DNA of 64,000 nucleotides. It comes from Methylococcaceae bacterium. Its GTDB lineage: Bacteria; Pseudomonadota; Gammaproteobacteria; Methylococcales; Methylomonadaceae. The position numbers and the translations under genes were made by a program. This document shows positions 1 to 64,000 of the stretch, piece by piece. Below the pieces are notes generated by a model, which ran no database searches, had not been told where the DNA came from, and worked only from the letters and a program-made list of their open reading frames with translations. Location of the stretch: positions 1 through 64,000 of the forward strand of contig JAIFMS010000145.1 of the NCBI GenBank assembly GCA_020048335.1, written 5' to 3'. Position 1 is the stretch's first letter, and every line of letters starts with the position of its first letter.

Positions 1-1729
1 GTTTGGCTAACGCTGTGTTTTCTAAGTATCGAATGATGTTATAAAATTCGGAACTCTGCCCCAAACAGACCGTAGCAGGCGAAGTTGTTTTTAAAATTTT
101 CTGACGTAATAGTTGCGCTTTAGCCGAATAAATTCGCCAGCCGATATAAATTGCCAACAGCAAAGCCGCGCTTAACCAATACAGCGTTTGTTGCTGTTGA
201 TTTTGCTGTAATCGCCATTGGTCAAAGTGAAAACTAAGATTGGAAAAAAAATCCTGCACCCTGCTAAACCACGGTTGTTCGGCATTTTCCAATGCCAACC
301 ATTGCGCGGGCGTTGAATCAACCTCACGCCAGTTCCCATTAATATACGCAATTGCCCACGCATGAGCATGGCGTTGTCGCACCAGATATAAACCTTGCCG
401 CGCATCATATTCTTCCACCACATAGCCATTGGCTAATCGGGCGGGAATCCCCATTTGCCGCAATAAAAACACACTTGCCACCGCAAAATATTCACAATGC
501 CCTGCTTTGCGGCGCAGGATAAAATCCCGCAACGCGCTATCGCTGTCGGTTTCTGTACCAAGATACAAACTGTAGCGAAAATGCTGTTGAAAATGGGCTT
601 GAATTTTAGTCGCTATCTCTTCAGGCGAATGCTGTGCCAACCGCAATTGTGTGGTCATGGTTTTTAGCCAATCCGCATGACGCTTGGGAATCTGCACATC
701 AAAAGGACTGGGCGGGTCGGTTTTTTGCCCTGTAAACGCCACTTGATAAGCGGCAAACGGTGGCGGTTCACTGATTTTAACCGTCCCTAAGCCGTTGTAT
801 TGTAACACCGCCCCTTCTAAGCCTTTAATTTCAACCTTGCCCATTGGCAACGCAAGCAATTCATTTTTGTGCTGAAACGTTTGCAGCAGTGTGATATGTT
901 GCCATTTTGCGGATGTTATTGAGGAATTTGATTTTTTAGCCTGAAAAGTCGCTTGTGAAGCCAGCCAACTTTGTCCTAAATAACGGTCATAACTGGCTTG
1001 TAACAAGCGCAAAGGGGCGTTGGACTGCACCCGCAAAATGATTTTATCGGACAATTTTAAAGCACCAATATCGCCAATCGAGGTTTGGGTTTTAAAAAAA
1101 TCATTATCGCGTTCGCTCAACCAGGCAATCGCTTTTTCTTCCACGATAGTTTGCAACTGCCTTAACTGCTGCTGCCCATAATAACTGCCGATAAACGCAA
1201 TACTTATCAGCAACCAGCAAGCGATAGTGGCACTTTGCCGAGGTTTGTATCGCCATAAAATCAGGCTAAACAGCCCACTCACGATGACAAAATAACGGTT
1301 ATCCTGCACATTTGCCGCACCCGCACTGAGCAGCACTAAGCCTGTATAGGGCAGGATAAAATCAAGGGTTGTGGCAGGTTGTAGGCGACGGCGAAAAGAA
1401 TAAAACAACGTTCCCAGCGGAATTTGCTGTTGGCTGCTGAATAATTGCGTCAATAACACGGGCGCGAACAACAGCGGCAACCATTTTAATACCCTGAAAA
1501 TCGGTAGCCCGTCTTGTTGATGTTGATAGCCGTACAGCAGCAACCCAATGATTAATAGCATCGTCAAATCGCCCCAACGATGAAACTGTTGTTGGGTAAT
1601 TTGCCACCGCCACTGGCTCAGTTGACTTATCGCAATACTGAGCAATAACACCGCCGTAGCAAGCCAGGTTTGCAAAAGCCAGCCCCAAGCACACAACGCG
1701 ACCGCTAAAAATGCAATGGAATTCTTCAT
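1..1729 (-). CDS. TgpA-like transglutaminase, membrane-anchored, 3' end cut by window edge
   Basis: I translated this frame from the complement of 1-1729; it stays open to the window edge, so the C-terminus is missing. About five hydrophobic segments fill the first 160 residues, followed by a periplasmic-type region. A transglutaminase core then shows a Cys in GHCEYFA (about residue 411), a His in RHAHAW (about 456) and an Asp in EVDSTPAQW (about 471), the order of a papain-like triad. A further membrane segment (LYWLSAALLLAIYIGW) follows, then a short C-terminal part. This architecture matches the TgpA/DUF3488-transglutaminase family, often found after a MoxR ATPase and a DUF58 protein, which would lie outside the window. 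The ATG at 1729 has only a weak GAG ahead of it. The substrate is unknown. Confidence 0.85.
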   Translation of the reverse strand, partial: MKNSIAFLAVALCAWGWLLQTWLATAVLLLSIAISQLSQWRWQITQQQFHRWGDLTMLLIIGLLLYGYQHQQDGLPIFRVLKWLPLLFAPVLLTQLFSSQQQIPLGTLFYSFRRRLQPATTLDFILPYTGLVLLSAGAANVQDNRYFVIVSGLFSLILWRYKPRQSATIACWLLISIAFIGSYYGQQQLRQLQTIVEEKAIAWLSERDNDFFKTQTSIGDIGALKLSDKIILRVQSNAPLRLLQASYDRYLGQSWLASQATFQAKKSNSSITSAKWQHITLLQTFQHKNELLALPMGKVEIKGLEGAVLQYNGLGTVKISEPPPFAAYQVAFTGQKTDPPSPFDVQIPKRHADWLKTMTTQLRLAQHSPEEIATKIQAHFQQHFRYSLYLGTETDSDSALRDFILRRKAGHCEYFAVASVFLLRQMGIPARLANGYVVEEYDARQGLYLVRQRHAHAWAIAYINGNWREVDSTPAQWLALENAEQPWFSRVQDFFSNLSFHFDQWRLQQNQQQQTLYWLSAALLLAIYIGWRIYSAKAQLLRQKILKTTSPATVCLGQSSEFYNIIRYLENTALAK

Positions 1730-1847
1730 GCTCAGATACTCGCTTGCCTAGTTTTAAGTGCTGTGATTTTAGCAATACCATCGCTAAAAATCATGCTGCT
1801 TTCTTAAGTCCAACAACTGATAATATTGATGATGCAAAATATTGTCG

Positions 1848-3215
1848 TTAGTTTGCAACAGGAAAACTACGGCTATAAATGTGCTGTGAAAAGCTTTTTA
1901 AAAACTCGGTTTTCTGATAATTAAACGTTTTAAACGAATAATCTCGTGATATAATAACTTGATTTTGAGTTGAGCTATTTTCTTGAGCTACATGATTAAT
2001 AGTATTTTCCTCTGAAGAGGTTAAGAACCAAAATAATTGATAAAGCCCAATGATAAAAAATTCACTGCCTTTATCATTTATTTTTTGCTTGTCATTTTGC
2101 AAAGCATTTAATATTTCATCAACATGATTGTGTTCTTTATTTTTTGAAAGCTCATTAAATAATTTAATATAGTTTTCAACGAAAGGAATTTTATTCATGT
2201 CAAAATCTACTCCAGTATAACTAAATAATGGAAATAAAATTTCTTCATAATTTTTTACTTTATGACCTAGATTAAAGATTGCCCGCATATTGCAAATAAA
2301 CAAGTAAGCAACATCTTGTTCATTTAAATGATTAAAAATAGCGGTTGAGTTATGAGCTATCCAATTGCGCGTTATTTTCATAATAGAAGAAAAAGCGTAG
2401 AACTCATCGTGTTCGCCAGTAAATTGCTTTGGGTTAGTGGCTTCCCATTCGTGAGTTAGTGTTCTGATAAAAAGTTTGTACAGTGTGAATTTATCAGTTG
2501 GTTCTTGTAAAGGTAAAAAACTTTCCAGTACGTTGATATAATCGACTATATCTGCAAAATCAAATTTTTTATCCGGTTTATTAATCACTTTATTAAAAGG
2601 TAATTCATTATTTGTCAATGTTTTGACATATTGGCAAGCTTCAATAATTCCACGTCTTAACTTTACATAATCAGACTCTTGATTTTTAATCCAACCCCTT
2701 AATTTCTCATATTCAGGATCTTTTTTCTCAAAAGCTTTCACTTCAGGAATGTAAATTGAACTACATTTTTCCTTAAAATCATCAATTGAATTTTTTTCAC
2801 CCGTCATAAAACACATTCTTTCAGAAGGTACACCTGAATGAATTAAATCATTGAAAATATAAAAGCCGCCATTTTCATGAAATTTGCTTTTATCGGTGTA
2901 AGATTCTGGAATATTTTTATCTAAATCAACGTGTTCGCCATTATCTAAACGAACGTCAATAATAATGGCATCAATTTCATTGAGAATGGCGTTATTTTCT
3001 TTAAATTCCGCATAATCAAAATAATTACGGCACAAATAAATCGTATGCAGGCTTTTTTGTTGTGTGCAAAATTCGTTTAAATCGGCTGGCTTTGTTTTCA
3101 GGCTAAATAAATCATTATCCCACGCCTCAAAACTTAATAATTCACCAAACATTTGATTTAAAATATTTTTTCCTGCTTGTAAACCACCAAAGTCTTCAAT
3201 CCAAAGTATATTCAT
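1848..3215 (-). CDS. Receiver-like domain fused to a HEPN-motif domain (putative response regulator with RNase-type output)
   Basis: The 455-residue product starts like a response-regulator receiver. MNILWIED gives the acidic pair E7/D8, IIIDVRL supplies a candidate phospho-acceptor D87, and FMTGE (136-140) sits where receivers have a conserved Thr. The C-terminal half is helical and contains RNWIAHN (283-289), an R-x4-H motif typical of HEPN RNases and HEPN-like folds. The gene begins one base after the stop of the upstream TPR-kinase-like gene, so the two are almost certainly co-transcribed and translationally coupled. The inference is a two-component pair whose output is a HEPN domain rather than DNA binding. 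The receiver spacing is irregular, so it may be a pseudo-receiver. I know no named family for the full-length protein. Confidence 0.7.
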   Translation of the reverse strand: MNILWIEDFGGLQAGKNILNQMFGELLSFEAWDNDLFSLKTKPADLNEFCTQQKSLHTIYLCRNYFDYAEFKENNAILNEIDAIIIDVRLDNGEHVDLDKNIPESYTDKSKFHENGGFYIFNDLIHSGVPSERMCFMTGEKNSIDDFKEKCSSIYIPEVKAFEKKDPEYEKLRGWIKNQESDYVKLRRGIIEACQYVKTLTNNELPFNKVINKPDKKFDFADIVDYINVLESFLPLQEPTDKFTLYKLFIRTLTHEWEATNPKQFTGEHDEFYAFSSIMKITRNWIAHNSTAIFNHLNEQDVAYLFICNMRAIFNLGHKVKNYEEILFPLFSYTGVDFDMNKIPFVENYIKLFNELSKNKEHNHVDEILNALQNDKQKINDKGSEFFIIGLYQLFWFLTSSEENTINHVAQENSSTQNQVIISRDYSFKTFNYQKTEFLKSFSQHIYSRSFPVAN

Positions 3216-3216
3216 G

Positions 3217-5502
3217 TTATTCGCCTTCTAATAAGGTTTTATGGAGTTTTAATTCTGCGGTAAATGTGTGTTCATTTGCCGTGTAATTAAATTGCGCTTG
3301 TTCGCCTAATAATTCAATCAAGCGATTAATAAAAGCAAGCCCTTTATGCGTACCAGCTAATTGGCTACTGGCATTGGCTTTACAGGCATTTTTGACGCTG
3401 AAAATATAGAATTCGGTTTCTATATGCCAAGCAATTTGAATTTTTCCTGTGCCGCTCCAGTATTTTAAGGCATTAAGGATTAATTCTGAGCTAATGGCAA
3501 ACATTAATGAGAATTTAATTTGATTTGAGCCAAATTGTACGGCACTTTTTTCGAGGTTGACCTCAAGCACGGTCATGGATTGCAGCCAGTGGTAGAATTT
3601 TTCGACATCACGTTGATTGGTATCCAACGGCAAAACCTGTTCAATAAAGGCTTTGCGGGTGGGTTTGATTAATTCGCCTTGATTGTTGATGAGTTTGCGT
3701 AAGCCTGTGGCATCTTCCATAAAGATGATGCGATTGAGTGATTGGCGCAAGGCGGCGGCGATAAACCATTCGGGAGTTGCATCGCCGGTGTTGTCTTGTT
3801 GCCAAGCGCGTTTAAATTCTTCGGTATCATAAATGGATTGTTTAAGAGTGTCTATTAAACAATCAGTTAAGGTGAAGGTGGAGAAAAGCGCGGTGATTTC
3901 GTTAATGGCTTCGTAGTGTTTTTGATTTTTTTCGTAGTCTGCGCTGCCGAATACTCGAATGGCTTGTCTTAAGGATTCAGGGGCGGTAGCGAAAGCATTG
4001 CGCAGAGTATGTGTAAAAAAAGACAGCATTTCTTTTTCTTTTTCGTGCGCTATTTTATATGCTTTTTCTTTTTCTTGAATTTCTAACTCAAGCTGTTTGT
4101 TTTTTTCTTCAAGCAACACATTTTTTTTATCTAATTCCTCTGTCTGGTTGATATTTTTTAAGTAAACAGCTTTAAACTTTATTTCTTCTGTATCGTTTAA
4201 ATCATAATTAAAAGCTTGTTCTACATATTTTCTAGCGTCATCGTATTTTTTTAAAATAACAAAAATATCACTTATGAATAAACTGCAATGTTTTTTACTG
4301 TTTTTTGATTCATAAAATTTAATAGCATTAATTAAATTATTTATAGCTAGTTCGTAATTTTCTTGTTTAGCATAATAAAAAGCACAGTTATGGTATGCTT
4401 TAGCATAATTAGGAGTTAATTTAATTGTTTTATTGTAGTTTTCCAGTGCGGCGTTATATTCTTTTAATTGATAATAACAGTTTCCTATATCATTGTATGT
4501 TTCAAAATAGTCGCTTTTTAAAGCTATCGTTTTTTTAAAATCAGTTAAAGCAAAATCATAGTTTTTTAATTGAAAATGACATAAACCTCGATCATGATAA
4601 CTTTCATAATCATTAGGATTTAAAACAATAGCTTTATCAAAATATTCTAAAGATTTTTTATATTCTCTAATTTTTAAATAACATAAACCAATATTATAAT
4701 AACTTTCAAATATATTGGGATTCAATTTAGTAGCTTTATTATAGTCTTGTAAAGCAATTTTATACAGATCATCATTTGTTAATTTAAAATAGCATAGACC
4801 TCTGTTAAGATAACCAGCAGCTTCATTACAATTTAGTCTAATCGCTTCATTAAAATCTTTCAAAGCAAGGTCATATATTTTAAAATCTAAATAATGTATC
4901 CCGCGATTAACATAACCACCAACGCTATAAGGCTCTAATTCTATTGCTTTATTAAAATCATCTAAAGCAGATTCATATTTTTTCAGTTTTGAATAACATA
5001 AACCACGACTTTTATAAAACATATAATCTACTAAATTAAAATTTAGTTGAATTGCTTTATTGAGATCATCTAAAGCTAAATCATGCTTATCTTGTAGTAT
5101 GTAACACAAGCCACGTTGTTTATAAGATTCTGCATCATCAGGATTTAGCTGAATGATTTTGCTGTAATCAGCTAAAGCCATTTCATAACTTCCTTGTGTA
5201 GAATAACAGCTACTACGGTTAATATAGGCATCTACATAATTAGGGCTTAACTCAATCGCTTTATTGAAATCTGCTAAGGCAAAATCATATTTTTTTAATT
5301 GAAAATAACATCCACCACGATTATTATAACTAGCAAAAGAATTAGAATTTACCTGAATTGCTCGTGTAAAAATATTTATAGATTCATCAAATTTATTTTC
5401 TCTTAAATAACTGTAGCCCAAACTAAATAACTCTTCAAAACTAGCTTGCTTAAGTTTTTTTTGCAGTTTCTTCTTTGCAAATTGTTCTTTCAAACTTACC
5501 AT
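3217..5502 (-). CDS. TPR-repeat sensor with histidine-kinase-like C-terminus
   Basis: About eleven 34-residue tetratricopeptide repeats occupy residues ~15-420, with units such as NRGLCYFKL and ALADFNKAIEL. A charged coiled coil follows (about 430-490). Next comes an H-box-like segment, FFTHTLRNAF, with His near residue 498. An ATPase-like region ends the protein, with an N-box-like SSELILNALKYW (about 675) and a G-box-like GTHKGLAFINRLIELLG (about 727). It has no membrane segment, so it is probably cytosolic and senses through protein or peptide binding by the TPRs. I chose the ATG at 5502 because the AGGGAG at 5509-5514 is six bases from it but abuts the alternative ATG at 5508. It is co-transcribed with the receiver-HEPN gene downstream. 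Kinase activity is inferred; the ATP-binding motifs are degenerate. Confidence 0.75.
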   Translation of the reverse strand: MVSLKEQFAKKKLQKKLKQASFEELFSLGYSYLRENKFDESINIFTRAIQVNSNSFASYNNRGGCYFQLKKYDFALADFNKAIELSPNYVDAYINRSSCYSTQGSYEMALADYSKIIQLNPDDAESYKQRGLCYILQDKHDLALDDLNKAIQLNFNLVDYMFYKSRGLCYSKLKKYESALDDFNKAIELEPYSVGGYVNRGIHYLDFKIYDLALKDFNEAIRLNCNEAAGYLNRGLCYFKLTNDDLYKIALQDYNKATKLNPNIFESYYNIGLCYLKIREYKKSLEYFDKAIVLNPNDYESYHDRGLCHFQLKNYDFALTDFKKTIALKSDYFETYNDIGNCYYQLKEYNAALENYNKTIKLTPNYAKAYHNCAFYYAKQENYELAINNLINAIKFYESKNSKKHCSLFISDIFVILKKYDDARKYVEQAFNYDLNDTEEIKFKAVYLKNINQTEELDKKNVLLEEKNKQLELEIQEKEKAYKIAHEKEKEMLSFFTHTLRNAFATAPESLRQAIRVFGSADYEKNQKHYEAINEITALFSTFTLTDCLIDTLKQSIYDTEEFKRAWQQDNTGDATPEWFIAAALRQSLNRIIFMEDATGLRKLINNQGELIKPTRKAFIEQVLPLDTNQRDVEKFYHWLQSMTVLEVNLEKSAVQFGSNQIKFSLMFAISSELILNALKYWSGTGKIQIAWHIETEFYIFSVKNACKANASSQLAGTHKGLAFINRLIELLGEQAQFNYTANEHTFTAELKLHKTLLEGE

Positions 5503-5573
5503 ACCCATCTCCCTAATTTAGAAAGTGCATCACCATAACATTGCAACAAAACCAGTATAGATTTTTTATTCAT
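5496..5573 (-). CDS. Possible 25-residue leader ORF coupled to the TPR-kinase gene
   Basis: A small frame begins at an ATG (complement of 5571-5573) preceded by a good GAGG ribosome-binding site seven bases away. It encodes 25 residues beginning MNKKSILVLLQCYGDALSKL. Its TAA overlaps the ATG of the TPR-kinase gene (sequence ATGGTAA), the layout of termination-reinitiation coupling. No family is recognised. It could be a leader peptide, a tiny membrane peptide or a chance frame. Confidence 0.35.
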   Translation of the reverse strand: MNKKSILVLLQCYGDALSKLGRWVW

Positions 5574-5809
5574 GTTTTCGCCTCACAATAATCCACAATT
5601 AAACAACCGTATCAGGATGAACAGCCAACCACCAGAAAATCATTAAAATCCGCACCCTCTATAACCACCACCCGCATTAATCCGTCAGACTCCGTGCATT
5701 TTACCCTTTCTGCTCAACTTCGTTCTTTCGCTAAAAGCTCATTTTTATTAATTTGGCAAAGGTATTGTTTTAACGTAGTCTAAGCTATTTTGCTAATTCT
5801 ATTGCCTGC
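5574..5809. other. Intergenic region between the TPR-kinase operon and rnfD
   Basis: This stretch must hold the divergent promoters for the TPR-kinase unit (minus) and rnfD (plus). I see no RNA gene, repeat or clear -35/-10 pair in it. rnfD has no obvious Shine-Dalgarno sequence. Confidence 0.5.
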
Positions 5810-6826
5810 ATGAAATTTTCCACCACCGTTGCCCCACATTTAACATCACCGCACACGGTCGCCCAGCAAATGCTGCCCGTGCTGTGGGCGTTATTCCCCG
5901 CAATCCTTATGAGTTTACTCTGTTTCGGCGTGGGTATTTTAATTCAACTGAGCTTGGCAAGCTTAACCGCCCTGCTCGCAGAAGCCAGTGTTTTTACACT
6001 ACGGAAACGGTCTATTAAACAAGGTCTTGGGGATTTTAGTGCGGTTATCACTGCGGTATTATTGGCATTATCCATTCCCCTTTTAGCCCCGTGGTGGCTG
6101 ATTGTTATCGGAACACTGTTTGCCTTAGGGGTCGGTAAACACGTTTATGGCGGCTTAGGCTATAACTTGTTTAATCCTGCGATGGTTGGCTATGTATTTT
6201 TGCTGATTTCGTTTCCACAACCGATGACCGCTTGGTTGGCTTTTGATGCACCCGCCTTAAGCTTAAGCGAAACGTGGCAGTTAATTTTTTTTGAACAGCC
6301 ACCTGCCCATTTTGATGCTTTAAGCCGTGCCACGCCGTTGGATGTGATAAAAACGCAATTGCGCTTGTCACAACCATTAAGTCAAATTCAGTTGCAACCT
6401 GTATTTGGCTGGCTCGCTGGGAAAAGTTATCAATGGGTCGCACTGGCGTATTTAGGCGGTGGAGTATGGTTAATGAAACAAAAAATCATTGCTTGGCAAA
6501 TTCCCACTGCGTTGCTCGGCAGTTTAGTTTTTTTCGCCACACTCGGTTTTATTTATGACAGTGAACAGTTCAGTTCACCGCTTTTCCATTTAATAGCAGG
6601 CAGCACTTTATTCGGGGCATTTTTTATCGCCACCGACCCCGTAACCGCTGCCACCAGTTCGCGTGGACGCTTGTTTTATGGCGGTTTAATTGGGGTTTTG
6701 CTGTATTGCATTCGCACTTGGGGCGGCTATCCTGATGGCATGGCATTTGCGGTATTATTGGCAAATCTTGCCGTGCCGTTAATTGATTATTACAGCAAAC
6801 CGCCCGTTTATGGACAACCAACATGA
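5810..6826 (+). CDS. rnfD: Rnf electron transport complex subunit D
   Basis: RnfD is a polytopic inner-membrane subunit of the ion-translocating ferredoxin:NAD+ oxidoreductase. The 338-residue product has about eight to ten hydrophobic helices. The motif SRATPLDVIK carries the Thr (T175) expected to bind FMN covalently in RnfD/NqrB proteins. YNLFNPAMVGYVFLL and AFFIATDPVTAATS are further family signatures. Length is normal for the family. It overlaps rnfG by four bases (ATGA), so the two are translationally coupled. The other rnf genes (A, B, C, E) are not adjacent on either side. They may be elsewhere in the genome, or this pair may serve a partial or rearranged complex. Confidence 0.93.
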   Translation: MKFSTTVAPHLTSPHTVAQQMLPVLWALFPAILMSLLCFGVGILIQLSLASLTALLAEASVFTLRKRSIKQGLGDFSAVITAVLLALSIPLLAPWWLIVIGTLFALGVGKHVYGGLGYNLFNPAMVGYVFLLISFPQPMTAWLAFDAPALSLSETWQLIFFEQPPAHFDALSRATPLDVIKTQLRLSQPLSQIQLQPVFGWLAGKSYQWVALAYLGGGVWLMKQKIIAWQIPTALLGSLVFFATLGFIYDSEQFSSPLFHLIAGSTLFGAFFIATDPVTAATSSRGRLFYGGLIGVLLYCIRTWGGYPDGMAFAVLLANLAVPLIDYYSKPPVYGQPT

Positions 6827-7434
6827 CGCTTCCTTCCCACAAACCGCTCGCTTTAGCCCTGTTGCTCGGCACGATGTCGCTGCTTGGTCTGAGTGTTGTT
6901 AGCGCGGTATTTTATTTAAGCAAAGAAAAAATTGCCCACAATCAGCAAAATGCTCTGCGGCATAGTTTACAAGCCCTGTTAGTCGGTCAGCTTTATGATA
7001 ACGATGTATTAGCCGATAGCCTGCAAGTGCGCCATCCGTTATTAGGCAATCAACAATCTCACCGCCTTTACCGGGTGCGTTATCAAGGAAAACTTGTGGC
7101 AACAGTCATCAGTTGTGTTGCTCCCACAGGCTATAATGGGGATATTTTATTATTGGTGGCAATTAAGGAAAACGGCACGCTGTTAGGGGTGCAAGTTGTG
7201 GCGCATCAAGAAACCCCGGGTTTGGGTGATGGCATTGAGGCAACCCGTTCTGATTGGATAACGGGTTTTAAACAGTTGAATTTACAACAAAGACAACCTG
7301 CACAATGGGCGGTTAAGCGTGATGGCGGACAATTTGACCAATTGGTTGGTGCAACGATTACCTCCCGCGCGGTGGTGATGGCGGTGAAAAACGCCGTGCT
7401 TTATGCGCAACACGCACGGCATTTTGGAAAATAA
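6823..7434 (+). CDS. rnfG: Rnf electron transport complex subunit G
   Basis: RnfG is a single-span membrane subunit with a large periplasmic FMN-binding domain. The 203-residue product has an N-terminal hydrophobic segment (about 8-32). Near the C-terminus GATITSRAV contains the Thr (T180) that is flavinylated in RnfG/NqrC. HQETPGLGDGIE is another family signature. It starts inside the rnfD stop codon. rnfE would normally follow, but here the next feature is a dispersed repeat and a protease gene, so the operon has been broken up. An ApbE-type flavin transferase would be needed to mature it and is not in this window. Confidence 0.93.
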   Translation: MTLPSHKPLALALLLGTMSLLGLSVVSAVFYLSKEKIAHNQQNALRHSLQALLVGQLYDNDVLADSLQVRHPLLGNQQSHRLYRVRYQGKLVATVISCVAPTGYNGDILLLVAIKENGTLLGVQVVAHQETPGLGDGIEATRSDWITGFKQLNLQQRQPAQWAVKRDGGQFDQLVGATITSRAVVMAVKNAVLYAQHARHFGK

Positions 7435-7480
7435 ATCTTCAACGCATTGCTTGTGTTCAGATTATATCAACCTTATATCT

Positions 7481-7557
7481 TTTGAAATTCACCCCAACCC
7501 GCCTTTATGAAAGGAGGGAGCTTCCTCTTTTGTAAAGGGGGATTAAGGGGGATTGAG
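7481..7557 (-). repeat. Dispersed ~75-bp C/G-run repeat, copy 1
   Basis: The element has runs of C/G around short A/T blocks (ACCCCAACCC, AAAGGAGGGAG, AAAGGGGGATTAAGGGGG). Read on the minus strand it aligns along its length with 9061-9134, apart from small changes. The two copies are therefore an inverted pair on either side of the DegP-like gene. It may also fold into a hairpin ending the rnf transcript. Confidence 0.75.
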
Positions 7558-7632
7558 TAATACCCGATAACGTTTGACTCACTATTTAACGCTTAAGTCT
7601 TAATTTTACATTTAACCCTTGGTGGAGAAATT

Positions 7633-8994
7633 ATGTTTAATCAATCTAAACTTTATTCACTTATCGGTGCGCTGTTACTGAGTTTTCCGCTCTCAGCGGC
7701 ACTGCCTGCAACCGATACCAGTGGCGCACCGATGCCTTCTCTTGCGCCGATGCTGAAAAAAGTCAATTCGGCGGTGGTTAATATTTCAACCTTTGCCACT
7801 CAAGATGTTTACAATCCGTTGTTAAATGACCCGTTTTTTCGGCAATTTTTTCAAATTCCCAATCAACCACAACAACCTCGGCAGCAGCGGCAACAGCAAA
7901 GCGCGGGGTCTGGGGTGATTGTGGATAGAGAAAAGGGCATTATCATCACCAATTACCATGTTGTAAAAGCCTCTGATGAAGTTCATGTTGCCTTGATTGA
8001 CGGGCGTGATTTTCCTGCCAAAGTCATCGGGGTTGACCCTGAATTAGATATTGCGGTGTTGGATATTAATGCCACAGGGTTGAATCAAGTCGAATTTGCG
8101 GACTCAGGACAATTAGAAGTGGGTGATTTTGTGGTGGCAATTGGCAATCCATTTGGTTTGGGACAAACCGTGACGACAGGGATTGTGAGTGCGTTGGGGC
8201 GCACAGGTTTAGGGATTGAAGGCTATGAAAACTTTATTCAAACTGATGCGTCGATTAACCCTGGCAATTCAGGCGGGGCATTAGTAAGCGTGTCAGGCAA
8301 ATTAATTGGCATCAACACCGCCATTATTGGCCCTAGCGGAGGTAATGTGGGTATCGGTTTTGCGATTCCTGCCAATATGGTCAAGTCCAGCATGAAACAA
8401 ATTTTGGAACATGGTGAGGTCAAACGCGGACAAATTGGGGTAAATATTCAAGAAATTAGCCCGAGTTTGAAAAAAGCTTTTAATTTGAAAAATGGACAGC
8501 AAGGGGCGTTGATTACAGGCGTGGTAGAGGGGTCACCTGCCAAAAAAGCGGGCTTAAAAGAAGGCGATTTGGTCATCAGTGTCGATGGCGTACCGACCAC
8601 CTCAGTCGGACAATTACGCAGTCAAATTGGTGTCAAAGCAATTAGTGATGAAATTAAATTAGGGATTATTCGGGATGGCCAAAGTAAAACGGTTGTGGTA
8701 ACGTTGGAAAAATCGCGCCAACCTGAAAAAATAGCCAAATCAGCACAATACAAGGTGTTAGAAGGGGCGCAATTTGAAGAAAATCGGGAGGGAAAAGGGA
8801 TTGTAATTTCACAACTCGCGCCTAATTCGCCTGCTGCTTACAACGGCTTACAACCAGGTGATGTTATTTTGGCAGCTAATAAAGTCAGCGTAAACAGCTT
8901 GCGGGAATTAGAAGCTGCATTAAAACGCTCTGACAAAGAAGTGTTGCTGCACATTAATCGCCGTGGCTCGTTGTTTTATTTAGTGATTCGTTAA
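7633..8994 (+). CDS. degQ: DegP/DegQ-family periplasmic serine endoprotease
   Basis: This is a Do-family protease for periplasmic protein quality control. An N-terminal signal peptide ends near residue 23. The trypsin-like domain has the complete triad: His109 (TNYHVV), Asp139 (DPELDIAVL) and Ser213 (NPGNSGGAL). Two PDZ domains follow, roughly 260-350 and 370-450. The segment between the signal peptide and catalytic core is Gln-rich (residues 77-90). At 453 residues it matches DegQ/DegP length; which paralogue is not decidable by eye. GGTGGAG lies seven bases before the ATG. It is a single-gene unit with dispersed repeats on both sides. Confidence 0.93.
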   Translation: MFNQSKLYSLIGALLLSFPLSAALPATDTSGAPMPSLAPMLKKVNSAVVNISTFATQDVYNPLLNDPFFRQFFQIPNQPQQPRQQRQQQSAGSGVIVDREKGIIITNYHVVKASDEVHVALIDGRDFPAKVIGVDPELDIAVLDINATGLNQVEFADSGQLEVGDFVVAIGNPFGLGQTVTTGIVSALGRTGLGIEGYENFIQTDASINPGNSGGALVSVSGKLIGINTAIIGPSGGNVGIGFAIPANMVKSSMKQILEHGEVKRGQIGVNIQEISPSLKKAFNLKNGQQGALITGVVEGSPAKKAGLKEGDLVISVDGVPTTSVGQLRSQIGVKAISDEIKLGIIRDGQSKTVVVTLEKSRQPEKIAKSAQYKVLEGAQFEENREGKGIVISQLAPNSPAAYNGLQPGDVILAANKVSVNSLRELEAALKRSDKEVLLHINRRGSLFYLVIR

Positions 8995-9060
8995 GCGGCT
9001 TTTTTAAATCTATCCCAGCCTTCCTTTATAAGTCATCAGGCAAAAGTTATCTAGGATTAC

Positions 9061-9134
9061 TAAATCCCCCCTAACCCCCTTTAAAAAAAGGGGAACTCCT
9101 CCTTTTATAAAGGAGGGGTGCGGTGGATTTCAAA
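9061..9134 (+). repeat. Dispersed ~75-bp C/G-run repeat, copy 2
   Basis: This is homologous in inverted orientation to 7481-7557, including the shared terminal GGATTTCAAA/GAATTTCAAA and the CTCCTCCTTTTATAAAGGAG hairpin core. It lies between the DegP-like gene and fdhD. Confidence 0.75.
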
Positions 9135-9207
9135 ATTAATCGCTGGTACAAATGTTTTGCTACTTAAAAAAGAGGGCATTTTTCATCCATCAACCTGTTG
9201 AATTATC

Positions 9208-10065
9208 ATGTCTTTATTGCTTGACGACGAACTTAACTTAGGCTGGACAAATTACCGCCATCAGATGGTCAATCGCTGGCAAGACAAACAACACCGCTAT
9301 GAAGAAGATTGTGTGGCAGAAGAAGTGCCTGTTGTGCTGGTGTATAACGGCATTTCCCATGTTGTGATGCTTGCCACCCCAACTGATTTAGCGGATTTTG
9401 CGCTAGGCTTTAGCTTGACCGAAGGCATTATTCAAACAGCGGCAGAGTTTTTATCGGCTAAAGTATATCAACGTGCCAATGGCATTGAAGTCAATATCAA
9501 AATTCCTGAGGCGCGTTTTCACTGTTTAAGCAGTAAAGGGCGCAATTTAACAGGGCGCACAGGCTGTGGTTTGTGTGGGGCGAGTACCTTAAAACAAGCC
9601 ATTCGCCAGCCTGCTCCTGTTAATAGTTCGGTCAGCGTCACCGCAGCGCAATTAACCGCCGCATTAGAAAAACTACAGGAAAAACAATTACTTAATCAAT
9701 TAACAGGGGCTATCCACGCGGCGGCTTGGGTTGAACCTGACCACGGAATTGTTGCCGTTCGCGAAGATGTTGGACGACACAACGCGCTGGATAAATTACT
9801 CGGGCTACTCTCTCGCACACAGAGGGATGTCAACACAGGCTTTGTGATTGTCACCAGCCGCGCCAGTTATGAGATGGTACAAAAAACCGCTTTCTTAGGG
9901 ATTGGTTTATTAGTTGCCATCTCTGCACCCACAGGTTTGGCGATTCGATTAGCCGACCAAACAGGACTGACCTTAGTGGGCTTTGCACGCGGTAAATCTC
10001 ATGTTATTTACACCCACCCCACACGCTTACAACACGAAGATAGAACGCAATACCAGCCGCAATGA
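9208..10065 (+). CDS. fdhD: Formate dehydrogenase accessory sulfurtransferase FdhD
   Basis: FdhD transfers sulfur from a cysteine desulfurase to the bis-MGD cofactor of formate dehydrogenases. The 285-residue product has the diagnostic TGCGLCG loop with Cys120 and Cys123, matching the functional CxxC of the family. It also has GAIHAAAWV and the C-terminal VTSRASYEMVQKT signature. It stands alone, with dispersed repeats upstream and the convergent DUF2459 gene 14 bases downstream. An isolated formate dehydrogenase delta subunit gene occurs 20 kb away (29767-29973), so the enzyme FdhD serves is probably encoded elsewhere. Confidence 0.95.
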   Translation: MSLLLDDELNLGWTNYRHQMVNRWQDKQHRYEEDCVAEEVPVVLVYNGISHVVMLATPTDLADFALGFSLTEGIIQTAAEFLSAKVYQRANGIEVNIKIPEARFHCLSSKGRNLTGRTGCGLCGASTLKQAIRQPAPVNSSVSVTAAQLTAALEKLQEKQLLNQLTGAIHAAAWVEPDHGIVAVREDVGRHNALDKLLGLLSRTQRDVNTGFVIVTSRASYEMVQKTAFLGIGLLVAISAPTGLAIRLADQTGLTLVGFARGKSHVIYTHPTRLQHEDRTQYQPQ

Positions 10066-10079
10066 CAATGGATTCTTGA

Positions 10080-10754
10080 TTAATCGGCTAAATAATGGCA
10101 ATGCTGTGTGCCAAGTACCAGCGTTTGTGCTTGTAGTGCGTCTAAAACGCTACTGGCAGTTAAGTTAAAGGTTGGGTCAATTTTCAGACCCGCTTGTTGC
10201 AGTCCTTGGGCAACCCATTTGTTACACGTCTGAAACAAATGATAAGTTCCTGAACCTGCAAAAAATTGACTATTTCCATACCGCCCTTTTTGTAATGCTA
10301 TTACCTCGCCTTGTGAATTTGTGGCAAATCCTGCGGCAATAAAGCGTAAAAGTGCCGCATACTTTTCAGGACTCAGACACAATTTTTCCACCTGACTGTG
10401 GTGGAAATAGCGATTAACCTTTTCAGGAACGGCAACAACCTGCACGACTGAGCCACTGGAATAAAACATAGCCTGTAAAGTTAATTGTGTAGTGACTTCT
10501 TTGGCTTGATAAAAACCTTTATCACCCCAGCCAATTTCAAAATAAGCGGCAGTGGCAAAGCGTTTTTTTAATAATGGAAACCTAGTTTGTAAAGCTTGCG
10601 CAGGCACAATAAAGCCTGTATGCCAACCATGATTAATTAAATAAATCACGGCTGACTCTTTGGTAAGTGAGGCGGCTGTATAGTGTTTAACAGGAGGCTG
10701 TCTGGCATCTGCACTGAGTAATAACCAAAAAAACACCAGCGAAATTTTTTTCAT
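10080..10754 (-). CDS. DUF2459 family secreted protein
   Basis: The 224-residue product has an N-terminal signal-like hydrophobic stretch and the conserved blocks of DUF2459 (TIGR02117-type): YLINHGWHTGFIVP, FEIGWGDKGFY and FQTCNKWVAQGLQQAG. The biochemical function is unknown. It is predicted periplasmic or lipid-associated. Its first codons lie inside the direct repeat that also occurs at 13322-13423. Before the restriction-modification module inserted, this gene therefore probably followed the L,D-transpeptidase gene directly on the same strand. Confidence 0.85.
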   Translation of the reverse strand: MKKISLVFFWLLLSADARQPPVKHYTAASLTKESAVIYLINHGWHTGFIVPAQALQTRFPLLKKRFATAAYFEIGWGDKGFYQAKEVTTQLTLQAMFYSSGSVVQVVAVPEKVNRYFHHSQVEKLCLSPEKYAALLRFIAAGFATNSQGEVIALQKGRYGNSQFFAGSGTYHLFQTCNKWVAQGLQQAGLKIDPTFNLTASSVLDALQAQTLVLGTQHCHYLAD

Positions 10755-10846
10755 TATGCGTTTTCCTTAAAATTTAAGCGGTTACGCAGCCAGTAAGCAA
10801 AAACCTAGCGATTAGGTTTTTACCTTTTACAGTCTTTCTAAATTCT
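10744..10846. repeat. Long direct repeat flanking the R-M module, copy 1
   Basis: About 100 bp repeated in the same orientation at 13322-13423. A 43-base identical block starts CATTATGCGTTTTCCTTAAA; a second 21-base identical block starts GATTAGGTTTTTACC; the rest differs at a few positions. It covers the upstream region and first codons of the DUF2459 gene and includes a hairpin (AAAACCTA/TAGGTTTT). Confidence 0.9.
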
Positions 10847-10856
10847 TATAAAAAGA

Positions 10857-10885
10857 GACTTATAGTCCGTGTATTTATAGTCTAC
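10857..10885 (+). promoter_or_regulatory. C-protein operator (C-boxes) upstream of the controller gene
   Basis: GACTTATAGTC (10857-10867) is followed by TATAGTCTAC (10876-10885). This tandem GACT/AGTC arrangement matches the operators of C.PvuII-type controller proteins. It lies 50-75 bases upstream of the controller gene and presumably sets up the autogenous switch. A related single site precedes the methyltransferase gene. Confidence 0.8.
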
Positions 10886-10933
10886 AGAAAAGGAAAATAC
10901 AATCCTTTATTTTCAAATAGCGATTGTAACTCT

Positions 10934-11176
10934 ATGGAACGAAAACTGGTACAAGCAGTTGCCTCAACAATACGACATTTTCGTAAACTAGCTGAGATAA
11001 GCCAAGAAGCTCTCGCTGATAAAGCTGATTTAGACAGAACCTATATTTCAGGCATTGAACGAGGTGTTAGAAATATTACGTTAGATTCTTTAGAGCCAAT
11101 CATCACTGCGCTAAATGTTGATGTGCAAACTTTTTTCAGCAAAGTATCGGAGGAATTTAATGAACTATCTCATTAA
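10934..11176 (+). CDS. XRE-family controller (C) protein of a type II R-M system
   Basis: An 80-residue helix-turn-helix protein. The XRE helices are visible in ISQEALADKADLDRTYISGIERGVRNITLDSLEPI. Small single-domain proteins like this, placed just before a restriction gene and behind GACT/AGTC boxes, are C proteins. They delay endonuclease expression until the host genome is methylated. The gene overlaps the start of the endonuclease gene by 17 bases, so the two form one transcriptional unit. Confidence 0.9.
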   Translation: MERKLVQAVASTIRHFRKLAEISQEALADKADLDRTYISGIERGVRNITLDSLEPIITALNVDVQTFFSKVSEEFNELSH

Positions 11177-11936
11177 TCCATCAGCCAATACTTGTTTAAC
11201 ATCCCCATACGGCATAGTCTCAGATTTAGATAAAAACTGGTTTTACGATGCTTTGCGTGATACACACAATCTAATCGAAAAAATTATGTACGAAATTCCT
11301 GTCGATATATTTTCGATTCTAGGAATGCGTAATCTTTCTGCTTTTATTGGTGAATTGTACGTTGTAAGCCTTGCCAACTATTCAAGCGGTGGGTTTATAA
11401 AAAATCCTCATCAAGATGGTTATCCTGATTTGTTATTAATGGATAATTATGGTCAACAACTTTGGCAGCAATTAAATCTTTCAGGTCAATTACGTTACAA
11501 ACAACCGTTTAGTCCATTTCAAAACGGTGGGCTTGAAGTTAAAGCCACTTGCGGGTCAGTACCAACTCCCGAAGAATGCTTAAGAAAATGGGGGATTTCT
11601 AAACCAGATATGGGTGACACTCGTATTAGTTTTTTGAAAAGTTATGATTGGAAAGCTCATCATCAAGAAATCAATAATCTTATTGGTATTATCTGGGACT
11701 TTAATAATCGCACACCTGAAATAGTTGCTGTTTTCTTTGGCAATAACCTAGTCCAAGATGATTGGCGGATGCAAGATAGAAAGGAGGGTCGAGGAAGAAC
11801 AACCAGTCTTTCTGTTATGACTCGTGTTGGTGTTGCGAAAATGTATCAAAATTGGATTCTGGTAAAAAACGATTTCCGTTATATTGATTTTCTTAATCGT
11901 TATAATCACGGTAATCTCATTTCAAGCAAACTCTAA
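11160..11936 (+). CDS. Type II restriction endonuclease (PD-(D/E)xK type)
   Basis: The start at 11160 is chosen because GGAGGA lies six bases upstream, overlapping the end of the controller gene. The 258-residue product has an acidic residue E65 (IGELYVVS), PD at 89-90 (DGYPDLLLMD) and E126-x-K128 (GGLEVKAT), the spacing of a PD-(D/E)xK nuclease core. I do not recognise the target specificity. The gene is tail-to-tail with the cytosine methyltransferase and overlaps it by 15 bases. The paired methyltransferase predicts that its site contains a cytosine. Confidence 0.88.
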   Translation: MNYLINPSANTCLTSPYGIVSDLDKNWFYDALRDTHNLIEKIMYEIPVDIFSILGMRNLSAFIGELYVVSLANYSSGGFIKNPHQDGYPDLLLMDNYGQQLWQQLNLSGQLRYKQPFSPFQNGGLEVKATCGSVPTPEECLRKWGISKPDMGDTRISFLKSYDWKAHHQEINNLIGIIWDFNNRTPEIVAVFFGNNLVQDDWRMQDRKEGRGRTTSLSVMTRVGVAKMYQNWILVKNDFRYIDFLNRYNHGNLISSKL

Positions 11937-13259
11937 TTCTTGCTGTCCTAATCTCTGTTTAGTAGGTAATTCAATATCTTGTAAAATCAGAGCCAAATGA
12001 GAAAAAATCTTTTCTAAACCCGCAGGTGGAATGCTTTCGCCAATTAATTCGCGAATTAATTTATCACTGACTTTTTTGCCATCCGCACGTTGCCAATAAA
12101 AAAACTTATAATCCGTAATTGTGTGTAAAATCATCGCTTCATAAAGCGATAACACACGGTTTTGCTCAGGATGGACTTTATTATCACTGCACGCATAGGA
12201 TAAATTTCGCGTTAAAGTGCTGGCGGGATTGTCCCAACTCATGCGTTTATACGCACTGGTATAGCCTTTCATTAAACGATATTGCCCGTTTTCTTTTACC
12301 CAGGGACGCGGCAATAAATGTCCACACTTCATACAGTACAAAGGCGTTTCTGTGTTATAGCGATTAACCCCTTTTTCATCAACACTTGCACCATGTGTTG
12401 GATTTTTATCAAAGAGACAATCTGGATTAATACATTGATTATCAAAAGCACTTTTTTCTTTTGGCGTGTTAGCCACCCAAAAATATTTTTCTTCGTCTAA
12501 CAATGGGACGCTGTGATAAGGAATAAACTTATGTTTAGCCGTTTCTGTTTGACTTGCGTCCAAAGTAGGTAAATCGGCTATTGCATCATGTACTGTTTGC
12601 CAAGGTAAAAGCTGTTTACCTTCTTTGCTATGCGTTTTGTCAGGAAAAAGTGAGCCAAAAAATTGAAGATGTTTTTTTAGTTTTGGATGTTTTGTAAAAA
12701 TTGAAATCAAACGTTGCCGACATTGAGGAACACCGTAATCAGCAAATTCAACCACACGAATTGAACTTAAAAACTCATCGCCAAGAGATTGTTTAATAAA
12801 GTCGATTATTCCTATCATCTCTCCGTCTTGATGGGGATTAGGAATATAAGTATTTTCCATTTCTGGCACATTTTCTAAAACTAACGTATGTGCGCCGCTG
12901 GCTAAAAAAATATTTAACGTTGGAATAATAAGTAAATTTCTTTCATCTGTTTCTGGTTTTAATCCCTGACGAATCGCATTTAACAATTTACCGCGCCCAT
13001 TTTTCGACATACCCTGACAAGGTGGGGTTGCAAAAACAAGATCTAATTGTTTGCCATTGAGTGCTTGCTTGGTTTGCTCAAGAATATTTTGCTGTTTTTG
13101 CCAAATATCCCCTGTAATCATTTGTGTCTTGGGATAGTTGAACTTAAACACTTCGGCTCGTTCTTCTAGTAATTCATTAGCAACGACAACCTCAAAACCT
13201 GCATGATTCAAACCTAGGTCGCCAATGCCACCACAAGCAAATAAACTCATTGCTTTCAT
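11922..13259 (-). CDS. DNA (cytosine-5) methyltransferase of the R-M system
   Basis: The 445-residue product shows C5-methyltransferase motifs in order: SAM-binding FACGGIGDLG (7-16), catalytic PPCQG with Cys81, ENVPEM (129-134) and QCRQR (179-183). A four-cysteine segment (CINPDC then YCMKCGH) sits in the target-recognition region and could bind zinc, which is unusual for the family. The remaining blocks follow, with SWDNPASTLTRN and a C-terminal helix. It protects the host from the adjacent endonuclease. A GACTTATAATC element about 25 bases upstream of its ATG suggests control by the C protein too. Confidence 0.95.
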   Translation of the reverse strand: MKAMSLFACGGIGDLGLNHAGFEVVVANELLEERAEVFKFNYPKTQMITGDIWQKQQNILEQTKQALNGKQLDLVFATPPCQGMSKNGRGKLLNAIRQGLKPETDERNLLIIPTLNIFLASGAHTLVLENVPEMENTYIPNPHQDGEMIGIIDFIKQSLGDEFLSSIRVVEFADYGVPQCRQRLISIFTKHPKLKKHLQFFGSLFPDKTHSKEGKQLLPWQTVHDAIADLPTLDASQTETAKHKFIPYHSVPLLDEEKYFWVANTPKEKSAFDNQCINPDCLFDKNPTHGASVDEKGVNRYNTETPLYCMKCGHLLPRPWVKENGQYRLMKGYTSAYKRMSWDNPASTLTRNLSYACSDNKVHPEQNRVLSLYEAMILHTITDYKFFYWQRADGKKVSDKLIRELIGESIPPAGLEKIFSHLALILQDIELPTKQRLGQQELEFA

Positions 13260-13280
13260 AATGACCTATCCTTTAAAAGA

Positions 13281-13295
13281 GACTTATAATCTACA
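13281..13295 (-). promoter_or_regulatory. Putative C-box near the methyltransferase promoter
   Basis: GACTTATAATCTAC at about 13281-13294 resembles the boxes before the controller gene (GACTTATAGTC, TATAGTCTAC), and both are preceded by AAAAGA. It lies 22-35 bases upstream of the methyltransferase start and could let the controller protein repress the methyltransferase. Confidence 0.55.
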
Positions 13296-13321
13296 TTATT
13301 GGCTTTTAAAAAACAAGAGAG

Positions 13322-13423
13322 ATTTTTTCATTATGCGTTTTCCTTAAAATTTAAGCGGTTACGCAGCCAGTCGGTAAAAACTTGGTGATTAGGTTTTTAC
13401 CTTTTACTCGCCTTCTAAATCCG
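13322..13423. repeat. Long direct repeat flanking the R-M module, copy 2
   Basis: This is the second copy of the repeat at 10744-10846. It abuts the 3' end of the L,D-transpeptidase gene (stop at 13427), contains orphaned upstream sequence of the DUF2459 gene, and has a decayed version of the hairpin. The unit between the copies is exactly the controller, endonuclease and methyltransferase. Confidence 0.9.
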
Positions 13424-13426
13424 CCT

Positions 13427-14740
13427 TTATAAACTAGGAAAAGGCATCGGCGAGTTTTCAAAAACGCGCTCCTGTTTGACAGGTTTTTCCTGTTTTACGG
13501 GTATTTCAATTTTAGGTTCAACCGTTTTTTTAGGAATGACTTTCGGCACGATTTTTTTAGGCGCAGGTTCAGGAATAACAGGTCTATCAACAATAACAGG
13601 CGCGGGCGTAATGCTCTTTGGTGCAACAGGAACATCAACAATAACAGGGGCGGGCGTAATGCTCTTTGGTGCAACAGGCACATCAACAATAACAGGCGCG
13701 GGAACAACCTCAGGCACGGCTGTATTGGGTTCAACAGCAGCAGGCGTGTCGGCGGGAACTTCGAGATTTAAAATTTCAACGGGGACACCGCCATTAGAAA
13801 TCAAGGTCGGCAAGCCATTACTTTCCTTTAAAGCAGTTTCCAAAACTTTGGCATCAATCGACACAAGCTGCTGATTCAAAGCTTTTTGAATCAATACCGC
13901 CGCTATTTCAACCCGCTGTGGCAATGTCAGCACTTCCCCTTCTAAAACAGGGTGCGACTCAATATATAAATTCCCATTTGACCAACCTACTTTGATAGGT
14001 TGATTAATGATATTAACCTGCGTTCCCACAGGTGCTAGCTGAAACAGGCTTTCAATATCTTTCGGATACAAACGCATACAACCATGACTGACCTGCATCC
14101 CAATCCCTTGCGGCTTATTGGTGCTATGCAGTAAATAACCAGGAATTCCTAAACGAAAGGCAAACAAGCCTAGCGGATTATCAGGCCCTGCCGGCCAAAC
14201 ATTGGGTAAAATATCGCCTTTTAACCGATGTTCCTCCTTAATGCTGGCAGGCGGAGTCCAGGTTGGGTTTTGCGTTTTACCCACCACGGAGGTCATCCCT
14301 AACGGCGTTTTCCAATCCACTCGCCCAATACCGACCGCATAAGACAGCACTTCGGTAGCCGATGAATAATAATAAATTCGATATTCGGGTAAATTAATCA
14401 CAATCCCTTTGCGCGGTGCGTCAGGCAATAAATAACTACTGGGAATTAACACTTCTTTTCCCGCCCCAGGCAACCAACGGTCTACCTTTTTATTCGCTCG
14501 CACCACCTCTTCTTGCCCTAATAAATGCTGCACGGCAATATCAATCAAGGTATCCTCTTGCTGGGCTTTCACATAATGCGGTAGACCTTGATTATTATCA
14601 ATCAAACTATCGCCAGCATTGGGCAGTGCAAAGGTTGCCGCTTGCGCAGGTTGAATCCACACTAACAACACGCCCGTTTGCACAAACACTCTGCACAAAC
14701 GTTGTGCTGTTCTCGTTGTTTTAACCAAAAAATAAGTCAT
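13427..14740 (-). CDS. L,D-transpeptidase (YkuD) with LysM-like domain and proline-rich repeats
   Basis: This is a periplasmic L,D-transpeptidase that makes 3-3 cross-links or anchors lipoproteins in peptidoglycan. An N-terminal membrane/signal segment ends near residue 35, followed by a LysM-like region (about 55-105). The YkuD domain ends in VSHGCMRLYPKD, with catalytic Cys221 and His219. The last ~100 residues are rich in Pro, Val and Lys. They include tandem 16-residue repeats (APVIVDVPVAPKSITP) encoded by 48-bp repeats at 13591-13702, probably a wall-spanning linker. Its ATG overlaps the rdgC stop by one base, so the two are coupled. Confidence 0.92.
   Translation of the reverse strand: MTYFLVKTTRTAQRLCRVFVQTGVLLVWIQPAQAATFALPNAGDSLIDNNQGLPHYVKAQQEDTLIDIAVQHLLGQEEVVRANKKVDRWLPGAGKEVLIPSSYLLPDAPRKGIVINLPEYRIYYYSSATEVLSYAVGIGRVDWKTPLGMTSVVGKTQNPTWTPPASIKEEHRLKGDILPNVWPAGPDNPLGLFAFRLGIPGYLLHSTNKPQGIGMQVSHGCMRLYPKDIESLFQLAPVGTQVNIINQPIKVGWSNGNLYIESHPVLEGEVLTLPQRVEIAAVLIQKALNQQLVSIDAKVLETALKESNGLPTLISNGGVPVEILNLEVPADTPAAVEPNTAVPEVVPAPVIVDVPVAPKSITPAPVIVDVPVAPKSITPAPVIVDRPVIPEPAPKKIVPKVIPKKTVEPKIEIPVKQEKPVKQERVFENSPMPFPSL
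13591..13702 (-). repeat. 48-bp tandem repeat inside the L,D-transpeptidase gene
   Basis: Two full 48-base units (13591-13638, 13639-13686) differ at only two positions, and a partial third copy follows. The unit is a multiple of three, so copy number can change without shifting the frame. Confidence 0.85.
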
Positions 14741-15648
14741 TAGTGTTTATTTTCGCCTCCAAATAAAGCCAATAATTGCGGTAAAAAGTTGCCAAATTCC
14801 AACGTCATAATGGAAAAATCCACATCAAACCGTTCAATTTCGCTTTCAGCTTGGGTATCGGCCACTTGGTCTTGTACTAAATCCAAAAAGCGCACCCGTT
14901 TAACCGCCAACTGTTCATCTAACACAAAAGAAATTCTGTCTTCCCAATTCAATGCCAATTTAATCACTTGCTTGCCCGTTTCCAAATGATTTTTAATTTC
15001 AGGCAGGGCTAAATCATGCTTTTTACAGCGCACAATCCCGCCTTCTTCTTCAGGAGAACGCAATTCACATTCATCTTCAATGGTAATCCCCGCTGGCGTT
15101 TTTTCACTCATCAACCAGTCAGTCATGGTCAACACTGGCTTTTCCACCGTATTCAGCGGCACAACCGGCAACGAACCTAAACAGCGGCGCAAACTGCTTA
15201 ACAATTCTTCTGCTTTTTTGCTTGAGCTACTATCTACCACTAGCCAGCCGCCTTGTGGGTCGATATAGGCATACAGATGGCGAGAAAAAGAAAACGCACG
15301 CGGCAATAATTCAAAAATCAGCTCATCTTTCAAGGTGGTGCGTTCTTTTTTGGACAATTTCCGCGCTTGCTCAGTTTCAATATCGGCAATTTTTTCCTGC
15401 AATAACTCAGCGATTACCGAAGCTGGCAGCACTTTTTCCTCTTTTTTGCCACACAGCATCATAAAACCATTGGCACTGTGCAACAATGCCTCACTGCCCC
15501 GCCCTAGTGGCGATGTCCAACCAAAACTGGACTCATCATGACTACCACAAGGGCGAAACCGCATCGCTTCCAATTTCTCTGCCACCTCGTTGCTGGATAA
15601 AGTAAAAGGTTCGCTAAAGCGAAACAGGGTAAGATTTTTAAACCACAT
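14740..15648 (-). CDS. rdgC: Recombination-associated protein RdgC
   Basis: RdgC is a ring-forming DNA-binding protein that modulates RecA. The 302-residue product starts MWFKNLTLFRFSEPF and contains CGSHDESSFGWTSPLG, KEERTTLKDE-type and LPRAFSFSRHLYAYIDP blocks typical of RdgC. The ATG at 15648 is chosen over an in-frame TTG at 15660, because the family begins at MWF. It is the first gene of a pair with the L,D-transpeptidase. Length is normal for the family. Confidence 0.95.
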   Translation of the reverse strand: MWFKNLTLFRFSEPFTLSSNEVAEKLEAMRFRPCGSHDESSFGWTSPLGRGSEALLHSANGFMMLCGKKEEKVLPASVIAELLQEKIADIETEQARKLSKKERTTLKDELIFELLPRAFSFSRHLYAYIDPQGGWLVVDSSSSKKAEELLSSLRRCLGSLPVVPLNTVEKPVLTMTDWLMSEKTPAGITIEDECELRSPEEEGGIVRCKKHDLALPEIKNHLETGKQVIKLALNWEDRISFVLDEQLAVKRVRFLDLVQDQVADTQAESEIERFDVDFSIMTLEFGNFLPQLLALFGGENKH

Positions 15649-15832
15649 AAGCGTCAACAATCCGTATATTTTTTAAGTAAGAAAGCCATTATCGCAAATT
15701 TAAGCGGGGAAAATAATAGATTTTTTACAAGCCTCACACAGCCATGCTAGGATAAAGAATCAAGGATTTTCCTTGTTTTGACTCCTGTTAAATCAATATT
15801 CTGCCTTTTTTCAAGGCTTGTGTGGACATAAA

Positions 15833-18800
15833 ATGATACGTCTTACTCCTAAAAATGGTTTATTTAAACTCCTAAAAACACCTTATCAAGCCGATTACCT
15901 TTTTTATAGCCCCACCAGCCACACTTTATTTAATTCAATGCCATTTAGCCTTGATAATGAAAAATTGGATTTGATAAGACCTATTCTGGAAAAAACAGCG
16001 TTTCAATTAATTAAACAAAACGGTTTTTCAAGCTTACATTGGGAAAAGAATGCCGAAATAAACACCTATCAACCTGTCATTTCTTATCGCAAGGTAGAAC
16101 AAAATAAAAAAATTGCGACACAACCTACCGAACAACTCTTTAATCAAGCCATTGATTATCAACAAACAGGGCAATTAGCTGAAGCGATTTTATTATATCA
16201 ACAGCTATTAGCCCTTAATCCACAACACAGTGACGCGCTACATTATTATGGATTAGCGGTCGCCGATTATGGCAATCGGCAACAAGGCATTGGATTAATT
16301 AAACAAGCGTTGCTTATTTCACCTAATTATCCTGAAGCCTATAATAATTTAGGCTTTATTTATGAAGATGAAGGGCAATTACAACAAGCCAAAGCGTGTT
16401 ATGAAAAAGCACTACAACTCAAACCCGATTATAGCGATGCGTATTGCAATTTAGGCGGAATTTATCAACATGAAAATAATTTATCGCAAGCAATTGATTG
16501 TTATCATCATGCTTTATTACTTGAGCCACAACATAGTTACAGCCATTATAATTTAGCCACTATTTATCAATTACAATCCAATTATTCGGCGGCTATCGGT
16601 CATTATCAGCAAATTTTAAAAATAAATCCACACCATCAAAACGCGCTTTTTAATTTAGCCTTAGTGTATGCCCAACAAAACAATCTTTCTGATGCAATAA
16701 CCTCTTATCAACAAGTTTTAAAGCTTGACCCGCACCATGCAATGGCGCATTTTAATTTAGCCATTGTCTATTTAACCGCAGGTGATTATTTAAAAGGCTT
16801 TGCTGAATTTGAATGGCGTTGGCAAGTTCGTGCGGCAATTGAACCAAAAAAAATATTTCCACATACACAGGAATGGGAAGGGCAGTTTTTCGGAAATAAA
16901 ACCCTGTTTCTTTATTTTGAACAAGGCGCGGGCGATGCAATTCAATTCATTCGTTATGTGCGAGACATTTCTGAACATTACGGAAAAAGTATTATTGTGC
17001 AATGTCCACGAGTGCTGATTTCTTTATTTGCGACCATTCCTGAAATTACACAACTCATTGCGAGTGAAGACTCTGATTTACCGCCGTTTGATTATTATTT
17101 ATCGCTATTAAGTTTGCCACGGGTTTTAAAAACACGCTTAGAAACGATTCCTTTACAAATTCCTTATTTAAAGGCAACTAAAAAAATAATTATTCCCTCA
17201 ATTAGTAAAAATAAATTCAATATTGGCTTTGTTTGGGCGGGCAATCCTGCCCATGAAAATGATAAAAATCGCTCACTTATTGTTAATTATTTTTCCAGTT
17301 TAGTCTTAATAAAACAAACCCAATTTTACAGCTTGCAATTAGGAGAGCAAGCCCAGCCATTATCTGAATTAAAAGCAGCAAATCCTGTATTAAATTTAGC
17401 CCAATCTATTACTGAATTTGCAGATACCGCAGCAATTATTGCACAAATGGATTTAATTATTTGCGTGGATACCGCTATTGCCCATTTAGCAGGCGCATTA
17501 GGTAAACCTACTTGGATACTTCTGCCATTTGCCCCTGATTGGCGTTGGTTACTTCACAGGGATGATTCGCCTTGGTATCCCAGTGTGCAATTATTTCGCC
17601 AAACCGAAGCAGGTAATTGGCAAACGGTTTTTGCACAATTACAAACCGCATTAGTCAATCACATCGCCACCTGCAATAAAACGTTTATCAATGAAAAACA
17701 GCTATCTTATAATATTAATACCGCGCTGCATTATCATCAAACAGGGCAGTTAGAACAGGCTAAAATAGCGTATCAATCCTTATTGCATCTTAATCCAAAT
17801 GATGCGCAAGCCTTGCATTATTTAGGATTAATTTATCATCAACAAGGTGATAATAAGCAAGCGATTGTTTTATTACAACAAGCCTTAGCGATAGATTCTA
17901 CTCATGCAATCTATCATAATAACTTAGGTATTTCTTATTTAGCCAATAAACAATTTAATCACGCAATCGCTTGTTATGATAACGCCTTGAAACTTGAGCA
18001 AAATTATGCCGCTGCTTATTATAATAAAGGCTATGCTTATCAAGAAAATGCACAATTAGAACAGGCAATCGCTTGTTATCAACAAGCCTTAACAATCAAC
18101 CCTGATTATACAGATTGCTATTATACTTTAGGGCAGATTTATCAAATAAAAAATGAATTTGAACAGGCTATTTCGTATTATAAAAAAACCTTAGAGCTGA
18201 ATCCTAATGCCATTGAAGCTATTTTACAATTAGCTATTATTTCTGATAAACAGCAGCAAGATAATCAAGCCGTAGCTTATTATGAACAGGCATTGAAAAT
18301 AAATTCAGACAGTGCAGAAATCTATTGTAATTTAGGCAATTTTTATGTCAAGAAACAAGATTACGCACAGGCACAAATACATTATGAAAAAGCCTTAGAA
18401 ATTAACCCGAATTATATTGATGCACACTGTAATTTAGGTGTGTTATATACGCAACAACAACAATTTGAACAAGCCATTATTTGTTTTAAAAAAGCATTAG
18501 AAATTGACAATACGCATCTTGACACGTTATGTCATTTAGGTAATGCCTATAATTGTCTCAATGACTCCGCATTGGCATTAATTTATTTAGAAAAAGCCTA
18601 TACGCTAAATAAACAACATCCTTATACGTTGAGTAGTTTAGGTTTGTTTTATAAAACTAAAAATAATCTATCCACCGCTATTTCCTATTATCAAAAAGCA
18701 ATTGCGGTAGACCCTCTTTATGCGAATGCACATTATAATTTATCCCTATCCGCATTATTAAATGGCGATTATGAATTAGGCTGGCAAGAATACGAATGGC

Positions 18801-21800
18801 GATATGTAGCCAATCAACGTTTAACACCTGCACAGCAATTTCCAAATCAACCTTATTGGCAAGGAGAGTTAGCCTCTGACAAAACCTTATTACTTTATAT
18901 GGAACAAGGCTTTGGTGATGCGATACAATTTATTCGTTATCTTGAATTAGTGGCTAACTATGTTGCTAAAATTATTGTCCAATGCCACCCTGCTTTGCAT
19001 CGCCTATTTTCTACACTACCCGAAATTAGCCAATTAATTGATTTTACCCAACCTTTGCCAGCATTTGATTTAGTTTGTCCTTTAATGAGTTTACCCTATT
19101 TATTTAAAACTGATTTAAATACCATTCCGTCTAAATTTCCTTATTTACAGCCTGATAAAAAAAATTCATTCCCCTTACCCATTAATAAAAATAAAATGGC
19201 GATTGGCTTTGTATGGGCTGGCAATTCTAGCCATAAAAATGACAAACAACGTTCTGTTGAAATTCGCTATTTTCAAACTTTTGCTGATTTAACAAACGTA
19301 CAATTTTATAGCTTATATATAGGCGAAAAACAACACGAATTAACCCAGCTTAATTTTGTACATCCTATTATAGAAATAGCTGAAAACCCCATTGACTTTG
19401 CAGAAACAGCCGTGGCTATTTTGCAATTGGATTTAATTATTACGGTTGATACATCGGTTGCCCATTTAGCAGGGGCATTAAATAAAAAAACCTGGGTTTT
19501 ATTACCTTTTTCACCCGATTGGCGGTGGTTATTGGAACGTGACGATTCGCCTTGGTATGCCAGTATGCGTTTATTTCGTCAGTCATTTGCGGGCGATTGG
19601 AATAGTGTCTTTGCGCAATTAAAACAAATTTTATTACAAGAGTTCCCAACTATTACAGCAACACATCAAAATGCCGTTATTAATGAATCGGTTTCTTTTC
19701 AAACAGCGTTAAAATTTCACCAAACTGGTCATTTAAAACAAGCACAAATCGCGTATCAACAACTATTAAATCAACAACCCAATAACAGTGAAGTTTTACA
19801 TTACTTTGGTTTACTGCTGCATGAACAAGGCAATATCAAAGACGGTATTTTAAAAATAGAACAAGCGATTTTAATTAATCAACATTATAAAGAAGCTTAT
19901 AATAATCTAGGCTTGTTATATCATGCCAGTGCGGACATTGAAAAAGCCATCACTTGTTATAAAAAAGCTATCGCCTTAGATAATCATTATGCCGATGCCC
20001 ATTATAATCTAGCTTTAAGTTTATTATTAAATGGCAATTATAAACAGGGCTGGCAAGAATATGAATGGCGTTGGCAATTAAGCAATGCACAAGAAGTGAA
20101 AAAAGAGTTTTCTTTTGCTAAAGCATGGCAGGGTGAAAGCTTAATAGGAAAAAAAATTTTAATTTATGCAGAACAAGGAATGGGGGATGCGATTCAATTC
20201 ATTCGGTATATTGATTTGATTGCAAAACAGGCTGAAAAAATTATTGTGCAATGCCCACGCGCATTAAAACAATTATTCAGTAGTATTCCACAGATTAGTG
20301 AAATTGTAATGCCTGAGGAATTGTTGCCCGTCTTTGATTTTTATAGCCCTTTAATGAGTTTACCTTATCTATTAAACACAGACTTTAATTCCATTCCTGC
20401 TAATACGCCTTATTTAATCGCTCCCGCGTCTGCTTCATTTGCTTTTTTAGTGGACAAAACTAAATTTAATATCGGCTTGGTATGGGCTGGCAATCCAACC
20501 CATAAAAATGATAAAAACCGCTCAATTGATATTTCACAATTTCAATCCATTTTACAATTGGAATCTGTCCAGTTTTATAGCTTGCAAACAGGCAAACAGC
20601 GCGCGGATTTACAAAAAATAAACACTCATCATGCCATCATTGATTTCGGTGAAAAATTTGCCAATTTTGCAGATACAGCGGCTGTTATACAAGAATTAGA
20701 TTTAATTATCTGTGTCGATACCTCAATTGCGCATTTAGCAGGGGCATTAAATAAACCTGTTTGGGTATTATTGCCTTTTGTACCTGATTGGCGATGGCTA
20801 TTAACGACTGAAAAAAGTCCGTGGTATCCGAGTATGCGATTATTTCGCCAACCCGCTATTGCCGATTGGGAAAGTGTTTTTGTCATGCTTAAAAAAGCTG
20901 TGGAAATTGAATCTATCAATTTTAACAAGAGAGAGCCGCAAATAATGGCGCAAATAAAACCGTTATCTGATTTTGATATATCCATTGCAACAGATAGCGC
21001 GTTAAAATACCATCAGGAAGGACAATTAGAGCAAGCCAAACAACTGTATGAGAAAATATTAGCGGTTGATGAAAATAATATTAGTGTTTTGCATTATTTA
21101 GGGTTAATTTTTCATCAGTTAGGCGATTCAAAACAAGCCATTGCGTTGTTAAAAAAGTCTGTTTCCCTTAATCCAGACTATATGCTTGCCTATAATAATT
21201 TAGGCATTGCTTATATGGAAAATAATCAATTGGACGAGGCAATTGATTGTTATGAAAAAGCCTTACAATTAAATCCGCATTACGCCGCTTGTTATTATAA
21301 TATGGGCAGTTGTTATCACCGAAAACAGCAGCTAACACAGGCAATTTCTTGTTATGAGAAAGCTTTATTTTTAAATCCCAATTACCCTGAAGCCCAGTAT
21401 AATTTAGGGATGATTTATCAAGAGCATCAGCCTGAGTTAGCAATTTCGTGTTATGAAAAAGTATTAGCCATTCAACCTCATTATGCAGAAGCGTATCTTA
21501 ATTTAGCGGTTATTTATTTAAAACAAGAAAATTATGTGAGCGCGATTTTATATTATGAAAAAGTTTTGGCGATTTTTCCTGATTATCCAGAAGCACAATG
21601 TGGTTTGGGGAATGTTTATTTAAAACAAAAGGATTTTTTAAAAGCAACAGTGTGTTATGAAAAATGTTTACAATTGCAAGCAAATAATCCCGATGCGTTA
21701 TGTGGTTTGGGAACGGTTTATTTGGAACAAAATCAGTTTGATTTAGCGATTGGCTATTATAAAAAAACTTTGCTTCTTAATCCTAATTATGCAGAAGCAC

Positions 21801-22936
21801 AGTGTAATTTGGGCATTGTTTATGATAAACAAAATAAATTAGAAAAAGCGTTATTCTGCTATGAAAAAACATTACATCTCGATAAAAATCATGAAATAGC
21901 GTGTTGTGAAATAGCCAATATTTATTTAAAACAACATAAAGTAGAAGCGGCTTTAAGCCATTATGAAAAAGCTTTGAGAATCAATTCAAACTATGCAATA
22001 GCGCATTATAATTTTGCTTTTGCGTTGCTTTTAACAGGCGATTATCAACGCGGCTGGCAAGAATATGAATGGCGTTGGTTGGCAAATCAAAAAATGCCCC
22101 CTGCTACAAAGTTTCCTACTGCGCAACAATGGCAAGGCGAGTCGTTAAATAATAAAACCATTTTCCTTTATACTGAACAGGGCTTAGGGGATGCGATTCA
22201 ATTTATTCGTTATGCTGAATTAGTTTCTAAATTAGGGGCTAAAGTGATTGTGCAATGCCAGCCTGCGTTAAAGAATTTGTTTTTACCGCTTAAATCTATT
22301 CATAAAATTATAACAACAAATGAAACACTGCCTGCTTTTGATGTGTTTTCACCCTTAATGAGTTTGCCGCATATTTTTAATACAACGGTGCAAACAATTC
22401 CCACATATTTTCCTTATTTAGACGGCAATAAAAAATTGAGTTTTCCTGTTTTTTTAGATAAAGAAAAACTAAATATTGGCTTTGTGTGGGCAGGCAATCC
22501 TTTGCATGGTAATGATAAACAACGCTCTATTGAGATAACACATTTTCAAAGATTAACCCAATTAACAGATGTACAGTTTTATAGCTTATTGGTAGGGGAT
22601 AGAGCCAACGATTTAAAAAATATTACGTTTGCAAATCCTGTGATTGATATAGGCAAAAAAGTCACTGATTTTTCTGATACGGCAACGGTTATTGAGAAAT
22701 TGGATTTAATTATTTGTGTCGATACTTCCGTTGCCCATTTAGCAGGGGCATTAAATAAACCGACTTGGCTATTATTGCCTTTTGCACCCGATTGGCGTTG
22801 GTTATTAGAACGGGATGATTCGCCTTGGTATCCGAGTTTGAAATTATTTAGACAAACCCAACGCGGTGATTGGACAGGCGTTTTTCAGGCTGTTACGAAA
22901 GAATTAGAGCGACTATTGCAACAAAAGTCGCAATAA
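15833..22936 (+). CDS. Giant protein of four TPR-glycosyltransferase (GT9-like) units
   Basis: A 2,367-residue cytosolic protein containing four consecutive units. Each has a TPR block followed by a GT9/heptosyltransferase-like domain. Each catalytic-type domain repeats the same landmarks: WQEYEWRW-like entry, EQGxGDAIQFIRY, GFVWAGNPxHxNDKxRS, and DLIICVDTSVAHLAGALNKPTW followed by LLPFAPDWRWLL. The WAGN motifs fall near 17235, 19215, 20485 and 22485. TPR blocks hold about 6, 9, 3 and 11 repeats respectively. Such TPR-GT9 proteins usually carry one unit and are thought to glycosylate proteins or surface polymers; a four-fold fusion is unusual. The ATG at 15833 is preferred over an in-frame TTG at 15818. 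Acceptor and sugar are unknown. Confidence 0.88.
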   Translation: MIRLTPKNGLFKLLKTPYQADYLFYSPTSHTLFNSMPFSLDNEKLDLIRPILEKTAFQLIKQNGFSSLHWEKNAEINTYQPVISYRKVEQNKKIATQPTEQLFNQAIDYQQTGQLAEAILLYQQLLALNPQHSDALHYYGLAVADYGNRQQGIGLIKQALLISPNYPEAYNNLGFIYEDEGQLQQAKACYEKALQLKPDYSDAYCNLGGIYQHENNLSQAIDCYHHALLLEPQHSYSHYNLATIYQLQSNYSAAIGHYQQILKINPHHQNALFNLALVYAQQNNLSDAITSYQQVLKLDPHHAMAHFNLAIVYLTAGDYLKGFAEFEWRWQVRAAIEPKKIFPHTQEWEGQFFGNKTLFLYFEQGAGDAIQFIRYVRDISEHYGKSIIVQCPRVLISLFATIPEITQLIASEDSDLPPFDYYLSLLSLPRVLKTRLETIPLQIPYLKATKKIIIPSISKNKFNIGFVWAGNPAHENDKNRSLIVNYFSSLVLIKQTQFYSLQLGEQAQPLSELKAANPVLNLAQSITEFADTAAIIAQMDLIICVDTAIAHLAGALGKPTWILLPFAPDWRWLLHRDDSPWYPSVQLFRQTEAGNWQTVFAQLQTALVNHIATCNKTFINEKQLSYNINTALHYHQTGQLEQAKIAYQSLLHLNPNDAQALHYLGLIYHQQGDNKQAIVLLQQALAIDSTHAIYHNNLGISYLANKQFNHAIACYDNALKLEQNYAAAYYNKGYAYQENAQLEQAIACYQQALTINPDYTDCYYTLGQIYQIKNEFEQAISYYKKTLELNPNAIEAILQLAIISDKQQQDNQAVAYYEQALKINSDSAEIYCNLGNFYVKKQDYAQAQIHYEKALEINPNYIDAHCNLGVLYTQQQQFEQAIICFKKALEIDNTHLDTLCHLGNAYNCLNDSALALIYLEKAYTLNKQHPYTLSSLGLFYKTKNNLSTAISYYQKAIAVDPLYANAHYNLSLSALLNGDYELGWQEYEWRYVANQRLTPAQQFPNQPYWQGELASDKTLLLYMEQGFGDAIQFIRYLELVANYVAKIIVQCHPALHRLFSTLPEISQLIDFTQPLPAFDLVCPLMSLPYLFKTDLNTIPSKFPYLQPDKKNSFPLPINKNKMAIGFVWAGNSSHKNDKQRSVEIRYFQTFADLTNVQFYSLYIGEKQHELTQLNFVHPIIEIAENPIDFAETAVAILQLDLIITVDTSVAHLAGALNKKTWVLLPFSPDWRWLLERDDSPWYASMRLFRQSFAGDWNSVFAQLKQILLQEFPTITATHQNAVINESVSFQTALKFHQTGHLKQAQIAYQQLLNQQPNNSEVLHYFGLLLHEQGNIKDGILKIEQAILINQHYKEAYNNLGLLYHASADIEKAITCYKKAIALDNHYADAHYNLALSLLLNGNYKQGWQEYEWRWQLSNAQEVKKEFSFAKAWQGESLIGKKILIYAEQGMGDAIQFIRYIDLIAKQAEKIIVQCPRALKQLFSSIPQISEIVMPEELLPVFDFYSPLMSLPYLLNTDFNSIPANTPYLIAPASASFAFLVDKTKFNIGLVWAGNPTHKNDKNRSIDISQFQSILQLESVQFYSLQTGKQRADLQKINTHHAIIDFGEKFANFADTAAVIQELDLIICVDTSIAHLAGALNKPVWVLLPFVPDWRWLLTTEKSPWYPSMRLFRQPAIADWESVFVMLKKAVEIESINFNKREPQIMAQIKPLSDFDISIATDSALKYHQEGQLEQAKQLYEKILAVDENNISVLHYLGLIFHQLGDSKQAIALLKKSVSLNPDYMLAYNNLGIAYMENNQLDEAIDCYEKALQLNPHYAACYYNMGSCYHRKQQLTQAISCYEKALFLNPNYPEAQYNLGMIYQEHQPELAISCYEKVLAIQPHYAEAYLNLAVIYLKQENYVSAILYYEKVLAIFPDYPEAQCGLGNVYLKQKDFLKATVCYEKCLQLQANNPDALCGLGTVYLEQNQFDLAIGYYKKTLLLNPNYAEAQCNLGIVYDKQNKLEKALFCYEKTLHLDKNHEIACCEIANIYLKQHKVEAALSHYEKALRINSNYAIAHYNFAFALLLTGDYQRGWQEYEWRWLANQKMPPATKFPTAQQWQGESLNNKTIFLYTEQGLGDAIQFIRYAELVSKLGAKVIVQCQPALKNLFLPLKSIHKIITTNETLPAFDVFSPLMSLPHIFNTTVQTIPTYFPYLDGNKKLSFPVFLDKEKLNIGFVWAGNPLHGNDKQRSIEITHFQRLTQLTDVQFYSLLVGDRANDLKNITFANPVIDIGKKVTDFSDTATVIEKLDLIICVDTSVAHLAGALNKPTWLLLPFAPDWRWLLERDDSPWYPSLKLFRQTQRGDWTGVFQAVTKELERLLQQKSQ

Positions 22937-22943
22937 AGCGTTG

Positions 22944-23945
22944 CTATAAAACTTCAGCTTTTTGTTCACGAGCCAATAAATTATGCACAGCCAAGTGAGG
23001 GGCCAAATTTTCGTATAGCACTTTGTAGGTTTGCTCAATAATGGGCATATCCAGTGCATATTTTCGCGCCAGTAAATAGGCTTGCTCTGCTGCACGCACC
23101 CCTTCCACTTCTTGTCCAATTTCTGCTAATGCTAATTCACAGCTTTTTCCTCGCCCTAAAGCAAACCCTAAGCGGCGGTTACGCGATTGATTGTCGGTGG
23201 CGGTTAAAATCAAGTCACCTAAGCCTGCCAACCCCATGAAGGTTTCTTGCTCTGCACCAAGGCGAATCCCTAAGCGAATCATCTCGTTTAATCCACGAGT
23301 AATCAGGGCAGCGCGTGTATTTGCCCCTAAGCCTAAGCCATCGGACACACCTGCGGCGATTGCCAACACATTTTTAATACTCCCCCCCACTTCCACGCCG
23401 ACCATATCGGTGGAGGTATAGCTGCGAAAGGCATGATTTTTAAAAATGTGTGCCAATTGTTTAGCAAAGTTGGGATTTTCAGAGGCAATCGTCATCGCGG
23501 TAGGTAAATCCGCCGCAACTTCTTTAGCAAACGTAGGCCCTGAAAGCACCGCTATATCGGTTTGGGCAGGGAAAATTTGCCGCACAATCGCGTGTAATAA
23601 CAACCCCTCGCTGGGGTCAAATCCCTTGGTTGCCCAAGCAATTTGCAAGGTGCTGTTTATCAACGGTTGTATTTTTAACAGGGTATCTTTAAACGCATGA
23701 CTGGGTACACAAATAAGCAACAAAGAACTAAAGGCAACCGCTTCGTGCAGACTGTCGCTGACAATCAGCGTGTCAGGAAAGGAAAAGTTAGGTAGATAAC
23801 GTTGATTTTGCCGGTCATAACGCAGTCGGCGAATATGCTCTTGGTTGTGTCCCCACAACAGCGTCTGGCAGCCATTACGCGCTGCCAGCATCGCTAAAGC
23901 CGTTCCCCAAGAACCTGCACCCAATACAGAAATGGTCTGTGTCAT
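22944..23945 (-). CDS. gpsA: Glycerol-3-phosphate dehydrogenase [NAD(P)+]
   Basis: GpsA reduces dihydroxyacetone phosphate to sn-glycerol 3-phosphate for phospholipid synthesis. The 333-residue product has the N-terminal dinucleotide-binding GAGSWGTALA, the central SGPTFAKEV, and the catalytic-lysine region GGSIKNVLAIAAGVSDGLGLG. It is the last gene of the rhodanese-secB-gpsA group, as in enterobacteria, 17 bases after secB. It is tail-to-tail with the giant TPR-glycosyltransferase gene, seven bases apart. Confidence 0.97.
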   Translation of the reverse strand: MTQTISVLGAGSWGTALAMLAARNGCQTLLWGHNQEHIRRLRYDRQNQRYLPNFSFPDTLIVSDSLHEAVAFSSLLLICVPSHAFKDTLLKIQPLINSTLQIAWATKGFDPSEGLLLHAIVRQIFPAQTDIAVLSGPTFAKEVAADLPTAMTIASENPNFAKQLAHIFKNHAFRSYTSTDMVGVEVGGSIKNVLAIAAGVSDGLGLGANTRAALITRGLNEMIRLGIRLGAEQETFMGLAGLGDLILTATDNQSRNRRLGFALGRGKSCELALAEIGQEVEGVRAAEQAYLLARKYALDMPIIEQTYKVLYENLAPHLAVHNLLAREQKAEVL

Positions 23946-23962
23946 TAGGGAAACAACCGTGG

Positions 23963-24424
23963 TTAGTTTAATTTATCAGGGCTTGGGGTTTGTTGTTCAA
24001 CTTGTTGCGCATATAACGCATCAAAATTAATGGGGGCTAATAATAATTGCGGAAATCCACCACGAGTTGCTAAATCAGAGACCGCTTCGCGTGCATAAGG
24101 AAATAAAATATTCGGGCAGAAGCTGCCGATTAAAGGCCCCATTTCTTCTTGGGTAAAATTAGCTAAAACAAACACACCTGCTTGGCAAACTTCAACCAAG
24201 TACGCGGTTTTTTCGCCACATTTAACCGTTGCCGTCACGGTTAAAGCCACTTCGTATAAATCATCTTCTAAAGGTTTTGCGGTAGTTGATAAATTAAAAT
24301 CAACGTGTGGTTCCCATTTTTCAATGAACACTTTAGGTGAATTAGGGGTTTCAAAAGAAATATCTTTGGTGTAAATTTTTTGAATCGAAAATTGTTTTTC
24401 AGCGGTTTGGTTTTCGTCAGCCAT
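23963..24424 (-). CDS. secB: Protein-export chaperone SecB
   Basis: SecB holds unfolded precursors for SecA. The 153-residue product has FSIQKIYTKDISFETPNSP, the VTATVKCGEKTAYLVEVCQAGVF strand region and the CPNILFPYAREAVSDLATRGGFP signature. Length is normal for the family. It lies between a rhodanese gene and gpsA on the same strand; grxC, often present in this cluster, is absent. Confidence 0.97.
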   Translation of the reverse strand: MADENQTAEKQFSIQKIYTKDISFETPNSPKVFIEKWEPHVDFNLSTTAKPLEDDLYEVALTVTATVKCGEKTAYLVEVCQAGVFVLANFTQEEMGPLIGSFCPNILFPYAREAVSDLATRGGFPQLLLAPINFDALYAQQVEQQTPSPDKLN

Positions 24425-24519
24425 GATTTAAAAGCCTATTAAAGTTAAGGAGTTAGTCTGGTCTATTTTAAAGATGACACAGCAACTCAGGGGTTGTGGT
24501 TATAAAAAATCAAAATGAT

Positions 24520-24954
24520 TTACTGTTTTTTACTGCTAATTTTTATCGGTAATTTGTGATCTTCCCAAGCCTGCATCCCACCATCAAGATGGGCGATTTT
24601 TTCAAGACCTTGTTTGTGCAAGGTATTACACGCAGGGCCTGAGCGCGTACCTGTTTGACAGACCAGTAAAACGGAGCGGTCTTTGTAAGAGGGAATTTTT
24701 TTATCTTCTGACAATTTGCCTAACGGAATATTGATAGCACTTTCAATATGCCCTAACACAAATTCCGCAGGTTCTCTGACATCAATAATCACAAGCTCTT
24801 CGGTGTTCATTTTTGTCACGACCTGCATGGGCGTTAAGGTTTCAAATTGACTGAGCAAGGCTTCTATCAATTCTTTGATGAGTAAAAAAGTAACCACACC
24901 CAACGCTAGCACGAGCATGGAATGGTTGGAAATGAATTCTAAGTATTGATCCAT
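24520..24954 (-). CDS. yibN: Membrane-anchored rhodanese-like sulfurtransferase (YibN type)
   Basis: The 144-residue product has one N-terminal transmembrane helix (about 12-30) and a rhodanese domain. The domain carries VIIDVREPAEFVLGHI and the active loop VCQTGTRS with Cys99, so it should handle persulfide sulfur. It lies 39 bases downstream of a BigR/SqrR-like repressor on the same strand, which suggests sulfide- or persulfide-controlled expression. It also occupies the conserved yibN position ahead of secB and gpsA. Confidence 0.9.
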   Translation of the reverse strand: MDQYLEFISNHSMLVLALGVVTFLLIKELIEALLSQFETLTPMQVVTKMNTEELVIIDVREPAEFVLGHIESAINIPLGKLSEDKKIPSYKDRSVLLVCQTGTRSGPACNTLHKQGLEKIAHLDGGMQAWEDHKLPIKISSKKQ

Positions 24955-24993
24955 AATTTTTTTATTGTTAGGTTGTAAAAGAAAAATCCGCGT

Positions 24994-25308
24994 TTACTGT
25001 TGTGTACAAAAAATGTCACGCATCATTTTAATCAATTGCAACATTCTTGGGTCATCAATGTAATAGTAAACACGATTGGCTTCTTTTTTGTACCCTAAAA
25101 TTGCTTTTTCTCTTAAAATCGCTAGATGCTGTGAGATATTGCTTTGGCTAGTTCCCACTTGTTCAACAATCTCTTGTACACTAATGGCACGACTCCCCAG
25201 AACACATAAAATTTTCAAGCGTAACGGATGAGACATCGCTTTTAAACAGCGAGCGGCTTTTTCAACATCCGCATCGGCATAGCGCGTGAGGGTTTCTGGG
25301 GTTTCCAT
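24994..25308 (-). CDS. ArsR-family repressor with BigR/SqrR-like cysteine pair
   Basis: A 104-residue winged-helix regulator with ARCLKAMSHPLRLKILCVLG and the recognition helix SQSNISQHLAILREKAIL. It lacks the ELCVCDL metal-binding motif of ArsR/SmtB. It has cysteines at 21, 35 and 101; the 35-101 spacing of 66 equals that of the persulfide-sensing dithiol in BigR and SqrR as I remember it (42/108 and 41/107). Its neighbour is a rhodanese, as in the bigR and ygaV-ygaP loci. A role as a sulfide/persulfide-responsive repressor is therefore a good inference. Confidence 0.88.
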   Translation of the reverse strand: METPETLTRYADADVEKAARCLKAMSHPLRLKILCVLGSRAISVQEIVEQVGTSQSNISQHLAILREKAILGYKKEANRVYYYIDDPRMLQLIKMMRDIFCTQQ

Positions 25309-25492
25309 CTGATAAGCAACTCATTAATAGTTTTAAGGAAAAAAGAGGATTTAATTTTGATTTATGCACAGTGTTGGCAACATATAACCAGTATAATGGC
25401 GGTATAACAAGGTTGTTTCAATACCTTGTCACACAAATTTTATCAATGTAACAAAATAATAACGTTTATTCAATTGTTTAAGGGTGTCGTTA

Positions 25493-27076
25493 ATGTCAGG
25501 TCTAGTTGAAAATAAAGCGAAAAATGAACAAAATCCTCGACCAAAGCCATTGGTTTTGCTGATTCTGGATGGGTTTGGTTATAGGGAAGAGTCTAAAAAC
25601 AATGCCATCGCGATGGCAAAAACCCCTTGCTGGGATAATTTGCAAAAAAACAATCCTACCACTTTATTGGATTGTTCGGGGGAAGTTGTTGGATTACCCG
25701 ATGATCAAATGGGCAATTCGGAAGTTGGACACTTACATATTGGCAGCGGACGGTTTGTATTTCAAGATTTATCGCGCGTCAATAAAGCGGTAAAAGACGG
25801 TAGTTTTTTTAAAAATCCTGTGTTATGTCAAGCGGTTGATGAAGCGTTAGCTTTAAATAAAGCTCTGCACGTTATGGGATTATTATCCGATGGCGGCGTA
25901 CATAGCCACGAATTACAAATTCTAGCCATGCTCGAATTGGCCGTTAAAAGCGGTTTAAAGAAACTTTATTTCCATGCTTTTTTAGATGGACGTGATGTTC
26001 CGCCACGCAGTGCGGCGGGCTTCTTGGCAAGAATAGAAGAAAAGTTTGCACAATTAGGTCATGGACGCATTGTCACGGTGACGGGGCGATTTTATGCGAT
26101 GGACAGGGATAATCGGTGGGAACGAGTACAAAGTGCATATAACCTGATTGTCAAAGGTGAATCTGAACATCAAGCCCCTTCTGCACAAGCGGCGTTAGCG
26201 GCAGCTTATGAGCGCGGTGAAACTGATGAATTTGTCCCACCTACCGCGATTTTAGGGGAAAACGGCGAAATTATCTGTCTTGACCCTGAAGATTCTGTAG
26301 TGTTTATGAATTTTAGGGCTGACCGGGCGCGAGAAATTTCACAAGCCTTAACTGAGCCTGCGTTTGATAAATTTGAACGAAATGCCCCACCGCATACGGG
26401 TTGTTATGCCACTTTAACCCAATATCACGAAGATTTTACCTATCCTGTTGCTTTTCCCTCGATTGATGTTAAAAATGGACTAGGTGAAGTGCTTGCTAAG
26501 GCGGGGCTTACCCAATTGCGCTTGGCAGAAACAGAAAAATATGCGCACGTTACGTTTTTCTTAAATGGCGGACGCGATGAGCCTTTTCTCAATGAATCGC
26601 GGATTTTAGTGCCATCGCCGAAAATTAAAACCTATGATATGCAGCCAGAAATGAATGCCAATCAAGTCACTGAACATTTAGTCGAAAGCATGACCAATGG
26701 ACAATTTGATGTGATTATTTGCAATTATGCCAACTGTGATATGGTCGGTCATACGGGTAAATTGGATGCCGCCATTGTCGCCGTGGAAACCATTGATGCC
26801 TGCTTAGGAAAAGTAATGAGCGCGTTGGCTTCGGTCGGTGGACAGTTATTACTCACCGCCGATCATGGCAATATTGAACAAATGGTTGATGAAACAACAG
26901 GCGAACCCCATACTGCGCACACCACCAACTTAGTACCCTTAGTGTATGTTGGCAGTAAAGGAAAAGCTCTCGCCTCAGGTGGCTCATTGGCGGATTTAGC
27001 CCCCACCATTTTAGCTATTTTAGGGGTTGAACAACCCAAAGAAATGACAGGACGTTCATTAATTATTAATCGCTAA
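25493..27076 (+). CDS. gpmI: 2,3-bisphosphoglycerate-independent phosphoglycerate mutase
   Basis: GpmI interconverts 3- and 2-phosphoglycerate with two manganese ions. The product has VLLILDGFGYREES, the phospho-serine motif GNSEVGHLHIGSGR (Ser76 from this start), HAFLDGRDVPPRS, and the C-terminal metal-binding TADHGNIEQM and HTTNLVPLVY. The ATG at 25493 is preferred to a GTG at 25484, as AAGGG lies eight bases upstream of the ATG. Its stop overlaps the envC start (TAATG), the classic gpmI-envC arrangement. Confidence 0.96.
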   Translation: MSGLVENKAKNEQNPRPKPLVLLILDGFGYREESKNNAIAMAKTPCWDNLQKNNPTTLLDCSGEVVGLPDDQMGNSEVGHLHIGSGRFVFQDLSRVNKAVKDGSFFKNPVLCQAVDEALALNKALHVMGLLSDGGVHSHELQILAMLELAVKSGLKKLYFHAFLDGRDVPPRSAAGFLARIEEKFAQLGHGRIVTVTGRFYAMDRDNRWERVQSAYNLIVKGESEHQAPSAQAALAAAYERGETDEFVPPTAILGENGEIICLDPEDSVVFMNFRADRAREISQALTEPAFDKFERNAPPHTGCYATLTQYHEDFTYPVAFPSIDVKNGLGEVLAKAGLTQLRLAETEKYAHVTFFLNGGRDEPFLNESRILVPSPKIKTYDMQPEMNANQVTEHLVESMTNGQFDVIICNYANCDMVGHTGKLDAAIVAVETIDACLGKVMSALASVGGQLLLTADHGNIEQMVDETTGEPHTAHTTNLVPLVYVGSKGKALASGGSLADLAPTILAILGVEQPKEMTGRSLIINR

Positions 27077-28266
27077 TGATGAAAAAGGCTATCGTATCGG
27101 CTGCGGTTTTGTTATTAACCTGTCCGTGTTTATCTGTTGCAGAAATAGTGCAACCGCCTGTTGCAAAAGAGTTGGCAATCCGCTTGGAAAAAGCGAATGC
27201 ACAGATGGCGCAAATAAAGCACCAACGCGAGGCATTATTAGCTCAATTGCAAAAAATTGAAACACAGTACGGTACGATAGCAGGTTCATTACATGAATTG
27301 AGTGAATTTGTCGGAAATAAACGTTTACAACTGAACACCTTAAGTGTGCAGATTAACCAAAAACAGCAACTATTAAAAGCCGAGAAAGCGGTCTTGAATA
27401 AACAGCTTTCCGCTGCGTTTGTGATGGGTAAAAAAGAAAATCTAAAGCTGTTGCTTAACCAACAAGACCCTGCTTTAGCCAGCCGGATGATGGTCTATTA
27501 CCAATATTTGAATCAGGCACGGTTAAAAAAATTAACCGCTCTTCAAACCCGGATTGCAGAATTAGCCAGATTGGAGCAAGCTAAACAAGAAACCGCTGAC
27601 AAACTAGGGCAAGCGATTCAAGCGCGTGAAATTAAACGAGCTGATTTGGCAAAAACCCGTTTACAACGGGACGCGCTGTTAGCGCAATTAAAAACCGATT
27701 TTGCCCTAAAAACTGAGCAGCTAAATCAGTTAGATAAAAGTGAAACGCAGCTTGAAACTCTCATCCGCGGCTTACAACGCACTACAACTGCCATCATAGC
27801 CCCTGCCAAAACCCCTGTTATTGCCACGCCTTATCCGAATAATAAACTAAATCCTTTGTATGCAGCCGCAACCAAAAAACCCTTTCAACTATTAAAAAAG
27901 CATTTATTATGGCCTGTTAAAGGAAAAGTTTTACACCACTTTGGCAGCCGCCGTTCAGAAACGCGCTGGGATGGCGTGTTAATTGGTGCGCCCGAAGGTT
28001 CTGAAATTTACGCGGTCAGTGATGGGAAAGTGGTATTTGCCAATTGGTTGCGCGGCTATGGTTTATTGACCATTGTTGACCACGGTGAAGGTTATATGAC
28101 ACTGTATGCGTTTAATCAAAGCTTGTATAAAAAAGTCGGTGACAGCGTGAAAGCGGGCATGGCGATTGCGGCAGTAGGCAAAAGTGATGGGCGTGATGAG
28201 GCAGGGTTATATTTTGGTATTCGCCATGAGGGCAAGGCAATTAATCCTGCGCTGTGGTGTCGATAA
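27076..28266 (+). CDS. envC: EnvC-like murein hydrolase activator
   Basis: A periplasmic protein of 396 residues with a signal peptide (cut near residue 22), a long coiled coil (about 30-240) and a C-terminal LytM/M23 domain. The M23 domain is degenerate: RRSETRWDGVLIGAPEGS, HGEGYMTLYAFNQSL and GLYFGIRHEG lack several zinc ligands. This is as in EnvC, which activates AmiA/AmiB amidases at the septum rather than cutting peptidoglycan itself. It is coupled to gpmI and followed by ctpA. Confidence 0.92.
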   Translation: MMKKAIVSAAVLLLTCPCLSVAEIVQPPVAKELAIRLEKANAQMAQIKHQREALLAQLQKIETQYGTIAGSLHELSEFVGNKRLQLNTLSVQINQKQQLLKAEKAVLNKQLSAAFVMGKKENLKLLLNQQDPALASRMMVYYQYLNQARLKKLTALQTRIAELARLEQAKQETADKLGQAIQAREIKRADLAKTRLQRDALLAQLKTDFALKTEQLNQLDKSETQLETLIRGLQRTTTAIIAPAKTPVIATPYPNNKLNPLYAAATKKPFQLLKKHLLWPVKGKVLHHFGSRRSETRWDGVLIGAPEGSEIYAVSDGKVVFANWLRGYGLLTIVDHGEGYMTLYAFNQSLYKKVGDSVKAGMAIAAVGKSDGRDEAGLYFGIRHEGKAINPALWCR

Positions 28267-28388
28267 AAACAAACACGCCTTTGTTATTGAACAAAAGTCT
28301 GGAAAATCAAATGCAGCTATTGGTTTTCAGCTTTATAATAACAAGGATTAATTTCTAGGAAATCAGGTATTTGGAGTTTTAAAACAGA

Positions 28389-29708
28389 ATGCTTAAAAAG
28401 AACAATGTCTTAATTTTAGCCCTAGGGATGTTCCTAGGCATTTTCATCGCAACGTGTGGAACTGTGTTTGCCGATAAGCAAAAACAAGCCTCCAATGACA
28501 ATGTGCCTGCTTTACCCTATGAAGAATTACGCGCTTTTAGTGAAATTTTTGGTCGTGTCAAAACCGATTACGTTGAGACGGTTTCTGATAAAAAATTATT
28601 AGAAGATGCGATTCGTGGAATGTTAGCAGGATTAGACCCGCATTCTGCCTACCTTGATACCGAAGAATTTAAAGAATTACAAGAAAGTACCTCAGGTGAA
28701 TTTGGGGGCTTAGGCATTGAAGTGACCATGGAAAATGGCTTTGTCAAAGTGGTTTCACCCATTGATGATACACCAGCGCAAAAAGCAGGGGTTAAAGCGG
28801 GGGATTTAATTGTTAAATTAAATGAAAAACCTGTGAAAGGAATGTCTCTGGGTGATGCCGTGAAAATTATGCGCGGCGAACCGGGTAAAGCGGTGAATTT
28901 AACCATCATCCGCGAAGGAGAAGAATCCCCGCTTAAAATTGTGGTGGTGCGTGCCATTATTAAAGTAAAAAGTGTCAAAACCAAGCTATTGGAGTCAGGC
29001 TACGGTTATTTGCGCATCAGTAGTTTTCAATCAGGTTCCAGTCAAGCGGTGCTTGATGGGGTAGCGCAATTGAAAAAAGAAAATAAAAAACCGCTGAAAG
29101 GTTTGGTATTAGATTTGCGCAATAATCCAGGCGGATTATTAAATGCGGCAGTTGAAATCAGTGATGCGTTTTTACAAAAAGGCTTAATTGTGTACACCGA
29201 AGGGCGAATTAAAAACTCAGAAATGCGTTTCAATGCAGGTGCAGGTGACATTATTGACGGCACTCCTTTAGTGGTGTTAATCAACTCAGGTTCTGCTTCT
29301 GCCTCAGAAATTGTGGCAGGTGCTTTACAAGACCAAAAACGCGCGGTGATTATGGGCGAAAAATCGTTTGGGAAAGGTTCAGTACAAACGATTTTGCCAA
29401 CCAGCAACGGTGGCGCGGTGAAATTAACCACGGCGCGTTATTACACCCCTTCAGGTCGTTCCATTCAAGCCGAAGGCATTACCCCCGATGTGGCTTTAGC
29501 AGCGGTTAAGTTGTCTGCAATGGAAGCGTCAAAATTTAATCCTGTCAAAGAAGCCGATTTATCAGGGCATTTGCAAAATGGCAAAAAGGCAGCAACGGAA
29601 ACAAAACCAGTGATTGGCTCTGAAGCGGATAAAGACGTTTTGGATGTGAGTGATTATGCACTGCACGAAGCGTTGACCTTGTTGAAAGGGATGAGTATTT
29701 TAAAATAA
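28389..29708 (+). CDS. ctpA: S41 family C-terminal processing protease (CtpA/Prc-like)
   Basis: A secreted tail-specific protease of 439 residues. It has an N-terminal membrane/signal segment (about 8-28), a PDZ domain (about 100-180, with FGGLGIEV and AGVKAGDLIVKLN) and the S41 catalytic core. The Ser-Lys dyad is Ser304 (GSASASEIVAGA) and Lys329 (FGKGSVQT), 25 residues apart. The gpmI-envC-ctpA order is common in gammaproteobacteria. It has its own 122-bp upstream region and a strong terminator downstream. Confidence 0.95.
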   Translation: MLKKNNVLILALGMFLGIFIATCGTVFADKQKQASNDNVPALPYEELRAFSEIFGRVKTDYVETVSDKKLLEDAIRGMLAGLDPHSAYLDTEEFKELQESTSGEFGGLGIEVTMENGFVKVVSPIDDTPAQKAGVKAGDLIVKLNEKPVKGMSLGDAVKIMRGEPGKAVNLTIIREGEESPLKIVVVRAIIKVKSVKTKLLESGYGYLRISSFQSGSSQAVLDGVAQLKKENKKPLKGLVLDLRNNPGGLLNAAVEISDAFLQKGLIVYTEGRIKNSEMRFNAGAGDIIDGTPLVVLINSGSASASEIVAGALQDQKRAVIMGEKSFGKGSVQTILPTSNGGAVKLTTARYYTPSGRSIQAEGITPDVALAAVKLSAMEASKFNPVKEADLSGHLQNGKKAATETKPVIGSEADKDVLDVSDYALHEALTLLKGMSILK

Positions 29709-29715
29709 CGCCCCG

Positions 29716-29759
29716 CAACATCCCCTGCGTTTCAACAAACAAAGGGGATGTTGTTTTTT
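29716..29759 (+). terminator. Rho-independent terminator of ctpA
   Basis: CAACATCCCC (29716-29725) pairs perfectly with GGGGATGTTG (29744-29753) and is followed by a run of six T. Confidence 0.9.
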
Positions 29760-29766
29760 GCGGGTT

Positions 29767-29973
29767 TCAAAGTTTATCAATCGCCGCTTTTGCCAATTCG
29801 CTTAAACCCGCACCATCGGCTTTTGCATAAGCAACAATTGAATGTCGCATTCTGGGTTCCCAAGAACGGGCGAGATGGTTTGTAATTCCCTCAACCGCCA
29901 GTTGTTTATCAGGGTCAGCGGCAAAAAAATTGCTCACATCATTTGCCATTTTAATCAATCGTTCAATGTGCAT
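29767..29973 (-). CDS. fdsD: Formate dehydrogenase delta subunit
   Basis: A 68-residue protein starting MHIERLIKMANDVSNFFAADP and containing ITNHLARSWEPRMRHSIVAY and GAGLSELAKAAID. These are characteristic of FdsD, a small subunit or maturation factor of soluble NAD+-dependent formate dehydrogenases. It is normally the last gene of fdsGBACD, but no other fds gene is nearby here. fdhD at 9208-10065 is the only other formate dehydrogenase-related gene in the window. Confidence 0.88.
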   Translation of the reverse strand: MHIERLIKMANDVSNFFAADPDKQLAVEGITNHLARSWEPRMRHSIVAYAKADGAGLSELAKAAIDKL

Positions 29974-30179
29974 CGTCTTGCTCTTTTTACCTATTTAAAA
30001 AAGGGCAGTATATCAAAAACCAAGCTAATCAAGCCTGTTGTTATTGCCTAAAGCGTGGATAAAGCGGGATTGATAAATTATTTTACAAAATTTTAGCTTT
30101 GTCCCAACAATTGAAGGGGCAACATCTGCGGGTTGTTAGCGTGTTAAATCAGGCTAATCAAAAAAAGAGGATTTTTAGC

Positions 30180-31133
30180 ATGACTGAGCATTTTTTAACC
30201 GAGATTGAAATTAAACAATTCAAATGTTTTCACGATTTTAAAGCGGCAGGTTTTAAACGGGTGAATTTGCTTGGTGGGAAGAATAATATTGGCAAAACGG
30301 CGTTGATGGAGGCTTGTTTTATTAATGCCCATTCAAATGATATTAATACGATGCTAACCGCGATTGTTCTTGTTAATCAGTCGCGTGAATATGTCAATAT
30401 TATTGATAAAAGTAAAATTAGCCCAAGTTTATTAAATGAAATAAAAAAATGCACTGCAAAATCTAATATTCGATTAATAGATTTTGAGTTTACTGATAAA
30501 GATGCAAAACAACAGTTTAAGTTTGCGCTTAATGAAAGAGAAACGGTTGTTAGTGGTAAAGATTTAAATGCTTCAATTTATCCTGTTTCTAATACAAACT
30601 TCATAGGTATTCACGGATGGTCAGATAGTGAATTAGCAAAAGCCTATGAAAATGTTCAACGAAATGATAAAGAAATCTTTGTTAGTGAGCTTGTGCGAGA
30701 ATTTGATAATTCGATTGAAAGTTTTAAATTGTTAGGTGGAACAAAACCTGAATGTAAAAAACAAGATGAATGGCGAAAAATTACTGAGTTTGGCGATGGT
30801 TTAAAAAGTTTTATTTCCATTATTTGCGCCCTTTATGCGTGTCAAAATGGTTATTTATTTATTGATGAAATAGACAACGGTATTTATTTTAACCATTTTG
30901 ATAGATTGTGGGAAATTATTTTAACCCTTTCAAAACAAACCAATTGCCAAGTGTTTGCTACCACCCATTCCAAAGAAATGCTGGAGTCATTTGCAAAAGT
31001 TGTTAAAAATTCAAATGAAACAGAGGTTAGTTTTATTAGTTTATTCAAAAACAAAAACCAAGAAATTAAAGCCATAACTCGTGATTATGAAATGCTATTA
31101 AATAGTATTGATGCTGAACGCGAGGTGCGATAA
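30180..31133 (+). CDS. AAA/ABC-type ATPase (AAA_15/AAA_21, OLD-like)
   Basis: The start at 30180 is chosen because AAGAGG precedes it by nine bases. The 317-residue product has Walker A GGKNNIGKT (32-40), a signature-like FGDGLKSFISIICAL, Walker B GYLFIDEID and the switch His in TTHS. This is the SMC/ABC-type layout of OLD, PARIS AriA and related defence ATPases. Its stop overlaps the start of the Toprim gene by one base (TAATG), so the pair acts as a unit. A role in phage defence is inferred from architecture and neighbours. Confidence 0.88.
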   Translation: MTEHFLTEIEIKQFKCFHDFKAAGFKRVNLLGGKNNIGKTALMEACFINAHSNDINTMLTAIVLVNQSREYVNIIDKSKISPSLLNEIKKCTAKSNIRLIDFEFTDKDAKQQFKFALNERETVVSGKDLNASIYPVSNTNFIGIHGWSDSELAKAYENVQRNDKEIFVSELVREFDNSIESFKLLGGTKPECKKQDEWRKITEFGDGLKSFISIICALYACQNGYLFIDEIDNGIYFNHFDRLWEIILTLSKQTNCQVFATTHSKEMLESFAKVVKNSNETEVSFISLFKNKNQEIKAITRDYEMLLNSIDAEREVR

Positions 31134-31717
31134 TGAAGAATATCGCTATTGTTTGCAAAGGAAAAGCAGATAAAGATTTTTTTGATAGTTTCATAGAACA
31201 TCTTATTGAAAATAAAAGCATTAATCTTTATGAAAAAACAATAAGCTTTTATATTTTAGGTGGAAAAGGTAGTCTGTTTAAGGTAGAAAATAAAAACTAT
31301 CAGGAATTACAGTCAGAAGTTCTGATGGAAAGAACAGAAAAAATCTTATTCGTTATTGATGCTGATGATGTAATAAATGATGCTATTTATGGCGGCTATG
31401 AAAATACTGAAAAAGCGTTGAACGAACTCATTTCACAATTAGATTTTCAAGAGTTTAGCAGCACTTATATTATGTGTGACCCGATAACTAAGACTGGCTA
31501 TTTAGAGTCGTTTATTTTATCTACTATTCCAGAACAGCAACGTCATTGCATTGAACGATTTTTAGAATGTTCACAATTCAAATCGAAAGAAAATCACAAA
31601 GCCATTCTGAATCAAATTTATAATATCGCTTATCCGAATGCGCCGTATAAATTTGCACATTCTCATTTTGATGAGTTAAAAGAAAAACTTTGTCTTTTAT
31701 TTTCCAACGAGCTTTAA
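31133..31717 (+). CDS. Toprim-like protein (DUF3226/OLD-partner type)
   Basis: The 194-residue product has a Toprim-like fold signature. IAIVCKGKADKDFFDSF aligns with the usual VEGxxD motif, and LFVIDADDV gives the DxD motif (76-78). The conserved catalytic Glu of the first motif appears to be replaced (CKG, Lys9), so nuclease activity is uncertain. In OLD-like and PARIS systems such proteins pair with an ABC-type ATPase, which fits the overlapping upstream gene. Confidence 0.75.
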   Translation: MKNIAIVCKGKADKDFFDSFIEHLIENKSINLYEKTISFYILGGKGSLFKVENKNYQELQSEVLMERTEKILFVIDADDVINDAIYGGYENTEKALNELISQLDFQEFSSTYIMCDPITKTGYLESFILSTIPEQQRHCIERFLECSQFKSKENHKAILNQIYNIAYPNAPYKFAHSHFDELKEKLCLLFSNEL

Positions 31718-31726
31718 AAAAATATT

Positions 31727-32626
31727 ATGGCAATATACGATTTATATTCAAGACGACAAAGAAAGTTTCGGGGGGAATCAGTGATATATCAGTATGATTA
31801 TATTCCTAGCAATTTTAGAGTTCAAGTTTCGCATATCGCACAAGAACTAGAAGATGAAGGAATATTAGATTTTCACGAAACTCATAAACTCTTATGTAAA
31901 GAATATGGCTACCTTACGTTAGGTGATAGCCAGCTTGGTATTGAGGATTGTAAATCTGTTTTTCAGTTTTTCCAAAAAACTAACAACTATGAGGAATGTC
32001 TTGATATTCTTGAATTAGTTTTTAGAAAACTTGAAGAAAATCTAGATAAATACACATCCTATAAAGATCGTTCAGTTATTTTACAAGATAAAATCAATGA
32101 ATTAAATCAAAGACTCAAAGAATGGGGAATTGGTTATGAATTTCAAAATGGTGAGTTAATTCGCATTGATTCACAATTCATTCATTCGGAAACTGTAAAA
32201 CCTATTCTAGTTTTACTGGCTAATGAAAAATATTATGAAGGCGTAAATCAGGAATTTCTAAAAGCTCATGAACATTATCGCCATAAACGTTATAAAGAAT
32301 GTTTAGTTGAATGCTGCAAATCATTTGAAAGCTTAATGAAAGCAATCTGTGAAAAAAGAAAATGGGATTACAAACCAACCGATACAGCAAGTAAACTTAT
32401 TAAAACATGTTTTGAGAATAAATTGATTCCGTCCTACATGGATAATCAAATAGCATCATTGAAACAAATCTTAGAAAGTGGTGTTCCAACCATTCGCAAT
32501 AAAGAAGGTGGGCATGGTCAAGGCGCAGAAATTATAGAAGTGTCAGAACATCTTGCCAGTTATTGCTTACACCTTACCGCCAGCAATTTGTTGTTTTTAG
32601 CTAATTGTGAAAAACAATTACCGTAA
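31727..32626 (+). CDS. Abi_C / HEPN abortive-infection-like protein (STM4504/CBY_0614 type)
   Basis: The 299-residue product has a charged N-terminal half of unknown role. Its C-terminal Abi_C domain shows SFESLMKAICEKRKW and TIRNKEGGHGQGAE, with the R-N-x4-H (R257-H263) HEPN active-site pattern. This domain type occurs in abortive-infection RNases. It follows the Toprim gene by nine bases, so it probably belongs to the same operon. The likely role is an RNA-cleaving effector triggered by the ATPase-Toprim pair, which is inference. Confidence 0.82.
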   Translation: MAIYDLYSRRQRKFRGESVIYQYDYIPSNFRVQVSHIAQELEDEGILDFHETHKLLCKEYGYLTLGDSQLGIEDCKSVFQFFQKTNNYEECLDILELVFRKLEENLDKYTSYKDRSVILQDKINELNQRLKEWGIGYEFQNGELIRIDSQFIHSETVKPILVLLANEKYYEGVNQEFLKAHEHYRHKRYKECLVECCKSFESLMKAICEKRKWDYKPTDTASKLIKTCFENKLIPSYMDNQIASLKQILESGVPTIRNKEGGHGQGAEIIEVSEHLASYCLHLTASNLLFLANCEKQLP

Positions 32627-32639
32627 GCAAGGAAAAATC

Positions 32640-32906
32640 ATGCCTACCATTTCAATTTTTTATGGAATTATTATTCGGATGTATTGCGCTCCGGCAGAAC
32701 ATAATCCACCACATATCCATGCTTATTATCAAGATTACAAAGCTGTCATAGATATAAAAACATGCGAAATCACAGAAGGTAACTTGCCACGCAAAAAAGA
32801 AAGATTGGTTTTGGCATGGGTAGAAATTCATCAAGAAGATTTACTGGCAGATTGGGAATTAGCAGCAAATGGTGAATTACCTTTTACTATTGAACCTTTG
32901 AAATAG
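32640..32906 (+). CDS. DUF4160 family protein
   Basis: An 88-residue protein starting MPTISIFYGIIIRMYC, with NPPHIHAYYQDYKAVIDI and ERLVLAWVEIHQEDLLADWELA, the hallmarks of DUF4160. DUF4160 genes usually precede DUF2442 genes, as here, and the pair behaves like a toxin-antitoxin type module in comparative studies. The start at 32640 fits the family N-terminus and follows an AAGCAAGGAAA stretch. Confidence 0.88.
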   Translation: MPTISIFYGIIIRMYCAPAEHNPPHIHAYYQDYKAVIDIKTCEITEGNLPRKKERLVLAWVEIHQEDLLADWELAANGELPFTIEPLK

Positions 32907-32914
32907 AGGCAATT

Positions 32915-33151
32915 ATGTATTTAGCTGTAAAAAACGTAAAACCGCTTGAAAATTACAAATTGTGGCTACAGTTTGAAAATAATGAAGAAAAAATTTTTGA
33001 TGTATCGCCTTATTTAGACGTTGGCAAATTTTCAGAATTAAAAGATATTTCTCTTTTCAATTCTGTTGCCATAAGTTTTGATTCGATTGAATGGTCAAAT
33101 CATTTAGACTTAGACCCTGAATTTTTATATCAAAAAAGTTGTGTTGCATAA
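32915..33151 (+). CDS. DUF2442 family protein
   Basis: A 78-residue protein with VKPLENYKLWLQFENNEEKIFDV and IEWSNHLDLDPEFLYQKS, typical of DUF2442. A GAGG ribosome-binding site precedes it, and it lies eight bases after the DUF4160 gene. It is the probable partner (antitoxin-like or DNA-binding) of that protein. Confidence 0.88.
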   Translation: MYLAVKNVKPLENYKLWLQFENNEEKIFDVSPYLDVGKFSELKDISLFNSVAISFDSIEWSNHLDLDPEFLYQKSCVA

Positions 33152-33172
33152 ACTTAAAATAAACCTAAAGCA

Positions 33173-34660
33173 ATGACCCCAGAACAATTTAAAACCTATG
33201 CCGCCCAAGGCTACAACCGCATCCCCATCTGCCGCGAAATTCTTGCCGATTTAGACACGCCACTGAGCGCGTATTTAAAATTGGCCGATGGCGCATATTC
33301 CTATTTATTTGAATCCGTGCATGGCGGCGAACAATGGGGACGCTATTCGATTATCGGCTTGCCGTGCAAAGAAATTATTAAAATCAGCGGCAACCAGATT
33401 TCTGTTGAATCCATCGGCATAGTTACTGAAACTTTTAGCCACGATAAACCACTGGTCTGGATTGAGGAATTTAAAGCATACTTCAAAGTTCCTGATATTG
33501 AGGGCTTACCGCGCTTTAATGGCGGTTTAGTCGGCTATTTTGGCTATGAAACCATCGGTTATATTGAGCCTAAATTAGCCGACTCTCACAAACCTGACGC
33601 GCTCGGCACGCCCGATATTTTGCTGATGGTATCGGAAGAAATGCTGGTATTTGATAATTTATCGGGAAAATTATTGTTATTAACCCATGCTGACCCCGAG
33701 CAAGACAATGCCTATCAAGCCGCCCAAGCGCGATTGGATGAATTGGTGAAAAAATTGCGTGATTTAAAACCTACATCACAACCACAGCACACAGCAAAAC
33801 AAGTCAGCGAAGAAGATTTTGTCTCAGGCTTTACTGAGCAGGGCTTTAAAGACGCGGTACTCAAAGCCAAACAGTATATTGTCAATGGCGACATTATGCA
33901 GGTAGTGTTATCGCAACGGATGTCGATTCCCTACACCGCCGCGCCGCTGAATTTGTATCGCGCCTTGCGCTGTTTGAATCCGTCGCCGTATATGTATTTT
34001 CTGAATTTAGGCGATTTTCATATCGTTGGTTCATCGCCTGAGATTTTAGTTCGCCTCGAAGATAATACTGTCACCGTGCGCCCGATTGCAGGCACACGCA
34101 AACGCGGTACAACGCCAGAGCAGGATTTGGAACTGGAAAAAGAGTTATTGGCTGACCCAAAAGAACTGGCTGAACATTTGATGTTGATTGATTTAGGGCG
34201 TAATGATGCAGGGCGTGTCGCACAAATCGGCACGGTGAAATTGACTGATAAAATGATTATTGAGCGTTATTCGCACGTTATGCACATTGTGTCGAATGTC
34301 ACTGGCACGTTGCAAAGCGGCAAAGATGCGTTTGATGTATTGGCGGCAACGTTTCCTGCGGGAACGGTGAGCGGTGCGCCGAAAATTCGTGCGATGGAAA
34401 TTATCAATGAATTAGAACCTGTCAAACGTGGCGTGTATTCTGGCGCGGTCGGTTATATTTCCTGGTCGGGTAATTTAGACACCGCGATTGCGATTCGCAC
34501 GGCGGTAATTAAAGATAACGTGTTGTATATTCAAGCAGGTGCGGGGATTGTGTATGATTCCGTGCCGCAAAATGAATGGGATGAAACCATGAATAAAGGG
34601 CGGGCGATTTTTCGGGCGGTGGCGATGGCAGAAGCGGGTTTAGACGGAGCAGCAAAATGA
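33173..34660 (+). CDS. trpE: Anthranilate synthase component I
   Basis: TrpE forms anthranilate from chorismate, the first step of tryptophan synthesis. The 495-residue product has the N-terminal tryptophan-feedback region ([19 protein letters not shown]). The chorismate-binding core follows, with [51 protein letters not shown] and [18 protein letters not shown]. It overlaps trpG by four bases (ATGA). Length is normal for the family. Confidence 0.96.
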
Positions 34661-35256
34661 GCAAAATAAAGTTAGTGATGATTGATAATTACGATTCGTT
34701 CACTTACAACTTAGTGCAGTATTTTGGCGAACTTGGCGCGGACGTGATAGTCAAGCGCAATGACGAGGTGAGTATTGCCGATATTGAAGCGTTGCAACCG
34801 AATAAAATCGTGATTTCGCCTGGCCCTTGTACGCCTAAAGAGGCAGGCATTTCGGTGGAATGCTTGCTGCATTTTGCGGGAAAGTTGCCGATTTTGGGCG
34901 TGTGTTTGGGGCATCAAAGCATCGGTTATGCGTTTGGTGGCAATGTTATTCATGCAAAACACGTCATGCACGGGAAAGTTTCGCCTGTGTATCATCAAAA
35001 TGTCGGTGTTTTTCATGGTTTAAATAATCCATTTACCGCCACGCGCTATCATTCACTGGTGATTGAGCAAGCGACCTTGCCTGATTGTTTAGAGGTCACG
35101 GCGTGGACGCAAGATGAAAACGGCGGCATTGACGAAATTATGGGCGTGCGGCATAAAACGTTGGCTATTGAGGGGGTGCAGTTTCATCCTGAGTCGATTT
35201 TGACTGAGCATGGGCATGATTTGTTGCGGAATTTTTTGAAAAAGCCTGATGAATAA
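34657..35256 (+). CDS. trpG: Anthranilate synthase component II (glutamine amidotransferase)
   Basis: TrpG/PabA supplies ammonia from glutamine to TrpE. The 199-residue product is a class I amidotransferase with the nucleophile in [15 protein letters not shown] and the His-Glu pair in [14 protein letters not shown]. It may be shared with p-aminobenzoate synthesis. trpD would normally follow, but the next gene is an unrelated HEPN-motif protein overlapping the trpG end by eight bases, so the trp operon has been interrupted here. Confidence 0.95.
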
Positions 35257-36526
35257 GCAATCTCGTATTATTGATAATTCGTCAATGAAAGATTTGTTAG
35301 GTCAACTTCGGTTTTTCAGTGCTTTTGAAACTTTTTATCGAGCAATTCCTTTTTCTAAAAAACTATTTCCAAAGTATGACTCCATTTTTAATAACTTTTC
35401 TGAAATAAAAAAACAATCAACCATTATTTTTATTCCAGATAAATTTAACGATATTTTTTCTTCTCAAGGTTGGATAGCTTATGACTCTATGAATCTTGAA
35501 GTAATGAGTCAAGCGATTGAGCTTTATGAAGCAAATGGAATGGAACAAGCTGAGTTGTTTTTAGCATTGTTTTATGATGAGGATAAAATTAAATGGGAAC
35601 TTAGTCGATTCAAAGGTCACGTTGAATTTAGAAAACGAATTAGGCTTGCTAATTTAGCTAAAGAAGATTATTTGGCAGAAAGGTATCATGCTTGCATTCC
35701 ATTATTGCTGAGTTTACTCGATGGATTGGTTAATGATATTTCAAAACAAGTTGGTTTTTTTGCTGAAAATACTAATTTGACGGCGTGGGATTGCATTGCA
35801 GGGCATGAAACTGGACTTCAAACTCTTACCTGTCTTATGAGTATTGGCAGAAATAAAACAAATGAGGAAAAAATTACAATTCCATATCGGAATGGTATTC
35901 TTCACGGTCGAGAATTGGAGTTCGATAATAAAATTGTAGCCGCAAAGTGTTGGGCTGCTTTGTTTGCAACTAAAGATTGGGCAATTGCTATTTCAAAAGC
36001 GAAAAATAATCCAAAACCTGAACAGCAAATAAGTTGGAAAGAGTCACTAAAAAAATTGCTTGAAAATGAGCGGCAAAAAAAATTACTGGACGAATGGAAA
36101 CCACGTTCTAGCAACGACCGTTTATATTTACCCTATAGTGGAGTTTCCGAACAGCTTCCTGATAATACACCCGAAAAAGCGGTTGCTAAATTTATTGAAA
36201 ACTGGACTAGCCAACGTTACGGGCTTTTAGCAGATGATTTAGCTTATTTCACCAATTCCCCTAAAGGCAAAAAAGCAGGGATGGCAAAAAGCGATTTTTC
36301 AAGAAATATTCCACTTTCATATAAAATTTTGGACGTTGAAGACCTTGCGCCAGCTATTTCTCATGTAACTGTAGAATTGATATTTTCAAATGCAATTACA
36401 AAAAAAGCATCCGTGCGAATGATTTATCAAGATTCAAGTAATAATGCGTTAGTGCGTTCTGATAACTCAGGAAGCTGGAAAGTTTTTCAAAATTCTTTAA
36501 GTGAAATTATTTATACATATCTGTAG
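35249..36526 (+). CDS. Uncharacterised HEPN-motif protein
   Basis: I recognise no named family for this 425-residue protein. The middle contains [11 protein letters not shown], an R214-N-x3-H219 motif as in HEPN RNases. A Lys-rich helix follows (about 255-285). The C-terminal third (about 300-425) resembles a small NTF2-like alpha+beta domain, judging by [19 protein letters not shown]. The DNA is markedly AT-rich compared with trpE/trpG, which it overlaps by eight bases, so it looks acquired. A diverged copy of bases 36287-36360 of this gene is found at 40456-40529, on the far side of the tubulin genes. Confidence 0.7.
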
Positions 36527-36875
36527 AAAGCTCGATTTTTAATGCAAAAATACATTTTCTCTAATATAGGTAAATACACTCACTTATTTTGACTGAGCAT
36601 GAGCGCGATAGGCGCAGTACGAACGCTTTAAGTTTTGTTAGGTGTAAGACAATTCTAATACATTGATTTAAATTCTTTTTTAAAGCAACAACTCTAATGA
36701 CTACCAAGGAAGTCCATTCATATCTTGTGCCAATTAAAGTGTTTGTTTAACATAACCGATAGCTCGTTGAAGTGTGGCATGGTGTTTCTGTTTGGCATTT
36801 TTTATTTTGTCACACAACAATGAGTTATTTTTTTGTCATGTACAAAACTCACTAATTTACAAAAAGGTACTCATA
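36527..36875. other. Intergenic region upstream of the CVNH gene
   Basis: No gene is supported here. GTTTTGTTAGGTG near 36640 ends in a GTTRRRY-like heptamer that could be the 3' core of a decayed recombination site, but I could not find a convincing partner arm. TGAGTT/AACTCA arms (36821/36846) lie just before the CVNH start. Confidence 0.4.
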
Positions 36876-37235
36876 ATGAAAAAAATAGGTTTAAGTGCAG
36901 CGGTAATTCTTTCTTTAGCATCTGGTTCGGCATTTGCAGCTGGGGGATTTGCCCTAAGTTGTACCAATATTGCGATGTCAGGTACGGCTTTAACCGCTAA
37001 ATGTAAAAATGCCGCAGGGACGGTTGTTGATGCAAAGCTTGAACTGGATAGTCGTTTTTATATAAATGGCACTACGATGATGCTCATGCAAGGCTCACCT
37101 ACTTTCGCCAATAGCAAATGTACAAGTTTAGTAATCACTGGTTCAACGTTAGCTGCGACCTGCAATCGTACTGTGGCTAAATACGATTTGAATAAGGCTA
37201 TTGCCAATATTGATGGCGTGTTGAAATTTCAATAA
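36876..37235 (+). CDS. Secreted cyanovirin-N homology (CVNH) lectin
   Basis: A signal peptide (MKKIGLSAAVILSLASGSAFA) leads into a ~99-residue mature protein. It has two CVNH half-repeats: FALSCTNIAMSGTALTAKCK and the related CTSLVITGSTLAATCNR. Four cysteines match the two disulfides of cyanovirin-N, and the ending NIDGVLKF is the family's usual close. CVNH proteins bind high-mannose-type glycans. The ATG at 36876 is chosen because AAAAAGG and a signal peptide follow it naturally. It is followed by an attC-like element, so it could be an integron-type gene cassette. Confidence 0.85.
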   Translation: MKKIGLSAAVILSLASGSAFAAGGFALSCTNIAMSGTALTAKCKNAAGTVVDAKLELDSRFYINGTTMMLMQGSPTFANSKCTSLVITGSTLAATCNRTVAKYDLNKAIANIDGVLKFQ

Positions 37236-37323
37236 ATCGCTAAAGAAATCGATGGGGCAACACGATAGGGTGTGCTAATTATTGGATGTATTAAGGTACG
37301 AAGCCCATCAATCGAGTTGCCCC

Positions 37324-37385
37324 ATCTAATTCAACGTTCCAGTGGAGCTTCGCTATCGTTCAGCCCGCTGAACGTTGCGTTAGGC
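37324..37385 (+). other. attC-like recombination site (integron cassette end)
   Basis: ATCTAAT (37324-37330) is followed by TCAACGTTC. At the other end GAACGTTGC leads into GTTAGGC (37379-37385). The outer arms fit the RYYYAAC/GTTRRRY cores with one mismatch, and CAACGTTC/GAACGTTG is a perfect inner stem. At ~62 bp, size and layout match an attC site. No integrase gene is in the window. Confidence 0.5.
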
Positions 37386-37496
37386 AAGGCAGGCGAGCTG
37401 GGTGTTTCGGCTCTTTGGGTTGATGGGGGTAGCTTCAGAATAAACGTGGTCTGTCCCCTATTTTAACGCCCTATTTTCATAAAAAAGGAAATTACA

Positions 37497-38813
37497 ATGC
37501 GAGAAATCATAACGATTTGTGTCGGAGGGGCAGGTGTCCGTATAGGCGCAAAATTCTGGGAGCTATTGTGTTTAGAGCATGGCATTAACCCTGATGGGCA
37601 ACCGAACCCAGACTTTTCAAATAATTCCGGTGACTCCTGGAGAAGCTTTTTTAATGAGATGGTGTCTGGCAGATTAGTTCCACGTACTATCTTTGTGGAT
37701 TTAGAACCCACTGCTGTAGATAAGATACCTAAAGACTTGTTTCATCCAGACTCTTTCATCTCTGGCAATCAGGGGGCATGTGGTAATTTTGCTCGCGGTT
37801 ACTATACTGCCGGAAAAGAAATCATTGATCCGGTTTTAGACAAGATCATAAGGCTCACTGAGGCCTGTGACAGTTTTCAGGGCTTTCTCATCATAAACTC
37901 CCTAGGTGGCGGAACCGGTAGCGGCTTCACTGCACTATTGATGGAACGTCTGACTGTTGAGTATGGCAAGAAAAGCAAAATACAGTTTGCGATCTATCCT
38001 GCTCCCCAACTGAGTACCGCAATCACAGAAACCTACAACGCCGTACTCTCGACTCACTACACGAATGAGCATAGTGATTGCTGTTTCCTGGTGGATAATG
38101 GTGCTATCTACGACATCGCACAAAGGAGCCTCGGCATCGCCAGTCCTTCCTATGCAGACCTCAACTGCCTGATAGCCCATGCAATTGCTGATGTGACTGT
38201 CAGCCTGAGATTTCAGGGAGACCTCAATATGGATCTCAACGAGTTCCAAACCAACTTGGTGCCTTTCCCTAGAATGCATTTTCCAGTGATCAGTCATGCT
38301 CCTATTGTCAGTCGAGAGAACGCCACTCACTCAGAACTGAATACCCTAGAAATCACAAATGCTGTATTTGACCCAGAAAATCAACTTGTCAAGTGCAAGC
38401 TACAGACCGGAAAATATATGTCCTGCTGTCTGCTTTATCGCGGAGACGTTACCCCTAGAGATATCAATGCTGCGATCGCACAGATCAAATCTAGGCATGA
38501 TATTCCATTTGTCGATTGGTGTCCGACGGGCTTCAAAGTGGCGATTATCAATCATCCTCAGGTATCTTTCCCTGATGATCTGATAGCTCCTGCTAAACGA
38601 TCTGTCACGATGTTAAGCAATACCACTGCTACAGTCAGTCTATTCACTCATCTTGCGCATAAGTTTGACCTCATGTACGCAAAACGGGCTTTTGTTCATT
38701 GGTATGTTGGTGAAGGCATGGAAGAAGGAGAATTTCAAGAAGCCAGGGAAGACTTGGCAAGTTTAATCGGGGAATATGAGGCAGTCGCCGTTGATTCTAG
38801 CAATAATGAATGA
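37497..38813 (+). CDS. Alpha-tubulin homologue (eukaryote-like)
   Basis: A 438-residue, intronless tubulin. The GTP-binding loop [10 protein letters not shown] is at 136-144. [45 protein letters not shown] and [18 protein letters not shown] track eukaryotic alpha-tubulin almost block for block. The T7/H8 loop [10 protein letters not shown] keeps the catalytic Glu (E249, alpha E254). The S9-S10 segment has the alpha-specific insertion ([15 protein letters not shown]). It lacks the acidic tail and terminal Tyr. AAGGA lies eight bases before the ATG, so it is set up for bacterial translation. It presumably forms a heterodimer with the beta homologue 80 bases downstream. FtsZ is excluded by the full-length tubulin C-terminal domain. 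Confidence 0.96.
38472..38479. other. HIP1 octamer inside the alpha-tubulin gene
   Basis: GCGATCGC, the highly iterated palindrome that is greatly over-represented in many cyanobacterial genomes. Confidence 0.7.
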
Positions 38814-38893
38814 AGTGACCGCTATCTTTAACGCTCTCTACAGCGTTAAAAGGTTTAGCAACGTTGTTTTAATAGAAAATAGAAGGTGTGAAA

Positions 38894-40210
38894 ATGAATG
38901 AAATCGTATGTATCCATGTGGGACAATGTGGCAACCAGATTGGTGTCAAGTTTTGGGAAGCGATCTCCGACGAGCATGGCATCGATCCGACCGGGATTTA
39001 TCGTGGAAACAATGATCTCCAGATCGAACATATTGATGTTTTTTACAACGAGGGGTCGGGCGGCAGGTATATTCCCAGAGCGGTTTTTGTGGACTTGGAT
39101 CCTCATACGATGGACGCTGTTCGGAAAGAACCCGTTGGAGGAATCTTTCGCCCAGACAATTTTGTTTTTGGCCAATCAGATACCACCGGTAGCAACTGGG
39201 CCAAGGGCCACTACACCGAAGGGGCTGAGTTGATAGACGCCGTTATGGATGTTGTCCGTCAAGAGGTAGAACGCTGTGAAAATTTGCAGGGTTTTATGCT
39301 CTTTCATTCCCTCGGTGGCGGTACAGGATCGGGGATGGGCACTCTTATTCTCACCAAAATCAAGGAGGAGTATCCCGATAGGATGCTCGCAACCGTTTCT
39401 GTCTTTCCTTCGACCAAGATGAGTGATGCGGTGGTGGAGCCTTACAATGCCGTGCTTGGAATCAACCAACTGCTCGAAACTGCGGACTTGACGTTTTGTT
39501 TCGATAACGAGGCACTGTACGACATTTGCGTTCCTACTCTCAATCTCACCCAGCCGACCTACGGAGACCTCAACCATCTTATTTGTGCGACGATAGCTGG
39601 TATTACCGCACCTTTAAGATTCTCAAGTCAGGGATCGCGGAGCACCCTGAGGGATCTGGCGACTAGTCTAATCCCCTTCTCCCGTCTGCACTTCCTGATG
39701 GCAGCGTTTGCACCTTTGACCGGCAGAGACTCTCAACAGCACAACGTTCCCGAACTCACTCAGCAGTTGTTTGATGCCAAAAATATGATGACCTGTGAGC
39801 CTCGTCACGGTAGGTATTTGGCTGTCCAAGTCCTATTTCGTGGACCCCTGTCAAGACAGGAAGTAAATGATGCAATGCTCACTAGTCAAACCAAAAACTC
39901 AGCCTATTTTGTGGAATGGATTCCGGATAATGTGAAAACCACTGTCTTTGATATTCCACCGCGTACCCTAAATATGTCCGCAACATTACTGGGTAATAGC
40001 ACGGCAATCCGGGAGCTATTCGAGAGAATTGGTGAGCAGTTTACTATTATGTTTCGGCGCAAAGCCTTTCTCCATTGGTACACTGGCGAGGGCATGGACG
40101 AAATAGAATTCGCTCAAGCTGAGTCAGCTATCAATGATCTCGTCACTGAGTACCAGAACTACGAAGATGCAACTGCTGACGATGCGGGAGATTGTGATGA
40201 AGGGATGTAA
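38894..40210 (+). CDS. Beta-tubulin homologue (eukaryote-like)
   Basis: A 438-residue, intronless tubulin. It has [20 protein letters not shown] (residues 9-28), [12 protein letters not shown] (139-150), [60 protein letters not shown] and [20 protein letters not shown], all beta-type. The S9-S10 loop is short as in beta. Differences from eukaryotic beta include Asp at position 254 instead of Lys, a T7 loop reading [10 protein letters not shown], and a three-residue shortening near the M-loop (SQQHNVPEL). The tail is short and acidic ([14 protein letters not shown]). AGAAGG sits seven bases before the chosen ATG; an in-frame GTG lies at 38888. It is probably one operon with the alpha homologue. 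Confidence 0.96.
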
Positions 40211-40455
40211 CTGCCTAAGTACATAGTTCTGCACCTTAACTATCTGATTGTTGCGATGTTTACTAATATGATTGCCGATTTTGTGGGTTAAGTGCGATCG
40301 CCTAATCATCACAACTCAAAATACTGGCGATCGCCTTCAGGATATAGATTGTTGCTGCGATCACCTAAAAATCAACCCGTAGATACAAGACTGGATTGAA
40401 TCCTAGTTTGTTAATGATAAAAAACCTCAGTTGCAACGAAACCGAAAAATTATTT
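40211..40455. other. Intergenic tail of the tubulin island with HIP1 sites
   Basis: No gene is supported. Two perfect HIP1 octamers (40294-40301, 40327-40334) and a one-mismatch copy (GCGATCAC, 40357-40364) fall within 71 bases. The texture resembles cyanobacterial intergenic DNA and differs from the rest of the window. Confidence 0.7.
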
Positions 40456-40529
40456 AACAGCAAGTTTTCAAAGAAATTACCGTTTTCATATAAAGTTTTA
40501 GAAGTTAAAGACCTTGCGCCGGCTATTTC
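40456..40529 (+). pseudogene. Diverged fragment of the HEPN-motif gene
   Basis: These bases align end to end with 36287-36360 of the HEPN-motif gene. Shared landmarks are TTTTCATATAAA, GACCTTGCGCC and GGCTATTTC/AGCTATTTC. Translated, FSKKLPFSYKVLEVKDLAPA matches [20 protein letters not shown]. Its end overlaps the last codons of the convergent tetR gene, so it marks the right-hand edge of the inserted region. Confidence 0.85.
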
Positions 40530-41173
40530 AAATTGGTTTGTTGCGCTGTATTTGCTTGCCTTAAAGTGATACAACCATATAAAAACAACTGTGTTGCTTG
40601 TTGCGCCCAGACTTTAATTTCCTCCTCATCTGGCGTAGCGGCAAGCCCTAATTGTAACTGTTGCAACCGTTCCCCGCGCAATGCACTAATAAATTGTTCT
40701 GCCAGAAAACGCGGTTCAAGTTCAATAAAATGCCCCTTCTGTTGTTGTGTTGCAAAAAATTGCGCTAAATATTTTAACGTCCGCTGCGCACTTTGTTGAT
40801 AAAACCCGGTGGCTAAATCAGGAAAGTGTGGCGATTCTGCAATCAAAATAGCCCGAATTCGCACGGCATCAGGTTGTGTAATGCGGGTTAAATAGCTTTG
40901 TGCAAAACCTGTCAATGTTTGCTCGGGTGTTTCTTTTTCCGATAGACCCGTGACAAACTGGTCGCTGCAACGCTGTATTAGCGCACCAAATAAACCTGCT
41001 TTACCGCCAAACTGACTATAAATCGTTCGCAAAGATACTCGCGCATCGCGTGCAATGGTTTCCATATTCAAATTGCCATAGCCGTGTTCCAAAAACAGCG
41101 TTAACGCCGAATCCAGCAACCTATCGCGGCTTAACAATTCATTGCCCTTCGCGGGTCGTCCGCATTTAACCAT
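40523..41173 (-). CDS. TetR-family regulator of the RND efflux operon
   Basis: A 216-residue regulator with the TetR N-terminal helix-turn-helix LDSALTLFLEHGYGNLNMETIARDARVSLRTIYSQFGGKAGLF and a helical ligand-binding C-terminal domain. It is divergent from the RND adaptor gene with 106 bases between, the standard arrangement for local repressors of AcrAB/MexAB-like pumps. Its last codons and stop lie in the HEPN-gene fragment, so the extreme C-terminus may have been replaced when the neighbouring island arrived. Confidence 0.92.
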   Translation of the reverse strand: MVKCGRPAKGNELLSRDRLLDSALTLFLEHGYGNLNMETIARDARVSLRTIYSQFGGKAGLFGALIQRCSDQFVTGLSEKETPEQTLTGFAQSYLTRITQPDAVRIRAILIAESPHFPDLATGFYQQSAQRTLKYLAQFFATQQQKGHFIELEPRFLAEQFISALRGERLQQLQLGLAATPDEEEIKVWAQQATQLFLYGCITLRQANTAQQTNLK

Positions 41174-41229
41174 CAGATTTGCTCAGAAAATTAATTGACT
41201 CAAATAACAATGGTAACCTAGACTAAACG

Positions 41230-41243
41230 GTAATATCTATTAC
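41230..41243. promoter_or_regulatory. Candidate TetR operator
   Basis: GTAATATCTATTAC has perfect GTAATA/TATTAC arms around a two-base centre. It lies in the 106-base region between tetR and the adaptor gene. A TTGACT at 41195-41200 could be the -35 of the pump promoter. Confidence 0.45.
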
Positions 41244-41279
41244 TATTTATTTTCGCCTAACCGCCAAGTCACACAAACG

Positions 41280-42443
41280 ATGATGAAAATTTCACCTCAG
41301 TCTCTGCTAATAACGCTGTTAATTTTGCTATTGAGCGGTTGCAATCAAGCTGAAAACCCAGTCACGCCGCCTGCCCAATCCTCTGTACCGCCGCCTGCGA
41401 AAGTTAAAATTGCCCAACCTATCAATCAACACGTTACGGAATGGGATGAATACACTGGACGAATTGAGGCGGTGGAATCGGTGGATGTGCGAGCCAGAGC
41501 CAGTGGTTATTTAGAAAAAGTCAATTTCAAAGCGGGCGCAGCCGTTCACAAAGGCGATTTATTATTTCTGATTGATGCGAGAACTTTCAAGGCACAACTC
41601 AATTATGCCGTTGCTGAATGGGAAAAAGTCAAATCGCAGCGCGAATTGGCAAAAAAGGATTTGGCTCGGGCTAAAAATTTATTACAAGCCAAAGCGATTT
41701 CCACTGAAGAATACGATGCACGACAAAAAGGTTTGCAGGAAGCAATAGCGGCGGTAGCGTCTGCTCAGGCACAGGTCGAGATTGCCAAACTTAATTTACA
41801 GTTCACGCAAGTTCGCGCCCCAATCAGCGGGCGCATTAGTCGGGAATTGATGACGGCGGGCAATTCGGTCAACGGCGGTGACGCTGAACCCACCCGCCTT
41901 GCATCAATTGTGTCAATGAATCCAGTTTATGTCTCAGTAAATGTTGATGAACGGGCTATTTTGAGTTATCGGCGCGAGGCAAACAAACAGCAGCGCAAAT
42001 TGGAAGGGATGCAACTGGAATTAGGCTTGGCAGATGAGCAAGGTTTTTTGCATGAAGGGCATTTGGATTATGTCGCCCCCATGGAAAATCCGATAACTGG
42101 CACGGTGACGATGCGTGGGGTCTTTAAAAATGATGATGAATTACTTAGACCGGGCTTTTTTGCACGGCTACGGATTAAAGGGGGCGCACCTTATGAGGCT
42201 TTGTTATTACCCGATAGGGCTATTGGTACTGACATGGCAGATCATTTTATCTGGGTGATGAAGCAAGACCAGAAAGTGACCCAGCGAAAAGTTGTAATAG
42301 GTAAACAAATCAATAATTTGCGCGTTATCAGCCAAGGCTTGCAAGCAGGCGAATGGGTGGTGATTGAAGGTGTGCAAAAACTCAAACCCGACAGCCTGAT
42401 TGAGCCTGAAAAAATCACCTTGACCCGCACCGTGGAGCCATAA
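41280..42443 (+). CDS. RND efflux periplasmic adaptor (AcrA/MexA family)
   Basis: A lipoprotein (LLLLSGC lipobox near residue 21) of 387 residues. It links the inner-membrane RND permease to the outer-membrane channel. The barrel/lipoyl region EAVESVDVRARASGYLEKVNFKAGAAVHKGDLLFLID, an alpha hairpin (about 105-165) and the second lipoyl half LNLQFTQVRAPISGRISREL are all visible. It starts the adaptor-permease-channel operon and is followed four bases later by the permease. Confidence 0.95.
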   Translation: MMKISPQSLLITLLILLLSGCNQAENPVTPPAQSSVPPPAKVKIAQPINQHVTEWDEYTGRIEAVESVDVRARASGYLEKVNFKAGAAVHKGDLLFLIDARTFKAQLNYAVAEWEKVKSQRELAKKDLARAKNLLQAKAISTEEYDARQKGLQEAIAAVASAQAQVEIAKLNLQFTQVRAPISGRISRELMTAGNSVNGGDAEPTRLASIVSMNPVYVSVNVDERAILSYRREANKQQRKLEGMQLELGLADEQGFLHEGHLDYVAPMENPITGTVTMRGVFKNDDELLRPGFFARLRIKGGAPYEALLLPDRAIGTDMADHFIWVMKQDQKVTQRKVVIGKQINNLRVISQGLQAGEWVVIEGVQKLKPDSLIEPEKITLTRTVEP

Positions 42444-42447
42444 GCTG

Positions 42448-45400
42448 ATGAATCAATTTGTAAATTTTTTTATCGACCGACCGATTTTTGCTTCGGTGTT
42501 ATCTATTTTAATCGTACTGGTGGGCAGTTTGGCGTTGTTGAAATTACCGATTGCCCAATATCCTGAAATCAGTCCACCGACCATTGTGGTCAGTGCCGCT
42601 TATCCAGGGGCAAATGCGCAAGTGGTTGCTGAAACAGTCGCCACGCCGATTGAGCAGGAAGTCAACGGAGTAGAAGAGATGCTGTATTTGTCCTCACAAT
42701 CGACCAACAGCGGCGCGATGGTGTTGACCATTACTTTCAAGCCAGGTACAGATGTTAATAAAGCGCAGGTATTGGTACAAAACCGCGTGGCGTTGGCCGA
42801 ACCAAAATTACCCGAAGAAGTGCGCCGCAACGGAATTAGTGTAAAAAAACGCAGTCCCGATTTAAGTTTAATGATTGGATTAATTTCGCCTAATAAACGC
42901 TACGACAATGTTTATTTAAGTAATTACGCCCTTTTGCAAATCAAAGATACCTTGGCACGAGTGCCGGGAGTCGGGGAAATTGTCCTGCTCGGTAGCAAGG
43001 ATTACAGTATGCGTTTGTGGCTAAATCCTGAAAAAATTTCCGCCCAAAATCTTACCGCCAGTGATGTGGTCAGAGCCGTACGCGAACAAAATGTGCAAAT
43101 CGCAGCGGGTGTGATTGGACAGCCGCCGACTACAAAACAGCCTGATTTTCAATACACCGTCACCACGCAAGGGCGATTATTAGACGCAGAACAGTTTGCC
43201 AATATTGTGATTAAACAAAGCGAAAAGGGGGAAGTGGTTTATCTGAAAGATGTCGCACGAATTGAACTGGGTGCAAAAGATTACAGTGCGCAATTTAAGC
43301 TCAATGGCGAACCGGGGATTGGTTTAGCGGTGTTTCAAATGCCAGGTTCTAATGCCCTAGAAACCAAAAAAGGCATTATGACCGCGATTGAACAGCTGAA
43401 AAATAATTTTCCGCCCGGGATGGAATATCGGCTCGTGTATGACACGGTGGTATTTGTGGAAAAATCCATTGATGCTGTATTAAAAACCCTGTTTGAAGCC
43501 ATTTTGCTAGTCGTGGTGGTGGTGGTGATATTTTTGCAAAACTGGCGAGCCACCCTTATTCCGCTGCTCAGTGTGCCAGTCTCGTTAATCGGTACGTTTG
43601 CAGTCATGGCAGGATTGGGTTTATCACTGAATACCTTATCATTATTCGGTTTGGTGCTAGCAATCGGAATTGTGGTGGATGACGCAATTGTAGTGGTCGA
43701 AAATGTCGAGCGGCATATCGGTTTGGGACTGTCTGCCAAAGCAGCCACGAAAAAAGCCATGCAGGAAGTGGTCGGCCCCATTATCGCCACTTCCTTAGTG
43801 TTGGTGGCGGTGTTTGTCCCCACCGCGTTTATTACGGGTGTCTCCGGCGCGTTTTACAAACAGTTCGCTTTAACTATTGCCGTATCGACCTTGATTTCTG
43901 CCTTCAACTCCTTAACCTTAAGTCCCGCATTGTGTGCGTTGCTGCTTGATAAAGCCCATCATCATAAAGACAGATTTACCCGACTTTTAGACAAATTATT
44001 GGGCTGGTTTTTTAACGGTTTTAACCGCTTTTTTGAATCCTTCAGTCACAGCTACTCTCGTTTAGTGGCTCGTTTAATTCGGATGACTGTCGTTGTTTTA
44101 GTGCTGTATCTGGGTTTAAATAGCTTGAACTGGCTGGCGTTTGAAAAAGTCCCAACGGGTTTTATTCCGCAGCAAGATCAGGGCTATATGATTTTATATG
44201 CGCAACTGCCTGATGCGGCGGCGGTGAGTCGCACCGATGAAGTGGTTAAACAAGCGCAGCAAATTATCGACAAAAATCCAGCGGTAGGTCATGTGATTTC
44301 TTATTCTGGCTGGTCAGTTTTAACAGGCGCGATGCAATCAAATGTTGCCACGATATTTATCCGATTGAAAGGCTTTGAGGTTCGCAGCGGACAGCCTGAA
44401 ATGACCTCGGATGCGGTGCTAAATGATTTGAGTCAAAAGCTGGCACAAATTCCCAATGCGCAAATTAAACTGTTTGCACCGCCCCCCGTGCGTGGGATGA
44501 GTTCTGTGGGCGGTTTTAAACTGCAAATTCAGGATAGGTCAAATGCGGGTGTTGCACAATTGCAACGGGTCAACACTGAATTGATTGCCAAAGGGAATCA
44601 ACTCCCCGGCTTAGTCGGCTTGTTCAGCACTTTTCGGGCGGATGTGCCGCAATTGTTTGTCGATGTCGATAGGATTCGCAGCAAAACGATGGGTGTACCG
44701 CTAAATGAAATTTTTGACACTTTGCAGATTTATTTAGGTTCGCTGTATGTGAATGATTTTAATAATTTTGGGCGAATTTTTCAGGTGATTGCTCAAGCTG
44801 ATGCGCCATTTCGGATGCAGCCAGAAGATATTAGCAAGCTAAAAACCCGTACTATGACGGGTGAAATAGTGCCATTAGCCACGTTAGTGAAAGTGCAGAA
44901 CAGCAGCGGCCCTGACAAAATCACTCGTTACAACCTCTACCCTGCCGCCGAAATCAACGGCAGCACGTTGCCGGGGGTTAGCTCTGGTCAGGCGATTAAA
45001 ATGATGTCTGATTTACTGGCGCGTGAATTACCCGCAGGTTTTGGGTTTGAATGGACGGAAGTGAGTTTGCAACAGCTATTGGCAGGCAATGTGGCCTTTT
45101 TAGTGTTTCCATTAAGTGTGGTGTTTGTATTTTTGGTCTTGGCAGCACAATACGAAAGCTGGTCATTACCGTTTACGGTGATTTTAATTGTGCCAATGTC
45201 TATTTTGTCGTCAATGATTGGCGTTTGGTTCGCAGGCATGGACAATAATATTTTTACCCAGATAGGTTTTATCGTGTTGGTGGGGTTGGCAAGTAAAAAC
45301 GCCATTTTGATTGTAGAGTTTGCCAAACGGCGACAAGAACAAGGGGTGGATTGTTTTGCAGCGGTGACTGAAGCGGCAAAAGTTCGGTTGCGCCCGATTC

Positions 45401-45618
45401 TAATGACTTCATTTGCTTTTATTCTAGGGGTTTTGCCTTTAGTCTTGGCACAAGGGGCAGGAGCTGAATCACGGCGTATTTTGGGAACAGCGGTATTCAG
45501 CGGCATGATTGGAGTGACTTTTTTCGGGCTGTTATTAACACCTGTGTTTTATGTGGCGATACAGGGTTTAACGCAAGGTAAAGCCAGTAAACAAAAGGTA
45601 ACGGAGGAAAAATCATGA
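42448..45618 (+). CDS. RND multidrug efflux permease (HAE-1, AcrB-like)
   Basis: A 1,056-residue inner-membrane proton-driven pump. The N-terminus FFIDRPIFASVLSILIVLVGSLALLKLPIAQYP is typical. The proton-relay Asp pair is in LAIGIVVDDAIVVVENVER, the partner Lys in GLASKNAILIVEFAKRR, and the conserved Arg in RLRPILMTSFAFILGVLPL. Two large periplasmic loops between helices 1-2 and 7-8 are present. It overlaps the outer-membrane factor gene by four bases. Substrates cannot be read from sequence. Confidence 0.97.
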   Translation: MNQFVNFFIDRPIFASVLSILIVLVGSLALLKLPIAQYPEISPPTIVVSAAYPGANAQVVAETVATPIEQEVNGVEEMLYLSSQSTNSGAMVLTITFKPGTDVNKAQVLVQNRVALAEPKLPEEVRRNGISVKKRSPDLSLMIGLISPNKRYDNVYLSNYALLQIKDTLARVPGVGEIVLLGSKDYSMRLWLNPEKISAQNLTASDVVRAVREQNVQIAAGVIGQPPTTKQPDFQYTVTTQGRLLDAEQFANIVIKQSEKGEVVYLKDVARIELGAKDYSAQFKLNGEPGIGLAVFQMPGSNALETKKGIMTAIEQLKNNFPPGMEYRLVYDTVVFVEKSIDAVLKTLFEAILLVVVVVVIFLQNWRATLIPLLSVPVSLIGTFAVMAGLGLSLNTLSLFGLVLAIGIVVDDAIVVVENVERHIGLGLSAKAATKKAMQEVVGPIIATSLVLVAVFVPTAFITGVSGAFYKQFALTIAVSTLISAFNSLTLSPALCALLLDKAHHHKDRFTRLLDKLLGWFFNGFNRFFESFSHSYSRLVARLIRMTVVVLVLYLGLNSLNWLAFEKVPTGFIPQQDQGYMILYAQLPDAAAVSRTDEVVKQAQQIIDKNPAVGHVISYSGWSVLTGAMQSNVATIFIRLKGFEVRSGQPEMTSDAVLNDLSQKLAQIPNAQIKLFAPPPVRGMSSVGGFKLQIQDRSNAGVAQLQRVNTELIAKGNQLPGLVGLFSTFRADVPQLFVDVDRIRSKTMGVPLNEIFDTLQIYLGSLYVNDFNNFGRIFQVIAQADAPFRMQPEDISKLKTRTMTGEIVPLATLVKVQNSSGPDKITRYNLYPAAEINGSTLPGVSSGQAIKMMSDLLARELPAGFGFEWTEVSLQQLLAGNVAFLVFPLSVVFVFLVLAAQYESWSLPFTVILIVPMSILSSMIGVWFAGMDNNIFTQIGFIVLVGLASKNAILIVEFAKRRQEQGVDCFAAVTEAAKVRLRPILMTSFAFILGVLPLVLAQGAGAESRRILGTAVFSGMIGVTFFGLLLTPVFYVAIQGLTQGKASKQKVTEEKS

Positions 45619-47027
45619 AAAAACAGATTTATCCTCTTTTGCCATTCATCGCATTGCTAACAGCTTGCGCTGTTGGGCCTGATTATCAACCGCCTATTAT
45701 TTCTACGCCTGAAAGTTTTGCCCAAAGTTCACAACCTGAGTTTTCCAACGCCGCTGTCGAAGTGGCGTGGTGGCAACTCTTCAACGATTTGCAACTTAGC
45801 ACCTTAGTCGATGAAACCATCAGCCATAATCACGATTTGGAAGCTGCCAGTGCCAATCTGCGTGAAGCGCGTGCCTTGTATTTAGAGGCAGGATTAACCT
45901 TAGTGCCTGCGGTGACAGCACAAGGCAAATATACCGACCTGTTACGCAGTCGTGGGGCGATGAATAATAGCAATTACGCGCCACGCGAGTTAAAACTTTA
46001 CAGTGCTGGGTTTGATACCGCTTGGGAGGTGGATTTATACGGGCGAGTGCGGCGCAATATCGAAGCCAGTGATGACGAAGTTGAAATGCAGGAAGCGAGC
46101 ATTAAAGATGTGACAGTGAGCTTGATTGCAGAAGTGGCGCGAAATTATTTTGAGCTGCGCGGCTTGCAAAACCAGTGGGCAGTCCTTAATCAAAATATTG
46201 AAAATCAGCGGCAAACCTTAAACATCACAAAGGCGCGAGTTACGAATGGACGCGGCACAGAGCTGGATACTGCAACAGCAGCAGCCCAACTTGATACCAC
46301 CCGCGCCACAATTCCAGCCGTAGAAACGGCGATTAGCCTTGCGATACATCGTTTGAGCGTGTTGACAGGGCAATACCCTAACGCATTAGCTACAAAATTG
46401 TCGCCTGTGGTGTCGATGCCAAAATTGCCCGAAATTGTCACGATTGGTAATCCAGCCGAGTTGTTACGTCGTCGCCCTGATGTGCGAATGGTGGAACGGC
46501 GTTTAGCCGCTTCCACCGCCAGAATTGGGGTTGTTACGGCGGATTTATTTCCGAAAGTCACTTTTGGTGGTTCTATCTCATTGGAGGCAAGTAGCTTGTC
46601 AGGCTTTGGAGCGGCAGGCTCAATGGCTTATTCATTAGGGCCTCGTATTAGTTGGGCTGCGTTTGATTTAGGGCGAGTTTATGCCCGAATTAAAGCCGCC
46701 GATGCGCGTGCCGAGGCGGATTTGGCAAACTATCAACAAACTGTATTGAATGTTTTAGAAGAAACTGAAAACGCGCTGGTTAATTATAATAAAACCCGAA
46801 TAAGGCAGGCTTTTTTAGCGGCGGCGGTTAAATCAAGTTTGAAAGCGCATAACTTAGCGCAGTTACGTTTTAAGGCTGGGGTGAGCGATTTTCTCACCGT
46901 GTTAGACAGTGAAGCACGTTTGTTGCAACAGCAAAATCAGTTAGCGCAAACTCAAACGGCTACAGCAACCGCATTAGTCGGGGTTTATAAAGCGTTGGGA
47001 GGGGGTTGGGAAGCGCATAGTCAGTAA
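45615..47027 (+). CDS. Outer-membrane efflux channel (OprM/NodT family)
   Basis: A 470-residue TolC-like lipoprotein with lipobox LLTAC followed by AVGPDYQPP, the standard start of the NodT family. FDTAWEVDLYGRVRRNIEASDDEVE, AEVARNYFELRG and RRRPDVRMVERRLAASTARIGVVTADLFPKVTFGG are conserved blocks. It is the third gene of the tripartite pump operon. Confidence 0.96.
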   Translation: MKKQIYPLLPFIALLTACAVGPDYQPPIISTPESFAQSSQPEFSNAAVEVAWWQLFNDLQLSTLVDETISHNHDLEAASANLREARALYLEAGLTLVPAVTAQGKYTDLLRSRGAMNNSNYAPRELKLYSAGFDTAWEVDLYGRVRRNIEASDDEVEMQEASIKDVTVSLIAEVARNYFELRGLQNQWAVLNQNIENQRQTLNITKARVTNGRGTELDTATAAAQLDTTRATIPAVETAISLAIHRLSVLTGQYPNALATKLSPVVSMPKLPEIVTIGNPAELLRRRPDVRMVERRLAASTARIGVVTADLFPKVTFGGSISLEASSLSGFGAAGSMAYSLGPRISWAAFDLGRVYARIKAADARAEADLANYQQTVLNVLEETENALVNYNKTRIRQAFLAAAVKSSLKAHNLAQLRFKAGVSDFLTVLDSEARLLQQQNQLAQTQTATATALVGVYKALGGGWEAHSQ

Positions 47028-47247
47028 CCGACAATACTCTCGATAGCGGTTTTATAAAGTCATTCACCAAAAACCAAGCCAGCCAGGTAGATACAAGGGT
47101 GGGCACGCTGTTTTGCACACCAAACAACGCAACATTAAACATATCATGGCGGGCAAAAAAACGTGCCCGCCCTACAAAAATCCTAACCATAAAACGTATT
47201 GCGCCGCCTGAAAAATGGTCAAACTGTTTTGCACACTTAACACCCCA

Positions 47248-47276
47248 CAAAAGGCGGCACACAACCGCCTTTTTTA
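47248..47276 (+). terminator. Rho-independent terminator after the RND operon
   Basis: AAAGGCGG pairs with CCGCCTTT across a short ACACAA-type loop, followed by a run of T. Confidence 0.8.
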
Positions 47277-47406
47277 TTGCCTAAAAATCCACTGGACACT
47301 GAAAGGACAAGATAAACACTAGCAATTAACACCGCCTGCATCGCAAACCCTCCCGCAATCCGACAATAACGCAGGAGGGGGCAAAAAAGGCTATTTATGC
47401 AATGAG

Positions 47407-47427
47407 TTATGTACGATAACGTACAGA
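47407..47427. promoter_or_regulatory. Palindromic regulatory element, copy upstream of the glucan synthase
   Basis: The core GTACGATAACGTAC, preceded by TTAT and followed by AGA, matches 58587-58607 at 19 of 21 positions. It lies 160-180 bases upstream of the cyclic glucan synthase start. It is likely bound by a dimeric regulator or spans a shared promoter. Confidence 0.65.
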
Positions 47428-47586
47428 CTCGGATTAAGCCTAGCGTTAAGCTATTTCAAGTTGTTTTTCGGTTAGCTACGTTTTTCAATCCAACAACAGC
47501 CCGTATTTCAACGTCCTACTCTTATCATGTTGTCGGCAACACAGCTTGCGACTCACTTAACCTCATTTAAGTTTTGAGAAGCAACT

Positions 47587-50500
47587 ATGCTGAAACAAAA
47601 AGAACAACGACATCTCACTCGAGTCGATCATCCAGGGGGCGAAGCACCCATCCGTTTTGAGCTGTTCAGCATTGAACGACTGGAACAACACGCCGTCAGT
47701 TTGGCACAAGCGCAAAAAATCAGCGCGATAAAAGAAGGTAAAAAACTACTGCCACGGGTGCATGAAAATGCGCAGGTATTGCTTGAGGCGCACCAAGCTG
47801 TCACTAAAGCAGTTAAAGCACAACACGCTATCACCCCTGCGGCAGAATGGTTGTTAGATAATTTCCATATTCTCGACGAGCAGATTGGTGACATTCTGGT
47901 TGATTTACCCGAAAGCTATTATCATCAACTCCCTAAATTAGCCGAAGGTGTGTTGGCAGGTTATCCGCGTGTGTATGGCATCGCTTGGGCATTGGTGGCA
48001 CATACCGACAGCCGCTTTTCGCCCGATTTATTAAAGCATTTCGTTCGCGCCTATCAAAACAGTGAACCGCTGACCTTGGGTGAACTCTGGGCAATTCCGA
48101 TTACGTTGCGGGTGATACTGGTTGACAATATGCGCCGGATGGCGATTCGCATCATGCACTCCCAAACAGGGCGACGTTTAGCGGATGAATTTATTGACCA
48201 ATTCGACCAATTCGCCGCGCAAGTCGATAATGCGGACAGCGCACTGCCAACTGCAACCTTACCCGATACGCCGTTATGCCAAGCCTACGCTGTACAAATT
48301 CTGCAACGGCTGCATGACCCGCATTCAGGCTCGATGCTGTCATTAGATTTTTTAAATGACTGGCTGAATGAGCAAGGGCTTGGATTGGATGAAATTGTGC
48401 AGCGCGAACATACCGACCAAATTGCAGATAACAGTACGGTTCGCAACATCATCAACAGTATGCGTGGCATTTCTACGTTTGAATGGCCGCAGTTTGTTGA
48501 AGAGGTCAGTCTGGTAGATGCGTGTTTGCGGGGTCATCAAGGCTATGCGGTAATGGATTTTTTAACTCGCGACCGTTATCGCCATGCGATTGAGGATTTA
48601 GCAAAACATTCACCTTATTCGGAACTGGAAATTGCCCACAAAGTCATTGATACTGTGAATCAGGTCAATGCGCAAGCTTCATCATCGGCACGCGAGCAAG
48701 AATCAGGCTATTACTTAATTGGTAACGGTCGCTACGGTTTTGAACGGGAAGTTCAGTATCGTTCTTCGTTCAGACAAAAATTATTACGGCTTTACGTTTC
48801 CAATGCGGGACTGGTTTATATTGGTACATTAGGTTTTCTGGCTTTGCTCTTGCTGTCCGTACCCGTGAGCGCGAGTTTTGTCGCTGGTTTGAATGGCTTG
48901 CAACTGCTTTTAATCACTCTGTTTGCCTTGTTTCCCGCCTCCGATATGGCGATTGATTTACTGAATCGTCTCGTGGTGGCAGGCTTACCACCGCGCCATT
49001 TGCCACGTTTGGAATTAAAAGACGGTGTCCCTAAAAACCTAAGTACCTTCGTAGTCGTGCCAACCTTGTTAGTGAGTGCGGCAACTGTCAAGCAGCAGGT
49101 TAAACAAATGGAAATTCGCTATCTGTCTAATCCAGACGGTGAAGTGCGTTTCGCCTTATTGTCTGATTGGCTGGATGCCGAACAAGAACAAATGCCTGAC
49201 GATGAAAATTTGCTGCATATCGCCAGCACTGCGATTGCCGCGCTGAATGTCAAGTATGGCGAGCAACGATTTTTCATTTTCCACCGCAAACGGCTGTGGA
49301 ATGCCAGTGAAAACAAATGGATGGGTTGGGAACGCAAACGCGGCAAATTGACTGAATTTAATCGCCTGTTGCGGGGTGCAACGGATACTTCTTTTCTATC
49401 AATTGACGGACAACCTGCAACCGCACCTGCTGGCGTTTGTTATGTGATGACCTTGGATAGCGATACCAAATTGCCAATGGGGGTGGTTTCACAATTAGTC
49501 GGGGTAGCCGCGCATCCGTTGAATCAGCCCGTGTTTGATGCAAACAGCCAATGTGTCGTTGAAGGTTACGGCATTTTGCAACCGCGCGTGACAGCCACTT
49601 TACCACTGCGACTGGAATGTTCGATGTTTCATCAGCTCTTTTCGGGTGTGTCGGGGACGGATGCCTATTCCAGCGAAGTGTCAGAACTTTATCAGGATTT
49701 ATTTGGACTTGGCACATACAGCGGCAAAGGTCTCTACCATGTGGATAGTTTCGAGGCGGCTCTGAAAGGGCGGGTGCCAGAAAACACCCAACTTAGCCAT
49801 GATTTGTTTGAAAGCATCTTTGTCCGTTGTGGCTTGGTGAGTGATATTGAGTTTTTTGACGAATTTCCTTCACATACTGAAGTAGAAGCCTCACGCCAAC
49901 ATCGCTGGACACGCGGGGATTGGCAATTATTACCGTGGATTTTTGGGGTAATGGGTAAGGGAATGCCGATTATCGGGCGTTGGAAAATGTTGGATAATTT
50001 ACGCCGCTCTTTTTCTGCCCCTGGCGCGTTTTTTACCCTGCTGGCAAGCTGGGTGATTCCCAATGCACCGCAATTAATTCTGATAATTTTCGTCCTCGCG
50101 GCATTAGGTTTTCCAGCGATTTTGGCAATTGTTAGTAGTATTGCCGCCCCTCGGCGTGGTATTTCACTGCTGACCTCGTTGCGAGCCAGTGGCGAAAATA
50201 TCTTATGGGCAATCGGCAACAGTGTAGTGGGATTGACTTTATTGGCACAGCGTACCTTATCAATGATTGATGCCATTATCAGCACCCTGATTCGCTTGTT
50301 TATTACCCGTAGTCAATTATTAAAATGGGTCACCGCACTGCAAGCCAAAACCGCCTCTGGTCACAGTTTACGCAATTTGATTCGCCCCCTGTGCAGCTCT
50401 TCTTCGGTTGTGATTGGCTCGGCTACGCTGGTGTTAATTTATAACCCAATTGCCATCACAGTTGCCGCGCCCTTTTTATTGTTATGGTGGTTAGCTCCGG

Positions 50501-53500
50501 TTGTTGCCCGTGCTTTAAGTTTGCCACCGAAACTTGATCAAGATGAACGTTTACAGCCACAAGACAGTGTGCAACTGCGCTTGATTGCCAGACGGATTTG
50601 GCGGTTTTTCACTACGTTTGTCACTGCACAGGAAAACTATTTACCACCGGATAATTTTCAGGAAGACCCGCAACCGGTTATTGCGCACCGTAGTTCCCCG
50701 ACTAATTTTGGACTGTATCTGTTATCCATCGTTGCCGCGAAAGATTTTGGCTGGCTGGGCTTGCTTGACACGGTTGACCGTTTGGAAGCGACCTTAAAAA
50801 CCTTGCTCACTTTACCACGACTGCACGGGCATTTTTACAACTGGTATGACACCTGTGATTTACACATCTTAGAGCCGCGCTATGTATCAACGGTGGATAG
50901 TGGCAATTTGGCCGGACACTTGCTGACCTTAAGTCAAACTTGTCAGGAAATATTGAAAAAACCACTCGCCTTAACTAATGCCTTGACAGGATTACTCGAT
51001 ACCCATCAATTGCTGATGACTGAGTTGGATAAAATCAGCGATGACCGCCGGACGTTGATTGTGACGTTGGAAGAACTGTGCCAAAACGCCGTTGCGCTGG
51101 GTAAATTGTTAGCCAGCCATCCCGTTGAACCACCACAATGGGCGAGTTTGTGGAAACAGTTGCTGAGTGAAGCCGCTATTTTGCAGGATTTGGTTTGTGC
51201 CTACACCAATGAACGGGCAGAGTTAGGCGATAATGAGATACTGGTCTATGCCACGTTGCTGCATGATGATATTCGCTCCCATGCCCGCGATGTGGAGAGT
51301 TTGCTGCCTTGGATTTATTTCACGCAAGACTTCAATAGCGGTTTGGAATCGCCAAACGACTGTGGTTTTTCCAATTCACTCCATTTCAATACCCCCCTCA
51401 ATCAGCTTTCGGCTTGTTACACACAGGCATTGGTCAATCTTGAAGCGTTGCCAAACAATACAATACCGACCGCTGAATTGAAACTGCGTCTGATGTCGCT
51501 ACATAGTGCGGTGCGGCAAACCGAAGTTCTTACCAATCGCTTGGAAAATCTGGCAACACAATTTGATAATTTGTTTCACGAAATGGATTTTAGCTTTTTA
51601 TACAGTGCTGAATGCCATTTATTTTCAATTGGTTATCAAGTGAACGAAGGAAAACTTGACTCCAGTTATTACGACTTACTGGCTTCGGAAGCGCGGCTGT
51701 CCAGTTTTGTTGCCATTGCTAAACGCGATATACCCAATAGCCACTGGTTTCGCTTGGGGCGTAGAGTCACTCGTGCGGCAAAAGGCACGGTATTGTTATC
51801 GTGGTCAGGTTCAATCTTTGAATATTTGATGCCTTCGTTAGTGACCTTTACCCCGCGTTACAGCTTACTCGACCAAACCTGCCGCTTGGTAGTAAAACGG
51901 CAAATCGAATATGGCAAACAATGCGCTGTGCCGTGGGGTGTATCAGAATCGGCTTTCAATGGGCGTGACCAACATTTCACTTATCAGTATTCAGCATTTG
52001 GTGTACCTGGTTTAGGCTTGAAACGGGGACTGGCAGAAGATTTAGTCATCGCCCCTTACGCCACCGCATTGGCAGCAATGTACTTTCCTCATGCGGCGGT
52101 GGAAAATTTTGTGCAGTTAGAAAAAGAAGGGGCGTTAGGTCGTTACGGTTTTTATGAGGCTTTAGATTTTACCCCAGTGCGATTGGCAGACAGTCAGCGT
52201 GTGGCTATCGTGCGTTGTTACATGGCGCATCATCAAGGGATGTCGCTGGTGGCCTTTGCGAATGTGGTGCATGATGGGGTAATGCGGCATCGTTTCCACC
52301 ACGCCCCGCTGATTCAGGCGGCTGATTTGTTGCTACAAGAGCGAATCCCAACAGGTGCAGAAACCAGCATTATTCCGCTATTGCAAGAAATTTCCGATGT
52401 AAAAGAAACCGTACAACCCCCGATTCGGCGAGTGCCTTCGGCTACTTCTGCCGTGCCGTCTGCCCATTTACTGTCCAATGGTCATTACGCGGTGATGATT
52501 ACTGGCGCAGGTTCTGGCTACAGTTCATGGTGCAATTTGGCGGTCACTCGTTGGCGTGAAGATGTCAGCCGCGACAATTGGGGCAACTATATTTATTTGC
52601 GCGATGTGGCAAGCGGTAAAGTCTGGTCAGCGGGTTATCAACCGACAGTGGCACAACCTGATGATTATCAAGTGTTATTTGCCGAAGACCGCGCACGGAT
52701 TACCCGTACCGATGGTGCTATTTTGAGTTCATTAGAAATAATAGTTTCACCCGAAGATGATGCCGAAATTAGACGGTTAAGCCTGACCAATAATGGCGAC
52801 AGTACCTGCGAAATCGACATCACCTCTTACGCAGAAGTAGTTTTAACGTCCTTTGCCGCCGATATTTCACATCCAGTTTTTTCCAATTTGTTTGTGCATA
52901 CCGAATATTTAGCGCGTGGACGTGCCTTGCTTGCCCAACGTCGCCCGCGTGAAACGACAGAACCCGTAATGTGGGCAGCGCATATTCTGGCAGACCATCA
53001 AAACAGTGACCGTTTTCAATATGAAACCGACCGCGCCCGTTTTATCGGACGAGGACAAACCGTGCGTGAACCGCTTGCCATCATGGATGGTCGCCCCTTG
53101 ACGAATACAGTCGGCGCGGTGCTAGACCCGATTTTCAGTTTGCGGATTCGGGTACGAATAGCTGCGGGAGCGACTGAACATATTACCTTCACTACGCTGG
53201 TCGCGAGTTCACGGCAAGCGGTGGAAAATGCGGTTGATAAATATCACAACGTTTCCACTTTCGAGCGCGTCTCGGCAATGGCGTGGACGTATGCTCATGT
53301 GCAACTGCATCATTTGCGCACCCGACCAGACGAAGCGCAGTTATTTCAGGATTTAGCCAGCCGCTTGCTGTATAGCGATTCTTCCTTGCGCCCATCATCT
53401 AAATTAATGCAGCTCAATACCTTGAGTCTGAACGGTCTGTGGCGATATGGCATTTCTGGCGACCGCCCTATCGTGTTGTTGCGGGTGATGGAGTTGGAAG

Positions 53501-56352
53501 AACGCAGTCTGGTTGAACAACTGCTCCGTGCGCATGAATATTGGCGCATGAAAGGCTTGGCGGTTGATTTGGTGATTTTGAACGAAAAAGAATTGTCTTA
53601 TGTTGAGGATTTGCAAACGCAACTGGAAAATACGGTGCGCGAAAGCCAAGCTTTGTCTTCGCATAGTGAACATGAAAAACATGGCGAAATTTTTGTGATG
53701 CGGCTTGATTTACTCTCAGTTGATGAACGGCTGTTATTACAATCGGTGGCGCGGGCAATTTTGGTTAGCAGTCGCGGAACCTTAGCCGAACAGTTGCTGC
53801 GTCATCCGCGCCCTGCGGCTGCTTTTGTGGTTCGACAAGCTCACCACGAACGAACCATTCGCACTGAGCCTATCGAAGTGACCGCTCGCACTGCGCCTGT
53901 CGAACCAACCGTTCGCACTGAGCCTGTCGAAGTGTTGGCAATTCCACCATTAGAATTTTTCAACGGACTGGGCGGTTTTGCCGAAAATGGGCGTGAATAT
54001 GTGATTGTACTGGGGAAAGGACAATGGACTCCCGCACCTTGGGTGAATGTGATTGCTAATCCGAATTTTGGTTTTATCGTGTCCGAATTAGGCAGTGGTT
54101 GTACTTGGAGTGGCAATAGTAGGGAAAATCAATTAACGCCTTGGTCAAATGATCCGGTCAGTGATGCGCCTGGGGAAGTATTTTATTTACACGATGATGA
54201 TAGCAACGAATTATGGAACCCCACTGCGTTGCCGATTCGAGTCGAAAATGCCAGTTATTTAATTCGACACGGACAGGGCTACAGTTGCTTTGAACATAGT
54301 TCGCATGGTATTCACAGTGAATTACTGCAATTTGTCAGTCCCAATGATTCAGTCAAAATTTCAGCTTTAACCTTAACCAATGTCTCAGGTCGTACTCGTA
54401 AAATCACTGTGACCGCTTATGTCGAATGGGTACTCGGTGCATCACGCACCGTCACCGCGTCACATATCATCACTGAACGCGACCCAGAAACAGGAGCTTT
54501 ATTTGCTTACAATCCTTGGGACATCGAATTTGGCAAACGAATTGCTTTTGCCGATTTAGCAGGACAAACCAAATGGACAGGTAATCGGGCTGAATTTATT
54601 GGTCGCAATGGCAGTTTGGATGCACCTGCCAGTTTATTGAACAATGAAGGTTTGAAAAAACGCTTGGGTGCAGGCTTAGACCCGTGTGCAGCCCAGCAAA
54701 TCACGCTTGAATTTGCCCCAAACAAACGTACTGAAATCGTATTTTTATTAGGGCAAGGCAATGACCGCGCCGATGCCAATGCGTTGGTAAAACGTTATCG
54801 CACTATCCCAGTCGCCACCACTTTTGCGCAGGTTCAGCAGTCATGGCAACATATCTTAGGCAAAGTACAGGTTAAAACCCCTGATAGAGAACTCGACTTA
54901 TTATTGAATGGCTGGTTACTGTATCAAACCCTCAGTTGCAGGATGTGGGCAAGAGCGGGATTCTATCAAGTTGGCGGAGCTTATGGCTTTCGTGACCAAC
55001 TTCAAGATAGTTTGGCATTGATGGTAGCTCGTCCTGATTTAAGCCGTACTCATTTATTGAAAGCTGCCGCACGGCAATTTGCCGAAGGGGATGTCCAACA
55101 TTGGTGGCATCCGCCTTCGGGTCGCGGGGTCCGCACTCGTTTTTCGGATGATAGGATTTGGTTGCCTTATGTGGTGGCGCATTATCTGAAAGTAACAGGT
55201 GATGTAGCGATACTTGAAGAAATCGTGCCATTTCTGGCAGGGGCGCAATTAACCCCCGAACAGGATGATGCGTATTACGAACCCACTGAGTCGAAACAAA
55301 CCGCGAGTCTGTTTGAACACTGTGCGCGTGCTTTGGAGGTGAGTTTGCAAACAGGTGCGCACGGCTTACCATTAATCGGTAGCGGCGACTGGAATGACGG
55401 CATGAATCGGGTCGGCAATCAGGGCAAAGGTGAAAGTGTCTGGTTAGCGTGGTTTTTGATAAATACCCTGAATGAATTTATCAGCATTGCGCAAACGCAA
55501 GGCGAGTATGAACGTGCCAGTCGGTGGCGTAATCACGTTAGCGAACTGAAAACGGCTGTGGAAACACAAGCTTGGGATGGCGCGTGGTATCGGCGGGCTT
55601 ATTTTGATGATGGTACGCCACTCGGTTCAGCAGACAATGCAGAATGTCGAATTGATTCGATTGCCCAAAGTTGGGGAGTTATTTCCGGCGCGGCTGACCC
55701 TGAACGGGCGCGGCAAGCGATGAATTCAGTGCGTGAATATTTGATTCGGTATGGTGATGATTTAGTATTGCTATTCACCCCACCGTTTGACAAAACAGAA
55801 CGCGATCCAGGTTATATCAAAAGTTATCCACCAGGTGTGCGTGAAAATGGCGGTCAATATACCCACGCGGCGATTTGGTCAGTGATTGCTTATGCGATGT
55901 TGGGTGAAGGTGAACAGGCGATAGACTTGTTGCGTATGCTGAATCCCATTGCCAGCACGACCACTCGTACTGGCATTTATGCTTATAAAGTCGAACCTTA
56001 CATATTAGCAGCCGATATTTATTCAGAACCGCCTCATGCGCGGCGCGGTGGCTGGACGTGGTACACAGGCGCGGCGGGTTGGTATTATCGGGCTGGTTTG
56101 GAATGGGCATTAGGTTTGCAAGTGCGCGGTGATAAGCTGGTTTTTAATCCTTGTATTCCAAAAGTGTGGCGCAATTACAGTCTGGTTTATCAACACCAAC
56201 AGACTCGTTATGAAATTGCAGTGGAAAACCCGAATGCCGTCACACGCGGGATTGCTTTCATCGAATTGGATGGAGAACGTCAAACTAACGGCAATAGCAT
56301 TTTGTTATGCCATGATGAACAGGTTCATCAAGTGCGGGTGGTGTTAGGTTAA
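47587..56352 (+). CDS. Cyclic beta-glucan synthase (GT84-GH94, NdvB/ChvB type)
   Basis: A 2,921-residue inner-membrane enzyme that polymerises glucose from UDP-glucose, trims and cyclises it. Membrane segments occur at about 401-455 and 810-980. A GT84 domain with the DxD motif MTLDSDTK (about 623) lies between them. A glycoamylase-like domain follows (about 1360-1560, RAAKGTVLLSWSGSIFEYLMPSLV). Two GH94 phosphorylase-like halves end with SGDWNDGMNRVGNQGKGESV (about 2600). Residues ~2081-2116 are encoded by intergenic-type repeats inserted in frame. The expected products are periplasmic glucans for osmoadaptation. A palindromic element lies upstream. Confidence 0.95.
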   Translation: MLKQKEQRHLTRVDHPGGEAPIRFELFSIERLEQHAVSLAQAQKISAIKEGKKLLPRVHENAQVLLEAHQAVTKAVKAQHAITPAAEWLLDNFHILDEQIGDILVDLPESYYHQLPKLAEGVLAGYPRVYGIAWALVAHTDSRFSPDLLKHFVRAYQNSEPLTLGELWAIPITLRVILVDNMRRMAIRIMHSQTGRRLADEFIDQFDQFAAQVDNADSALPTATLPDTPLCQAYAVQILQRLHDPHSGSMLSLDFLNDWLNEQGLGLDEIVQREHTDQIADNSTVRNIINSMRGISTFEWPQFVEEVSLVDACLRGHQGYAVMDFLTRDRYRHAIEDLAKHSPYSELEIAHKVIDTVNQVNAQASSSAREQESGYYLIGNGRYGFEREVQYRSSFRQKLLRLYVSNAGLVYIGTLGFLALLLLSVPVSASFVAGLNGLQLLLITLFALFPASDMAIDLLNRLVVAGLPPRHLPRLELKDGVPKNLSTFVVVPTLLVSAATVKQQVKQMEIRYLSNPDGEVRFALLSDWLDAEQEQMPDDENLLHIASTAIAALNVKYGEQRFFIFHRKRLWNASENKWMGWERKRGKLTEFNRLLRGATDTSFLSIDGQPATAPAGVCYVMTLDSDTKLPMGVVSQLVGVAAHPLNQPVFDANSQCVVEGYGILQPRVTATLPLRLECSMFHQLFSGVSGTDAYSSEVSELYQDLFGLGTYSGKGLYHVDSFEAALKGRVPENTQLSHDLFESIFVRCGLVSDIEFFDEFPSHTEVEASRQHRWTRGDWQLLPWIFGVMGKGMPIIGRWKMLDNLRRSFSAPGAFFTLLASWVIPNAPQLILIIFVLAALGFPAILAIVSSIAAPRRGISLLTSLRASGENILWAIGNSVVGLTLLAQRTLSMIDAIISTLIRLFITRSQLLKWVTALQAKTASGHSLRNLIRPLCSSSSVVIGSATLVLIYNPIAITVAAPFLLLWWLAPVVARALSLPPKLDQDERLQPQDSVQLRLIARRIWRFFTTFVTAQENYLPPDNFQEDPQPVIAHRSSPTNFGLYLLSIVAAKDFGWLGLLDTVDRLEATLKTLLTLPRLHGHFYNWYDTCDLHILEPRYVSTVDSGNLAGHLLTLSQTCQEILKKPLALTNALTGLLDTHQLLMTELDKISDDRRTLIVTLEELCQNAVALGKLLASHPVEPPQWASLWKQLLSEAAILQDLVCAYTNERAELGDNEILVYATLLHDDIRSHARDVESLLPWIYFTQDFNSGLESPNDCGFSNSLHFNTPLNQLSACYTQALVNLEALPNNTIPTAELKLRLMSLHSAVRQTEVLTNRLENLATQFDNLFHEMDFSFLYSAECHLFSIGYQVNEGKLDSSYYDLLASEARLSSFVAIAKRDIPNSHWFRLGRRVTRAAKGTVLLSWSGSIFEYLMPSLVTFTPRYSLLDQTCRLVVKRQIEYGKQCAVPWGVSESAFNGRDQHFTYQYSAFGVPGLGLKRGLAEDLVIAPYATALAAMYFPHAAVENFVQLEKEGALGRYGFYEALDFTPVRLADSQRVAIVRCYMAHHQGMSLVAFANVVHDGVMRHRFHHAPLIQAADLLLQERIPTGAETSIIPLLQEISDVKETVQPPIRRVPSATSAVPSAHLLSNGHYAVMITGAGSGYSSWCNLAVTRWREDVSRDNWGNYIYLRDVASGKVWSAGYQPTVAQPDDYQVLFAEDRARITRTDGAILSSLEIIVSPEDDAEIRRLSLTNNGDSTCEIDITSYAEVVLTSFAADISHPVFSNLFVHTEYLARGRALLAQRRPRETTEPVMWAAHILADHQNSDRFQYETDRARFIGRGQTVREPLAIMDGRPLTNTVGAVLDPIFSLRIRVRIAAGATEHITFTTLVASSRQAVENAVDKYHNVSTFERVSAMAWTYAHVQLHHLRTRPDEAQLFQDLASRLLYSDSSLRPSSKLMQLNTLSLNGLWRYGISGDRPIVLLRVMELEERSLVEQLLRAHEYWRMKGLAVDLVILNEKELSYVEDLQTQLENTVRESQALSSHSEHEKHGEIFVMRLDLLSVDERLLLQSVARAILVSSRGTLAEQLLRHPRPAAAFVVRQAHHERTIRTEPIEVTARTAPVEPTVRTEPVEVLAIPPLEFFNGLGGFAENGREYVIVLGKGQWTPAPWVNVIANPNFGFIVSELGSGCTWSGNSRENQLTPWSNDPVSDAPGEVFYLHDDDSNELWNPTALPIRVENASYLIRHGQGYSCFEHSSHGIHSELLQFVSPNDSVKISALTLTNVSGRTRKITVTAYVEWVLGASRTVTASHIITERDPETGALFAYNPWDIEFGKRIAFADLAGQTKWTGNRAEFIGRNGSLDAPASLLNNEGLKKRLGAGLDPCAAQQITLEFAPNKRTEIVFLLGQGNDRADANALVKRYRTIPVATTFAQVQQSWQHILGKVQVKTPDRELDLLLNGWLLYQTLSCRMWARAGFYQVGGAYGFRDQLQDSLALMVARPDLSRTHLLKAAARQFAEGDVQHWWHPPSGRGVRTRFSDDRIWLPYVVAHYLKVTGDVAILEEIVPFLAGAQLTPEQDDAYYEPTESKQTASLFEHCARALEVSLQTGAHGLPLIGSGDWNDGMNRVGNQGKGESVWLAWFLINTLNEFISIAQTQGEYERASRWRNHVSELKTAVETQAWDGAWYRRAYFDDGTPLGSADNAECRIDSIAQSWGVISGAADPERARQAMNSVREYLIRYGDDLVLLFTPPFDKTERDPGYIKSYPPGVRENGGQYTHAAIWSVIAYAMLGEGEQAIDLLRMLNPIASTTTRTGIYAYKVEPYILAADIYSEPPHARRGGWTWYTGAAGWYYRAGLEWALGLQVRGDKLVFNPCIPKVWRNYSLVYQHQQTRYEIAVENPNAVTRGIAFIELDGERQTNGNSILLCHDEQVHQVRVVLG
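53829..53934. repeat. Dispersed repeat cluster inserted in frame in the glucan synthase gene
   Basis: Three tandem 27-base units (53854-53880, 53881-53907, 53908-53934) share GCACTGAGCCTGTCGAAGTG-like ends. An inverted related unit (53829-53852) precedes them. The same sequence family forms a hairpin at 59422-59454. As 27 is a multiple of three, the array adds nine residues per unit (RTEPVEVTA-like) without a frameshift. Confidence 0.9.
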
Positions 56353-56524
56353 GAATTTCATGCGTTTTTGCCAAATAAAGACACTTTATGTATAAGTGCG
56401 CCAGCGCACAGACCAAGTCTTGAAAAATTGGATAAATAAGCTGTACAGCCATTATTTTTCAGCAGCTGGAAAATAAGATTTATTTAACAAAAAGCGCAGA
56501 GTGGATTAAAGAAGAGGTAAATAC

Positions 56525-57304
56525 ATGGAGAAATATTTTCAAACAGCCAACAAACAAATTGCACTGGGGAAAGAAAACCTACGACTAAGTGAAGCCGCTC
56601 TAGCGAAGCGCACACAACAGGTCGAACAACTCAAAGAAAGCTTACGAATCAGTGAAGCCAGTTTGCAAGAACGCACACAACAAGTCGAACAAATCAAAGA
56701 AAGCTTGCGACTGAGTGAAGCTGCTTTGGAGAAACGCACAAAGCAGTGTCTACACGATACCCTTACGAATCTACCCAATCGCATTTTATTCAATGACCGC
56801 CTAAAACAATCCATGTATTTAAGTAATAGCAATAATTCTTATGCTGCATTGCTATTTATGGATATAAATAATTTTAAATCATTAAATGATAATTATGGAC
56901 ATATCTATGGCGATGCGGTCTTAGTTGAAATGTCGGCTCGCTTGACAAGCTGTATTCGAGATACCGATACGGCGGCTCGAATTGGTGGTGATGAGTTTGT
57001 TGTTATTCTAAATAATTTGCATCAGAAGAAAAGCAACGCTAGGCTTCAAGCGGCTAATCTTGCAGAAAAGATACGCACGACTCTGTTTGCAAATTATAAA
57101 TTAACCATAAAATGCGATAACAAAAAAGATTTTTATATTCAGCACTGCTGCACAGTCAGCATAGGTCTTGTTCTGTTCAAAGATGAGCAATTAAGTGTCA
57201 AAGAACTGACAGATTTAGCCGATAAAGCAATGTATCAAGCTAAAAATTTTGGTGGCGGTAATCGTGTTCAGTTTATTGATTCTGAAACTGATTTTTTGGA
57301 GTGA
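56525..57304 (+). CDS. Diguanylate cyclase with coiled-coil repeats
   Basis: A 259-residue protein that should make cyclic di-GMP. Three 21-residue coiled-coil repeats (LSEAALAKRTQQVEQLKESL type) occupy residues 20-73. They are followed by DTLTNLPNRILFNDRL and a full GGDEF domain with RIGGDEFVV (152-160). An RxxD inhibitory site (R145-D148) lies five residues before GGDEF, so product inhibition is expected. It has no membrane or sensor domain, so it may be controlled by coiled-coil partners. Confidence 0.94.
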   Translation: MEKYFQTANKQIALGKENLRLSEAALAKRTQQVEQLKESLRISEASLQERTQQVEQIKESLRLSEAALEKRTKQCLHDTLTNLPNRILFNDRLKQSMYLSNSNNSYAALLFMDINNFKSLNDNYGHIYGDAVLVEMSARLTSCIRDTDTAARIGGDEFVVILNNLHQKKSNARLQAANLAEKIRTTLFANYKLTIKCDNKKDFYIQHCCTVSIGLVLFKDEQLSVKELTDLADKAMYQAKNFGGGNRVQFIDSETDFLE

Positions 57305-57381
57305 CACCCTTTTTTGTACTGCAAAACCATCCGCCCGTTTTACTTGCTTGAGTTTTGCTGTTTAGCTAAGTAACTAACCGT

Positions 57382-57456
57382 AAGTTTTAGCGCATTTTTG
57401 TCAGAATAGTTATTTTATATTTCAATAGGTTATAAAATAAAAATGCGCCAAAACTT
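57382..57456. terminator. Long inverted repeat between convergent genes (bidirectional terminator)
   Basis: AAGTTTTAGCGCATTTTT (57382-57399) pairs with AAAAATGCGCCAAAACTT (57439-57456) with one mismatch. Inner TTATTTTATA/TATAAAATAA arms also pair. It sits between the ends of the diguanylate cyclase and AI-2E permease genes; a small mobile palindrome is an alternative. Confidence 0.75.
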
Positions 57457-57464
57457 TGTATCAC

Positions 57465-58502
57465 CTACTTACTCCATCGTTGAAATAAACGAAACGCAAT
57501 CGCTAACACGGTCGGACCTAAAAAAACCCCGATTAATCCAAAAGCCAACACCCCACCCAGCACGCCCAAAAACACTAATACAAAGGGTAAGTTACTGCCT
57601 TTACTGATGAAGTAGGGTTTTAGGACATTATCAATCGTACTGACAATGGCAATTCCCCAAATGACTAAAAAGATTGCCCAGCCCGTTTCTTGTTTTTGAA
57701 ATAACCATAATGCGGCAGGTAGCCAAATTAACGGCGGCCCTACTGGAATTAAGGACAAGACACACGTCAACGTGCCTAAGAGTAAGCTGCCTGGTACGCC
57801 TGCAATTAAAAAGCCGAGTCCTGCTAAAAAACCTTGTGCTAAGGCAGTGCCAAGAATGCCATAGACCACGTTTTTAATGGTATCACCTGCAAGCTGTAAT
57901 AATTCCAGTGCAGCATGACCGCCCACCCGACTAAACAATGCCGATAGTTTGTCGCCTAGTTTCCTGCCGTCACAATAAAAGAAAAAGGCTAAAAATACGC
58001 TTAGGCTCAAATAAACCAAGTCTGCACCTAACTTGGCAGTCAAGTTTAAAACGTTAGTGCGTAGCGGTAATAAATATTCACTGATTAAAGCGGTTAATTT
58101 GGCACTGTCACCGACCAAAGCTAGCCAATAATTATTGATTGCGCTGCCAATAAAAGGCAGTTTCGCAATCCAAGCAGGCGGCACAGGTAAACCGTATTTT
58201 AATAATTGTTTGACCATTTCAAACAACGCACTGATATTTTCAGAAAAACTAAAGCCCAATAAAGCTAAAGGTAAGACTAAAATTGCGGCAATAATAACCA
58301 CCATTAAAACACTTGCCAGTGCTTGTCTGCCTCTCACCAACCTCTCAATAACCAAATACACAGGCCAGGTCGAATAAGCCAAAATGACCGCCCACAACAT
58401 CGCCGAAAAAAAGGGACGCAAAATCACAAAACAACCTGCGATTAATAAACTAATCATTGCAATCGCCGCTAACCTATCAACACGGTTTTCCTGAAACATC
58501 AT
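57465..58502 (-). CDS. AI-2E family transporter (PerM/YdiK type)
   Basis: A 345-residue polytopic membrane protein with about eight hydrophobic helices. Family landmarks are LRPFFSAMLWAVILAYSTWPVY near the N-terminus and GPPLIWLPAALWLF, GIAIVSTIDNVLKPYFISKGSNLPF and GVLAFGLIGVFLGPTVLAIAF near the C-terminus. Family members export small molecules or ions; the substrate is not predictable. It is divergent from the BON lipoprotein gene and shares an intergenic region containing the palindromic GTACG element. Confidence 0.92.
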   Translation of the reverse strand: MMFQENRVDRLAAIAMISLLIAGCFVILRPFFSAMLWAVILAYSTWPVYLVIERLVRGRQALASVLMVVIIAAILVLPLALLGFSFSENISALFEMVKQLLKYGLPVPPAWIAKLPFIGSAINNYWLALVGDSAKLTALISEYLLPLRTNVLNLTAKLGADLVYLSLSVFLAFFFYCDGRKLGDKLSALFSRVGGHAALELLQLAGDTIKNVVYGILGTALAQGFLAGLGFLIAGVPGSLLLGTLTCVLSLIPVGPPLIWLPAALWLFQKQETGWAIFLVIWGIAIVSTIDNVLKPYFISKGSNLPFVLVFLGVLGGVLAFGLIGVFLGPTVLAIAFRLFQRWSK

Positions 58503-58586
58503 TCTCTCTGCACTTTGTGTTTTAACGAATGCTGTGACTATACCTTAGAAATGTTTTGCAGGTGTCGAGTTTAGCGATTTGAAAAA

Positions 58587-58607
58587 TTATGTACGCTATC
58601 GTACAGA
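58587..58607. promoter_or_regulatory. Palindromic regulatory element, copy between AI-2E and BON genes
   Basis: The core GTACGCTATCGTAC, with TTAT before and AGA after, nearly matches 47407-47427. It lies 85 bases upstream of the AI-2E start and 147-167 upstream of the BON start, so it could serve either or both. Confidence 0.65.
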
Positions 58608-58753
58608 TAAAGGCGAGCAATAGGGCTAGTATCAAAATAAGCTTTCTATGTACTGCTGTTGATTTGTCCAAGGTTCTGCGTTTTTTAATGGCAGCCTCAT
58701 TGTCACTTCATTGGACAGACTTTTACCACCCTTCTCACCCTCAAAGAACAACA

Positions 58754-59365
58754 ATGAAAATCATAAAAAAATGCCCGTCACCGAGTTTAGTTAAGAGCCT
58801 GTTTGTTATGGGCTGTTTTTCCGTTGCTTTAGGGTTAACAGGGTGTGGCGGTGAAGATAGTGCTGAAAAAGCAGGACAGAAAATTGATCAGGCTGCTGCA
58901 AATACCGAAGAAAAAATTGAGCAAGTCACTGAAGATGCCAATGAAAAAATAGAGGATGCGCATCAAGCAATAGATCAACAAGCCCATGAAGCGAACGAGT
59001 ATATCGCTGAATCGGTAGACGCTTCCAAAAATGCAATCGCAACAGCTGGCAATCAGATGGATAAAACGGCAGAAAAAGCCGAAAAGAAAATCGCAGGTGC
59101 AAAAGAAGTTGTTGCCGATCATGCGACGGCAACGGGTGAATTTATGGATGATTCAATGATTACGACTGCGGTTAAACTGGTTCTTGTGAATAACCCGTTG
59201 CTAAAGACTGCGCCAATTGAAGTGACTACCGTTGCTGGGGTGGTAAAACTAACAGGGGCAGTGGACTCTGAATCAACCATTGCCGAAGCGATAAAAGTGG
59301 TAGGCAATCAGAAAAATGTGAAATCCGTGCAGAATGAACTGACTGTCATTCCTGCCCCCGTGTAA
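58754..59365 (+). CDS. BON-domain lipoprotein with helical stalk
   Basis: The start at 58754 gives a lipoprotein signal peptide (LGLTGC lipobox near residue 32). An alanine/glutamate-rich amphipathic helix follows (KAGQKIDQAAANTEEKIEQV and similar, about 40-130), reminiscent of YtjA/CsbD-associated stress proteins. The C-terminal BON domain (about 138-203) has DDSMITTAVKLVLVNNPLLK and VVKLTGAVDSESTIAEAIKV. BON proteins of the OsmY type act in the periplasm during osmotic or envelope stress. Confidence 0.9.
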   Translation: MKIIKKCPSPSLVKSLFVMGCFSVALGLTGCGGEDSAEKAGQKIDQAAANTEEKIEQVTEDANEKIEDAHQAIDQQAHEANEYIAESVDASKNAIATAGNQMDKTAEKAEKKIAGAKEVVADHATATGEFMDDSMITTAVKLVLVNNPLLKTAPIEVTTVAGVVKLTGAVDSESTIAEAIKVVGNQKNVKSVQNELTVIPAPV

Positions 59366-59421
59366 TCCATAACGAACGCTTCAAAAATGCCCCCTGCTTT
59401 ACAGAAATAACTTTCCCAAAT

Positions 59422-59454
59422 CCGTTCATGGTGAGCTTGTCAAACCATGAGCGG
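59422..59454. repeat. Dispersed GAGCTTGTC hairpin repeat
   Basis: CCGTTCATGG pairs with CCATGAGCGG (one mismatch) around TGAGCTTGTCAAA. The stretch matches, in inverse orientation, the unit at 53829-53852 inside the glucan synthase gene (two differences in 24 bases). Confidence 0.8.
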
Positions 59455-59628
59455 CTGAATCATTCTCCCCCTCGCTATACCAACAGTTTCGCACTCAGAC
59501 TGTTTCAATATAAAAACACTTTGCCAACAACCATTTCCATCATAATCACTTCACCAGCGGTCAACGTGGGTTGAAAACAGAGAGGATTAGTTTAAACTCA
59601 TTGTTTTTTAATTTCCCTGAGGTTTGTT

Positions 59629-60258
59629 ATGGAACAATTAGATCAAATTTCTGCCACACTCGCGCTAACGATGGGCGTGGGCTGGGCAAGCGGTATTAAT
59701 TTATATGCCACCTTACTCACCTTGGGATTGTTAGCACAATCAGGCAATATTCATTTACCGCCCGAATTACACGCGGTTTCCAGTCCCTTAGTGATTGGTA
59801 TCGCAGGATTAATGTATTGTGTGGAATTTTTTGCCGATAAAATCCCTGGGGTGGACACTGTATGGGACGGCATTCATACCTTTATTCGGATTCCCGCAGG
59901 CGCTATTTTAGCAGCCGGGGCAGTCGGTGATGTAACCCCTGCCTTAGGGCTTGCTGCCGCCATTGCTGGAGGAGGTCTGGCAGCCAGCACACACGCCACC
60001 AAAGCAGGCTCGCGGGTGTTAATTAATACCTCACCTGAGCCTTTTAGCAATTGGGCAGCGTCTATTACAGAAGATGTCACAGTGATTGCTGGCGTTTGGG
60101 CGTGTTTACAACACCCTTTTTGGTTTTTGGTTGCCTTAGCGGTTTTTATCGCTTTGATGATTTGGTTGCTGCCCAAAATTTGGGACGGAATTAAAAAAGT
60201 ATTTCAATTCATTTTTAGACTGTTCGGTGGTGAAACCGCCCCAAATCCACCTGTTTAA
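59629..60258 (+). CDS. DUF4126 membrane protein
   Basis: A 209-residue membrane protein with about five hydrophobic segments. Its blocks TMGVGWASGINLYATLLTLG, YCVEFFADKIPGVDTVWDGI, GGGLAASTHATKAGSRVLIN and SPEPFSNWAASITED are typical of DUF4126. Function is unknown. It follows the BON lipoprotein on the same strand but 263 bases away, with a repeat hairpin between, so it may have its own promoter. Confidence 0.88.
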   Translation: MEQLDQISATLALTMGVGWASGINLYATLLTLGLLAQSGNIHLPPELHAVSSPLVIGIAGLMYCVEFFADKIPGVDTVWDGIHTFIRIPAGAILAAGAVGDVTPALGLAAAIAGGGLAASTHATKAGSRVLINTSPEPFSNWAASITEDVTVIAGVWACLQHPFWFLVALAVFIALMIWLLPKIWDGIKKVFQFIFRLFGGETAPNPPV

Positions 60259-60285
60259 TCCTGGTGTCAGGTTTTTAAGTTTTAA

Positions 60286-60320
60286 AATCCTTCCCAACCC
60301 TCCTTTACAAAAGGAGGGAA
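60286..60320. repeat. Partial copy of the C/G-run dispersed repeat
   Basis: AATCCTTCCCAACCCTCC followed by TTTACAAAAGGAGGG resembles the central hairpin of the repeats at 7481-7557 and 9061-9134. It lies between the convergent DUF4126 and cobQ genes and could act as a terminator. Confidence 0.55.
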
Positions 60321-60329
60321 TAAAGCAGG

Positions 60330-61805
60330 TTAAGCAGATTTTACTGCCCACGCTGCGCAAGCTTGATTTAGTTTAGCAAAATCAAACTGTTGTGTTAGCG
60401 TGTGTGCCAATAAATTGATACCCGCTTCTTTCAACGCGGCATAATCTATCGCTTGGGCTTGCTGACTGCCAGCCCAGTGCAGCAGCGCATTACAGGCGGC
60501 GGGTAAATCAAACAAGCCATGTAAATACGTTCCCATGATTAAATTATCTTCTGAAATAGCCCCCTCCATGCCATCCGAGAATTGCAGCACGGGTTTTTTT
60601 AACGCTGTTCCCGTGGTTATCCCCGCATGAATTTCATAACCTGCAATCGGCACATCGCCTAATAGCAACCGTCCCTCCCGTTGGTGTAAACATTTTTCAA
60701 AATGAAACGTGGTATTCATTGTCAATAAACCCAATCCGTTAGTAGAACCTGCCGCGCTTTCAATGCCGTGTGGGTCATTGATAGTTTGTCCCAGCATTTG
60801 AAATCCCCCGCAGATGCCTAACACTTTCCCACCGTAACGCAAATGCCGTTTAATCACCTCTTCCCAGCCCTGCTGTCTTAACCATGCCAAATCATCCCGT
60901 ACCGATTTACTGCCTGGCAAAATCAACAAATCCACAGCGGGCAATTGTTTCACATCACGCACAAACGCCAAATTCACCGCAGGATGTAAACGCAACGGGT
61001 CAAAATCAGTATGATTACCGATATGGGGCAAGGCAATAACCACCACATTCAAGGCGTTTTGTTGTGTGCTACTGGTTTTTTTCACCGCAATCGCATCTTC
61101 AGGTTCGATATATAAATCTTGTAAATACGGCAGCACCGCTAACACGGGTTTGCCCGTTTTTTGTTCAAGCCAAGTTAGCCCTGAGGTTAATAAATCAATA
61201 TCGCCACGAAAACGATTAATCACAAAGCCGACAATCCGTGCTTGTTCGGTAGGGGATAATAACGCCAAAGTGCCAACAAGATGGGCAAATACCCCGCCTT
61301 TATCAATATCGGCAATCAAAATAACGGGGCAATCCACCTGCTCGGCAAACCCCATATTCGCAATATCATTGTCGCGCAAATTAATTTCCGCAGGACTGCC
61401 CGCTCCTTCTACGATAATCCTGTCATATTGCGCCGTTAAACGGTGATAAGAGTCTAATACGGCTTGCATCGCTACTTTTTTGTAGGCGTGATAGGTTTTA
61501 GCTTGTTGATGATTAATGGCTTTGCCGTGAATAATCACTTGTGCGGTTTGGTCTGAACTGGGTTTGAGCAATACAGGATTCATATCGGTATGCGGTGCTA
61601 AACCACAGGCTGCCGCTTGTACCGCTTGAGCACGACCAATTTCTCCACCATCCGCTGTCACCGCACTGTTTAACGCCATATTTTGCGGTTTAAACGGGGC
61701 AACGCTGATGCCCTGTTGATAGAAATAGCGACACAATGCAGTGACAAGCGTACTTTTCCCCGCATCGGAAGTTGTGCCTTGCACCATTAAAGTTTGAAAT
61801 GCCAT
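60330..61805 (-). CDS. cobQ: Cobyric acid synthase
   Basis: CobQ amidates adenosyl-cobyrinate a,c-diamide at four side chains with glutamine and ATP during cobalamin synthesis. The 491-residue product has the N-terminal ATPase [20 protein letters not shown], the [22 protein letters not shown] block, and a glutamine amidotransferase domain with the nucleophile in [10 protein letters not shown]. The final His is in GTYLHGLF. No cobalamin riboswitch is evident in the 97 bases before it and no other cob gene lies alongside. Confidence 0.96.
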
Positions 61806-61962
61806 GTTTTTTTATGAACGTGTAAAGAAAAAATGGATTATAAGTGAAAGATTTGAAACTGATGCAGGAACGCTTTTATAACCCAAGATTGATGGTGTAG
61901 AATTGGTAAGGTTTTTGGGGATTAAAATACGTTTAAACATTGTGTTATCAACGAGGTTAAAA

Positions 61963-62520
61963 ATGAAGTTAAACATGGGGTGTGGTTATAACAAAGCCAA
62001 TGGCTATATTAATGTCGATATGTTCCCCGAGTGCAAGCCTGATGTGCTATGTGATTTGGAAGTATTGCCTTGGATATGGGCTGATAATTCAGTTGATGCG
62101 GTGCGTTTTAATCATTCTTTAGAACATTTAGGGCAGCAGTCACGGGTCTTTCTTGGCATGATGAAAGAGTTGTATCGAATCTGTAAAAATAATGCCAAAA
62201 TTGAAATTGGCGTACCCCATCCAAGACACGACAATTTTATCAATGACCCGACCCATGTTCGGATGATTAGCCCTGCGCTATTGTCGCTTTTTGATAAAGA
62301 ATTAAACGATGAGTGGAAACGATTAGGGGCTGCAAATTCGCCACTGGCGCATTATTTAGGCGTTGACTTTGTTATAACCAGTTCAACTATTATATTGGAT
62401 GCACCGTATAGCCAAATGTATAGTCGTGGTGAACTTTCTGAAGCCGAGATAGATGTCATGCTGCGCGAGAGAAATAATATTGCCTCTGAACATCGCATCG
62501 AATTGACCGTAAGGAAATAA
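61963..62520 (+). CDS. Small SAM-dependent methyltransferase-like protein
   Basis: A 185-residue protein with an N-terminal SAM-binding-type motif MKLNMGCGYNKANGYINVDM. It continues with CDLEVLPWIWADNSVDAVRFNHSLEHLGQ, as in class I methyltransferases of the glycan-biosynthesis-associated type, then VPHPRHDNFINDPTHVRMISP. A GAGG lies five to nine bases before the ATG at 61963, which decides the start over an upstream in-frame one. The substrate is unknown; similar proteins often occur in polysaccharide clusters. Confidence 0.82.
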   Translation: MKLNMGCGYNKANGYINVDMFPECKPDVLCDLEVLPWIWADNSVDAVRFNHSLEHLGQQSRVFLGMMKELYRICKNNAKIEIGVPHPRHDNFINDPTHVRMISPALLSLFDKELNDEWKRLGAANSPLAHYLGVDFVITSSTIILDAPYSQMYSRGELSEAEIDVMLRERNNIASEHRIELTVRK

Positions 62521-62547
62521 GAGACTTGGATTTGATGCCTTTTAAAG

Positions 62548-62964
62548 TCAACAGGGTAGAGTCGAAAAAAGCAATAATTCATTCAGCAATTCATTAGCAA
62601 TATTCACACTGTCTTTATAGCCTTCACAATCAATCAAAAAATTGTAGCGATATTCTTCGGCACAAACGGTAATCACTTGTAGAGCCATGCGGTATTTGGT
62701 TTTGTCGGTTTTAAATGCGGTGACTTCGATTAATTCTTCCAGTAATTTATGCAATTTATGGCTATGTGAATAGGCGCCATATTTACTTTTGGTTTCTAAC
62801 AAATGTTTTATCAGCATTTCTAGCATTTGCTGATAATGAAAACAATGAATTGAGCAGTCTTTAATATTGCTTTGTTCTATTAAATCAATATTAACCGCGT
62901 GTTGCCAGGCTTTGCCTGCTAAATTTTGCGCATTTTCAAAGGGGGTAAATAACTCGGCATACAT
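62548..62964 (-). CDS. HEPN-domain-like protein
   Basis: A 138-residue all-helical protein with FENAQNLAGKAWQHAVNIDL, HYQQMLEMLIKHLLETKSKYG and SHSHKLHKLLEELI, resembling MNT-associated HEPN (pfam05168-type) proteins that act as toxins or scaffolds. No nucleotidyltransferase partner is adjacent. It is the last gene of a three-gene unit, six bases after the Shedu-like gene, so it may be a component of that defence operon. Confidence 0.72.
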   Translation of the reverse strand: MYAELFTPFENAQNLAGKAWQHAVNIDLIEQSNIKDCSIHCFHYQQMLEMLIKHLLETKSKYGAYSHSHKLHKLLEELIEVTAFKTDKTKYRMALQVITVCAEEYRYNFLIDCEGYKDSVNIANELLNELLLFSTLPC

Positions 62965-62970
62965 TTATTT

Positions 62971-63591
62971 TTAAATCCCGTAATAGCGCGTAAGGTAATA
63001 ATCACACTGTTCTAATAATTCTTCAAAAGTGATAATTTGAAATTTTTTTGAATCAATCACTGTTTTACTCACGCGCCAACGTAATCTTCTTTGTTCGGAA
63101 TCTGATAAAGTTATATCTTTGCCAATGATAATAATGGCTTGAAACTCTGCATCATGGTTGCCAAATATCTCTTGAAATTTGGGGGTAGATTTCTCTCCAT
63201 CTAATTGACACAACCAATCAGTTAATTGGGAGTATGCTTTTTCCAAACGAGGCGACCATTCTGAAACCGCTCTTTGAGTTCGTTTAAAAATACTATTTGA
63301 TTTTCCATTTTCAAATTCAATCAGTAAATACCGTCGTTTATTAAAATCTCCTACAATTAAATCAGCTTTAAAGTCACCAAAAATATCAAATTCATGTCCG
63401 AAACAATTGGGTTCTTCAATGTAAGACAAATAATAACCAATTAATAAAGATAAATGATGTCGCTGTTTAAAAAAAGGCAATACATCTTTAGCTTCTTCAA
63501 GTTCTGAATGGGTTTGTAGGAGGTTTTTATATTCCTGCCACTCTTGTCGCGCTTGAATTGGATCAAAATTTAAATAACTTAATTCTTTCAT
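62971..63591 (-). CDS. Shedu-like nuclease (DUF4263)
   Basis: A 206-residue protein with features of DUF4263, the nuclease domain of the Shedu anti-phage system. DIFGDFKADLIVGD (D77), YLLIEFENGKS (E92-x-E94) and the structural EWSPRLEKAYSQLTDWL match PD-(D/E)xK-type members. The C-terminal RRLRWRVSKTVIDSKKFQIITFEELLEQ is also typical. It overlaps the upstream RelE-like gene by four bases. Short Shedu-like proteins usually lack an N-terminal sensor domain, which its partners may provide. Confidence 0.82.
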   Translation of the reverse strand: MKELSYLNFDPIQARQEWQEYKNLLQTHSELEEAKDVLPFFKQRHHLSLLIGYYLSYIEEPNCFGHEFDIFGDFKADLIVGDFNKRRYLLIEFENGKSNSIFKRTQRAVSEWSPRLEKAYSQLTDWLCQLDGEKSTPKFQEIFGNHDAEFQAIIIIGKDITLSDSEQRRLRWRVSKTVIDSKKFQIITFEELLEQCDYYLTRYYGI

Positions 63592-63896
63592 ACAATTTGT
63601 TGGTCTCTAAATACAGGTAATTTTTTTAATCGCCCAACAGTAAAAATATCTTCAACAATACATTTTTCTGTATTTTCATTATCAATAGACAAAAGAATTC
63701 TTAAATCTTTATTTCCCTTAAAAGAATATAATTTTTCGCCAGTGAAAAAAACTAACTTGTGAATATTCCGATCATGATAAAAATCAAACGGTGATAGTGT
63801 ATTCAAACGCTCCAAAGCGCGTTGTAATTGCTTGTGATCTTTCTCATTTAATAAATCAAATGCAATTTCAGCGCGACGTTGCATGGTTACATTCAT
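63588..63896 (-). CDS. Small RelE-like protein
   Basis: A 102-residue protein. RAEIAFDLLNEKDHKQLQRALERL is helical, and LVFFTGEKLYSFKGNKDLRILLSID then IVEDIFT resembles the beta-sheet of RelE/YoeB-type toxins. Catalytic residues are not clear, so it may be a nuclease-associated regulator rather than an active toxin. CAGGAG lies seven bases before the ATG. The four-base overlap with the Shedu-like gene indicates coupled expression. Confidence 0.6.
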   Translation of the reverse strand: MNVTMQRRAEIAFDLLNEKDHKQLQRALERLNTLSPFDFYHDRNIHKLVFFTGEKLYSFKGNKDLRILLSIDNENTEKCIVEDIFTVGRLKKLPVFRDQQIV

Positions 63897-63902
63897 TTTA
63901 AA

Positions 63903-63928
63903 CTCCTGCTACTTTGCAAAATCAGGAG
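63903..63928 (-). promoter_or_regulatory. Hairpin covering the ribosome-binding site of the RelE-like gene
   Basis: On the minus strand, CTCCTG lies 14 bases before CAGGAG, which is the Shine-Dalgarno sequence. The two can pair as a six-base stem and so could limit translation of the operon's first gene. Confidence 0.4.
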
Positions 63929-63961
63929 CGTTAATCACTTAACACTCCTTTTATTTTCAGA

Positions 63962-64000
63962 TTAAACCGCTTGTTGATGAGCCGTTTCTAAAAATTCCAA
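63962..64000 (-). CDS. C-terminal end of a gene running off the window
   Basis: Twelve codons (LEFLETAHQQAV) end in TAA at 63962-63964. The direction matches the defence-like genes below it, but too little is present to name it. Confidence 0.3.
   Translation of the reverse strand: MEFLETAHQQAV

Follow-up and report, generated by a model that had tools for sequence, protein, structure and literature searches.

Tandem tubulin genes in bacteria are known from Prosthecobacter (Verrucomicrobia), which carries the BtubA/BtubB pair, and heterodimer-forming tubulins are likewise encoded in tandem by the AtubA/AtubB genes of Asgard archaea. BtubAB and a lokiarchaeal AtubAB have been reported to form mini-microtubules (PMC13394414). 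The prokaryotic tubulins covered by surveys of 2023 and 2026 comprise only BtubAB of Verrucomicrobia, the Odin and Atub proteins, divergent artubulins and one doubtful Bathyarchaeia sequence (PMC9871819, PMC13394414). In the literature searched, no prokaryotic tubulins with a true division into alpha and beta were reported. A precedent for the move of eukaryotic cytoskeletal genes into a cyanobacterium, as proposed below, is provided by Microcystis aeruginosa PCC 7806, although the genes located on its genomic island encode actin and profilin, not tubulin, and these proteins reportedly make up a shell inside the cell (PMC3254629).

The tubulin genes described here are located in a 64,000-nucleotide stretch of DNA, hereafter the window, belonging to a draft genome of 2.73 Mb (204 contigs, 90.5% complete, 0.46% contaminated). 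Since this genome contains a pmoC-pmoA-pmoB operon, the host is a methanotrophic gammaproteobacterium, probably a member of the order Methylococcales. The first-pass annotation had placed a full-length, eukaryote-like alpha and beta pair with bacterial ribosome-binding sites at 37497-40210, bounded by bacterial genes on both flanks, and each of these statements is borne out. Both frames are full length and uninterrupted, and the Pfam Tubulin and Tubulin_C domains match each protein over its full length, with E values ranging from 1e-31 to 1e-65. The alpha protein is 61% identical to solved eukaryotic alpha-tubulins, the beta protein 69% identical to solved eukaryotic beta-tubulins, and alpha and beta of the window share 37% identity. 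Within the literature searched, pairs of this kind were known from eukaryotes only; a few Verrucomicrobia and Asgard archaea have tubulins, but these are more distant. Coordinates are given in Table 1.

Table 1. Features of the window and tubulin gene pairs of Polyangia
Feature	Sequence	Coordinates	Strand	Remarks
Left boundary zone, attC-like hairpin to alpha start	window	37384..37496	.	exact left end inferred
Alpha-tubulin gene	window	37497..38813	+	intact, 438 aa
Island of normal GATC density, 21 sites	window	37827..40362	.	
HIP1 octamer GCGATCGC inside alpha gene	window	38472..38479	.	
Alpha-beta intergenic gap with beta ribosome-binding site	window	38814..38887	+	74 bp
Beta-tubulin gene	window	38888..40210	+	intact, 438-440 aa, likely start ATG 38894
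HIP1-containing intergenic repeat (GCGATCGCCTA...ACTCA...GGCGATCGCCTTCAGGA.ATAGATTGTTG)	window	40294..40374	+	
74-bp remnant	window	40456..40529	+	83% identical to 36287-36360
Polyangia beta-alpha pair	L006	2418-5074		
Polyangia beta-alpha pair	L007	8004-10825		
Polyangia beta-alpha pair	L008	7995-10621		
Polyangia beta-alpha pair	L016	1447-3956		
Polyangia beta-alpha pair	L042	970-3429		

The alpha ATG is preceded by a Shine-Dalgarno-like AAAGGA (AAAAAAGGA, within the left boundary zone), and GAAGG is found just 5' of ATG 38894. This ATG is a better beta start than the upstream GTG 38888, because the resulting MNEIV... aligns with the MREIV of eukaryotic beta-tubulins. The 74-bp spacing of the two genes suggests that they are co-transcribed. 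Promoter-like sites at the pair are no more numerous than expected by chance.

The pair has in common with eukaryotic tubulins the domain organization, a 14-residue stretch in beta, the catalytic Glu in the T7 loop of alpha and the 8-residue insert between strands S9 and S10 of alpha; the corresponding loop is short in the window beta, which ends in a DATAD tail. Alignments show that the nucleotide-binding loops are largely conserved, with a Gly in place of Gln11 in the alpha site. In contrast to eukaryotic tubulins, the genes form a bacterial operon, alpha lacks both K40 and an acidic EEY/Tyr tail (its C-terminus is VAVDSSNNE), the beta M-loop is 3 residues shorter, and an Asp replaces Lys254 in the beta T7 loop. 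K40 and the acidic, tyrosine-ending alpha tail also vary among eukaryotes and are not decisive for membership. The replacement of the T7 Lys by Asp makes the pair a variant rather than an ordinary eukaryotic-type member. Thus the alpha/beta specialisation and the DATAD tail described at first stand; the missing alpha tail and K40, as well as the foreign nature of the surrounding DNA, had been overlooked. The structure prediction that had been proposed as a check added nothing, as the AlphaFold models, built from four-sequence alignments, are of low confidence (pLDDT 37 and 49) and give no support.

Trees were inferred with IQ-TREE from 7-8 eukaryotes per paralogue (animals, yeast for alpha, Chlamydomonas, Tetrahymena, Toxoplasma for beta, and kinetoplastids) together with BtubA/B, Asgard AtubA/B and three Polyangia pairs. 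Query sequences of BtubA, BtubB and kinetoplastid tubulins were checked against solved chains. Asgard and Btub chains excepted, the solved chains are presumed to come from the organisms usually named for them, and the yeast beta sequence (TUB2), used in the beta AU, concatenated, opisthokont-column and residue alignments, is presumably correct. The window alpha adjoins all eukaryotic alphas (support 91/92) and the window beta all eukaryotic betas (98/94), while BtubAB and AtubAB form a separate group (95/92). AU tests reject the union of the window beta with BtubA and AtubA and of the window alpha with BtubB and AtubB (p 5e-77 and 3e-6, respectively), and a single clade of both window proteins is rejected as well. 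Judged by their sequences, the two proteins are true alpha and beta orthologues.

The acquisition is thus separate from that of BtubAB, as had been proposed, and the phylogeny suggested as a check sets the pair apart from Btub/Atub. The FtsZ profile TIGR00065 scores 21.5 bits, far below its cut-off of 295, and the FtsZ/tubulin-family gene of the host itself is located elsewhere (contig C36). BtubA/BtubB resemble the window pair in their tandem arrangement and in carrying an acidic T7 residue in both subunits (Glu in BtubA and BtubB; Glu in alpha and Asp in beta of the window). In contrast, neither Btub subunit has an S9-S10 insert, BtubA/BtubB group with the Asgard proteins, and the Btub operon includes a kinesin-light-chain-like gene (bklc) that has no recognised counterpart beside the window pair, where the flanking ORFs encode a CVNH lectin and a TetR-like protein. 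AtubA/AtubB, prokaryotic tubulins that are encoded in tandem like the window pair and form heterodimers (PMC13394414), also lack the alpha-type insert and belong to that other clade.

The tubulin genes reside in a segment of foreign DNA that spans approximately 37.4-40.45 kb and differs in composition from the rest of the contig. For instance, the host contig contains 23 GATC sites in 61 kb, where 181 would be expected, whereas the segment contains 21 (21.6 expected); at the host rate, 1.1 sites would be expected in 2.98 kb (P ~1e-19). GATC is absent from 32.07-37.83 kb and from 40.36-42.24 kb. Similarly, CCGG, which the host avoids, occurs 10 times in the segment (8.7 expected). The HIP1 octamer, a hallmark of cyanobacterial DNA, occurs three times in the 2.73-Mb genome, and all three copies, including those at 40294 and 40327, fall within the segment, corresponding to a density of ~1000 per Mb (3 in ~3 kb). 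Most cyanobacteria carry HIP1 at 300-2700 per Mb (PMC4390886).

The HIP1-containing repeat found 3' of beta is 81-82% identical (E 5e-11) to repeats that are multicopy on two Pseudanabaena galeata plasmids, the only matches among 72,556 plasmid records. Codon usage points in the same direction. Pseudanabaena plasmid genes account for the tubulins better than host genes by 47 (alpha) and 33 (beta) log units, in contrast to trpE, tetR and acrA, whose usage favours the host. HIP1, the plasmid repeat, codon usage and the lack of GATC avoidance make a Pseudanabaena-like cyanobacterium the most likely source of a segment that apparently has yet to adapt to its host, and since its GATC sites are still unpurged, its arrival appears to have been recent. 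The earlier picture, in which a proteobacterium took up a near-modern heterodimer, is correct as to a separate acquisition; it is too simple in that the route seems to have led through such a cyanobacterium and in that pairs are also found in Polyangia.

GATC, GGCC and CCGG are each present in the host DNA, over window positions 1-64000, at ~0.13-0.20 of expectation. Such avoidance suggests that several restriction systems acted in the past, and it is a handy marker of recent imports into this genome.

The neighbours on the left are a gene of unknown family (35249-36526), a gene at 36876-37235 and an attC-like imperfect hairpin (37326-37385) that ends in GCGTTAGGC just upstream of the segment. 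The second of these genes, the one directly upstream of the segment, codes for a short secreted polypeptide that contains a cyanovirin-N homology (CVNH) domain. The draft genome contains no integron integrase, so the hairpin is no proof of a cassette. The right edge of the segment falls between 40375 and 40456, where the 74-bp remnant begins; this remnant duplicates the 3' part of the host gene at 35249-36526, hinting at an older rearrangement, and is followed by tetR and then acrAB. Relatives retain tetR-acrAB and have other genes at the left; because this flank is non-syntenic, an empty insertion site is not demonstrable in them.

The main risk to the proposed history is the chromosomal join, which is known from a single draft genome. 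A cyanobacterial tubulin fragment may have been wrongly joined during assembly or binning, in which case the true carrier of the operon would be a cyanobacterium sampled together with the methanotroph. The composition of the segment, wholly unlike that of its flanks, the fragmented state of the assembly and the missing proof of the join by synteny, the left flank of relatives being different, would all fit such a chimera. However, host sequence free of Ns adjoins both joins, a chimera would require two false joins in the space of 3 kb, a host-gene remnant lies on the far side, and the two boundaries share no repeat of at least 9 bp. We consider this explanation quite unlikely. Eukaryotic contamination of the bin is far less probable still. 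The proteins are of eukaryotic type, and an actual case of such contamination was encountered, namely an interrupted animal-type beta-tubulin gene in a Gammaproteobacteria MAG among public genomes (L009, 2227-3448). That gene is near-identical to animal beta-tubulin and has an interrupted frame, whereas the window pair shows just 61-69% identity, is intronless, has bacterial ribosome-binding sites, lies on a bacterial contig and is accompanied by intergenic DNA carrying HIP1.

Tandem tubulin pairs were also identified in 5/318 genomes of the class Polyangia, and pairs of eukaryotic type therefore recur in bacteria; no prior report of them was found in the literature searched. Like the window pair, they are bacterial proteins of alpha and beta type, but their gene order is beta-alpha, unlike the alpha-beta order of the window. 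Proteins of L006, L007 and L008 are 44-50% (beta) and 36-39% (alpha) identical to those of the window; their alphas feature the S9-S10 insert and have lost the catalytic Glu. In the alignment, this mark of alpha is shared by the alphas of the window and of Polyangia; none of the betas has it, nor do Btub and Atub. The L016 and L042 pairs are highly divergent (~22-29% identity to eukaryotic tubulin). Comparison of two Polyangia pairs gave dN/dS values of 0.08-0.12 (YN00) and 0.44-0.49 (NG86), which indicates purifying selection.

Two views of the ultimate source stand, given the AU tests and the opisthokont-like states of alpha. In the first, an opisthokont donor on the animal side passed the genes to the cyanobacterium, where they evolved fast, and their deep placement reflects long-branch attraction. 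The shortest tree paths and the highest identities lead to animal sequences, and the window alpha has the opisthokont state in 12/17 columns that separate opisthokonts from bikonts, along with an animal GFT..LLMERL stretch. Moreover, AGA/AGG, CTC and CAG codons, typical of neither host nor Pseudanabaena, are in excess in the tubulins. On the other hand, the AU test of alpha alone rejects a position in metazoa (p 0.003), and some opisthokont states may be ancestral, as the Polyangia proteins agree with them at several columns. This view has close to an even chance.

In the second view, the pair branched off on the eukaryotic stem, prior to the last common ancestor of extant eukaryotes, so that a stem-lineage tubulin was kept in bacteria. 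When the trees are rooted with Polyangia, both window proteins fall outside all sampled crown sequences, the Polyangia proteins lying further out. For alpha, most nested positions are rejected by AU tests, including those inside metazoa, yeast, kinetoplastids, the ciliate and the green alga (p <=0.008); for beta, several are. In the concatenated test, ciliate/green-alga, kinetoplastid and bikont positions are rejected as well, but a position next to animals is retained (p 0.47). The residues shared with opisthokonts also speak against a stem origin, as does the fact that without an outgroup the window pair falls on the animal/fungal side; with so few eukaryotes per paralogue, long-branch attraction may have occurred. 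A stem origin is somewhat doubtful, and an animal-side source with fast evolution is slightly favoured over it. Two firmer claims, a nesting of the pair within animals and a certain pre-eukaryotic age, were considered and dropped. Rather unlikely is the broader idea that bacterial true alpha/beta pairs (those of Polyangia, the Pseudanabaena-like cyanobacterium and the methanotroph) left the eukaryotic line before the crown, still build microtubule-like filaments and spread between phyla as small operons.

The pair is absent from 60 relatives, two of which belong to the same genus, and the host is its only carrier among 369 sampled genomes of the class and 398 sampled genomes of the phylum. A scan of the contigs of close-relative genomes with the beta protein alone gave no match; the beta alignment retrieved the Polyangia proteins and the animal contaminant L009. 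No relative is encoded in viral contigs, on plasmids or by phages. Occurrence in one genome only, a recent arrival evident from unameliorated GATC and a promoter-like signal no higher than chance would be compatible with a non-functional passenger, intact merely because it came recently and silent in the methanotroph. Against this, the frames are open, ribosome-binding sites are present and residues of the nucleotide site are conserved; function may also reside in the donor. This alternative has a substantial chance, though it falls short of being the likelier outcome.

On balance, we regard it as likely that a tubulin operon encoding an alpha/beta heterodimer was recently transferred to the methanotroph from a Pseudanabaena-like cyanobacterium. 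The operon would ultimately derive from the eukaryotic alpha/beta lineage, crown or stem. During a stay in a HIP1-rich cyanobacterium of this kind, it would have acquired ribosome-binding sites of bacterial type, HIP repeats between its genes and a partly cyanobacterial codon usage, and it would then have entered the methanotroph chromosome as a ~3-kb piece.

As far as the genes allow a prediction, the pair probably encodes a GTP-dependent heterodimer filament. Alpha and beta would be co-translated and form a GTP-bound heterodimer, and heterodimers may stack into protofilaments in which alpha and beta alternate. As in eukaryotes, the alpha Glu would be the residue that catalyses GTP hydrolysis at the inter-dimer site. 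Because alpha keeps this Glu and the eukaryotic T7 Lys of beta is replaced by Asp, GTP may be hydrolysed at both interfaces; the intra-dimer site may do so through the beta Asp, and BtubA/B, with Glu at this position, would be expected to behave alike. Since the beta M-loop is short, the alpha tail is missing and no partner genes are apparent next to the pair, the filaments are predicted to nucleate by themselves and to make few or unusual lateral contacts. The likeliest product would be protofilaments or few-stranded tubules (mini-microtubules) assembled without partners, rather than 13-protofilament microtubules.

If two-gene tubulins do work without chaperones, gamma-tubulin and associated proteins, they would test the minimum that a heterodimer needs to form a microtubule. 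The window pair could also help to date the divergence of alpha and beta. Tubulin would join actin and profilin among the eukaryotic cytoskeletal parts acquired by cyanobacteria, here apparently handed on to another phylum. Even if the join were false, the segment would still indicate a cyanobacterium with an alpha/beta-tubulin operon.

Two further observations concern the host genome. Its pmoA (L040, 1302-2016) is split into two overlapping frames, so that the gene is either broken or affected by a frameshift introduced in sequencing or assembly. Upstream in the window, positions 15818-22936 encode a 2372-aa TPR-repeat protein with glycosyltransferase-9-like matches.
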